42,164 nucleotides of DNA, from positions 1 to 42,164 of the forward strand of contig NZ_JHVL01000031.1 in the NCBI RefSeq assembly GCF_000620125.1. The letters are read 5' to 3'. Numbering within the stretch: position 1 is the stretch's first letter; each line of letters begins with the position of its first letter. This document shows positions 1 through 42,164 of the stretch, in pieces. Source of the stretch: Clostridiisalibacter paucivorans DSM 22131. GTDB taxonomy: Bacteria > Bacillota > Clostridia > Tissierellales > Clostridiisalibacteraceae. A program made the translations under genes and the position numbers. Under the pieces are notes generated by a model, which saw nothing but the letters and a program-made list of their open reading frames with translations, was not told where the DNA came from and did no database searches.

Positions 1-208
1 CAATCTCACCCATTACTGTCTTGATACATGTTTTCTTGAAACCTTTATTTCTATATATCTTCTTATCTCTTTCTTTCATTAGCTCATCATCTAGTTGATT
101 AAGTAGCTCTGTGATTATTTCACATGCCTGACGGCAAACAAATTCATAAATCCTTTTCTCTAAATCCTTGAAATTTATATCCATTTCCTTTAAACTTATC
201 TTATACAT
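1..208 (-). mobile_element. ISLre2 (UPF0236) family transposase, N-terminal part, cut by the window edge
   Basis: The minus strand reads from an ATG at 208 with AGGTGA a few bases upstream and stays open to base 1, giving about 69 residues. It begins MYKISLKEMDINFKDLEKR and contains ELMKERDKKIYRNKGFKKT followed by IKTVMGEI. The pattern of 'ELMKxRDKxxYRxKGxxKT' then 'IKTxxGEI' is what I know from the N-terminus of ISLre2-type transposases, which are normally about 450-500 residues. Whether the rest is intact lies outside the window. The gene reads away from the opp operon, so the IS end should lie between 209 and about 390; I could not define its terminal inverted repeat. Confidence 0.75.
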
Positions 209-270
209 GTAATCACCTAACTTTCTAGTTTTCTTCGCAGATACTATTATATTGGATGATGCATGTATAT

Positions 271-300
271 GAAAGATGCCTTAAGGCATCTTTTTTATTT
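271..300. terminator. Hairpin terminator at the end of the opp operon / IS boundary
   Basis: A perfect 9-bp stem (AAAGATGCC, loop TTAA, GGCATCTTT) spans 272-293. The T-run (TTTTTTATTTTTT) lies on the plus-strand side, so it would work best for plus-strand transcription. On the minus strand, the direction of opp, only three Ts from the stem itself follow. It may act weakly in both directions or belong to the edge of the insertion sequence. Confidence 0.5.
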
Positions 301-394
301 TTTGTCCTTTTTGCCTACTAAAATTATACTCTAAGAAAAATAAGATGCAAATTATTCTAATGCATCAATATTTTTCCCATTTTAAATCAAGTAT

Positions 395-1393
395 TTATCT
401 ATCCGTTAAATGACATGCCACCATATGTCCTCCACCTATATCTTGCATTTGAGGTTCTACTTCAGCACATTTAGGCATGGCATTTTTGCATCTTGTTCTA
501 AATCTACAACCTGAAGGAGGATTAAGAGGACTTGGCACATCTCCTTCTAATATTTCCCTCTGTTTAGTATCCATTAGCTCTGGATCTGGTATAGGTATAG
601 CAGATAATAATGCCTGAGTATAAGGATGAGTTGGACGTTTATAAAGCTCATCACTATTTGCCACCTCTACTAATTTACCTAGATACATAACCCCTATTCT
701 ATCAGATATATGTTTAACCATAGATAAGTCATGGGCAATAAATAAATATGTCAATCCCATTTCTTTTTGTAAATCTTCCAACATATTTACTACCTGAGCC
801 TGTATAGATACGTCTAATGCCGATATAGGTTCGTCACATATAATAAATTCAGGTTCCACAGCCAATGCCCTAGCTATACCAACACGTTGCCTTTGTCCCC
901 CCGAAAACTCATGGGGATATCTACTGGCATGGTCTTTGGTAAGACCTACTCTCTCTAATATAGAGTATATTATCTCCTGTCTCTCCTTACCTGATGCCAA
1001 TCCATGTATATCTAAAGGCTCTCCAACTATATCCGATACAGTCATTCTAGAATTTAGTGAAGCAAAGGGGTCTTGGAATATCATCTGTATCTTTTTCCTA
1101 AAGGGCAATAATTCCCTCTGACTCATTTTACCTAATTCCGCCCCATCAAATATGACCTCGCCATCAGTAACATCATACAGTCTTATTATAGTTCTCCCTG
1201 TAGTAGACTTACCACAACCAGATTCTCCAACAAGGCCAAAGGTTTCTCCCTTTTTTATGCTAAAACTTATATCATCTACAGCCCTTACAAAGTTAAGCTT
1301 ATTTCCTAAGAATCCCTTTCTAACAGGAAAATACTTTTTTAAATTTTTTACTTCTAATAGTATATCGTTTTTAGTATCTGTATTTAAGGACAT
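395..1393 (-). CDS. oppF: Oligopeptide ABC transporter ATP-binding protein OppF
   Basis: This is one of the two ATPases that power peptide import by an Opp/Dpp-type ABC transporter, acting on the cytoplasmic face of the membrane. The 332 residues show Walker A GESGCGKST (56-64), the signature SGGQRQR (164-170) and Walker B FIICDEP (183-189). The C-terminal oligopeptide-transporter extension has a cysteine pattern (CRFRTRCKNAMPKC), normal for this subfamily. The ATG directly follows the stop codon of oppD with no gap, and the run of Gs before it (GGGGGGC) can serve as ribosome binding site, so the two are translationally coupled. It is the last gene of oppBCDF. Family assignment is certain; the exact peptide specificity cannot be read from the ATPase. 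Confidence 0.93.
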   Translation of the reverse strand: MSLNTDTKNDILLEVKNLKKYFPVRKGFLGNKLNFVRAVDDISFSIKKGETFGLVGESGCGKSTTGRTIIRLYDVTDGEVIFDGAELGKMSQRELLPFRKKIQMIFQDPFASLNSRMTVSDIVGEPLDIHGLASGKERQEIIYSILERVGLTKDHASRYPHEFSGGQRQRVGIARALAVEPEFIICDEPISALDVSIQAQVVNMLEDLQKEMGLTYLFIAHDLSMVKHISDRIGVMYLGKLVEVANSDELYKRPTHPYTQALLSAIPIPDPELMDTKQREILEGDVPSPLNPPSGCRFRTRCKNAMPKCAEVEPQMQDIGGGHMVACHLTDR

Positions 1394-2413
1394 CTATTTA
1401 GCCCCCCTTTTTACACCGGTATCTAATTCAATTTTTGGTGCATCTTCATGTAATAACCAACACATAGTCCTTCTTCGTTCTCCAACTTCAAAATAAGGTG
1501 GTCTTTCCTTCAAACATATCTCCATCGCATAGGGACATCTAGCTGCAAATGGACAGCCTGTAGGAGGCTTCAATAAATCTGGTGGAGATCCTGCTATAGG
1601 TATAAGTCTTTGTCTCTCTCCTAAATCCAATCTTGGAATAGATTTTAATAATCCCATAGTATATGGATGTTTGGGATCGTAGAATATTTCTTCTGCTGAC
1701 CCTTCTTCCATTATAAGTCCACCATACATAACCACTATTCTGGAACATACATCAGCAACTACTCCCAAATCATGGGTGATAAGTATGATAGATGTATTTA
1801 CCTTATCCTTTAAATCTTTCATAAGTTCCAATATCTGAGCCTGAATCGTAACATCCAATGCAGTCGTGGGCTCATCTGCTATTAGCAAATCTGGTTGACA
1901 AGACAGTGCTATGGCTATCATTGCTCTCTGTCTCATACCTCCACTGAATTCATGAGGATAGTTATCTATCCTGTCTTCCGGAGAGGGAATACCAACTAGT
2001 TCTAGCATCTCAATAGCCTTTTTTCGGGCTTCCTTTTTATTTAGCTTCTGATGCCTCATTATGGCTTCCATAATTTGATTTCCAACTTTATAAACTGGGT
2101 TCAATGATGTCATAGGATCTTGAAATATCATTGCTATCTCATTACCCCTTATATTCATCATTTTCTTAGGAGATTTTTCAACTAAATCTTCACCCTTAAA
2201 TATTATTTTCCCATTCTTTATCTTTCCAGGATCATCTATAAGTTTCATCAAAGATAGAGAAGTTACACTCTTTCCACTTCCTGATTCTCCAACTATCCCC
2301 AATGCTTCTCCTTTATCTAAAGAAAATCCAACTCCTCTTACCGCTTGAACTTCTCCCATATGGGTATAAAATGAAGTCTGTAAATCTTTAACCTCTAATA
2401 ATTTATCTGACAA
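1394..2413 (-). CDS. oppD: Oligopeptide ABC transporter ATP-binding protein OppD
   Basis: Partner ATPase to OppF in the heterodimeric motor of a peptide importer. Walker A GESGSGKS lies at 42-49, signature SGGMRQR at 157-163 and Walker B LLIADEP at 176-182. The C-terminal Opp extension carries the cysteine cluster CPFAARCPYAMEIC. The start is a TTG, chosen because AGAGGTG lies 8 bases upstream and no better ATG exists before the conserved LLEVKDL strand. Length (339) is typical. It lies 25 bases after oppC and abuts oppF, so it belongs to one transcript. Confidence 0.93.
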   Translation of the reverse strand: MSDKLLEVKDLQTSFYTHMGEVQAVRGVGFSLDKGEALGIVGESGSGKSVTSLSLMKLIDDPGKIKNGKIIFKGEDLVEKSPKKMMNIRGNEIAMIFQDPMTSLNPVYKVGNQIMEAIMRHQKLNKKEARKKAIEMLELVGIPSPEDRIDNYPHEFSGGMRQRAMIAIALSCQPDLLIADEPTTALDVTIQAQILELMKDLKDKVNTSIILITHDLGVVADVCSRIVVMYGGLIMEEGSAEEIFYDPKHPYTMGLLKSIPRLDLGERQRLIPIAGSPPDLLKPPTGCPFAARCPYAMEICLKERPPYFEVGERRRTMCWLLHEDAPKIELDTGVKRGAK

Positions 2414-2438
2414 AGTTATTCACCTCTTTTCCTAATAA

Positions 2439-3638
2439 CTACTTACGCAATCTTGGATCTAATGCGTCTCTCAAACCATCACCTAAAAAGTTAAATGCAA
2501 GCATAGTTATACAAATAGCAATAGATGGTGCCAATAACTGATATGCATATGATCTCAATCCACCTAATGCATCACTGGCCAATGTACCCCATGACGCCAT
2601 AGGTGCCGATACACCAAGTCCTATAAAACTCAAAAATGATTCAGTAAATATAGCGTTAGGTATCATCATAGTAAGGGAAACAACAACTGGTCCCAATGTA
2701 TTTGGAATAAGATGTCTAGTAAGGATTCTCCATGTACTTGCACCTAATGTTCTAGCCGCCAAAACAAACTCCTGTCCCTTTAGGCTCAGCACTTGCCCCC
2801 TAACTATACGGGCCATCCTAACCCAATATACCAGACCCATAGTTAAAATTATAGTTTTAAGTCCCGGTCCTATAACAACCATCAATAAAATTACATATAG
2901 TATCAATGGTACAGTATTTATAATATCAACAATACGCATCATAATATTGTCTACTCTTCCACCAAAATATCCTGATATTCCTCCATAAAAAACTCCTATA
3001 AAGAAATTAACCAATGTAGCAACTACTGCAACAGCCAAAGATATTCTAGCTCCGTAAAGTACCCTCACAAATAGATCTCTACCATGAGAATCACTACCAA
3101 GCCAGTATGTCTTATTGAAGACCTTCTTAGCAGGTTCTACAACATTCCCATCTACTTTTAATTCATAATCTTTAGTTATCTCTGGATTTTTAAGTCTTTC
3201 CCTTGCTAAACTATAATCAAGAACAACCTCTTTCCCATCTATATTGTAAGTTCTATATAATTTAGCCATATTATCTTCTTCGGGATCTAATTTAGCTATA
3301 AGCTCTCCATTACCACTTACTTCATAGAGCATATATTCATTGTGTATATATACAAATTTATCCTCTGAGATTTTATATATTTGGAATCTATGAGGTATAT
3401 TTGCCATATCTAACCTTTGTTCTTCATATCCATATTTAGAAAACATGGGACCGAATACAGCCATCATTAAAATAATTATAACAGCAATTAATCCTATCAT
3501 AGCCAGTTTATTTTTCTTAAGCCTTCTCCATGCATCTTGCCAATAAGTAAGACTAGGTCTTACTATTTTTTCTTTTTCTTTTTCTTCCTTAGGAACCCGC
3601 TGCCACAAGTCCTTTGGTATTTCCTTAATCTCAGCCAT
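2439..3638 (-). CDS. oppC: Oligopeptide ABC transporter permease OppC with a large extracytoplasmic insertion
   Basis: Membrane permease of the importer. There is a cytoplasmic N-terminus, a first membrane helix at about 45-67, and then the conserved entry to the permease core (YWLGSDSHGRDLF, about 178-190). The usual five further helices follow, with the EAA-type loop around RARTLGAS-like sequence (AARTLGAS). At 399 residues it is about 100 longer than a standard OppC of roughly 300. The excess lies between helix 1 and the core, about residues 70-175. It is hydrophilic and strand-rich (for example FVYIHNEYMLYEVSGNGEL), so it should face outside. The core assignment is certain; what the insertion does is unknown, and it could contact substrate or binding protein. 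It sits 14 bases after oppB and 25 bases before oppD. Confidence 0.9.
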   Translation of the reverse strand: MAEIKEIPKDLWQRVPKEEKEKEKIVRPSLTYWQDAWRRLKKNKLAMIGLIAVIIILMMAVFGPMFSKYGYEEQRLDMANIPHRFQIYKISEDKFVYIHNEYMLYEVSGNGELIAKLDPEEDNMAKLYRTYNIDGKEVVLDYSLARERLKNPEITKDYELKVDGNVVEPAKKVFNKTYWLGSDSHGRDLFVRVLYGARISLAVAVVATLVNFFIGVFYGGISGYFGGRVDNIMMRIVDIINTVPLILYVILLMVVIGPGLKTIILTMGLVYWVRMARIVRGQVLSLKGQEFVLAARTLGASTWRILTRHLIPNTLGPVVVSLTMMIPNAIFTESFLSFIGLGVSAPMASWGTLASDALGGLRSYAYQLLAPSIAICITMLAFNFLGDGLRDALDPRLRK

Positions 3639-3652
3639 GAACTAAACCTCCT

Positions 3653-4573
3653 TTAATCATCAAATTTGATTCTTGGGTCTATTAGAACATATATAACATC
3701 TACTAATAATATCATAAGTATTAAAAATGCAGCGTAGAATATTGTTACTCCCATTATTACTGTATAATCTCTGTTTGTAACACTTTCAACAAAATATTTA
3801 CCCATTCCAGGTATCGCAAATATCCTTTCAACAACAAAGGATCCAGTAAGTATTGCTGCAATCATAGGTCCCAAGTAAGTAACCACTGGTATTAATGCAT
3901 TTTTAAGGGCATGTTTACCTATAACTACAAACTCTGATAACCCTTTCGCCCTTGCTGTTCTTATATAATCCTGTCTCATAACTTCTAGCATAGAAGACCT
4001 AACCAATCTAGCAACAAATGCCAATGAAAATCCACCTAGCGCAATCACAGGTCCAATATAATATTTAGGGCCTTCTAATCCATGGGAAGGTAATATTCCT
4101 AGTTTGGAACTAAATATATATATTATAAGTGTGGCCATTACGAAACTTGGAATTGTAACTCCCAATGTTGCTACAATTGTAACCACATAATCCTGCCATT
4201 TATTTTGTTTCAATGCAGAAATAATGCCCAGGGGTATTCCTAAAATAATTATCCCCAATACAGACAATCCTCCAATCTTAGCCGACACAGGTAACCCCTT
4301 CCATATAAGGTCTGTAACTTGAACTCCTTGTTTTTGGAATGAAGGTCCAAAATCCAGTGTTAGAACTCCCTTCAAATAATCAATATACTGCATATATACA
4401 GGCTGATCAATCTTATACTTTTTCTCTAAAGCCTCAATTACAGCTGGTGGTAAAGGTTTCTCCCTAGTAAATGGTCCACCAGGAATAGCATGCATTAAAA
4501 AGAAAGTAATAGTTATAACTATAAATAAAGTAAGTATCATAGAAATAAGTCTTTTGGTTAAAAATCTACCCAT
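3653..4573 (-). CDS. oppB: Oligopeptide ABC transporter permease OppB
   Basis: First permease of the importer and first gene of the operon. It begins MGRFLTKRLISMILTLF, a basic N-terminus running straight into a membrane helix. It carries the family's typical IDQPVYMQYIDYLKG and DFGPSF segments, then five more helices and the EAA loop near DYIRTARAKGL. An upstream GTG at 4591 keeps the frame open, but AAAGGAG lies 8 bases before the ATG at 4573, so I place the start there (306 residues, the usual size). No oppA-like lipoprotein gene lies upstream; the next 400 bases are non-coding. Confidence 0.92.
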   Translation of the reverse strand: MGRFLTKRLISMILTLFIVITITFFLMHAIPGGPFTREKPLPPAVIEALEKKYKIDQPVYMQYIDYLKGVLTLDFGPSFQKQGVQVTDLIWKGLPVSAKIGGLSVLGIIILGIPLGIISALKQNKWQDYVVTIVATLGVTIPSFVMATLIIYIFSSKLGILPSHGLEGPKYYIGPVIALGGFSLAFVARLVRSSMLEVMRQDYIRTARAKGLSEFVVIGKHALKNALIPVVTYLGPMIAAILTGSFVVERIFAIPGMGKYFVESVTNRDYTVIMGVTIFYAAFLILMILLVDVIYVLIDPRIKFDD

Positions 4574-4993
4574 AACATACACTCCTTTCACATAAATTAA
4601 AATAAAATAAAAATTTTAAAATAAATTCTTTTTGTAATACTTTATTGAGACTTTAATATTTAATCAGCTCTTTGAATAAATAACTAGGATTGGTTAAAAA
4701 GAAAGAGTGGGTTTTGAATCTTGTAATTGTAAGACAATTTTGAAGGTTCTTCTCCTCTTTAAAAGCTATATTAAAATACTAGCACAATATGTTTTTTTAC
4801 TCAATGAATTTTTAACTCTCTCAACTTTAAATATTTGTAACATTTCCCTCAAGTCTTTAATTTACTAAAGTGTAGCCTTCTTAGATACGCACACAGTTGT
4901 TTATATAGTTAGAACATATTTTTTAAATTTTTGTAATAATATTCACTTTGTAAATATATACCATGTATTTTTTTACATGATTTAGAAGTTTTT
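4574..4993. other. Non-coding AT-rich region between the divergent opp and thi operons
   Basis: About 420 bases with no ORF that looks coding on either strand. It must hold the minus-strand promoter for oppB and ends at the thi promoter. I see no convincing T-box, riboswitch or repeat in it. The absence of a solute-binding protein gene here is notable, because oppA commonly flanks oppB. Confidence 0.6.
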
Positions 4994-5035
4994 TTGATTT
5001 TAAAATATCTTTATGATAGAATATTTTAAAATCAA
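4994..5035 (+). promoter_or_regulatory. thi promoter lying inside a perfect 15-bp inverted repeat
   Basis: TTGATT (4994-4999), a 17-base spacer and TAGAAT (5017-5022) form a good sigma-A type promoter about 27 bases before the TPP aptamer. The -35 box and half of the spacer are the left arm, and the end of the -10 box starts the right arm, of a perfect inverted repeat. The arms are TTGATTTTAAAATAT (4994-5008) and ATATTTTAAAATCAA (5021-5035), 12 bases apart. The promoter call is good; a regulatory role for the repeat is only a suggestion. Confidence 0.6.
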
Positions 5036-5048
5036 TATAAGATTATAT

Positions 5049-5137
5049 ACTCTAGGGGTGCTTTTTAAAGCTGAGAGAGAAATTGTGTTTCTCAACCCTT
5101 TAAACCTGAACTGGTTAATCCCAGCGTAGGAAAGAGT
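5049..5137 (+). ncRNA. TPP riboswitch (THI element)
   Basis: The segment carries the hallmark THI-box blocks: AGGGGTGC near the 5' side, CTGAGAGAGAAAT, AACCCTTTAAACCTGAACTGG and TTAATCCCAGCGTAGGAAAG. The P1 stem pairs ACTCT (5049-5053) with AGAGT (5133-5137). It senses thiamine pyrophosphate and, in this family, represses when TPP is bound. It is followed 25 bases later by a strong hairpin and then thiE-thiM, so it controls by transcription termination. Confidence 0.95.
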
Positions 5138-5161
5138 TTTATTTAAAAATTATTTTAAGTG

Positions 5162-5196
5162 AAGCGTAGTCCTACATTTGGACTACGCTTTAATTT
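5162..5196 (+). terminator. Riboswitch-controlled terminator of the thi operon
   Basis: A perfect 11-bp stem (AAGCGTAGTCC at 5162-5172 with GGACTACGCTT at 5180-5190) is followed by TAATTT. The 3' arm segment CTACGCT (5183-5189) is also complementary to AGCGTAG at 5123-5129 inside the TPP aptamer. Without TPP the aptamer strand could take this arm and prevent the terminator; with TPP bound the aptamer strand is occupied and the terminator forms. Confidence 0.8.
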
Positions 5197-5226
5197 CATC
5201 TATTTATAAATTTAGGGGGAATATTT

Positions 5227-5874
5227 ATGATTAAAAATTGGCATGTGTATTTGGTTACAGAAGAAAAATTTTCATCTAAAAGCACTATAGAAGTAGTAAA
5301 AGAAGCCATAAAAGGAGGGGTAGATGTAATACAACTAAGGGACAAAAATTTAAATATGCGTGAAAGATATGAAATTGGAAAAGCAATAAAAAAATTGGCC
5401 CACGATGCAGGAGTAGACTTTATAGTTAACAATGATGTAGACTTGGCCATGGCCTTAGATGCCGATGGTATACATATTGGTCAAGAGGATCTACCCATTG
5501 AAGTAGTTAGAAAGCTTATGGGTAAAGACAAGATAATTGGTGTTTCTGTTTCTAATTTAGAAGAAATATATGAAGCTCAAGAAAAAGGTGCAGATTATAT
5601 AGGTGTGGGTGCTATTTTTGATACCAACTCCAAAGATGTAAAAAAAGAAAATTCCAATCTAGGATTAAACATGCTCCGTATGGCAAAAGAAAAAGGCAGA
5701 CTACCTATTATAGCAATAGGAGGCATAAATCATGATAACGCAGGCAAAGTTATAACATCAGGAGCCGATTGTATATCAGTAATAAGTGCCATCGCCTCTT
5801 CAAGAGATATAGAAAAGTCAACTGCACTTTTAAAAGAAATAATCATAAAATCAAAGGAGTATAAAAATGAATGA
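5227..5874 (+). CDS. thiE: Thiamine-phosphate synthase ThiE
   Basis: Joins hydroxymethylpyrimidine diphosphate and thiazole phosphate to thiamine monophosphate in the cytoplasm. The 215 residues fold as a TIM barrel with the family motifs in order: QLRDKN (37-42), FIVNNDVDLAMALDADGIHI with GQED for pyrophosphate and Mg binding, IGVSVSN, YIGVGAIFDTNSK (close to the usual YLGVGPIFPTxTK), AIGGI and VISAI. The ATG has TTAGGGGGA in front. It lies directly behind a TPP riboswitch and overlaps thiM by 8 bases. No thiD, thiG or thiC is in the window, so the pyrimidine moiety must come from elsewhere. Confidence 0.95.
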   Translation: MIKNWHVYLVTEEKFSSKSTIEVVKEAIKGGVDVIQLRDKNLNMRERYEIGKAIKKLAHDAGVDFIVNNDVDLAMALDADGIHIGQEDLPIEVVRKLMGKDKIIGVSVSNLEEIYEAQEKGADYIGVGAIFDTNSKDVKKENSNLGLNMLRMAKEKGRLPIIAIGGINHDNAGKVITSGADCISVISAIASSRDIEKSTALLKEIIIKSKEYKNE

Positions 5875-6658
5875 TCTTATCTATAAAATCAGAAAAGAAA
5901 AACCTCTAATTCATCACATAACCAATGAAGTTACCACAAATGATTTAGCTAATATCACATTATATTGGGGTGGACTTCCGGTAATGGCAAATTATAAAGA
6001 AGAAGTAGAAGAAATGGTTTCTATGTCTCAAGGACTATTACTCAATATAGGAATATTACATCCCGACCAAGTAGAAGCCATGATAAGGGCTGGAAAAAAA
6101 GCCAACCAACTTAACATTCCCGTAATTCTAGACCCTGTAGGGGTTGGTGCCACCAAACTAAGAACAAAAACAGCAAAACGGATTCTCAATGAGATACATG
6201 TATCAGCTATAAAAGGTAACCAAGGTGAAATAGTTACCCTTGCAGGTGAAGAAGGCAATATGAAAGGTGTAGAGTCTATAGGTGAATATAGAGATATCAT
6301 TCCCCTTAGCAAGAAATTGGCATTAAATTATGACACAATTGTAGTTATATCTGGTAAGGAAGATATTATTACCGATGGTAAATTTGTATATAAAGTATTC
6401 AATGGACATCCATTTATGGGAAATGTAGTGGGAACTGGATGTATGCTGGGTAGTACCTTAGCTTGTTTTTTAGCTGTATCAAGTGATCCATTAAAAGGGG
6501 CTGTCTATGGAGTTACGTCTTATTGTATAGCAGGAGAAATAGCTGCAAAGGGAGTAAATGGTCCTGCAAGTTATAAGATATCCTTTTTAGATACCATATA
6601 TAATCTAGATGATAAGACAGTTTCTTTAAAAGAAAAGATAGAACAAGTTGGTAGTTAG
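5867..6658 (+). CDS. thiM: Hydroxyethylthiazole kinase ThiM
   Basis: Phosphorylates 4-methyl-5-(2-hydroxyethyl)thiazole, feeding the product to ThiE; this is the salvage route for the thiazole half of thiamine. It has the conserved start KPLIHHITNEVTTND, the loop NIGILHPDQVEAM, the VGVGATKLR segment, AIKGNQGE and the ATP-site stretch VVGTGCMLGS with the catalytic cysteine. Length 263 is typical. Its ATG lies inside thiE, so translation is coupled. The last codons (GGT AGT TAG) are part of a heptad repeat element that continues downstream, so the repeat supplies the end of the protein. Confidence 0.95.
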   Translation: MNDLIYKIRKEKPLIHHITNEVTTNDLANITLYWGGLPVMANYKEEVEEMVSMSQGLLLNIGILHPDQVEAMIRAGKKANQLNIPVILDPVGVGATKLRTKTAKRILNEIHVSAIKGNQGEIVTLAGEEGNMKGVESIGEYRDIIPLSKKLALNYDTIVVISGKEDIITDGKFVYKVFNGHPFMGNVVGTGCMLGSTLACFLAVSSDPLKGAVYGVTSYCIAGEIAAKGVNGPASYKISFLDTIYNLDDKTVSLKEKIEQVGS

Positions 6659-6737
6659 TAGTTCATAGTCCGTAGTCAGAGAACCCAAATCATAATAAAG
6701 ATTTGGGCTCTCTACTTGTATCATTGACTACGGACTA
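6650..6737 (+). repeat. Heptad-repeat inverted element A (thiM-surE gap)
   Basis: A left arm of GTAGTTAGTAGTTC-type units ends in TAGTCCGTAGTC (6666-6677). The right arm is its exact complement GACTACGGACTA (6726-6737). The core is a separate hairpin at 6678-6713: CCCAAATC (6684-6691) with GATTTGGG (6700-6707), extended by AGAG/CTCT. The element fills almost the whole gap and may act as the transcript end of the thi operon. Confidence 0.7.
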
Positions 6738-6766
6738 TACATAAATATATAAAAAGGAAGGATATA

Positions 6767-7519
6767 ATGAATATTTTAGTTACAAATGATGATGGCATAG
6801 ACCATTTGGGAATAAAAATATTAGTTAGTGAATTGTCTAAAAAACATAATATATTTGTTGCAGCCCCAAACACTCAGTGTTCAGGATTAAGTGGTGCTGT
6901 GACATTTTACAATTACATTAGAGTAGAAAAATATCCTCTGGATGTAGGTGAAAAGTCTTCATACAAAATACATGGTACTCCTGCAGATTGTGTAATCATA
7001 GGGTTAGATGAATTAGTAAAAAATGTAGATTTAGTCATATCTGGATTAAATGATGAACCAAATGTAGGAGATGATACTAGACTTTCTGGCACATTGGGTG
7101 CATGTATAGAATCAGTCTTTTCTTCCACACCTGCAATAGCATTTTCTATGGATTATGGTCAAGACAATATTGTGCAAGAAACTGCAATATTTTTCATAAA
7201 AAAAATAGTCGATTTTGTAGAAAAAAATCCACTACCTGAAGGTATATATTTAAATGTAAATATCCCTAATAAGCCTATCTCTTCTATTAAAGGTATAAAA
7301 ATTACCAGATTAGGTAGAAGACGTTATAAAAACAGAGTAAATCTAGCAGATGACAATATAAAAAATGTATATAAAATTTATGGTCAATTAATTAAAGAAT
7401 ATGAAACAAATACAGATTCATGGGCATTAGACAATGACTATGTCTCCATAACACCATTTAAAATTGACAATACAGATTACGACAATATTGATTATTTTAA
7501 GGTTTTATCTGATAATTAA
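6767..7519 (+). CDS. surE: SurE-type 5'/3'-nucleotidase
   Basis: Metal-dependent survival protein E phosphatase, acting on nucleoside monophosphates. It opens with the family signature MNILVTNDDGI; D8 and D9, S39 in QCSGLSGAVT and N95 in ISGLN match the four metal ligands. GTPADC is also present. The loop after N95 reads NDEPNVGDD, whereas typical family members have a glycine-rich NRGxNxGxD. Length 250 is normal. AAGGAAGG precedes the ATG. It stands alone between thiM and the convergent gat operon, with repeat elements on both sides. Confidence 0.9.
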   Translation: MNILVTNDDGIDHLGIKILVSELSKKHNIFVAAPNTQCSGLSGAVTFYNYIRVEKYPLDVGEKSSYKIHGTPADCVIIGLDELVKNVDLVISGLNDEPNVGDDTRLSGTLGACIESVFSSTPAIAFSMDYGQDNIVQETAIFFIKKIVDFVEKNPLPEGIYLNVNIPNKPISSIKGIKITRLGRRRYKNRVNLADDNIKNVYKIYGQLIKEYETNTDSWALDNDYVSITPFKIDNTDYDNIDYFKVLSDN

Positions 7520-7522
7520 AAA

Positions 7523-7621
7523 CAGTTAGTAGTTCGTAGTTCGTAGTTGATAGTAAAAAACTACGGTTCTCATCATTAAACTACTAACTATTAACTACTA
7601 GCCACTAACTAATAACACTAA
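7523..7621 (+). repeat. Heptad-repeat inverted element B (surE-gatB gap)
   Basis: The left arm (CAGTTAGTAGTTCGTAGT and further units, to about 7552) is answered by a right arm of ACTACTAACTATTAACTACT-type units (about 7579-7621), with a short A/T core between. It lies between two convergent genes. Read on the minus strand, the right arm begins right at the gatB stop codon (AGT TAG). Confidence 0.7.
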
Positions 7622-7622
7622 C

Positions 7623-9047
7623 CTAACTCATCTTTTCTCTTAGCATTTTATTTACCATCTGAGGATTTGCCTTACCCCTAGTAGCTTTCATTACTTGACC
7701 TACTAAGAAGCCCAATGCCCTATCTTTTCCATTATTATAGTCCTCAATAGACTGGGGATTTTTATCCAATACTTCATCTACTATTTTGTTCAATTCATCT
7801 TCATCATTTATCTGAATAAGACCCTTTTCTTTCACTACAGTATTAGGATCCTTACCTTCTTCAAACATTGTTCTCAATACCTTTTTACCTATATTATTAC
7901 TTATCTTTCCTTCATTTATTAGATTTATTAAATCAGCTAAATCTTTAGCAGTAAATCTCAAATCCTCTATATCTATGTCTTCATCTTTAACCCTTCTCAA
8001 TACGTCACCCATTATCCAATTACTCACTTGTTTAGGGTCTTTAGAATATTTTACTGTCTCCTCATAAAAATCTGCCAATGCCTTAGTAGCAGTAAGAACT
8101 TTGGCATCATATACGGGTATATCATATTCACTAACAAACCTGTCCTTCTTGATATGGGGTAATTCTGGCAAATTGTCCCTTATTTCTTTTATCCAATTAT
8201 CCTCTATTTCCATTCCAACTATATCGGGTTCAGGAAAATATCTATAATCTGCAACCCCTTCTTTTACCCTCATAACAATGGTCTCATTTTTCATATCGTC
8301 CCATCTTCTAGTCTCTCTTATGGCATCCTTACCTGCCTTTAGTAATGCTATATGCCTATTGGTTTCGTAGTCTATAGCCTTAGCTACAGCCTTAAAAGAG
8401 TTAAGATTCTTCACCTCTGTAACTGTAGTCTTTATATCTTTATCTTCATCGATTACATTTACATTTACATCACATCTTAAAGAGCCTTCTTCCATTTTAC
8501 AATCAGACACCTCTATATATTTCAATATGGATTTTAGATTTTCTAAAAATGCCTGGGCCTCTTCTCCTGAATTTATATCAGGCTCTGTAACAATCTCTAT
8601 AAGTGGTACACCACTCCTATTATAATCAAGCAGTGAGCCACCATCATTGGAATGTATAGACTTACCTGTGTCCTCTTCTATATGTATCCTTATAAGTCTA
8701 ACCTTTTTAGTGCCTTCTTCTGTATCTATTTCCACATATCCCTTTTCACATAGAGGCATATCATATTGAGAAATCTGATATCCTTTAACTAAATCTGGAT
8801 AAAAATAGTTTTTCCTATCCATTTTAGTCTCCTTTGCAATATTACAATTAAATGCCAACCCTGCCCTTATACCAAATTCTAATACCCTCTTGTTTAATAC
8901 AGGTAAAGTTCCAGGAAGTCCTAGGCATATAGGACAACAATTAGTATTGGAATCTCCTCCAAATTCTACTTTACAATCACAAAATACCTTTGATTCAGTC
9001 ATTAACTCTGAATGTATCTCCAATCCCACTATAGTCTTATAACTCAC
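7623..9047 (-). CDS. gatB: Aspartyl/glutamyl-tRNA amidotransferase subunit B
   Basis: Binds misacylated Glu-tRNA(Gln) or Asp-tRNA(Asn) and, with GatA and GatC, converts it to the amide form. It carries the GatB signature [12 protein letters not shown], the cysteine set CDCKVEFG...[27 protein letters not shown], and the C-terminal GatB/YqeY helical domain ending [13 protein letters not shown]. An upstream in-frame GTG at 9056 overlaps the ribosome binding site. The GTG at 9047, 8 bases after AGGAGG, is the better start and gives [12 protein letters not shown]. It overlaps the end of gatA by 11 bases. The C-terminal Met-Ser-stop runs straight into repeat element B. Confidence 0.95.
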
Positions 9048-10515
9048 TATCTTCACCTCCTATTGCTGGTAGTCCTATGGATTCACTATTTTTTTCATAA
9101 TTATATGCTACCTTTAATATCTTAGATTCATCAAAAACATTTCCTATTATCTGCATACCAACAGGCAAGCCATTCACCATGCCGCATGGAATAGATACTG
9201 ATGGTATTCCTGCAAGGTTTATGCATACAGTGAGCACATCAGACATGTACATAGACATAGGATCATCGGCTTTTTCTCCTACTTTAAAAGGTAATATAGG
9301 AGATGTAGGACTTACAATTACATCATATTTTTTAAAGACATTTTCAAAATCGTTTTTTATTAATGTCCTTACCTTTTGGGCCCTTTTATAATAAGCATCG
9401 TAATATCCAGAGCTCAAACAATAAGTACCTACCATAATTCTTCTTTTTACTTCCTCTCCAAAACCTTCACTTCTAGTCTTTATAAATAATTCTTCTATGC
9501 TTTGGAACTCCTCCGCTCTCTTTCCATACCTTACTCCATCAAATCTTGCAAGGTTTGAACTGGCCTCTGCAGGGGCAATAATATAATATGTTGCCAATCC
9601 ATAGTCAGTATATGGCAATGAAACCTCTTCTACCTCTGCTCCTAATCCTTCCAACACCTTTACTGCCTCCAACACCTTAGCCTTTATTTCTTCATTTATT
9701 CCTTGTGCAAAATATTCTTTAGGCAATGCTATCTTCATACCCTTTATATCGCCCTTTATAGACGATAAATAGTCTTCCTTTTCCTTACCTACAGATGTGC
9801 TGTCTTTAACATCATGTCCTGTTATTGCGTCTAGTACCACGGCACAATCTTCAACGTTTCTAGTCAATGGTCCTATTTGATCCAAAGATGAAGCAAATGC
9901 CACTAGTCCATATCTAGATATCAATCCATATGTAGGTTTAAGCCCTACAATACCACAGAAAGAAGCAGGCTGTCTTATGGAACCACCTGTAGATGAACCC
10001 AATGCATAGGGGATTTGGCCCGCTGCAACTGCCGCTGCCGATCCACCACTGGAGCCACCTGGTACCCTATCTAAAGCCCATGGATTTTTAGTAGTCTTAA
10101 ATGTAGAATTTTCAGTAGATGAACCCATGGCAAATTCATCCATATTAGTCTTACCAACAATTATAGCCCCTTGGGCCTTTAATTTTTTTATTATTGTAGC
10201 ATCATATGGTGGTACAAAATTTTCAAGTATTTTTGATGCACAAGTAGTCTTTATGCCCTTTGTGGCAATATTGTCCTTTATAGCCACTGGTACACCTGCT
10301 AATGGTGGCAACTCTTCACCATTTGATATTTTCCTATCTATTTCCCTAGCTTCTTCGACAATTTCTTCTCTATTCCTCAATGTGATAAAACTCGACACTT
10401 TATCTTCCAACTCTTCTAGCCTATCAAGATATTTACTAACTAATTCTTCAGAGGATATTTCTTTATTTCTCAACATATTCCCCATTTCACTTATAGACAA
10501 TCTATATATATCCAA
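9037..10515 (-). CDS. gatA: Aspartyl/glutamyl-tRNA amidotransferase subunit A
   Basis: The amidase subunit that releases ammonia from glutamine for the GatCAB transamidation. The amidase-signature triad is visible as K80 (VAIKDN), S155 (GGSSGGSA) and the nucleophile S179 ([11 protein letters not shown]). The start is a TTG (492 residues) preceded by GAGGTGA six bases upstream. It lies 21 bases after gatC and overlaps gatB, so the three subunits are made together. The presence of GatCAB suggests this organism lacks at least one of GlnRS and AsnRS. Confidence 0.96.
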
Positions 10516-10536
10516 ATCTTTTCACCTCACTAGAAA

Positions 10537-10824
10537 TTATTCCAATATATTTGGTAATTTAAAATAACCATTCTCATCTTCAGGGGCATTTTTAAGTGCA
10601 TCTTTCCTGTCTAAAGATTCTCCTGCCACATCTTCCCTCATAACATTCTTTATAGGATGTACATGATATGTAGGCTCTACCTCATCAGTATTTACTTCCT
10701 CTAATTTTTCAACATATTTAAGTATAGCATCAAACTTTTCAGTAAAATCCTCTATCTCATTATCATGAAATTCCAATCTTGCCAATTTAGCCACATGCCT
10801 TACATCATCACTACTTATAGACAT
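10537..10824 (-). CDS. gatC: Aspartyl/glutamyl-tRNA amidotransferase subunit C
   Basis: Small scaffold subunit that wraps between GatA and GatB. The 95 residues match the family: VRHVAKLARLEF near the start, the helix FTEKFDAILKYVEKLEEVNTDE, and the proline-rich EPTYHVHPIKNVMREDV tail. The ATG has GGAGGG 7 bases before it. A repeat element and 111 bases separate it from ligA. Confidence 0.95.
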   Translation of the reverse strand: MSISSDDVRHVAKLARLEFHDNEIEDFTEKFDAILKYVEKLEEVNTDEVEPTYHVHPIKNVMREDVAGESLDRKDALKNAPEDENGYFKLPNILE

Positions 10825-10841
10825 AATTTTCCCTCCTTCTT

Positions 10842-10902
10842 TTAGTTCTTAGTTCTTAGCTCTTAGCTCTTAGTTCTTAGTATACTGATATGAACTAACT
10901 CT
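10842..10902 (+). repeat. Heptad-repeat element C (gatC-ligA gap)
   Basis: Six tandem heptads of the TTAGTTC dialect run from 10842 to 10883 (TTAGTTC, TTAGTTC, TTAGCTC, TTAGCTC, TTAGTTC, TTAGTAT). A short opposing GAACTAA at about 10892 is all that remains of a right arm. It is inside the gat operon, between two co-oriented genes. Confidence 0.7.
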
Positions 10903-10935
10903 CCCCTACAATAATACAACATCTAAACACCACTA

Positions 10936-12936
<2,001 letters not shown>

Positions 12937-12944
12937 TCACCCCT

Positions 12945-15158
12945 TTAATCCAAAAGTTCTATAGGTGCCATAGACAACAATAAATTCTTTACTCCCTGTC
13001 CCTCAAATGCTATGGACACTTCTGAATCTCCATTTTTATCTTTAACTTGTACCACAGTGCCTATACCCCATTTTTTATGCATTACCTTTGATCCTGGTAA
13101 AACTTTAGGGCTATTCCTTTTATCTTTTCCTGTATTTTCATAGGTATACCCAGTGAAATATTTCTTTTTATTATTTTTAGAATAATCCTTTGCTTTTGTA
13201 TTTTCATTTTTACTAGAGGTATGTTTTTCTCTACAACTTTCAATCAATGATTGAGGCATCTCATTTATAAATCTAGATATGCTATTGTATGTGGTCTTAC
13301 CATATATGGTCCTTACATCTGTATAAGTCAAATACAATACCTTTTCCGCTCTAGTAACTCCCACATAACATAGTCTTCGTTCCTCTTCCATATCATCTTC
13401 ACTGGTCAATGCCCTAGATATGGGAAATATCCCATCTTCCATTCCACTTAAAAACACCACTGGAAACTCCAATCCCTTGGCACTATGCAATGTCATCAAA
13501 GTAACTGAATCCTGTTTATCATCATCGGTTTTATCCACATCTGAAAGCAATGATATATTAGCTAAGAAATCCTCTAGAGTACTCTCTTCACTTCTCTCTT
13601 CAAAATCTATAGCTACTGATATAAACTCCTTTATATTTTCAATCCTAGTCCTGGCCTCCACTGAGCCATCCCTTTCTAATTCCTCCACATATCCAGTAGA
13701 ATTAATTATATCTTCTATCAACGCCTTTACGCCTACTAATTCTTTCATTGCGATAAACTTACCTATCATTGTGGCAAAATTGCTAACCAAAGTCATAGCC
13801 CTATGGGAAAGCCCCGGTATATCTTGAGCATCTAATATAAGACTATACATACTTTCTTCCCGTTGAGTACTATATGCCTCTATCTTCTCTACAGTCCTTT
13901 TACCTATTCCACGCTTAGGTACATTTATTATTCTTTTTAAACTATAATTATCTAATGGATTCTGTATTAGTCTTAAATAAGCAACTATATCCTTTATTTC
14001 TTTCCTATCATAAAACTTTAATCCCCCTACTATCTTATAGGATATATTAAATTTAAGCATGGACTCCTCTAGTACACGAGATTGGGCATTGGTTCTGTAT
14101 AGTATGGCAAAGTCCGAATAACTCATATCTTTTTTCTCTATCATATTCTTTATAGTTTTAGCTATAAAATTTCCTTCATCATGTTCATTATCGGCATTAT
14201 AAATCTTTATCGGATGTCCTGCATCATTGGATGTCCAAAGATTTTTTTCCTTTCTTTCACAATTGTTTTCTATTACACAATTAGCTGCCTTTAATATATT
14301 TTTAGTAGAGCGATAGTTCTGTTCTAGTTTTATAGTCTTTGCATTAGAATAATCACTTTCAAAATCTAATATATTTCTTATATCTGCACCCCTCCATCCA
14401 TATATGGATTGGTCTGCATCTCCCACTACACATACATTTTTATATTTACTGGACAATAATCTAATCAACTGGTATTGAGCCCTATTGGTATCTTGATACT
14501 CATCCACAAGTACATATCTAAATTTCCTTCGATAAAAATCTAGTACATCTGGACTGTTTTTAAAAAGCTCAATAGTTTTACCTATAAGGTCATCAAAATC
14601 CAGTGCATTATTTTCCTTCAGTTTTTTCTGATATAACTCATAAAGCTCTCCCTTGGTCCTTTCCCTGAAATCAGTAAAATTATCCTTTATATATGTATCA
14701 GGATCTACAAGTATATCCTTCTGACTACCTATAAATCTTAAAGTGGCCCTTGGGTCAAAAAGTTTTGGGTTTACATCTTTCTCTTTTAAACAATCCTTAA
14801 TAAGGGTCATTTGATCATCGGTATCAAATATGACAAAATTCTTTCCATATCCTAATTTTTCTATATCTCTTCTCAATATCCTTACACATATGGAATGGAA
14901 TGTTCCCACCCACATACCATCTACTCTGTAATCTATTAAATTACCTAATCTTTCCTTCATCTCACCAGCCGCCTTATTGGTGAAAGTTATTGCCAATATA
15001 TTTTCAGGTAATATATTATTTTCCTCTATAAGATAGGCTATCCTATGGGTCAACACCCTAGTCTTTCCACTACCAGCACCTGCCAATATGAGCAAAGGCC
15101 CTTCAGTGGCCCTAACAGCCTCCTGTTGCATTTCATTTAATCCATCTAAAAAACTCAT
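12945..15158 (-). CDS. pcrA: ATP-dependent DNA helicase PcrA (UvrD/Rep family)
   Basis: 3'-5' SF1A helicase for repair and replication-fork restart. Helicase motifs are in order: Q-motif and Walker A LILAGAGSGKTRVL, Ia ITFTNKAAGEMK, II LVDEYQDTN, III VVGDADQSIYGWRGAD, IV LEQNYRS, V VTLMTLHSAKGLEF, VI EERRLCYVGVTRA. The C-terminal tail (GSKVMHKKWGIGTVV) is the Tudor-like RNA-polymerase-contact domain typical of PcrA. A TTG one codon upstream exists, but the ATG at 15158 lies nine bases after GGGAGG and gives the usual MSFLDGLNEMQQEA. It is first in the pcrA-ligA-gatCAB transcript. Confidence 0.96.
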   Translation of the reverse strand: MSFLDGLNEMQQEAVRATEGPLLILAGAGSGKTRVLTHRIAYLIEENNILPENILAITFTNKAAGEMKERLGNLIDYRVDGMWVGTFHSICVRILRRDIEKLGYGKNFVIFDTDDQMTLIKDCLKEKDVNPKLFDPRATLRFIGSQKDILVDPDTYIKDNFTDFRERTKGELYELYQKKLKENNALDFDDLIGKTIELFKNSPDVLDFYRRKFRYVLVDEYQDTNRAQYQLIRLLSSKYKNVCVVGDADQSIYGWRGADIRNILDFESDYSNAKTIKLEQNYRSTKNILKAANCVIENNCERKEKNLWTSNDAGHPIKIYNADNEHDEGNFIAKTIKNMIEKKDMSYSDFAILYRTNAQSRVLEESMLKFNISYKIVGGLKFYDRKEIKDIVAYLRLIQNPLDNYSLKRIINVPKRGIGKRTVEKIEAYSTQREESMYSLILDAQDIPGLSHRAMTLVSNFATMIGKFIAMKELVGVKALIEDIINSTGYVEELERDGSVEARTRIENIKEFISVAIDFEERSEESTLEDFLANISLLSDVDKTDDDKQDSVTLMTLHSAKGLEFPVVFLSGMEDGIFPISRALTSEDDMEEERRLCYVGVTRAEKVLYLTYTDVRTIYGKTTYNSISRFINEMPQSLIESCREKHTSSKNENTKAKDYSKNNKKKYFTGYTYENTGKDKRNSPKVLPGSKVMHKKWGIGTVVQVKDKNGDSEVSIAFEGQGVKNLLLSMAPIELLD

Positions 15159-15238
15159 CAATTACTTCCTCCCATAATCCTATTTATTCATTATCTACTA
15201 TTATATATTAAAGTTAATAGGGATTAAAGAATATCCCA

Positions 15239-15265
15239 ACAAAAAGAAATATCCCTTAACAGGGA
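15239..15265 (-). terminator. Terminator of the nucleotidyltransferase cassette
   Basis: Read on the minus strand, the hairpin ATCCCT-GTTA-AGGGAT (15250-15265) is followed by ATTTCTTTTTG. It closes the two-gene transcript ending at 15303 and insulates pcrA. A short heptad-repeat relic (CGTAGTTGGTAGTTA, 15291-15305) lies between it and the stop codon. Confidence 0.7.
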
Positions 15266-15302
15266 TCCAGTTTAATGACTATGATATGAACGTAGTTGGT
15301 AG

Positions 15303-15647
15303 TTATGTCCAATAATGTGTACTTAGTAATAAATCAATTAATTTTACTTTTTCATCTATTTTATTATTTAATTTTGTGTTTAAACCATCATATTTTTCTA
15401 TATCAAATCCATAACCCCATAATTCCCATATAAATTTATCTATATCAGGATATTGATTTTTATATTGAGAAACTTCAAATATAAAATTAGAGATTTCTTT
15501 ATATTTATTGTGCTTTTTTTCTTTTAATTTTAAATACGTATCAACATCAGTAAGTACCTTGATTTCATTGGCTATTTTATATCGATACCCCTGGGATTTA
15601 TTTATTTTTAGAAAATTTTCGAAGTTTTTACAGAATTGTTTATACAT
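15303..15647 (-). CDS. Small charged protein paired with a nucleotidyltransferase
   Basis: I do not recognise the family. The 114 residues start MYKQFCKNFENFLKINKSQ, are rich in Lys, Tyr and Asn, and look mostly helical with no signal peptide or membrane segment. The gene overlaps the upstream nucleotidyltransferase by 8 bases, so the two are translated together. A small partner immediately behind an AbiEii-like enzyme suggests one half of a toxin-antitoxin pair, but nothing in the sequence proves it. The stop lies directly beside a heptad-repeat relic. Confidence 0.65.
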   Translation of the reverse strand: MYKQFCKNFENFLKINKSQGYRYKIANEIKVLTDVDTYLKLKEKKHNKYKEISNFIFEVSQYKNQYPDIDKFIWELWGYGFDIEKYDGLNTKLNNKIDEKVKLIDLLLSTHYWT

Positions 15648-16158
15648 AAAATCTCTCCTTAAATAATAGTGTGTTTTTTATAAAAACTTTCTTGACCCTT
15701 TCACTCATATCTTCTCTATTTTTTACACTATTAATAAGTTTTGCTATTAACTCTTTGTCAGAACTTTTTATTAAGATACTAATATCCTCTATATCCTTTT
15801 CGGAGTACCTACCTATTTTACTTACAATAATATCTTCTTTTGATAGAACATAGATATTTTTAAAATCCTTTATTTTTATAACTCTATTTTTAAAATCTAA
15901 TGGTACTGTTGTCAAATATGTATCTAGCATGTCAAATCTATCTAAAACTCTAAATAATTTGCCAATAGTAGCTTCATAATCCATATCTATAAAATCAATA
16001 TCTGTTGTAGCTCTATCTAAATATCCTGCAATAATACACCCTGAACCACCTAATAAATATATAGGTGGATACTTAATATTCTTCATGTCAGCAAAATTTT
16101 CCATGTCCTTAAGAAGTTCGAATAAAATCTCTCTATTCTTATTTTTCATAATATCCAA
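15640..16158 (-). CDS. Nucleotidyltransferase-fold protein (DUF6036/AbiEii-like)
   Basis: The protein has the core signature of the polymerase-beta-like nucleotidyltransferase fold: LLGGSGCIIAGYLDRATTDIDFID, with GGSG at 37-40 and the metal-binding D-x-D in TTDID at 51-55. A later KEDIIVSKIGRYSEKDIEDI matches the second conserved block of DUF6036/AbiEii-type proteins. These are often toxins that modify tRNA or use NTPs, or uncharacterised adaptors. Length 172 is short to normal. It starts its own transcript, divergent from the iclR gene, and is followed by an overlapping small gene. Confidence 0.75.
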   Translation of the reverse strand: MDIMKNKNREILFELLKDMENFADMKNIKYPPIYLLGGSGCIIAGYLDRATTDIDFIDMDYEATIGKLFRVLDRFDMLDTYLTTVPLDFKNRVIKIKDFKNIYVLSKEDIIVSKIGRYSEKDIEDISILIKSSDKELIAKLINSVKNREDMSERVKKVFIKNTLLFKERFYV

Positions 16159-16346
16159 CTCCTATTCTTTATTGTTTCTTATATGTTTATAAATAATATA
16201 TAAAGCCTTTATACTATTCATTACTATAGTATAACATATTAATTTTTACCTACTTAAATTATGCTTCATATATACCTTCTTGTTTATTTATGGTAAAAAT
16301 GATATTATTCAATCAGTAATTATTTATTTTAAGGAGAGATTTCATT

Positions 16347-17102
16347 ATGGACAATAATAAATTATCTAGTATCGAAAAGGCCCTAATTATTCTTAATCAG
16401 CTAAGTGAACCACCTTTTGAATATAAAGCTATAGACCTCTCAAAGATACTTGGCATAAATAGAACCACAGTTCATAGAGATTTAGATATATTAATACAAA
16501 ATGATTTTGTAATAAAAAATGACTTAAACAAGACATATAGACTTGGACCTAAACTATATAATTTAGGATCTGTATACCTACATAATTTTAATTTCGAAAA
16601 CAAGATACTAGAGATATTGAATAAAATTTCAGAAGAAACTAAAGAATCTGTAGGTTTAGCCATAAGAGACTATGAAAAAGTGATCTCTTTATATGAAATC
16701 GAATTCTTCCAACCCTTGAAAATGAACTATAGACCAGGTATTTTCTATCCTATGAATAGAGGGTGCTATGGCAAATGTCTTATGGCATATTATGATGAAG
16801 ATAAAGTTAAAAAATTACTCCAAAAACAAAAATTTGAAAAAGTATGTATAAATACATTGACTACAACCGAAGAAATATTAGCAGAATACGATAAAATAAA
16901 AAGGCAAGGATATGTTACAAGTATCGAAGAAACTTTCAAGTATGCAATAGGTGTTGGAGTACCAATATTTAATTGTAATAACGAAGTTACTACTTGTCTA
17001 GCAGTATCTTTTTTTAAAGACGATTATTATCTAGAAAAAATTGAAAAATTCAAAGAAATATTGAGCTCATATGCTGACCAAATAGCAAAATATATCCCAT
17101 AA
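16347..17102 (+). CDS. IclR-family transcriptional regulator
   Basis: An N-terminal winged helix-turn-helix (about 1-65, with LSKILGINRTTVHRDLDIL) is followed by the IclR effector-binding domain (about 75-250, with the conserved tail region IKRQGYVTSIEET and GVGVPIFN). Length 251 is typical. AAGGAGAG precedes the ATG. It ends at a strong terminator, so it is transcribed separately from the peptidase-transporter pair downstream, which it most likely controls. The effector is unknown, probably a product of the peptidase or its substrate. Confidence 0.9.
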   Translation: MDNNKLSSIEKALIILNQLSEPPFEYKAIDLSKILGINRTTVHRDLDILIQNDFVIKNDLNKTYRLGPKLYNLGSVYLHNFNFENKILEILNKISEETKESVGLAIRDYEKVISLYEIEFFQPLKMNYRPGIFYPMNRGCYGKCLMAYYDEDKVKKLLQKQKFEKVCINTLTTTEEILAEYDKIKRQGYVTSIEETFKYAIGVGVPIFNCNNEVTTCLAVSFFKDDYYLEKIEKFKEILSSYADQIAKYIP

Positions 17103-17130
17103 TTTATATGGGTAGATAGAGGGATAAAAT

Positions 17131-17177
17131 CTAGTTCTTAGTTCTTAGTAGGTGTGTATACACACCTATTTTTTTAT
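17131..17177 (+). terminator. Terminator of the iclR gene, with three heptad units fused to its 5' side
   Basis: The palindrome TAGGTGTGTATACACACCTA (17149-17168) is followed by a run of seven Ts. The stem is preceded by TAGTTCT TAGTTCT TAGTAGG, three heptads of the dispersed repeat family (about 17132-17152), which merge into the stem. Confidence 0.85.
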
Positions 17178-17208
17178 TTAATCCTTTAATATTTCTTTGT
17201 GAAAACCT

Positions 17209-17237
17209 TTGCATTTTTCAGAAAACTGTGTTAATAT
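17209..17237 (+). promoter_or_regulatory. Promoter of the M20 peptidase-YfcC operon
   Basis: TTGCAT (17209-17214), a 17-base spacer and TAATAT (17232-17237) form a sigma-A type promoter. Transcription would begin near 17244, directly before the repeated GTTCGTT boxes. Confidence 0.6.
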
Positions 17238-17246
17238 ATAATCACA

Positions 17247-17284
17247 GTTCGTTATATACACTTATGGTTCGTTCAATGAACAAA
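17247..17284 (+). promoter_or_regulatory. Candidate IclR operator: GTTCGTT direct repeats
   Basis: GTTCGTT occurs at 17247-17253 and again at 17267-17273, exactly 20 bases apart (two helical turns). The second copy runs into an inverted repeat, GTTC-AAT-GAAC (17271-17281). The sites begin just after the predicted transcription start and end at the ribosome binding site, a good place for repressor binding. Which protein binds is inferred from the adjacent IclR gene. Confidence 0.5.
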
Positions 17285-17301
17285 GGAGGTAGTTTTTAGA
17301 T

Positions 17302-18507
17302 ATGGAAAATTTAGAAAGAATCAAATCATCTATATCGGAAAGTGAGGTTGTAGAAATCATAAAAAAATTAGTAGAAATCCCTAGCTATCCCGGTATAGAA
17401 AATCAAGAGACAAAGGTAGCACAATGTATTAAAGGTATTTTTGAAAAAGAAGGTATATCTGCCAATGTGATCCCTGTAACTGAAGGACGATGTAATGTAA
17501 TAGCTAAACTTAAGGGTACAGGTAATGGCAAATCTTTATTACTCACAGGTCATATTGATACCGTTCCTCCTTATGACATGAAAGATCCATGTACATTAAA
17601 AGTAGACGGCAATAAATTATATGGTAGAGGAACTGTAGACATGAAAGGTCCTTTATCTTGTATGATTGCTTCTATGATTGCGATAAAAAGGTCAAAAATA
17701 GTTCTTGATGGAGACTTAATCTTTGCTGGTGTCATTGATGAAGAAGAAGGGAGCGAAGGTACTATAGCATTACTAGAAGAAGGCTTGAGTGTAGATGGGG
17801 CTATAGTAGGGGAACCTTCAGATATGGATATATGTGTTGCCCATAGAGGTCTAGAGTGGATTGAATTCCATTTCAAAGGCAAGACTGTACACGGTGGAAA
17901 ACAAAGTGAAGGTATAAATGCTATATCTAAGGCCTCTGATTTTATTCAAAATATTAAAGAAAATGTTATCCCTGAGATTTATTCAAATAATCATTCCATT
18001 ATAGGCACATCTTCTATGAATTATGGTACCATAGAAGGTGGCACTCAACCAAGTACCGTAGCAGGAAATTGTATCTTAAAGATTGATAGGAGATGGATTC
18101 CCGGTGAAAAATATCAAGATGTGTTAAAACAATATCAAGATGTTATAGATGAAATGGCTAAAAAAGATCCTAAATTTAGATGTGAAATGAAAATCATGGA
18201 TGAAAGTGTTATGAGAAAAGGATATGTACATGAAGCACTGGAAACTGATACAAAACATCCATTAGTCACTATAACTAAAAACTTGACAAATAAAATATAT
18301 ATTAAACAGCCTAAACTTACATTTTTCCCCGCATGGAGTGATGGTGGGCTTCTCAGTAGCTATGGAAATATTCCTACAATAATATTTGCTCCTGGAGATT
18401 TGGAGTCTGCCCATTCTTCTGAAGAGTTTATAGATAAGACTCAAATTTATCCTGCTACATTAATCTATGCTACTATAGCAATAGATTTTTGTAATAATAA
18501 ATTATAG
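17302..18507 (+). CDS. M20-family metallopeptidase / amidohydrolase (ArgE/DapE type)
   Basis: Zinc-dependent cytoplasmic deacylase or dipeptidase. Metal-site motifs: H84 and D86 in LTGHIDTVPP, the bridging D113 in GTVDMKG, E147/E148 in IDEEEGSEG (general base and ligand), and the C-terminal histidine in LESAHSSEEF. The lid domain is intact (WIEFHFKGKTVHGGKQ). Length 401 matches ArgE/DapE-like enzymes; which substrate it cleaves (acetylornithine, succinyl-DAP, acyl amino acid or dipeptide) is not decided by sequence. The context of transporter and IclR regulator, with no biosynthetic neighbours, favours a catabolic role. AAAGGAGG lies upstream of the ATG. The transporter follows after 11 bases. 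Confidence 0.88.
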   Translation: MENLERIKSSISESEVVEIIKKLVEIPSYPGIENQETKVAQCIKGIFEKEGISANVIPVTEGRCNVIAKLKGTGNGKSLLLTGHIDTVPPYDMKDPCTLKVDGNKLYGRGTVDMKGPLSCMIASMIAIKRSKIVLDGDLIFAGVIDEEEGSEGTIALLEEGLSVDGAIVGEPSDMDICVAHRGLEWIEFHFKGKTVHGGKQSEGINAISKASDFIQNIKENVIPEIYSNNHSIIGTSSMNYGTIEGGTQPSTVAGNCILKIDRRWIPGEKYQDVLKQYQDVIDEMAKKDPKFRCEMKIMDESVMRKGYVHEALETDTKHPLVTITKNLTNKIYIKQPKLTFFPAWSDGGLLSSYGNIPTIIFAPGDLESAHSSEEFIDKTQIYPATLIYATIAIDFCNNKL

Positions 18508-18518
18508 GAGGTTTTTAT

Positions 18519-19937
18519 ATGAGTGACAATTCTAATGTTGCCAATGGCAAAAAGAAAAAATTTAAAGTACCCCATGTATATGTAATTCTACTGTGTATTG
18601 TTGCAATATGTACTGTTCTTACTTATCTAATTCCCGCTGGAGAATATAGTATGATGGAAGCTGCCAGCGGCAGAACCGTTGTTGATCCCGATTCTTTTCA
18701 GTATATGGAGAAAACCCCTGTTAATCTATTTGGTTTTCTAAAATCAGTTCCAAAGGGCATGGCAGAAACTGCAGAAATTATATTTTTCATATTTATAGTA
18801 GGTGGTTCCTTTGCAGTTGTTGAAGCTACAGGGGCTATAGAAGCCGTTCTTGGAAAAATCACTAAGTCAATGGCTGGAAGAGAAAAAGCTCTAATTCCAA
18901 TAATTATGTTTGCATTTTCTTTAGGTGGGGGTATATTCGGTATGGCAGAAGAAACCTTGCCCTTTATTCCCATAATGGTAACCTTAGCAATAGGACTAGG
19001 TTTTGACTCCCTTACAGGAGTTGGAATGGTATTGGCTGGAGCTGGTGCAGGATTTGCTGGTGCATTTATGAATCCCTTTACTGTAGGTGTTGCACAAGGT
19101 ATAGCTGAACTTCCGCTATTTTCTGGTATGGGTTATAGACTAGTTGTATACGCTATCATGATAACTTTAGCAACTTCTTTTGTATATTGGTATGCTGGTA
19201 AGGTAAAGAAAAACCCTAAAAGCAGTTTAATGTATGAGTTTGACAAAACTAGGGAAGATGTATTAGATCTAAATAACTTAACTCCCCTTACAGGTAATCA
19301 TAAATTAGTACTTTTAACTGTTGCAGCCACAATAGGACTATTAGTATTTGGAGTAGTTAAATATGGGTGGTATATACAAGAGATATCTGCACTATTTTTA
19401 GGTATGGCAATAGTTGTTGCCCTTGTGGGAAAACTTGGTTTCAATGGATTTGCTGAAGAATTAATAAAGGGTATGGCTAATTTAGCTGGTGGTGCATTAG
19501 TTGTAGGTTTTGCCCGTGCCATACTAGTAGTACTTACTGAGGGACATATATTGGATACTATATTATACACTACTTCTGGAGTAGTATCCCAATTGCCTTC
19601 AGCATTTGCAGCCGTAGGTATGTATGTATTCCAATGTTTCTTGAACTTTATAGTACCTTCAGGAAGTGGACAAGCAGCAGTTTCCATCCCTATATTGGCC
19701 CCCCTTTCTGATTTAGTAGGTGTTACCAGACAAACCGCTGTTCTTGCTTATCAGTTTGGTGATGGTATATCAAACATATTTACTCCTACATCGGGATTCT
19801 TCATGGCTGGGCTTGCATTGGCCAAGGTTCCTTGGAGTAAATGGGCAAAATGGTTTTTACCACTATTATTAATAGAATATGTAGTAGCTGGAATATTGGT
19901 ATTTATAGCTCATATGATTAACTTCGGACCATTTTAA
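18519..19937 (+). CDS. YfcC-family transporter (C4-dicarboxylate/amino-acid carrier superfamily)
   Basis: Integral membrane carrier of about 12 helices, 472 residues, beginning with a basic cytoplasmic stretch (KKKKFKVPHVYVILL). Recognisable YfcC segments are LIPAGEY near the first loop, the GGGIFGMAEETLPFIPI hairpin, AGAGAGFAGAFMNPFTVGVAQ and the symmetric IVPSGSGQAAVSIPIL with the later FGDGISNIFTPTSGF. Family members are annotated as putative basic amino acid carriers or antiporters, without firm substrates. It is the second gene of the peptidase operon, so it may import the peptidase's substrate. A strong terminator follows. Confidence 0.85.
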   Translation: MSDNSNVANGKKKKFKVPHVYVILLCIVAICTVLTYLIPAGEYSMMEAASGRTVVDPDSFQYMEKTPVNLFGFLKSVPKGMAETAEIIFFIFIVGGSFAVVEATGAIEAVLGKITKSMAGREKALIPIIMFAFSLGGGIFGMAEETLPFIPIMVTLAIGLGFDSLTGVGMVLAGAGAGFAGAFMNPFTVGVAQGIAELPLFSGMGYRLVVYAIMITLATSFVYWYAGKVKKNPKSSLMYEFDKTREDVLDLNNLTPLTGNHKLVLLTVAATIGLLVFGVVKYGWYIQEISALFLGMAIVVALVGKLGFNGFAEELIKGMANLAGGALVVGFARAILVVLTEGHILDTILYTTSGVVSQLPSAFAAVGMYVFQCFLNFIVPSGSGQAAVSIPILAPLSDLVGVTRQTAVLAYQFGDGISNIFTPTSGFFMAGLALAKVPWSKWAKWFLPLLLIEYVVAGILVFIAHMINFGPF

Positions 19938-19959
19938 TAAGATATATTGATTGTAAGAT

Positions 19960-20008
19960 ATTATTTAACCCCACGACAATAAATCGTGGGGTTAAATAAT
20001 GTTTTTTT
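19960..20008 (+). terminator. Strong terminator of the peptidase-YfcC operon
   Basis: A perfect 17-bp stem (ATTATTTAACCCCACGA at 19960-19976 with its complement at 19984-20000) and a 7-base loop are followed by GTTTTTTT. Confidence 0.93.
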
Positions 20009-20030
20009 GGTTCTTCTAATTTTTTCAGTT

Positions 20031-20058
20031 TTTACGACAAATTTTGATATTTTATAAT
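20031..20058 (+). promoter_or_regulatory. Possible promoter of the antiporter-PII operon
   Basis: TTTACG (20031-20036), a 16-base spacer and TATAAT (20053-20058). The -10 is perfect but the -35 is weak. It would give a leader of about 120 bases in which I see no recognised riboswitch. Confidence 0.35.
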
Positions 20059-20187
20059 AATCGTCTCAAATAGGTATATATCCTTTCTATTACCCTCAAA
20101 TAAGATTTTACTAATTACATTTAAAGGAATATTATAAACAATGGGCTTATTTTTAATTGTAATTTTTTGTAAGAGAGGTGTTTATTT

Positions 20188-21360
20188 ATGAATCCATTTA
20201 TAAGTTTGGGAATTTCATTAATTTTAGGTATTATTTTGGGTAGATTATTAAATAAGTTAAATGTTCCTGCTGTAGCAGGATATATTATCGCTGGTCTTAT
20301 AATGGGAATATCAGGATTAAATATCCTTGATAGTACCATAATAGAAAATTTGTCTTTTTTAAGCGATCTTGCCCTTGGGATTATTGCCTTCAACATAGGT
20401 AGTGAATTGAAACTACCTGTAATTCGTAAATTAGGAAAGAGTATTTTCTTGATAGCATTTTGCGAAGCATTTGGAGCATTTATCTTGGTAACAGGAATAA
20501 TGCTTGTACTTAAACAAGATATATCTACAGCCCTTATATTAGGAGCCGTATCTTCTGCTACTGCTCCCGCAGCTACTGTAATGGTATTAAAGGAATATGG
20601 CGCTAAAGGGCCTTTAACCAGTACTCTTTTAGGTGTTGTGGCCATAGATGATGCAATATGTCTTATGATTTATTCCATAGCTTCATCTATAGCAAAGGTA
20701 TTTATCAAACATGAAGTAGTTACCATATATAAGGTCTTGGTACATCCAATAATGGAAATAGCTCTATCCATAGTATGCGGTGCTGTTCTAGGTATTCTAT
20801 TGGTTTATTTAATTAAGATATCTAGAAAAGAATCTGAAATGCTTCCATTTACCGTGGGAACCATCCTTCTATTAGTAGGATTAAGTGGAATGTTTAACCT
20901 ATCTCCTCTTTTGGCAGCTATGAGTTTAGGTATAATGGTAGCCAATGTTTCATCCAATAGTAGAAGAGCTTTTTCATCACTGGAATTATTTTCTCCACCA
21001 ATTATATCCTCATTTTTTATATTGGCAGGGTCAAGATTAGATATAAGACTATTGCCCCATATAGGTATAATAGGAGTGGCATATCTATTGTTTAGAATAG
21101 CAGGAAAAATTCTAGGAGCAATGTTGGGAGGTAAATTAGCTAAAGCGCCTAATATTGTAACTAAAAACATAGGATTTGGTCTATTGTCCCAAGTAGGTGT
21201 TGCAGTGGGACTAGCCATTGTAGTAAGTAGAGAATTTAGTGGTTCACCATTGGGTTCTATAGTTATTACTATATTATTAGCTACTACAATATTTACTGAG
21301 ATAATTGGACCTATTGCTACTAAAAAAGCTATAATGAACGCCAAAGAAGCTAATATATAA
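20188..21360 (+). CDS. CPA2-family cation/proton antiporter (KefB/NapA-like)
   Basis: Membrane antiporter exchanging Na+ or K+ for protons. The 390 residues form about 12-13 helices with the CPA2 hallmarks NVPAVAGYIIAGLIMG at the start, VSSATAPAATVMVLKEY in the middle, and the ion-binding aspartate pair D154-D155 in VVAIDDAICLM. There is no C-terminal RCK/TrkA domain, so nucleotide gating in cis is absent. A small PII-like gene follows after 19 bases with a strong ribosome binding site and may supply the regulation in trans. The start has AGAGAGGTG upstream. Confidence 0.87.
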   Translation: MNPFISLGISLILGIILGRLLNKLNVPAVAGYIIAGLIMGISGLNILDSTIIENLSFLSDLALGIIAFNIGSELKLPVIRKLGKSIFLIAFCEAFGAFILVTGIMLVLKQDISTALILGAVSSATAPAATVMVLKEYGAKGPLTSTLLGVVAIDDAICLMIYSIASSIAKVFIKHEVVTIYKVLVHPIMEIALSIVCGAVLGILLVYLIKISRKESEMLPFTVGTILLLVGLSGMFNLSPLLAAMSLGIMVANVSSNSRRAFSSLELFSPPIISSFFILAGSRLDIRLLPHIGIIGVAYLLFRIAGKILGAMLGGKLAKAPNIVTKNIGFGLLSQVGVAVGLAIVVSREFSGSPLGSIVITILLATTIFTEIIGPIATKKAIMNAKEANI

Positions 21361-21379
21361 TCTTAAAGGAGGTTTTACA

Positions 21380-21727
21380 ATGTACTGCTTATTTCTCATA
21401 TTAAATGATGTATACAAACTGGATGCACTTATGGAAGATCTATATCAGGCAGGTGCTGGTGCTACCATAATAGATAGTCTAGGTATGGGAAAGGTATTAA
21501 TTGAGCATGACTTAGATATACCGATTTTTTCAGGATTGAGAAGATTAGTAGAAAACAATAAACCTTATAACAAAACAATAATAAGTGTATTTAAAGATAA
21601 GGAAAAGTTAGATGCTGTTATCGAAAAATTCAAAGTAGAGTTAGATTATTTTAAACATCCTGGAGTTGGTTTTATGTTTGTGCTTCCAGTGTTAGAATGT
21701 CACGGTTCAAAAGCTATAAAAGATTAA
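21380..21727 (+). CDS. PII-like regulatory protein partnered with the antiporter
   Basis: 115 residues with the ferredoxin-like pattern of the PII superfamily: YCLFLILNDVYKLDALMEDLYQAGAGATIIDSLGMGKVL, then a basic loop (FSGLRRLVENNKPYNKTIISVF) and a second strand-helix-strand repeat. The usual T-loop tyrosine signature of GlnB is missing, so this is a PII-like rather than a GlnB protein. It follows the CPA2 antiporter by 19 bases with AAAGGAGG, implying one transcript. Such pairs often couple an effector (nucleotide, second messenger or metal) to transporter activity. The role here is inferred from context. Confidence 0.7.
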   Translation: MYCLFLILNDVYKLDALMEDLYQAGAGATIIDSLGMGKVLIEHDLDIPIFSGLRRLVENNKPYNKTIISVFKDKEKLDAVIEKFKVELDYFKHPGVGFMFVLPVLECHGSKAIKD

Positions 21728-21870
21728 TATATATATTGATTTTTATGATATAATAGTTCTTGGGTATATAAGGAATTATTAATCTTGTGATAACAGTGCG
21801 TATGTAGTCCGTAACACAAGATGTATTTCTATATATCTTAATACTATTATATTATAAAAAGGTGAATATT

Positions 21871-22749
21871 ATGGATAAAACTGTGGAGATTTCAAAGGAT
21901 AATACATTAATAGTTGCCTATTTTTATTTGTTATTATCCTCTTTTACATGGGCTTTAGGAACAATAATAGTAAAGATGTATATAGGTGATATCCCTGTAT
22001 TTCATCTTTTAGTTGGACGATTTGCTTTTGGAGGGCTAATCGTTTTTCTTATGGCACCTAAAAAGGTAAAAACTATAGAGAAAAAAGATTTAAAACTAGG
22101 GACCATATTGGGACTTTTGATATTTACTACCTATGCATTAAATGTATTGGGTCTTAAATATACCAGTGCATCAAAATCAGGGTTTCTTACGGCACTTTCT
22201 GTATTGTTTATACCCATAATGCAGACTATAATATATAAAAAAATTCCCTCTAAATGGACTGTTACAACGGTTATACTCTCTGTTATAGGGCTTCGACTAA
22301 TTTCTGAAATTAATGGTGGCTCTTTTAATTTGGGAGATTCTATCACTATACTCTGTGCACTATCCTATACTTTTTATATGCTCATATTAGAAAAATTCGG
22401 TAAAGATATGGATGATCATAAATTGTCTTTGATCCAACTTGGCTTCGTGGCAATGGTCAGTCTTATTTTTGCTGCTATACTTGAAGGATTAGATTTAAAA
22501 TTAATTTGGGAAGGTATTATTCCAATAATAGTAATGGGGGTATTTGGTACCGGAATGACCATGTTTCTTCAGACTAAAGCTATGAAAACAGCCACTCCGG
22601 AGGCTGCTGGAGTCATATTATTGGGTGAACCCCTATTTACTCTTATATTGGCATATATTATACTTAATGAGGTCATACTATTTAAAGGGCTAATAGGAAG
22701 CCTTATTATATTGTCTTCATTAATTATAGCCGTAGTCAAAAAGATCTAA
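21871..22749 (+). CDS. EamA/DMT-family permease
   Basis: Drug/metabolite-type transporter with ten predicted membrane helices in two EamA repeats (about 15-145 and 160-292). Landmarks are [29 protein letters not shown]-like sequence at the start, [21 protein letters not shown], and [21 protein letters not shown] in the second repeat. An in-frame GTG at 21862 is part of the ribosome binding site AAAAAGGTG; the ATG at 21871 is the likely start (292 residues). The stop codon overlaps the tail of the convergent chemoreceptor gene. Substrate unknown. Confidence 0.87.
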
Positions 22750-24191
22750 AATACCATTTCTCCTCTTTCTTTTAACTTCCCAGCGGTATCTACTAAATCT
22801 TCGAAAATAGATATAATATTTTCAGAAATTTCAACTGCCTGCTCTAAGTTTTCTTGAGCAGCTTTTTTATTATTTGCTTGTATATTCTCTATTACTTCAT
22901 GACCCAAATTATGTAATGTATCATGGTATTCATCTATTTCCCTCCATGGTTTTATGATTTCTGGATGTTTAGGTTCCACTGAATGATAAAAATGTCCAAA
23001 TGAGCATTTATGACTATCTGTCTGTAACGGTCTTACATCCATATAATCGACCATATCTCTAAGTACATTAACCCACTTCCTATGGGCCTGTATAGAAGGC
23101 TTAACTGCATTTATAAACTCATCGTTAGTAAACCTACACATCTCTGTACTACCTATCTCTCCACTTATTTTGGCAGATCTAGATACCTTTTTCTCTAATT
23201 TATCCATGTTTTCAGCTATATTCTCTATCTCCAATGAAACATCCGATAAATTCTCTACTACTTTATTCATCTTTTCAGTGGTAGTAACAGTCTCTTCCAT
23301 CGCTGCTGAAACCTGTTCTATGGATGCACTTAATTCTTGACTAAATGCATTGACACTATTTATGTCATCATCTATTTTTTTTACAAAATTCTCAGTCTCA
23401 TCAAAGCTTTTTCCTATATGTTCAATCCTTTCGTTAATTTTAGATATACCTTCTACAGATTTGCTTACACTTTCTGAACTATGAGATGACGCTATATTTA
23501 TTTTATCTACAAGGCCTCCCAATGAACCAACCAATTCCTTAGTATCTATAGAAAGTTTTCTTATCTCCTCTGCTACTACATTGAATCCCCTTCCATGTTC
23601 TCCTGCTCTAGCTGCTTCTATAGATGCATTTAATGCCAACATATTTATCTGTTCTGCTATGCCGTTAATGCTCTCCAATGCTTTATTTACCTTATCTGCC
23701 ACATCAATAAGCTCTCCTACATTATTACTCATTTTTTCTGTAATAGATTTAACCTCAACTATATCCTGCTCTATATACTCCAAAGTTTCATTATTATCTA
23801 TAACTCCTTTTTTGATATCATTAGCTTTATGGGATATATTGTTCATTGAATCTACAAATTCACCACTATTTTTTTCTACCACATCCATGCTTGCAGTTAT
23901 TTCCTCAAAGGTACTATATATTACTTGGGATATTTCATTGATATTATTTGTACTATCTACTACCCTAGAAGATTGGTGCCTAAGATTTACATCAAATTTA
24001 CTTATATCTACAGCTATACTTATGGCATAATTCATCAGCTTTTTAACATCATCTTTATTTAACGAAAAATGGCGATTTAAATCAATGAGCTTTTTAGCAA
24101 CTCTATCATTTTTTTTCACATTTTCCTCATTTAATTCTCCATTAATTATTTTATCTATCATTTCTTCATAATGACCTTTATTCAAAAACAT
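22746..24191 (-). CDS. Soluble methyl-accepting chemotaxis protein with C-terminal CZB zinc-binding domain
   Basis: The receptor has no membrane segment or signal peptide. The central coiled-coil signalling domain carries the conserved tip [18 protein letters not shown] with AEEIRKLS. After it comes a CZB (chemoreceptor zinc-binding) domain with the expected ligands: H370 in QAHRKW, C396 in HKCSFGHFY, and histidines at 423, 427 and 431 in [16 protein letters not shown] receptors are known to sense cytoplasmic zinc and, through the zinc-bound cysteine, oxidants such as hypochlorous acid. The N-terminal 75 residues are short and helical, with no known sensor. Length 481. No other chemotaxis gene is in the window except a receptor fragment at 38.3 kb. 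Confidence 0.92.
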
Positions 24192-24319
24192 ATTTCTTCC
24201 TCCTTTTCTTCAACACGTTTAAATATATACCCAATATTTTATAATTAAATAATATAGAATATTTTTTATCATACAATATCAAGTTTTATTTTATGAAACT
24301 TTTTAAAGGCATGGAATAA

Positions 24320-24353
24320 GGGAGAAAATAGAATTACAATTCTACCCTCTCCC
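24320..24353. terminator. Hairpin between the YerC-like gene and the chemoreceptor
   Basis: The outer stem GGGAGA/TCTCCC and inner stem TAGAATT/AATTCTA are separated by an AAA/CCC internal loop. On the minus strand only TTATTCC follows, so it is a weak terminator for the YerC-like gene. It also insulates against plus-strand reading, where ATTTTCC follows. Confidence 0.5.
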
Positions 24354-24387
24354 ATTTTCCATATTTTCGATATATTTACATGTTATT

Positions 24388-24717
24388 CTAATCATTTTCC
24401 TCTTCTATATCTGCTTTTTTATCACTATACCCTAATCTCTCTAATATTATATTATATCCATTTGCTCCATAATTCAGGTATCTACTAATCCTACTTATAG
24501 TTGCCGTACTTACTCCTGTTTCATCTTCTATATAATTATAAGTCTTGTCCTGTCTAAGAAGTTTTGCCACCTGCAATCTTTGGGCGATGGACTCTATCTC
24601 CTTTATGGTACAAATATCCTCAAAAAATCTGTAGCATTCTTCCATATTTTCCAATTTCAATACAGCTTCAAACAGCTCATCTATAACCTTATCCTTAATC
24701 TTAGACTCATATGTCAA
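24388..24717 (-). CDS. YerC/YecD-family TrpR-related regulator
   Basis: 109 residues with the TrpR-like helix-turn-helix: IESIAQRLQVAKLLRQDKTY followed by DETGVSTATISRISRYLNYG. The family is conserved in Firmicutes. Its members are annotated as Trp-repressor homologues but are not shown to bind tryptophan. The start is a TTG preceded by AAGGGGGCG. It is a single-gene unit, divergent from the 56-aa gene at 24949. Confidence 0.88.
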   Translation of the reverse strand: MTYESKIKDKVIDELFEAVLKLENMEECYRFFEDICTIKEIESIAQRLQVAKLLRQDKTYNYIEDETGVSTATISRISRYLNYGANGYNIILERLGYSDKKADIEEEND

Positions 24718-24844
24718 AAAATCGCCCCCTTAAACCTTATTTTACTGACTTCCTTTTGCTTCCCTTATATTATTATTTTAACATATATCTCAATAATATA
24801 TACTATTTTTACATAATATCTGTGTCAAAATCGGGGAAGAATAT

Positions 24845-24920
24845 TATTAGTTCGTAATTAATAGTCTTTAATCGAGTTTTATATATGATTATTTACTACT
24901 AATTACTTGCTATTAACTAT
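24845..24920 (+). repeat. Heptad-repeat inverted element F (upstream of the 56-aa gene)
   Basis: Degenerate copy: left arm TTAGTTCGTAATTAATAGT, right arm TTTACTACTAATTACTTGCTATTAACTAT, AT-rich core between. It lies between divergent genes, so it overlaps the promoter region of the 56-aa gene. Confidence 0.55.
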
Positions 24921-24948
24921 ACTTCCACAACAATAGGAGGATAATGTT

Positions 24949-25119
24949 ATGGCAGATAAAGAAAAGTTTAGCATATATAAAGGTAAAAAAAAGGCTGAAT
25001 TTGAAAATCAAATAAACGGTTTAGTCTTTCCATGGAGTATGATTAGAGACGTAGATGCCATAGACACCATGAGATTCTATACCAATTCTGTTATAAACAA
25101 TGTCCAAGATATGAAATAA
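24949..25119 (+). CDS. Small 56-residue protein of unknown function
   Basis: The ORF starts at an ATG with a perfect AGGAGG seven bases upstream and ends just before a strong terminator, so it has all the marks of an expressed single-gene unit. The product begins MADKEKFSIYKGKKKAEFE. It has a charged first half, a central hydrophobic GLVFPWSMIRD segment and a helical tail ending NNVQDMK. There is no signal peptide and no cysteine. I do not recognise the family. Confidence 0.7.
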   Translation: MADKEKFSIYKGKKKAEFENQINGLVFPWSMIRDVDAIDTMRFYTNSVINNVQDMK

Positions 25120-25122
25120 ATT

Positions 25123-25164
25123 ACTAAAAAAGAGAGGCTAAAATTTTAGCCTCTCTTTTTTAGT
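25123..25164. terminator. Bidirectional terminator between the 56-aa gene and purD
   Basis: A perfect 42-base palindrome centred between 25143 and 25144. Each arm contains AAAAAAGAGAGGCTAAAA, so a T-run lies at the 3' end in both directions. It ends both the 56-aa transcript and the long purine operon. Confidence 0.93.
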
Positions 25165-25174
25165 AAAATGACTA

Positions 25175-26431
25175 CTAATCTAATTTTCCTATATCATTCC
25201 TATATTGTATACCTTGAAATTTTACTTTTTTTATATTTTTATATGCCTTTTCCCTTGCCTCGTATAGATTTTCCCCCAGTGCTGTTACTGCTAAAACCCT
25301 TCCTCCATTTGTATATATGTCTTTATCTATATTCTTTGTCCCACCATGAAATACAAGTATATCGTCATCCAAACTATCTAATCCTGATACTAATTTGCCC
25401 TTTTCATAGCTCTCGGGATATCCTCCCGATGCAGCTATTACACAGAGGGTCCTTTTATTTGACCACTTAATATCTGAGGAATTTATATTTCCATCTATAA
25501 CCTTAGTAAAGATATCTATTATATCTGATTCAAGCCTAGGGATAACTACCTCTGTCTCTGGATCACCAAACCTTACATTGAATTCTAATATCTTAGGTCC
25601 CTTTTCAGTAATCATGAATCCTATAAAAAGTACCCCTTTAAACTCAATATTTTCTCTATTAAATCCTGTCATTATTTTAGTGAGTATCTCTTTGTTTATT
25701 CTATTGGTTAATCCTTCATTTAATATGGGATTAGGAGAAAAGCATCCCATACCACCAGTGTTTAATCCTTTATCTCCATCCAATGCCTTTTTATAATCTC
25801 TGGCACTCTCCATAGGCACTATATTTTTACCATCTACAAAACACAATAAAGATACCTCTATTCCCTCTAAAAATTCCTCTATAACAATATTTTTTCCTGC
25901 ATCTCCAAATTTATTTTTTTCTATCATCTGTAAAATTGTATCTTCTGCTTCTTTATAAGTATTACATATTACTACACCTTTACCTGCTGCAAGTCCATCG
26001 GCTTTTATTACCAATGGGCAATCAAAATTATCCAAATCCCCTATTGCATCCTGTGCATTGTCATATGATTTAAATCTAGCAGTTGGGATATCATATTTTT
26101 CCATAAATCTTTTAGAAAATGTCTTGCTCCCTTCCAACATGGACGCTTTCTTATTGGGACCAAATATATTAAGTCCCTTTTCATTGAATTTATCTACTAT
26201 ACCATTTACTAGAGGTAATTCTGGGCCTACCACTGTAAGGTCAATTCCTTCTTTTAGTGCAAATCCCAACAATGTATCCACATCACCAGGGTTTATGTTT
26301 ACGCATTGGGCTATATTACTTATTCCACCGTTACCAGGGGCACAATATATCTTGGATACTTTATTACTTTGAGCTATCTTCCAAACCAATGCATGTTCCC
26401 TAGCACCATTTCCCACAACCAAAACCTTCAT
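25175..26431 (-). CDS. purD: Phosphoribosylamine-glycine ligase PurD
   Basis: Second step of purine synthesis: ATP-dependent joining of glycine to phosphoribosylamine. ATP-grasp enzyme of 418 residues with the family start MKVLVVGNGAREHALVWK, PGNGG, VGPELPLVNGI, DGLAAGKGVVI, and the metal-site LEFNVRFGDPE. Last gene of the operon, followed directly by the bidirectional terminator. Repeat element G separates it from purH. Confidence 0.97.
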   Translation of the reverse strand: MKVLVVGNGAREHALVWKIAQSNKVSKIYCAPGNGGISNIAQCVNINPGDVDTLLGFALKEGIDLTVVGPELPLVNGIVDKFNEKGLNIFGPNKKASMLEGSKTFSKRFMEKYDIPTARFKSYDNAQDAIGDLDNFDCPLVIKADGLAAGKGVVICNTYKEAEDTILQMIEKNKFGDAGKNIVIEEFLEGIEVSLLCFVDGKNIVPMESARDYKKALDGDKGLNTGGMGCFSPNPILNEGLTNRINKEILTKIMTGFNRENIEFKGVLFIGFMITEKGPKILEFNVRFGDPETEVVIPRLESDIIDIFTKVIDGNINSSDIKWSNKRTLCVIAASGGYPESYEKGKLVSGLDSLDDDILVFHGGTKNIDKDIYTNGGRVLAVTALGENLYEAREKAYKNIKKVKFQGIQYRNDIGKLD

Positions 26432-26454
26432 TTCATCACCCTTCCTTAAATGCA

Positions 26455-26612
26455 GTTAGTAATAACTAGTTAGTAGTTAGTAGTTAGTAGTTAGTAGTTA
26501 GTAGTTAGTAGTTAGTAGTTAGTAGTTAGTAGTTGAAATCCGTAGGATTTCTATTTTAATAAAGAAATTTATAAAATTTCTACCATAGGCTACGAACTAC
26601 TTACTACTAACT
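26455..26612 (+). repeat. Heptad-repeat inverted element G (purH-purD gap), nine perfect tandem heptads
   Basis: Nine exact copies of AGTTAGT occupy 26468-26530. The core holds GAAATCC-GTA-GGATTTC (26534-26551) and AAAGAAATTT/AAATTTCT, and the right arm is GGCTACGAACTACTTACTACTAACTA (26588-26613, in pieces). The element fills the 186-base gap inside the pur operon; its transcript can fold into a very long stem. Confidence 0.85.
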
Positions 26613-26617
26613 ATCTT

Positions 26618-28153
26618 CTAATGTTTAAAATGTCTCATGCCTGTAAATACCATGGCTATACCATATTTATTGGCTGCATCTATAGATTCTTGGTCTCTTA
26701 TGGAGCCTCCAGGCTGAATTATCGCAGTAATTCCTGCTTTAAATGCTGCCTCCACACAATCGGGAAATGGGAAAAATGCGTCCGATGCCATAACTGCCCC
26801 TTTAGTATTTTGTCCAGCTTGTTTTATTGCATTTTCCAATGCCCATATCCTACTAACCTGTCCTGGACCTACTGCCACTGTCCCCTTATCCTTAGCCAAT
26901 ACTATGCCATTGGATTTAGTGTTTTTTACAGCTTTCCATCCGAACAATAAATCTTCCAGCTCTTTATCACTAGGCTTTCTATCAGTAACTACTTTTAAAT
27001 CACCCTTAAGTAATTCTTCGTTTCTATCCTGTACTAATATACCGCCCAATACCTTCTTCATATCTCTAGTAACATATTTTTTTCTTTTTATATTGTCCAA
27101 TTTAAGTATTCTTATATTCTTTTTACCTTTTAATATGTCAAGTGCTTCATCTGTATATGAAGGAGCTATTACTACCTCTATAAATATCTTATTTATCATT
27201 TTAGCAGTTTCTTTGTCTATTTCCTCATTTGAAGCTACTATCCCTCCAAATATAGATATCTTATCTCCTTCATATGCCTTTTTAAATGCCTCTTTAACAG
27301 AGTTACCACTCCCTATCCCACAGGGATTAGCATGTTTTACAGCTACTACCGTAATATCATCATATTCCTTCAATATCTCCAATGCTCCATTGGTATCATT
27401 TATATTATTGAAGGACAACTCTTTACCATGGAATTGTACCGCATCAGAAAGGGTCCCATGAACTTCTATCATATCTTCATAAAATGCAGCTTTTTGATGT
27501 GGATTTTCTCCATATCTTAAATCCTGTCTTTTTTCATATGTCAAAGATATAAAATCAGGAAATTCAATACCTGCTATATCATTAAAGTATGATGAAATCA
27601 ATGTATCATATGTACTGGTATGCTGAAATACCTTTGCAGCCAAATATGTTTTAGTCTTTTCATCTATATCTCCATCTGCTTTAAGTTTCTCAATCACCGT
27701 ATTATAGTCTTTGGGATCTATAACAACTGTAACAAATTTATAGTTTTTAGCTGCAGCTCTAAGCATAGATGGACCACCTATGTCTATATTCTCTATTATA
27801 TCCATATGTTTAGAATTTTCATTTAACAGTGTTTCCTTAAATGGGTACAGATTGTTTATAACCATATCTATAGGCTGTATATTCAAATCGCCCATAGTGT
27901 CCATATGCTCACTATTATCCCTTAATGCCAATAGTCCTCCATGTATCCTGGGATGCAAAGTCTTTACTCTGCCATCAAAGCACTCTGGAAATTCTGTTAT
28001 ATCTGATACATCTATAGTCTCTATACCCGCTTCCTTAAGCTTCTTAGCTGTACCACCTGTAGATACAATTTCCCAATCCATAGCTACAAGTTCCTTCACA
28101 AATTCAACTATACCTGTTTTATCATAAACACTTACCAATGCCCTTCTTTTCAT
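26618..28153 (-). CDS. purH: Bifunctional AICAR transformylase / IMP cyclohydrolase PurH
   Basis: Last two steps to IMP. The N-terminal IMP cyclohydrolase (about 1-195) has RALVSVYDKTGI, STGGTAKKL and KTLHPRIHGGLL. The C-terminal transformylase has the folate-site KHANPCGIGSG and ends in the family's FTGMRHFKH. Length 511 is standard. AAAGGAG precedes the ATG; purN lies 15 bases upstream. Confidence 0.97.
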   Translation of the reverse strand: MKRRALVSVYDKTGIVEFVKELVAMDWEIVSTGGTAKKLKEAGIETIDVSDITEFPECFDGRVKTLHPRIHGGLLALRDNSEHMDTMGDLNIQPIDMVINNLYPFKETLLNENSKHMDIIENIDIGGPSMLRAAAKNYKFVTVVIDPKDYNTVIEKLKADGDIDEKTKTYLAAKVFQHTSTYDTLISSYFNDIAGIEFPDFISLTYEKRQDLRYGENPHQKAAFYEDMIEVHGTLSDAVQFHGKELSFNNINDTNGALEILKEYDDITVVAVKHANPCGIGSGNSVKEAFKKAYEGDKISIFGGIVASNEEIDKETAKMINKIFIEVVIAPSYTDEALDILKGKKNIRILKLDNIKRKKYVTRDMKKVLGGILVQDRNEELLKGDLKVVTDRKPSDKELEDLLFGWKAVKNTKSNGIVLAKDKGTVAVGPGQVSRIWALENAIKQAGQNTKGAVMASDAFFPFPDCVEAAFKAGITAIIQPGGSIRDQESIDAANKYGIAMVFTGMRHFKH

Positions 28154-28168
28154 GTTAATACAACTCCT

Positions 28169-28792
28169 TTATTCTAATATAACCTTTCTTCCATCCAACT
28201 TTATTTTTCCATCACAATATAATTTCACTGCCTTTGGTAGTAATCTATGTTCTATCTTAAGGACCTTTTGTTGTACATCTTCTGGCGTATCATTTGGAGA
28301 GATATAAGCTGTATCTTGTAGTATTATGGCACCTGTATCTGTCCCCTTGTCTACAAAATGTACTGTAGCTCCTGTGACTTTAACTCCATAATCTACCACT
28401 GCCCTATGAACCCTAATGCCATAGAATCCCTTTCCACAAAAACTTGGTATTAAGGAAGGGTGTATATTTATTATTCTGTTTTGGTAGTACTCTATAAATC
28501 CTTCACTGAGAATATTTATATACCCTGCTAATATTACCAACTCCACATCTCTATCTTGAAGCTCTTTGATTATGGCCTTATCCATATCTTCTGTACTTTG
28601 ATATTTACTCTTATCTATAAATATGCTATCTATGCCTTTCTTTTCTGCCCTTACTAAACCATAGGCATTTTCTTTATTGGATATAACCACCTTAATGCTA
28701 CCATTTATATAGCCTGTATCTACATTATCTATTATAGATTGTAGATTAGTTCCACCACCTGATATTAGTACTCCTATATTTACTGATGACAT
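28169..28792 (-). CDS. purN: Phosphoribosylglycinamide formyltransferase PurN
   Basis: Transfers a formyl group from 10-formyl-tetrahydrofolate to GAR. The Rossmann start IGVLISGGGTNLQSII and the catalytic N109, H111 and D152 (INIHPSLIPSF; DKGTDTGA) are in place. Length 207. The start codon lies inside purM (13-base overlap), so the two are translationally coupled. Confidence 0.97.
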   Translation of the reverse strand: MSSVNIGVLISGGGTNLQSIIDNVDTGYINGSIKVVISNKENAYGLVRAEKKGIDSIFIDKSKYQSTEDMDKAIIKELQDRDVELVILAGYINILSEGFIEYYQNRIINIHPSLIPSFCGKGFYGIRVHRAVVDYGVKVTGATVHFVDKGTDTGAIILQDTAYISPNDTPEDVQQKVLKIEHRLLPKAVKLYCDGKIKLDGRKVILE

Positions 28793-29826
28793 ATGTCGAT
28801 TCCTTCCTTATCCTTTATAACTCTACCTATAATATGGGCATCTTCGCCCCTTTCCTTGATAAATTCCATAACATTGTCCACATCTCTGGTATCTACTGCC
28901 ATAACTAGACCTATCCCCATATTAAATGTGGAATACATTTCATCTATATCTATATTTCCTGCCTTTTTTATGAAATCAAATATATTAGGGATTTGTACAT
29001 CTCTCATATCTATATCTGCTCCATATCCATCTGGTAACATCCGAGGTATGTTTTCATAAAAACCTCCCCCAGTTATATGACTTACTCCCTTTATATTAAA
29101 TGATTTTATTACATCATATATAGGATTTATATATATTTTTGTAGGCACAATCAATGCCTCTCCCAATGTGGTACCCAATTCTTCAAAATATTCATCTATA
29201 TCATAATTATTTATATCAAATAATACTTTTCTCACTAAAGAGAATCCATTGCTATGGAGTCCACTAGATGGTATCCCTATAAGGGTATCTCCTTCTGATA
29301 TATTACTTCCATTTATTAGATTTTTCTTGTCTACTATTCCCACTGTAAATCCTGCTAAATCATATTCTCCTTCACTATATATGCCAGGCATTTCAGCAGT
29401 TTCTCCACCGATGAGGGCTGCACCTGCTTTTTTACATCCTGATGATATACCCTTCACTATCTCTGATACCTTTTCAGGAATCAACTTTCCTGTGGCAATA
29501 TAATCTAAGAAAAATAGGGGTTTAGCCCCTTGACACAGTACATCATTTACACACATAGCCACACAATCTTGTCCCACAGTATCATGTTTATCCATCATAA
29601 ATGCAATCTTAATCTTTGTACCAACTCCATCAGTTCCTGCAACTAATATGGGTTCATCATAGCTTCCCATCTCCAGTGCAAACATACCTCCAAAACCGCC
29701 TATATCAGAAATTACTCCTTTAGTAAAGGTTTCTTTAACATACTTTTTCATCAACTTAACCGATTCATATCCTGCTTTTACATCTACTCCCGCATCTTTA
29801 TAGCTTATTCCCTTATCCTTCATCAT
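28780..29826 (-). CDS. purM: Phosphoribosylformylglycinamidine cyclo-ligase (AIR synthetase) PurM
   Basis: Closes the imidazole ring, giving AIR. It starts with ISYKDAGVDVKAG and shows the AIRS motifs GVGTKIK, CVNDVLCQGAKPLFFLDY, GGETAEMPG, SSGLHSNGFSLVR and HITGGGFYEN. Two ATGs lie side by side behind AGGAGG; the second (29823) has the better spacing. Length 348 is normal. Repeat element H lies upstream. Confidence 0.97.
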   Translation of the reverse strand: MMKDKGISYKDAGVDVKAGYESVKLMKKYVKETFTKGVISDIGGFGGMFALEMGSYDEPILVAGTDGVGTKIKIAFMMDKHDTVGQDCVAMCVNDVLCQGAKPLFFLDYIATGKLIPEKVSEIVKGISSGCKKAGAALIGGETAEMPGIYSEGEYDLAGFTVGIVDKKNLINGSNISEGDTLIGIPSSGLHSNGFSLVRKVLFDINNYDIDEYFEELGTTLGEALIVPTKIYINPIYDVIKSFNIKGVSHITGGGFYENIPRMLPDGYGADIDMRDVQIPNIFDFIKKAGNIDIDEMYSTFNMGIGLVMAVDTRDVDNVMEFIKERGEDAHIIGRVIKDKEGIDICHQ

Positions 29827-29840
29827 TACACCTCCTGTTA

Positions 29841-29986
29841 TTTAGTCCATAGTTCGTAGTTCGTAGTCCGTAGTTCTTAGTTAAAGAAATTGAAATTCAC
29901 AGAATTTCTACCATGCCCTACTAACTACTAACTACTAACTACTAACTACTAACTATTAACTATTGACTACTAACTACGGACTAATT
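29841..29986 (+). repeat. Heptad-repeat inverted element H (purF-purM gap)
   Basis: The left arm TTAGTCC/TAGTTCG/TAGTTCG/TAGTCCG/TAGTTCT (29841-29880), core AAAGAAATTGAAATT with AGAATTTCTACCAT, and right arm of seven or more CTAACTA/ACTACTA heptads ending CTACGGACTAATTA (29919-29986). The core matches that of element G (AAAGAAATT and AATTTCTACCAT). The right end encodes the purF stop codon. Confidence 0.8.
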
Positions 29987-31366
29987 ACCTTCTACTCTAG
30001 GTACTTCCATGGGATAGTTTCCATCGAAGCATGCCTTACAGTATCCCTTCTTTTCTCCTGTTGCCTCTGACAATCCTTTGATAGTGAGAAAATGTAAAGT
30101 ATCTGCATTTATCATATCCCTTATTTCATCTGTAGTATAATTAGCTGCAACCAAGTTCTCTCTATAGGGTGTATCTATGCCAAAATAACAAGGATATTTT
30201 ACTGGAGGTGAACTTACCCTTACATGAACTTCTTTAGCACCTGCCTTTTTCAACATATCCACAATCCTTTTACTAGTTGTTCCCCTTACTATGGAATCAT
30301 CTACCATTACTACCCTTTTTCCTTCTACATTTTCCTTCAACACATTCAATTTGATTTTAACTCCCTGCTCCCTCAATGCTTGAGTAGGCTGTATGAATGT
30401 CCTGCCTATATACTTGTTTTTAATAAGTCCTATCCCAAAGGGAATACCTGATTCTTCTGCATATCCTATAGCAGCAGGGGTCCCACTATCGGGTACACCT
30501 ATAACCACATCCGCCTCTACTGGTGCCTCTCTAGCTAACATCTTTCCAGCTTCACTCCTAGATAGATATACATTTATTCCATCAATTGTGCTATCAGGTC
30601 TTGCAAAGTATATATATTCAAACACACACATCTTTCTATTACACCATTTGTCGCTCTTTATGGTTTCTATACCATTTTCGTCTATTATTACTATTTCGCC
30701 AGGGTCTACATCTCTTACAAACTCTGCACCAATAGTATCCAATGCACAGCTTTCCGATGCCAACACATATCCATCCTCAAACTTGCCTAAACAAAGAGGT
30801 CTTAATCCTAAAGAATCTCTTACACCTATAAGCTTGTCTTCGGACACTATTACCAAAGAATATGCACCTTTTAACACTTCTATAGTATTTTTTATAGATT
30901 TAATTATATCTTTATTGTGGTATCTAGCTATTAAATTGGCTATTACTTCTGTATCTATAGTAGTCTGAAATACTACCCCGTCATCTTCCATTATCTCTCT
31001 TAATGCTTCAGAATTAACTAAACTACCGTTATGGGCCAACGCTATATTTCCCCTTTTATATCTAACTACCAATGGTTGGGCATTTTCTATGAGACTCTCT
31101 CCAAATGTAGAATATCGCACATGGCCTATCCCTATATTTCCACTTAGACTATCTAATGTCTTGTCCTCGAATACCTCTGGAGCAAGCCCCATCCCTTTAT
31201 GATGGGATATTTTCCCTTGGTCGCTTACGGCAATACCTGCACTTTCCTGTCCTCTGTGTTGAAGAGCATAGAGCCCATAATATACCATCTTTGATACATT
31301 CCCTTTATTAGCATAAACCCCTACCACTCCGCACTCTTCTTTTAATTTATCCATTTCTTCAAACAA
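29981..31366 (-). CDS. purF: Amidophosphoribosyltransferase PurF
   Basis: Committed step: PRPP plus glutamine to phosphoribosylamine. An 11-residue propeptide (MFEEMDKLKEE) precedes the nucleophile C12 (ECGVVGVY), as in the Bacillus-type enzyme that is processed to expose the cysteine. Candidate 4Fe-4S ligands of that type are present (MCVFEY, PCYFGID, and the pair in GYCKACFDG). The PRPP loop is VVMVDDSIVRGTT. The start is a TTG with GGGGTG six bases upstream. The final Gly-Asn-stop reads into repeat element H. Confidence 0.96.
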   Translation of the reverse strand: MFEEMDKLKEECGVVGVYANKGNVSKMVYYGLYALQHRGQESAGIAVSDQGKISHHKGMGLAPEVFEDKTLDSLSGNIGIGHVRYSTFGESLIENAQPLVVRYKRGNIALAHNGSLVNSEALREIMEDDGVVFQTTIDTEVIANLIARYHNKDIIKSIKNTIEVLKGAYSLVIVSEDKLIGVRDSLGLRPLCLGKFEDGYVLASESCALDTIGAEFVRDVDPGEIVIIDENGIETIKSDKWCNRKMCVFEYIYFARPDSTIDGINVYLSRSEAGKMLAREAPVEADVVIGVPDSGTPAAIGYAEESGIPFGIGLIKNKYIGRTFIQPTQALREQGVKIKLNVLKENVEGKRVVMVDDSIVRGTTSKRIVDMLKKAGAKEVHVRVSSPPVKYPCYFGIDTPYRENLVAANYTTDEIRDMINADTLHFLTIKGLSEATGEKKGYCKACFDGNYPMEVPRVEGN

Positions 31367-31400
31367 TGTTTACACCCCTTTCCAAGGATAAAATATCTAA

Positions 31401-32102
31401 CTATTGGATTCTGCCCAACACTTCAAGATATGCCTCTTCTACATTGCCCATATCCCTTCTAAATCTATCCTTGTCTAATTTTTCATTAGTTTTTGCATCC
31501 CATAACCTACAAGTATCTGGTGATATCTCATCTGCCAATATAACTTCTCCATCAAATAAACCAAATTCTAGTTTAAAATCTATAAGTTTTATTCCTTTTT
31601 GTCCAAAGAATTCCATCAAGGTATCATTTACCATAAATGCATACTTCTTTATGATATCCAATTGTTCATCAGTAGCCAACTCCATAGCCTTTATATGATA
31701 TTCGTTTATCATTGGATCTCCCAAATCATCATCTTTGTAGGAAAACTCCAATACTGTAGACTTCATTATTGTACCCTCTTTAAGTCCCAATCTCTTAGCA
31801 AGGGAACCAGCTGCTACATTTCTAACTATAACCTCTAATGGCAATATCTTTACTGCTTTAACTATCATCTCTTTGTCACTTATGATCTCTTCAAAGTGAT
31901 TTTTAACGCCCTTTTCTTCTAGCAATTTAAATAATAATCCAGACATCTTATTGTTTACTATGCCCTTCCCAACTATTGTGCCCTTCTTTTCTCCATTAAA
32001 TGCCGTTGCATCATCTTTATATTCAACTATATATCTCTTTTCATCATTAGTTTTAAATACCTTTTTCGCCTTACCTTCATATAACATATCTAATTTTTCC
32101 AT
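31401..32102 (-). CDS. purC: SAICAR synthase PurC
   Basis: Couples aspartate to CAIR. The 233 residues start with the family's [11 protein letters not shown] and contain [38 protein letters not shown] and [21 protein letters not shown] ribosome binding site lies eight bases before the ATG. The 34-base gap to purF is short; the 143-base gap to purE is filled by repeat element I. Confidence 0.97.
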
Positions 32103-32122
32103 GAATTTTTCCTCCCTTTATT

Positions 32123-32262
32123 TTAGTTCTTGGTTCTTAGCTCTTAGTTCTTAGTTCTTAGTTCTTAGTTCTTAGCTCTTAGTTCTTAGCTCTTAGCTAA
32201 AAGATAAAATGCGTAGGATTGCTTCCTTCAACTATCGACTGTGAACTACAGGCTACTAACTC
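32123..32262 (+). repeat. Heptad-repeat inverted element I (purE-purC gap), eleven tandem heptads
   Basis: Eleven heptads of the TTAGTTC dialect run without a break from 32123 to 32199 (TTAGTTC, TTGGTTC, TTAGCTC, four TTAGTTC, TTAGCTC, TTAGTTC, TTAGCTC, TTAGCTA). A core with GCGTAGGATTGC and a shorter right arm (AACTATCGACTGTGAACTACAG, about 32230-32251, GGCTACTAACTC after it) follow. The right arm encodes the last residues and stop of purE. Confidence 0.85.
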
Positions 32263-32740
32263 TCTTCTGTATCTCTCTATCTTTTTTCTCAACTTCCTTT
32301 GCCATATCTTCTCTATATGTCTTTAATTTTGTCTTTAATTCATCATATTTTAACGACAACATTTCTATTGCTAGAAGTGCTGCGTTTTCAGCTCCATTAA
32401 TTGCTACTGTGGCCACAGGTATCCCCTTTGGCATTTGTACTATGGACAATAGCGAGTCTAATCCATCCATTGTAGATGACTTTATTGGTAATCCAATCAC
32501 TGGCAGTGTAGTCTCTGCTGCCAATACTCCTCCCAAATGGGCCGCCTTTCCTGCAGCTGCTATTATTACTTCTATCCCTCTTTTTTCAACATTCTTTCCA
32601 AATTCCATGGCCTTGTCTGGAGTTCTATGGGCTGATATAACCCTAACCTCTGCATCTACACCAAATTCCTTTAATATCTTGAGTCCCTTTTCCACCACTG
32701 GAAAATCTGAATCACTTCCCATCACTATAGCAACCTTCAT
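32246..32740 (-). CDS. purE: 5-(carboxyamino)imidazole ribonucleotide mutase PurE
   Basis: Makes CAIR. Class I-like features are MGSDSD, VISAHRTPDK, AGKAAHLGGVLAAETTLPVIGLP, MDGLDSLLSIVQMP and GAENAALLA. Length 164. The usual partner PurK is not in this operon, so either purK lies elsewhere or this enzyme takes CO2 directly; sequence alone does not settle it. The last residues (VSSL-stop) are encoded by repeat element I. It lies 21 bases after purL. Confidence 0.95.
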   Translation of the reverse strand: MKVAIVMGSDSDFPVVEKGLKILKEFGVDAEVRVISAHRTPDKAMEFGKNVEKRGIEVIIAAAGKAAHLGGVLAAETTLPVIGLPIKSSTMDGLDSLLSIVQMPKGIPVATVAINGAENAALLAIEMLSLKYDELKTKLKTYREDMAKEVEKKDREIQKRVSSL

Positions 32741-32761
32741 TTTTTAACCTCCCTTTATTTA

Positions 32762-35700
32762 CTAATAAAAATACCTTACGCCTGCTTCAAATATCCTTTG
32801 GTCTTTATTTCCCGGTACATTTTTAGCAATATCTCTTCCAATCCTTTCCGAGTGGGCCATTTTACCCAATATCCTTCCATCAGGGCTAGTTATGCCCTCT
32901 ATTCCATAGACAGATCCATTGGGGTTAGAGCCTTCAACATACTGGGTAGCTATTTGCCCATTATCTCTAAGTTTTTTCAACATATCTTCATTGGCCACAA
33001 ACCTTCCCTCTCCATGGGATACCGCAATCGTATGGATATCTCCCACCTTTGTATTATTGAACCATGGAGATAAATTTGATGTGATTTTAGTTTGTACCAT
33101 AGTAGATACATGTCGCCCTATATTGTTAAATGTCAATGTTGGACAATCTTTGTCTAAATCAACTATCTCCCCAAAGGGTACCAATCCTAATTTTATCAAT
33201 GCCTGAAATCCATTACATATTCCCAACATAAGTCCATCTCTATTTTTTATAAATTCCATAATCTCTTCTCTTATCCTAGGATTCCTAAATACTGTAGCTA
33301 TAAATTTCCCTGATCCATCAGGTTCATCCCCTGCACTAAATCCACCAGGTATAGCTATTATTTGACTGTTTCTTATACCTTTAACCATTTCCTCTATGGA
33401 ATATTGTATATCTTTAGATGAAAGATTTTTGAATACAAAAGTTTCTGGTATTCCTCCTGCTCGTTCAAATGCTCTAGCTGTATCATATTCACAATTTGTT
33501 CCTGGAAACACTGGTACAAATACCCTAGGTTTTGCTATCTTTATATTTGAAGAACTTTTAATATTCTTTCGTGTACTTACTAAATTGGCTTCTTCTACAT
33601 CAGTTTTATTTTCTTCCTCTATGGGGAATATATCATTCAATGGTTCAATCCAATTATCTATGGCACTATTTAAATCTATTTTTTCTCTATTTATTTCTAT
33701 AACGGCATCAACAATGGTATCACCCAATACTCTGTATTCTACACCTTGTAACATTTCATTTAGATTATCTTCCCCTTTGACCTCTAATATTATTGCACCA
33801 TAATGAGGATTGAAAAGATCTACGTCTTCTATATTCTCAATAAATTTCATTCCTATTTTATTTCCAAAGCTCATTTTACTTAATGCGGCTGCCATACCTC
33901 CAAATCCTACGGTGTAAGCTGAAAGTATTCTTTTTTCACTTATAAGTTTATATATCCTCTCATATCCTTTAGTTAATTTTTTAAAGTCAACCATTCCATA
34001 GTCATCAACAGATACAGGAATCAATATCACCTTACTATGGTATTCCTTGAACTCTGGCGATACAATATTTCTAGCATCAGATACATTCACAGCAAAACTC
34101 ACCAATGTGGGAGGGACATGTAAATCATTAAATGTACCTGACATACTATCCTTTCCTCCTATAGCTGGTATCTCTAGATTCTTCTGAGCATAAAATGCTC
34201 CCAGCAATGCACTCAATGGTTTTCCCCATTTTTTAGGATCTTTGCCCAGCTTTTCAAAATATTCCTGTAATGTAAGCCTTATACCCTTATAATCTCCACC
34301 TAATGCTACAATTTTGGCTATAGAATGAATTACTGCATATAATCCTCCATGGAATGGGCTCCATTTAGAAAGATTAGGATCAAATCCATATGTCATAATT
34401 GTACATGTATTGGTTTCTCCTATGGTCATAGGCACTTTTGCAACCATACCATCTGTGGGAGTCAATTGATATTTTCCACCAAAGGGCATGAGTACAGACC
34501 CTGCTCCTATACTACTATCAAACCTCTCCACCAATCCCTTTTGACATGCCACATTTAGATGCTTCAGATTATCCATCCACTGTTTGCCTATATTGTCTTT
34601 TGAATTTATATGCTCAGGTAATCTGTCCATATAATTTTCTCTACTAGGTTCAGTTACTACAGCAGTAGTATGTTGAGTAATACCATTTGTATCTAAAAAT
34701 GTCCTACTAATATCCAATATGGTATTTCCTCTCCAATTCATCTTCAATCTATTATTATCAGTCACCTTAGCAACTACTGTGGATTCTAGATTTTCTTCTT
34801 TGCAATATTTAGTAAACTCTTCTAGATCATCATTGTCTATAACTACCGCCATTCTCTCTTGAGATTCAGATATAGCAAGCTCTGTTCCATCTAATCCTTC
34901 ATACTTCTTAGTAACCTTATCTAGATCTATTTCAAGACTATCTGCCAATTCACCTATAGCTACCGATACCCCTCCAGCACCGAAATCATTACATTTTTTT
35001 ATTAGTCTACTTAAATTTGAATTTCTAAATAGCCTTTGGATTTTTCTCTCTGTTGGAGGATTACCTTTTTGTACCTCTGCTCCACATGTATATATAGATT
35101 CTTCAGTATGTTCCTTAGATGATCCTGTAGCTCCTCCACATCCGTCTCTTCCTGTTCTGCCACCAACTAGGAGTATTATATCTCCCTTTTGTGGCTTTTC
35201 CCTTACCACATTTTCCTTTGGTGCAGCCGCTATTACTGCTCCTATTTCCATCCTCTTAGCTATATAATCATTGTGATATATCTCTGCTACCTGCCCTGTA
35301 GCCAATCCTATTTGATTACCATATGAGCTATATCCCTTTGCTGCATCTATAGTTATTCTTCGTTGAGGTAATTTCCCTGACAATGTCTCTTCTATAGGTG
35401 TTCTAGGGTCTCCACTCCCTGTAACTCTCATGGCCTGATATACATATGACCTGCCTGATAATGGGTCCCTTATGGCACCTCCTAGACATGTTGCCGCCCC
35501 TCCAAAGGGTTCTATTTCTGTGGGATGATTATGTGTTTCATTTTTAAACATGATTAACCATTTTTGATATTCTCCATTTACATCCACATCCACCATAATA
35601 CTAGCTGCATTTATCTCATCAGATACTTCTAAGTCATCCAATTTTCCTTTTTTTCTTAACTCCTTCATGGCTATGGTGGCTAAATCCATGAGACATACAT

Positions 35701-36523
35701 CTTTTTTCCTATCTTGGTACAAATATTTTCTAGATTCTAAATATTCATTATATGCTTTTCTTATTACCTCATTATATTCTCCATCTTCAAATATAATCTT
35801 GTCTATATTGGTTTGAAAGGTAGTATGTCTACAATGATCTGACCAATAAGTGTCTATTACCTTTAGCTCTGTTATAAAAGGCTCCCTATTTTCCTCATCT
35901 TTAAAATATCTTTGGCAGAACTTCAAATCTTCTATATCCATAGCAAATCCAAAGACATCTATTAATCCCATTAATTTATCCATATCCATCTCTGTGAATC
36001 CTTCTACTATATCCACATCTTCTGGTATATCATATTGGAAGTCTAAAGTATCTGGCTTATCTAGCAAAGCCTCCTTTGAATCCACTGGATTTATATAATA
36101 TGACTTTATCTTTCCAAATTCACCTTCAGATATATTGCCTTTTAATACTATAACCTTAGCCACATGTACTTTGGGTACTGGACCCTGGGTAAGTATCTGA
36201 ACACATTGGGCTGCCCAGTCTGCCCTCTGGTCATATTGTCCTGGCAAATACTCCACTGCAAACACTTTATCTGAATTATCTATATCTATATTTTCGTAAT
36301 ATACATTATCTATAGTAGATTCAGAAAGTATAGTATTTACGGCTTCCATATAATCTTTATCAGATATATTGGACATATCATACCTATTTATAACCCTTAC
36401 AGATTCCAATCCATCAATACTTAAATTTTCCTTAAAATCGTTATAAAGATGAACGGCCTCTACATCATAACCTAACCTTTTTTCAACAAAAGCCCTTCTA
36501 ACATTGCCACACATAAAAGACAC
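32762..36523 (-). CDS. purL: Phosphoribosylformylglycinamidine synthase PurL, large single-chain form
   Basis: Converts FGAR, glutamine and ATP to FGAM. At 1253 residues it fuses the PurS-like N-terminal region, two AIRS-type halves (with ETHNHPTEIEPFGGAATC, GRTGRDGCGGATGSS, FGAGGVSVAIGELADS, AIGGKDSMSG) and a C-terminal glutamine amidotransferase. The amidotransferase starts near residue 995 (VFVPVFPGTNCEYDT) with nucleophile cysteine near 1100 in LGICNGFQAL and the partner SHGEGRF. Bacilli instead use separate PurS, PurL and PurQ. It lies second in the operon after the permease. Confidence 0.96.
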   Translation of the reverse strand: MSFMCGNVRRAFVEKRLGYDVEAVHLYNDFKENLSIDGLESVRVINRYDMSNISDKDYMEAVNTILSESTIDNVYYENIDIDNSDKVFAVEYLPGQYDQRADWAAQCVQILTQGPVPKVHVAKVIVLKGNISEGEFGKIKSYYINPVDSKEALLDKPDTLDFQYDIPEDVDIVEGFTEMDMDKLMGLIDVFGFAMDIEDLKFCQRYFKDEENREPFITELKVIDTYWSDHCRHTTFQTNIDKIIFEDGEYNEVIRKAYNEYLESRKYLYQDRKKDVCLMDLATIAMKELRKKGKLDDLEVSDEINAASIMVDVDVNGEYQKWLIMFKNETHNHPTEIEPFGGAATCLGGAIRDPLSGRSYVYQAMRVTGSGDPRTPIEETLSGKLPQRRITIDAAKGYSSYGNQIGLATGQVAEIYHNDYIAKRMEIGAVIAAAPKENVVREKPQKGDIILLVGGRTGRDGCGGATGSSKEHTEESIYTCGAEVQKGNPPTERKIQRLFRNSNLSRLIKKCNDFGAGGVSVAIGELADSLEIDLDKVTKKYEGLDGTELAISESQERMAVVIDNDDLEEFTKYCKEENLESTVVAKVTDNNRLKMNWRGNTILDISRTFLDTNGITQHTTAVVTEPSRENYMDRLPEHINSKDNIGKQWMDNLKHLNVACQKGLVERFDSSIGAGSVLMPFGGKYQLTPTDGMVAKVPMTIGETNTCTIMTYGFDPNLSKWSPFHGGLYAVIHSIAKIVALGGDYKGIRLTLQEYFEKLGKDPKKWGKPLSALLGAFYAQKNLEIPAIGGKDSMSGTFNDLHVPPTLVSFAVNVSDARNIVSPEFKEYHSKVILIPVSVDDYGMVDFKKLTKGYERIYKLISEKRILSAYTVGFGGMAAALSKMSFGNKIGMKFIENIEDVDLFNPHYGAIILEVKGEDNLNEMLQGVEYRVLGDTIVDAVIEINREKIDLNSAIDNWIEPLNDIFPIEEENKTDVEEANLVSTRKNIKSSSNIKIAKPRVFVPVFPGTNCEYDTARAFERAGGIPETFVFKNLSSKDIQYSIEEMVKGIRNSQIIAIPGGFSAGDEPDGSGKFIATVFRNPRIREEIMEFIKNRDGLMLGICNGFQALIKLGLVPFGEIVDLDKDCPTLTFNNIGRHVSTMVQTKITSNLSPWFNNTKVGDIHTIAVSHGEGRFVANEDMLKKLRDNGQIATQYVEGSNPNGSVYGIEGITSPDGRILGKMAHSERIGRDIAKNVPGNKDQRIFEAGVRYFY

Positions 36524-36565
36524 CTTCCTTTTATATTATTTATCCTTTTTTAAAAGAGATAGAGT

Positions 36566-36606
36566 ATAAAAGCCCGAATATAGAATAATCTATCTCGGAC
36601 TTTTAT
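36566..36606 (-). other. Intercistronic hairpin between the permease and purL
   Basis: On the minus strand ATAAAAG(T)CCGA pairs with TCGG(G)CTTTTAT over a bulged loop. It is not followed directly by a T-run, so full termination is unlikely. It could stabilise the upstream mRNA or reduce read-through into purL. Confidence 0.5.
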
Positions 36607-36625
36607 AATTGAGTTGGATTTATAT

Positions 36626-37921
36626 TTATTCTATAAAGAATTTAGCTACAAATAATATCGCCAAGAAAACTGACAATGGTGATACCTCTTTAAATTTACC
36701 TGTTAATAATTTAAGTAATACATAAGAAATCATCCCAAAAACAATACCTTCAGCTATACTATATGCAAGGGGCATCATTATAATAGTCAAAAATGCAGGT
36801 ATTGACTCAGTATAATCATCAAAATCTATATTTTTAATAGGAGACATCATAAATAGTCCCACCAATACCAATGCAGGTGCAGTAGCAGCCTCTGGTACCA
36901 TAGTAAATAATGGAGAAAAGAATAACGCTATACCAAACATTCCTGCTGCGGATAATGCAGTAAGTCCTGTCCTTCCACCTTCTGCAACCCCTGCTGCACT
37001 TTCCACATAAGTAGTAACTGTACTTGTTCCTAAACATGCCCCCACAGTAGTCCCTATGGAATCGGCAAAAAGGGCCTGCTTAGCATTGGGAACTTCTCCC
37101 TTTTCATTTAATAATCCTGCTTTAGCTGATACACCTATAAGGGTACCAACTGTATCAAACATATCTACAAATAAAAATGTAAATAATATGATCAACATTT
37201 TCATGGAAAATATCTGATCCCATTGAAATTTAAACATTATGGGACTCAATGATGGTGGTAAACTAGCCACCTGTGCAGGTACTTTTGTTATGCCCATAGG
37301 AATACCTATAAGAGTAGTCACTACTATACCTATAAGCAATGCTCCCTTTATATTTTTAGCCACTAAAAGACCTGTTATAACAAGGCCTATAATCGCAAGA
37401 AGTGCCTTTCCTTCAGTAATATTTCCCAATGCCAATATAGTTCCATCTCCAGTTTGTATAACTCCTGCATTAACTAATCCTATAAATGCTATAAATAATC
37501 CAATTCCTACAGAGATAGCATTTTTTATGCTCACTGGTATACAATTTATTATAGCTTCTCTAACATTCAAAAATGTAAGTATTATAAATATAATTCCCTC
37601 TAAAAATACCGCTGTAAGGGCAAACTCCCAAGAATACCCCATACCTGCAACCACAGTAAATGCGAAAAATGCATTTAGACCCATACCTGGTGCCAATGCA
37701 AAGGGCAATTTAGCATAAATAGCCATAACCAAAGTAGCTATAACTGCGGATAAAGCTGTAGCAGTAAATACTGCTCCAAAATCCATCCCAACGCCTTCAC
37801 TGGAAAGCATCAATGGATTAACCACTAATATATAAGCCATAGTCATAAATGTGGTAATCCCTGCCATAATTTCTGTTTTTACATCAGTGTTGTGTTCTTT
37901 AAGTTTGAAAAATGAATCCAT
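36626..37921 (-). CDS. NCS2-family purine (guanine/hypoxanthine or adenine) permease, PbuG/AzgA-like
   Basis: Nucleobase/proton symporter. After a short start MDSFFKLKEHNTDVKTE come about 12-14 membrane segments with AzgA-type landmarks: AGITTFMTMAYILVVNP, PFALAPGMGLNAFFAF, FLFVDMFDTVGTLIGV and GTSTVTTYVESAAGVAEGGR. An open frame continues 22 codons upstream, but that part lies in the riboswitch terminator. AGGAGG lies eight bases before the ATG at 37921, so the protein is 431 residues. It is first in the pur operon and directly behind the tandem riboswitch, so base import and synthesis are controlled together. Confidence 0.93.
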   Translation of the reverse strand: MDSFFKLKEHNTDVKTEIMAGITTFMTMAYILVVNPLMLSSEGVGMDFGAVFTATALSAVIATLVMAIYAKLPFALAPGMGLNAFFAFTVVAGMGYSWEFALTAVFLEGIIFIILTFLNVREAIINCIPVSIKNAISVGIGLFIAFIGLVNAGVIQTGDGTILALGNITEGKALLAIIGLVITGLLVAKNIKGALLIGIVVTTLIGIPMGITKVPAQVASLPPSLSPIMFKFQWDQIFSMKMLIILFTFLFVDMFDTVGTLIGVSAKAGLLNEKGEVPNAKQALFADSIGTTVGACLGTSTVTTYVESAAGVAEGGRTGLTALSAAGMFGIALFFSPLFTMVPEAATAPALVLVGLFMMSPIKNIDFDDYTESIPAFLTIIMMPLAYSIAEGIVFGMISYVLLKLLTGKFKEVSPLSVFLAILFVAKFFIE

Positions 37922-37960
37922 TCTGTCATACCTCCTATATTTTTCTATGGGACCAAGGGA

Positions 37961-38024
37961 CTCAAAAAATGCACAAAGCCCCAGCAAGTAGGAACCATAA
38001 GTGAAACCTACCCGCCCGGGCTTT
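37961..38024 (-). terminator. Riboswitch-linked terminator before the NCS2 permease
   Basis: On the minus strand AAAGCCC (38018-38024) pairs with GGGCTTT (37975-37981), and the inner CGGGTAGG pairs with CCTACTTG. The sequence after the stem, TTTGTGCATTTTTTG, is T-rich. The 5' arm of the stem is the conserved AAAAGCCCGGG end of the ykkC-type aptamer, so ligand binding and terminator formation exclude each other. That makes an ON switch for this aptamer. Confidence 0.85.
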
Positions 38025-38110
38025 TCTCCCCTCGGTGTAGTATTACATTAAGTAATACTTGTACCACTCGGACCAGTCAAGGTAATACCTTCGGAACCCT
38101 AGATACACTT
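38011..38110 (-). ncRNA. ykkC-class aptamer, probably a PRPP riboswitch (subtype 2b)
   Basis: The minus strand carries the ykkC conserved blocks in order: TCTAGGGTTCCG, CTGGTCCGAG, a variable stem-loop (GTATTAC/GTAATAC), TACACCGAGGGGAGAAAAGCCCGGG. GTGTA near the 5' end can pair with TACAC. ykkC RNAs divide into guanidine-I, ppGpp (2a), PRPP (2b) and nucleoside-diphosphate (2c) sensors. The position directly behind a guanine aptamer and ahead of purine genes is the known arrangement of PRPP members. The subtype is therefore an inference from context, not from the discriminating base. Confidence 0.85.
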
Positions 38111-38112
38111 TC

Positions 38113-38181
38113 ACCCATAGTCAGGTAATTTACGGTTACCTGGTAGAAACACCTCAGCCATATTCCGAGATATATATGAGT
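38113..38181 (-). ncRNA. Guanine/hypoxanthine (purine) riboswitch aptamer
   Basis: On the minus strand P1 pairs ACTCATA with TATGGGT, P2 pairs CTCGG with CTGAG around loop AATATGG, and P3 pairs CAGGTAA with TTACCTG around CCGTAAA. The junction holds TTTCTACC and GACTATG. The residue that picks the ligand is C in GACTATG (U in adenine sensors), so guanine or hypoxanthine is expected. It lies only a few bases from the ykkC-type aptamer. Confidence 0.96.
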
Positions 38182-38225
38182 TATTATTATATTTTTTCAA
38201 AAAATTTATACCAATTACTAACTAC

Positions 38226-38254
38226 ATGATAACAAATGATTTTTTTAAAGTCAA
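38226..38254 (-). promoter_or_regulatory. Promoter of the purine operon
   Basis: On the minus strand TTGACT (38254-38249), a 17-base spacer and TATCAT (38231-38226) form a good sigma-A promoter. Transcription starts near 38219, about 40 bases before the guanine aptamer. A short repeat relic (TAGTTAGTAATTGG, minus strand, about 38211-38224) spans the start. Confidence 0.65.
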
Positions 38255-38337
38255 TAGGTTTTACGAATATTTAACCGTATTTTTTTCATCAATATTTTTT
38301 ATATATCCGAACATTTCAACTTTATATTTTTTATAAG

Positions 38338-38430
38338 TTAGCTGATTTCACATTTTTCAATTAATCCCTTTAATTTGTTTACCATTTCCTTTAAATCATG
38401 AACCAATCCCGTTACTTCCTCCATGGATTT
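38338..38430 (-). pseudogene. C-terminal remnant of a methyl-accepting chemotaxis protein
   Basis: The minus strand encodes MEEVTGLVHDLKEMVNKLKG and then LIEKCEIS before the stop at 38338. This is the classic extreme C-terminus of chemoreceptors (a helix of ...L...V..LK.LIEKFKI type). There is no start with a ribosome binding site and the rest of the receptor is missing. It is a leftover, and shares no obvious end sequence with the intact receptor at 22.7-24.2 kb. Confidence 0.6.
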
Positions 38431-38470
38431 TTTAAGCTAAATTCACAGTGTTTGTAAAATATATTTCTAG

Positions 38471-38523
38471 ATAAAGATAGAAAAGAGCTCCACATATAAA
38501 GTGCAACCTTTTTCTATCTTTAT
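38471..38523. terminator. Long hairpin downstream of the AraC-type gene
   Basis: ATAAAGATAGAAAAG (38471-38485) pairs with CTTTTTCTATCTTTAT (38508-38523) with one bulged T. On the minus strand the stem ends in TATCTTTAT, giving a modest terminator for the AraC gene. Between the pur promoter and this hairpin I see only the chemoreceptor remnant. Confidence 0.55.
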
Positions 38524-38546
38524 AATGATTTTTTTCATATTTATAT

Positions 38547-39407
38547 CTATTGGTTATATTTTTTTACAATAGGAATCCATACTTCAAACTTTGCATTTTG
38601 TGAATCTGCTGATAGATACACTTCAATATCAGGTGCATTGGCATATTCATAGCCCGATGTAGGAAGCCATTCAGTTATAATTCTTTTTTCAAGTTCTTGT
38701 ATGGAATGGGGCATAGCACCTTCTCCATAAAAAATTGCCCAAGTTGATTTAGGAACAATATATTCCTCAAACTCTTTATCCATAGGTTTATCGCTTGCCA
38801 CAGCAATATAATATTTCCACTCTTCTTCTTCATTACATGCACTTACTCCAAGTACACCCATAGGTTCCAAGTTCATCATAGAAACCAGTTTTTCTACCGT
38901 TCCACTCTCTGCCGCTTTTTGCCACATCTTAGGAACAGTCTCGAAGTTTTTCTCAATTTCCTTGTGTAAAGATTGTGCCACTCCAACGATTCTAAAGCTA
39001 TCCTTCTGTTCGATTTTATAATTCATCTCCACATCTCCCTTAATTGTTATTTTGAAGCTAATAGGAGGGAATGCTTTGATTAATGCACCTTTTATTTTCG
39101 CCTCTGATGGTGTAATTCCATGTATCCTCTGAAATGCACGGTTAAATGCGGTGGGAGAATTATACCCATATTTCAAAGCAATATCAATGACCTTCTCATT
39201 ATTATTTTGTAAATCAACAGCCGCTATTGTCATGCGTCTACGGCGAATATATTCTGCAAGGGGTACATTTGCCATATAAGAAAACATTCTCTGAAAATGA
39301 TATGTTGAGCAGCACGCAATTTTTGCAACCTGTTCATAATTAATCTCATCTTCTAAATGCTCCTCAATATAATTTATGGCATTATTTAATCGTTCTATCC
39401 ATTCCAT
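38547..39407 (-). CDS. AraC-family regulator with a GyrI-like effector domain
   Basis: The N-terminal AraC DNA-binding domain has two helix-turn-helix motifs (about 8-105: YEQVAKIACCSTYHFQRMF and VIDIALKYGYNSPTAFNRAF, ending HGITPSEAK). It is joined to a GyrI-like ligand-binding domain (about 125-285, with FRIVGVAQSLHKEI and WLPTSGYEYANAPDIEVY). This architecture is known from Rob/SoxS-like and multidrug-sensing regulators that bind hydrophobic compounds. 286 residues, complete, with AAAGGAGG upstream. No target gene lies next to it. Confidence 0.92.
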   Translation of the reverse strand: MEWIERLNNAINYIEEHLEDEINYEQVAKIACCSTYHFQRMFSYMANVPLAEYIRRRRMTIAAVDLQNNNEKVIDIALKYGYNSPTAFNRAFQRIHGITPSEAKIKGALIKAFPPISFKITIKGDVEMNYKIEQKDSFRIVGVAQSLHKEIEKNFETVPKMWQKAAESGTVEKLVSMMNLEPMGVLGVSACNEEEEWKYYIAVASDKPMDKEFEEYIVPKSTWAIFYGEGAMPHSIQELEKRIITEWLPTSGYEYANAPDIEVYLSADSQNAKFEVWIPIVKKYNQ

Positions 39408-39875
39408 CCTCTTTCCTCCTTTATAATTAAGTATAATGTAAGGGAATTATATTTCCTCTCTTTTAATGCACAAATAAGAGAGAAAATATGAATTAAATCT
39501 ACTGAAATACTTCCTTATATACCTTTGCTATTATAATTCAACTTAATTGGAAGATCGAGTAATAAAAAATAATATCCCAATGATTATAGCTGTGGTTATA
39601 ATATTATTTAAGCAACCTCCTTTTGTTAAGTTACTTAAATCACCTACCTTCGAACAATTTATTGAATCTGCAAAATTAATCATTGGATTTTTTTATATTC
39701 TTCTATTTTGCCTTTATTCTCTTTATCTTGTTCACTTCTTTTATCCACTATTTTACCTTCTTACTATTTATAAGCCAGTACAAAATATTTTTCTAATACA
39801 AAATCTATCCTGTTATTCTTTTATAATTTTTTCCCATATCACTTGGAAATTAATGATAAAATCCCTCATTTCAAG
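39408..39875. other. AT-rich region upstream of the AraC gene, no gene I can support
   Basis: A plus-strand open frame (39547-39879) starts at TTG without a ribosome binding site and reads as low-complexity Phe/Leu/Ile/Tyr; I regard it as chance. On the minus strand 39683-39543 encodes a 46-residue peptide (MINFADSINCSKVGDLSNL, a Gly-Gly-Cys, then a hydrophobic helix ending TRSSN). It has no good ribosome binding site, though a GGAGG occurs inside it. Confidence 0.4.
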
Positions 39876-40098
39876 TTAATAAAGAATTTGCACCTGCATT
39901 AATGGCCAATCTCTAAGATTTGTGTTGCTAAAACGATATTTTCCAAATATGCCCCCTCTAAATTTCCAATTACATAATGTAAAGCCCATACATGCACAAG
40001 AGCGCTATTACAGCGGATGAAACTGTACCAATTTTTTGCTTTCTATTTAGTTTTTTTTGAAAATCCAACTCAGTAACTGGTACTTTTTCTTCCTTCAT
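39876..40098 (-). pseudogene. Possible small membrane protein gene broken by a frameshift
   Basis: From an ATG at 40098 with AGGAAAG upstream, 42 residues read MKEEKVPVTELDFQKKLNRK and then one membrane helix (SSAVIALLCMYGLYIM), stopping at 39970. Near the stop another frame is open and reads LCNWKFRGGIFGKYRFSNTN and onward to a stop at 39876, which looks protein-like. A shift between the two frames would make a protein of about 70 residues. I recognise neither part. Confidence 0.35.
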
Positions 40099-40314
40099 TT
40101 CTTTCCTACTTCTTTGTGTAATGTTTGTATTGAACTTTACTAATTTAGAATTAAGACAAACTGGATATTTTAAATTACAAACTATTTAACGACGCATTTT
40201 ATGAATTATGTCCAACTAACACTCTAAAATATCTTCGATATAACTTAAAGCTATATAATTTCCTTCATTAAATTATTTAATTTTAAAGATCATATTTCAA
40301 AATAGAAGCCATTG
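40099..40314. other. Short non-coding stretch
   Basis: I see nothing here beyond AT-rich sequence; no terminator with a clear T-run closes the gene ending at 40315. Confidence 0.4.
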
Positions 40315-40926
40315 TTAATTTTCTTTAAGTTTCAATAAATAATGAGTATATACCTTTAAATCGTCTTCTGTTCCTCCAAAGGATATAGTTTCCATGGCGA
40401 CAAAAATATTATCTTTTGTTATATAAAACATAGGATTTGACAAAATCCCATCTTCTACATACATAGTATAATGCTTGATTTCATTGACACCTAATTCTTT
40501 TTTAATGTCATCATAGTCAAATATAGAACTCAAACCCTCAAAATTCTCAAGATTTTCTCTGGCTAAATCATCATAATATTTATCACCGTAGTCCTTTATG
40601 GTGATAAATTCAAAACCTTCTGATGGATTTTCTCCAAACGTTCCTGAAGTTTCATAGAAATAACTCTCTTCTATTGAAAACTTTACATCTGTGAAAGTTT
40701 CTGTTATTGCTTTTAAGTCATTTTGATATTGTTCTTCACTTATTGCAGGAGATTTGGGCATATATACTACTTCATCAAATGTGTATTCTCCATAAAAATC
40801 AGCTATATTTAGAGATGTATTATCTATAGATTTATTAGAATTTGATATCAGGACAATAGCAACCACTATTAAAAAAATAATCGAAACTAACGCCACCCAA
40901 AGTTTAGGTTTCTTGTAATTAATCAT
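40315..40926 (-). CDS. Membrane-anchored extracytoplasmic protein, likely the detached C-terminal part of a BlaR1/M56-like sensor
   Basis: 203 residues: MINYKKPKLW, one membrane helix (about 10-29), then a hydrophilic outside domain. The start resembles the junction in clostridial BlaR1/M56 proteins, where RIKN(V/M)xxYKKPxxW leads into the last membrane helix. The bases just upstream encode, in another frame, the segment that normally precedes it (SPLAFGEGKVKG). GGAGG lies nine bases before the ATG, so the piece can be translated by itself. The M56 protease domain is missing. Whether the product is functional is unknown. Confidence 0.65.
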   Translation of the reverse strand: MINYKKPKLWVALVSIIFLIVVAIVLISNSNKSIDNTSLNIADFYGEYTFDEVVYMPKSPAISEEQYQNDLKAITETFTDVKFSIEESYFYETSGTFGENPSEGFEFITIKDYGDKYYDDLARENLENFEGLSSIFDYDDIKKELGVNEIKHYTMYVEDGILSNPMFYITKDNIFVAMETISFGGTEDDLKVYTHYLLKLKEN

Positions 40927-41048
40927 GTTTTTAATCCTCCTTTTACCTTCCCTTCGCCGAAAGCAAGGGGGCTACCATTTAATATATATCTTCCAGTAGC
41001 TAATGATAATAAGGCATTAGCGTAGGATTTTTTAATGTTTTCATTCAT
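40923..41048 (-). pseudogene. Fragment of a BlaR1/M56-family protein
   Basis: The 41-residue reading MNENIKKSYANALLSLATGR, then YILNGSPLAFGEGKVKG, matches what I know of the region between the M56 protease domain and the last membrane helix of BlaR1-like proteins. It ends at a TGA that overlaps the ATG of the 203-residue ORF. Adding one A in AAAGGAGGATT would restore VKGRIKNMINYKKPK, so a single-base loss explains the split. The protease domain upstream is absent: nucleotidyltransferase remains begin six bases away. Confidence 0.6.
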
Positions 41049-41053
41049 TTTTT

Positions 41054-41194
41054 TCAGTACTTTTTTGTATCAATATATAAATCTATGTCACTGCCATAAA
41101 TAGCTTTATCTTTTACAGATGAACCAACTAATATTGCCTTATCTACTGGGTAACTCTTTAATATTGGAATCATTTTTTCTTTTGTTGTTTTAAT
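41054..41194 (-). pseudogene. Remnant of a MNT-type nucleotidyltransferase
   Basis: The minus strand reads KEKMIPILKSYPVDKAILVG, then SSVKDKAIYGSDIDLYIDTK before a stop at 41054. GSSxxxxAxxxSDIDLYID is the N-terminal core of minimal nucleotidyltransferases (usual GSxARGExxxxSDIDL). The C-terminal half is gone and no start codon with a ribosome binding site remains (an ATT stands where ATG would be expected). The break lies exactly where the BlaR1-like fragment begins. Confidence 0.65.
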
Positions 41195-41662
41195 TTAAAT
41201 AACGCTAGAAGTCATCATAATAAACACCCTTAATTTATTTAACTATAGATCTATTATATCATTAGACAAATAACATTTGTAATTATAGCTTCAATAATAT
41301 TTTAGGATAAAACTTCAAACCTATTGATTTATCAGAAGCTTCTGCTCGTGTCATTATTATAGCATGTTCCCCATATGCAGGGTCGGGTAAAAATTATAAT
41401 TTTTGTTTGGTATTTAAAGCTATTTTTATGTTTTAAATATAAATTTAGAGAGAACTAGTTTATTGATTAATTCTCTCTAAGGTTGTTATTTATCTTGTGT
41501 AGTCACATTTAATGTTTTTCAGAATTTTTAAAATTTATTCATCTCATTATTTTGATGCGAAGGGTTATACTTGATAGTTAGTCATTTGCTTATTTGGAAA
41601 AATAAGACATTAATATTATTCATAGTAAAACATTTAATATAAAATATTATGCAATACGCCGA
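41195..41662. other. Non-coding region with one hairpin
   Basis: It contains a perfect 10-bp stem TTAGAGAGAA (41445-41454) / TTCTCTCTAA (41471-41480) with a 16-base loop, possibly the transcript end of the lipoprotein gene. There is also a 23-codon minus-strand ORF at 41354-41283 (MTRAEASDKSIGLKF...) that looks like a leftover of some gene. Nothing else is supported. Confidence 0.4.
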
Positions 41663-42160
41663 TTAAATTGTATATTTAAATTTTTCTTCAATGCCAATAA
41701 CTTTTCCGTCTTGAACTTTAATAAAATAAGGTATTGTTTGTTCAGAAAGTGGAATATTATTTAAATTATATTCACCTAGATGTTTAAAAAATTCATCTTT
41801 CTTTGTTGTAATATATATCCTATCCCCTTCTGCTTCTGACTCTTCTATGAAATTAAGGTTTATATCAGTAAATTTATAATCTACTTTATCTGCTAATTCA
41901 TAAGTTATTTTTTCTTGATTTTCATTTATAATCACATATCCATTTGGCATATCGCTTTCATCTAAATCAAGCTCTTCCATTCTTTTTTTATCTTCTATTT
42001 TGACAATCTCAACCTGGTCAAAATACAAATTATTATCTTCTATAACTATATATCCTATTAGTACTTCTATTTCATTTTCAGAATCTGTTACTTCAGTTTT
42101 ACTACATCCTATCAGTGAAAATGATAATACAATAATCAATAAAATAATTGATTTTTTCAT
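41663..42160 (-). CDS. Putative lipoprotein of unknown function
   Basis: The N-terminus MKKSIILLIIVLSFSLIGCS is a clear lipoprotein signal with lipobox LIGC, so the mature protein should be anchored to the outer face of the membrane from C19. The remaining 146 residues are acidic and strand-rich (VLIGYIVIEDNNLYFDQVEI, then FTDINLNFIEE), with no catalytic motif I recognise. The gene appears complete and has only a few bases of upstream sequence in the window. Confidence 0.75.
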   Translation of the reverse strand: MKKSIILLIIVLSFSLIGCSKTEVTDSENEIEVLIGYIVIEDNNLYFDQVEIVKIEDKKRMEELDLDESDMPNGYVIINENQEKITYELADKVDYKFTDINLNFIEESEAEGDRIYITTKKDEFFKHLGEYNLNNIPLSEQTIPYFIKVQDGKVIGIEEKFKYTI

Positions 42161-42164
42161 AAAA

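Follow-up and report, generated by a model that had tools for sequence, protein, structure and literature searches.

A predicted guanine-PRPP tandem riboswitch ahead of a permease and the purine operon most likely works by three-strand exchange around a shared strand

The leader of the purine operon of Clostridiisalibacter paucivorans DSM 22131 is very probably a guanine-PRPP tandem riboswitch of the IMPLY kind, in which three strands would exchange partners about a common one, j (38119-38112). Strands i and j are the two strands of the guanine aptamer's P1 stem, and the third, k, follows UUU in the loop of the terminator; k resembles i, and j can pair with either. The stretch of DNA that was analysed, hereafter the window, comprises the 42,164 nucleotides of contig NZ_JHVL01000031.1, and the leader lies on its minus strand.

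The tandem arrangement itself was already known, as an earlier note on this DNA had stated. Of 257 PRPP RNAs reported by Sherlock et al. (2018; PMC5912903), 127 are tandems, and the guanine-PRPP tandem is described there as the sole case in which two aptamers with different ligands sit on one expression platform; IMPLY-like logic, under which expression is off solely when guanine is present and PRPP absent, was measured in the Bacillus megaterium tandem and the mechanism left open. Typically, 5-7 nt separate the P1 stems of such tandems. Knappenberger et al. (2018; PMC6031431) solved the structure of the PRPP aptamer, found its P0 helix and proposed P0 and guanine P1 to be mutually exclusive, on the basis of a single predicted structure. 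A 2022 review (PMC9481103) counts 192 tandems and considers the precise structural changes yet to be established. The earlier note had also held that the exact pairing scheme could be worked out in this leader. The scheme is worked out below, although its core, P0 against guanine P1, was already in print.

Materials and Methods

Relatives were collected with RF00442, which matched 44 of 391 genomes of the window's class, and with R1, a covariance model built here from ten PRPP-type RNAs, the window's among them. R1 had hits in 132 of 249 genomes in the window's order and in 225 of 348 in the class of Alkalihalophilus pseudofirmus (the genome of locus L009), other ykkC types being included in both counts. 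Fetching mostly favoured the best-scoring places, which makes the sample uneven. Searches over 76 and 100 loci returned 79 and 118 matches, or 189 without repeats, 187 of which had readable anchors; L030 and L002 were left out for lack of them. Tandems were called by a regular expression for the guanine aptamer, which yielded 120, or 121 after hand changes (degenerate L044:2490 taken out, L055:515 and L076 put in), both figures being lower bounds; tandems with odd junctions were left in the 'other' group (L043, L055:1501, L110:201, L117, L120:201, L125, L127, L132, L134, L136 and L175). A pattern scan with an allowed gap of 8-15, which does not admit the spacing of 7 seen in the window, yielded four loci, one of them (L009) a false match. 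To assign first genes, tblastn was run with the proteins of the window and one Xpt as queries. Positions 5, 6 and 96-111 of the PRPP-type aptamer, and with them the numbering of the spacer between the P1 stems, were fixed against the primer sequences of PMC6031431; positions 48, 49, 75 and 77 were mapped, less directly, through the RF00442 alignment. PMC5912903, PMC6031431 and PMC9481103 are cited throughout from excerpts of these papers.

Results

Two aptamers share one terminator

Between 37800 and 38400, RF00167 (Purine) and RF00442 (ykkC type) were the only Rfam families reported up to an E value of 10; a weaker, overlapping hit from the same clan was omitted from that listing. RF00167 matched 38199-38098 (-) with 93.2 bits (gathering score 37), and RF00442 matched 38113-38011 (-) with 74.7 bits (gathering score 63) [Table 1]. 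Five bases (38112-38108) separate the guanine and PRPP P1 stems, a spacing found in 105 of the 120 tandems, and no terminator lies between the two aptamers. The one intrinsic terminator (38024-37975; -29.9 kcal/mol, z -6.42, with 0 of 200 shuffles as good) overlaps the PRPP aptamer, is common to both aptamers and is followed by six U at 37969-37964. The earlier note's picture of guanine and PRPP aptamers in tandem, a few bases apart and with a single common terminator, was thereby borne out. The interval that it gave, 38011-38181, marks the right site and is too short: it ends at aptamer position 101, omitting A103, G104, G105, the 3' strand of P0 (38006-37996) and the greater part of the terminator. 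The functional leader spans about 38182-37964 (-). Three promoter-like sites of the kind seen upstream of it occur in the region versus 2.0 in shuffles, making this site weak evidence alone.

Table 1 Features of the leader and of the operon that it precedes (window coordinates)
Feature	Coordinates	Strand	Basis or remarks
Promoter-like site	38226..38254	-	TTGACT, 17 bases, TATCAT, with TG before TATCAT; 10/12 consensus matches
Guanine (purine-class) aptamer, predicted	38098..38199	-	RF00167; core 38181-38113, C74 equivalent at 38120
Strand i, 5' strand of guanine P1 (ACUCAUA)	38175..38181	-	RF00167 match, folding
Strand j, 3' strand of guanine P1 (UAUGGGU), also outer 5' strand of P0	38113..38119	-	
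GAAAG spacer between P1 stems: GAAA, inner P0 bases, then G6 of the PRPP site	38108..38112	-	Numbering by comparison with primers in PMC6031431
Probable PRPP-type ykkC aptamer with minimal P0 (38114-38109 with 38006-38001)	38001..38114	-	
G96 equivalent, published PRPP-versus-ppGpp marker	38016	-	Comparison with primers in PMC6031431
Strand k, 3' strand of P0 (UUUCACUUAUG), in terminator loop	37996..38006	-	11-base complementarity to 38119-38109, G-U included
Shared intrinsic terminator stem-loop	37975..38024	-	U run 37969-37964
NCS2 nucleobase permease, 431 aa, first operon gene	36626..37921	-	PF00860, E 5.6e-49
purL, fused FGAM synthase	32762..36523	-	TIGR01857, 1880 bits
purE, purC, purF, purM, purN, purH, purD, in this order	25175..32740	-	NCBIfam
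Terminator-like hairpin directly 3' of purD, probable operon end	25121..25166	-	

Ligand class of the aptamers

The first aptamer carries C at the equivalent of purine-aptamer position 74, which we take to confer specificity for guanine and not adenine, and is predicted to be the guanine type of RF00167. One of the 121 tandems, before purL at L121:1168-1286, has U in place of C at this position; U would presumably favour adenine there, or the aptamer may simply be decaying.

The second aptamer is probably a PRPP-type ykkC RNA (2b), as judged from residues with published bearing on ligand choice; these were used because the only model of the ykkC group reported from Rfam 15 bears the name Guanidine-I. 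Position 49, within GAGUGG, is a pyrimidine (U), where guanidine-I riboswitches have A, and position 96 is G, a base that ppGpp riboswitches lack or replace by another (PMC6031431). The ligand contacts A5, G6, G48, C75, C77, purine 101 (here G), A103, G104 and G105 are all present, as are the P0 tails, which form 11 bp between 38119-38109 and 38006-37996. That the RNA should instead be a guanidine-I or a ppGpp riboswitch is highly improbable. In favour of that reading the sole ykkC-type match does bear the Guanidine-I name and exceeds its gathering score; nevertheless, U at 49 together with P0 led us to reject a guanidine-I identity, G96 a ppGpp identity, and the purine-synthesis context speaks against both. 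R1, too, separates the three groups, with 91-125 bits for the ten PRPP-type RNAs (which are, however, its training set), 78-87 for six ppGpp-like and 32-56 for eight guanidine-I-like RNAs, and 42 bits for the other ykkC RNA of the genome (25 loci scored in all). Position 49 was C in 67 of 72 Clostridia tandems and U in 2, an inexact count, made with an expression that left 25 of 223 relatives unread and serving as a caution only.

One strand is complementary to two others

In the window, j (UAUGGGUG, 38119-38112) and the adjoining AAA form an 11-base duplex, counting G-U pairs, with UUU and k; the sequence of k (CACUUAU) is similar to that of i (ACUCAUA). Throughout the 120 tandems (85 distinct j/k pairs), the best P0 duplex takes between three and seven of the seven guanine P1 bases of j, with 3, 4, 5, 6 and 7 bases used in 8, 24, 34, 11 and 8 of the 85 pairs, respectively. 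The P0 duplex energy of these pairs was -8.55 versus -6.52 for 60 other R1 hits, a comparison that was set aside since the latter are a mixture of PRPP, ppGpp-like and missed tandem RNAs.

The 107 tandems with the window's spacing, amounting to 74 distinct i/j/k triples, were then compared position by position, d1 to d8 being counted outward from AAA. P0 pairs were found at d1-d8 in 74, 71, 68, 71, 67, 57, 19 and 34 of the 74 triples, and P1 pairs at d2-d8 in 70, 69, 73, 74, 74, 74 and 74; the window's own P0 pairs at d7 and d8 are thus not general. When k was slid by 1-3 bases, the rate of P0 pairing at d2-d6 dropped from 0.91 to 0.26-0.49, and sliding i brought P1 pairing from 0.98 to 0.17-0.65 (82 triples, with a longer key, in both cases). 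Throughout the sample, j has thus kept its complementarity to two other strands.

Covariation was partial. P0 pairs at d2-d6 numbered 334 of 370 versus 321.8 after swapping k within clades (p 0.0002, in a permutation that ignores relatedness within clades), the excess residing almost wholly at d2 (71 versus 59.6, p 0.0002), where j is U, C or G. The within-clade p was 0.04 at d1 and d4 and 1.0 at d3 and d5-d8, positions other than d2 hardly varying. At d6, C in j faces G in k in 22 triples and U faces A in 24, a split that by eye follows largely the division between Bacilli and Clostridia and so would represent one deep change.

In computed folding, P1 and P0 come near balance on average before the terminator forms

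Predicted folding of the ligand-free window RNA was followed as its 3' end advanced. P1 and P0 stood at 0.59 and 0.06 with the end at 38001, 0.43 and 0.42 at 37999, 0.02 and 0.88 at 37996, 0.00 and 0.96 at 37993, 0.13 and 0.82 at 37987, and 0.73 and 0.15 at 37983. P0 was thus already low, and P1 back, ahead of formation of the terminator stem, which reached 0.94 with the end at 37979. The free-energy gap (P0 minus P1), computed with the core of each helix forced, ran through -2.1, -5.4, -1.4 and -0.9 kcal/mol at 37996, 37993, 37990 and 37987, and then +0.4, -0.2, +7.1 and +10.8 kcal/mol at 37984, 37981, 37978 and 37975. In the 107 tandems, with ten nucleotides of k out, the means were 0.42 for P1 and 0.46 for P0, and P0 was ahead in 53; with 4 or 12 bases of k out, P1 was ahead on average. 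On average, therefore, the computation places P1 and P0 near balance for a short interval ahead of terminator formation, as a ligand-driven choice between them requires. At full-length equilibrium the ligand-free window is predicted to be off by 10.8 kcal/mol, in secondary-structure energies that leave aside tertiary contacts and ligands, so that a default-on state would have to be kinetic.

Genes under the predicted gate

The permease, for which NCBIfam gave no match and whose start was taken as ATG 37921 (after AGGAGG) rather than the upstream TTG of the ORF list, is followed by PurL, E, C, F, M, N, H and D, each of which exceeds a NCBIfam cut-off [Table 1]. A permease and eight pur genes were what the earlier note had placed downstream, and the two-input gate that it foresaw over them, still a prediction, agrees with the residue tests above and with PMC5912903 and PMC6031431. 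Other terminator-like sites on the minus strand in 25000-37900 lie within genes only (29530-29516 in purM, and two overlapping sites at 37813-37786 in the permease gene), and one gate over all nine genes is therefore likely; terminator-like sites on both strands numbered 11 versus 5.3 expected, and the intergenic gaps of up to 186 bases could hold weak promoters. Guanine-only riboswitches of the same genome precede an xpt fragment (L004), guaB, and an adenine deaminase gene cut by the locus end (L004-L006 together), and on this distribution the window's gate is predicted to serve import and IMP synthesis.

The xpt fragment (L004:365-742, contig C10) encodes 126 of about 191 residues before a stop and scores 170.4 bits versus a cut-off of 177. 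At an E value of 0.001, RF00442 matched two places only in the window's genome. The second of these ykkC-type RNAs (L002:1494-1615, contig C13; 36.9 bits to RF00442) stands before a NUDIX hydrolase gene, which is the context of ykkC subtype 2c (PMC5912903). A TPP riboswitch (86.3 bits) occupies 5044-5149 (+) of the window. The leader had a single plasmid match, covering 33% of the query, and no match among phages.

The first gene after the 121 tandems was purL in 39, xpt in 29, purE in 25, an NCS2 permease in 15, purC in 11, and none was assigned in 2. All 29 xpt cases fell among the 49 Bacilli tandems fetched, including L075:1501-1636 and L173:296-432, whose Xpt proteins exceed both NCBIfam cut-offs. 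Directly after xpt, L173 has a gene, truncated at the end of the locus, that matches pbuX below the cut-off, and the following gene of L075 looks alike. The text excerpts of PMC5912903 name de novo genes up to IMP and codA, with no xpt or permease among them, and our literature search found no paper joining a PRPP riboswitch with xpt. These predicted Bacilli tandems before a salvage gene are new here. In eight loci (L106, L109, L111, L114, L119, L120, L122 and L137), a single cluster contains two PRPP riboswitches separated by about 0.9-2.3 kb; the first precedes purC or the permease gene and the second, where assigned, purL or purE. In four PRPP riboswitches that come second in their gene cluster (L042:2515-2638, L110:1113-1228, L115:1371-1487 and L137:1277-1395), the guanine aptamer is by eye partly lost, with P2 only remaining or the junction gone.

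Relatives with a mini-hairpin in place of the guanine aptamer

In one family of the window's order (f2), many PRPP RNAs come without a guanine aptamer and have a hairpin of 5-8 bp that touches the PRPP tail. Forty extra regions were fetched and 39 used (one was a repeat), providing 37 distinct upstream regions; a sequence-blind rule found a hairpin in 23 of them, whereas 60 shuffles averaged 2.2 and never exceeded 6. In 22 of the 24 loci listed, the hairpin starts with (U)GCUCA, which is how the guanine P1 strand usually reads in this order. Applied to the Clostridia RNAs called non-tandem earlier, the same rule gave 8 of 40 (null 2.4, maximum 5), to Bacilli non-tandem RNAs 1 of 22 (2.1), and to tandems 9 of 62 (6.3) and 6 of 35 (4.1).

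Pairing was compared in a mini-hairpin set of 25 loci from six genera (L219, L231 and 23 others; first gene purC in 22, purE in 2, unassigned in 1), which was drawn with a CTCA filter chosen after seeing the sequences, supplemented with three earlier loci and cleared of L048 by hand. P0 pairs at d1-d3 were present in 15, 14 and 13 of 15 distinct cases. At d4 they were present in 7 of 15 versus 50 of 54 tandems (Fisher p 0.0002) and at d5 in 3 of 15 versus 38 of 54 (p 0.0007), both tests ignoring relatedness within clades; d6 showed no difference (10 of 15 versus 33 of 54). Bacilli RNAs without a guanine aptamer were also low at d4 and d5 (8 and 7 of 20), and the remaining Clostridia group, which contains missed tandems, had 33 and 31 of 45. 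With d1-d3 kept and d4-d5 low, the part of k that resembles i tends, on these alignments, to leave together with the sensor, and the part that PRPP needs stays. Nascent folding of the 25 loci placed the hairpin at 0.82-0.83 at d4-d5 and P0 at 0.06.

The mini-hairpins appear to be surviving P1 stems of lost guanine aptamers, acting like the guanine-bound state; alternatively, they may be 5' stabilising hairpins that merely pair with the same tail. We put at about even the chances of the broader reading, namely that the guanine aptamer acts through the state of P1 only and that the relics of this one family are permanently wired 'bound', the gate having become a plain PRPP switch. If this is true, the relics and the xpt tandems would be natural variants of the gate for a direct test of the IMPLY mechanism. 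The putative mini-hairpin relatives are new here: in the PRPP riboswitch literature searched, the relevant papers in excerpt, we found neither this form nor a family-wide test of P0/P1 exchange.

Discussion

The strands described above suggest the following order of events, with ligands and output as predicted for the window. During transcription, j would first pair with i, closing the guanine aptamer through P1. As k (38006-37996) exits the polymerase, its UUUC end could dock onto the unpaired GAAA next to P1 and drive i off, and the resulting P0 would serve both as the floor of the PRPP site and as the anti-terminator of the guanine switch. With guanine bound, P1 would keep j, P0 would be blocked and the PRPP site would be incomplete; k and the P3 strand would then fold into the terminator, turning the genes off. 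With PRPP bound, P0 and P3 would be locked, P1 and the terminator dismantled, and the genes on.

Two other explanations were weighed against this scheme. The aptamers might do no more than crowd each other sterically, with no exchange of a shared strand, a possibility offered in PMC5912903. The five nucleotides between P1 stems in most tandems leave little room, and crowding could also explain why guanine loosens the 5' tail of the PRPP aptamer in the in-line probing of PMC5912903, but it does not need k to be like i, and P0 pairs at d2-d6 are present at 91% in register and at 26-49% out of it. The weak pairing at d4-d5 where the guanine aptamer is gone likewise goes against it, and we consider crowding as the whole mechanism unlikely. 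Somewhat less unlikely, though still a minority prospect, is that the output is instead NOT guanine AND PRPP, with the terminator as the stable end state whenever PRPP is absent. The ligand-free equilibrium, which favours P1 and the terminator by the 10.8 kcal/mol computed above, would fit this output, as would the fall of P0 to 0.15 by 37983; against it stand the passage of P0 through 0.82-0.96 between 37996 and 37987, the mutually exclusive helices with their one shared terminator, and the measured B. megaterium relative, which approximates IMPLY (PMC5912903). Three-strand exchange with IMPLY-like output is thus the reading that we prefer.

In this form, a proposal made from one predicted structure becomes a pairing scheme whose strands are named and which is upheld in about 120 tandems. 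To it are added a possible toehold, two helices that computation places near balance, and relatives without the sensor, which serve as a natural negative control. Its occurrence before xpt and permease genes suggests that the gate controls salvage, a PRPP-consuming route, as well as de novo synthesis.

By its sequence, the window element is a predicted member of the published guanine-PRPP IMPLY gates. As in the codA tandem of B. megaterium (PMC5912903), a guanine aptamer lies directly 5' of a PRPP aptamer with a short spacer, and one shared terminator and a predicted IMPLY logic are common to both. The gene there is codA, whereas the window has a permease and the whole pur operon; the logic was measured there, whereas in the window it is predicted, and the P0/P1 exchange is not worked out in the excerpted codA text. 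The singlet PRPP riboswitch (ykkC 2b) of Heliobacterium modesticaldum purB (PMC5912903) has the same PRPP pocket and gives read-through with PRPP by blocking a terminator, but, unlike the window, it has no guanine aptamer upstream; conversely, the singlet guanine riboswitches of the window's own genome (L004, L005 and L006) are of the same guanine class and have no adjacent PRPP aptamer. The tandem of Thermoanaerobacter mathranii (6CK5, PMC6031431) shares with the window the 5' tail GUGAAAG, a 3' tail with GGUUUCAC, and G96, the window's aptamer differing from it in U at 49 and G at 101. The exclusion of guanine P1 by P0 was proposed there from one predicted structure and is followed here through 74 strand triples.
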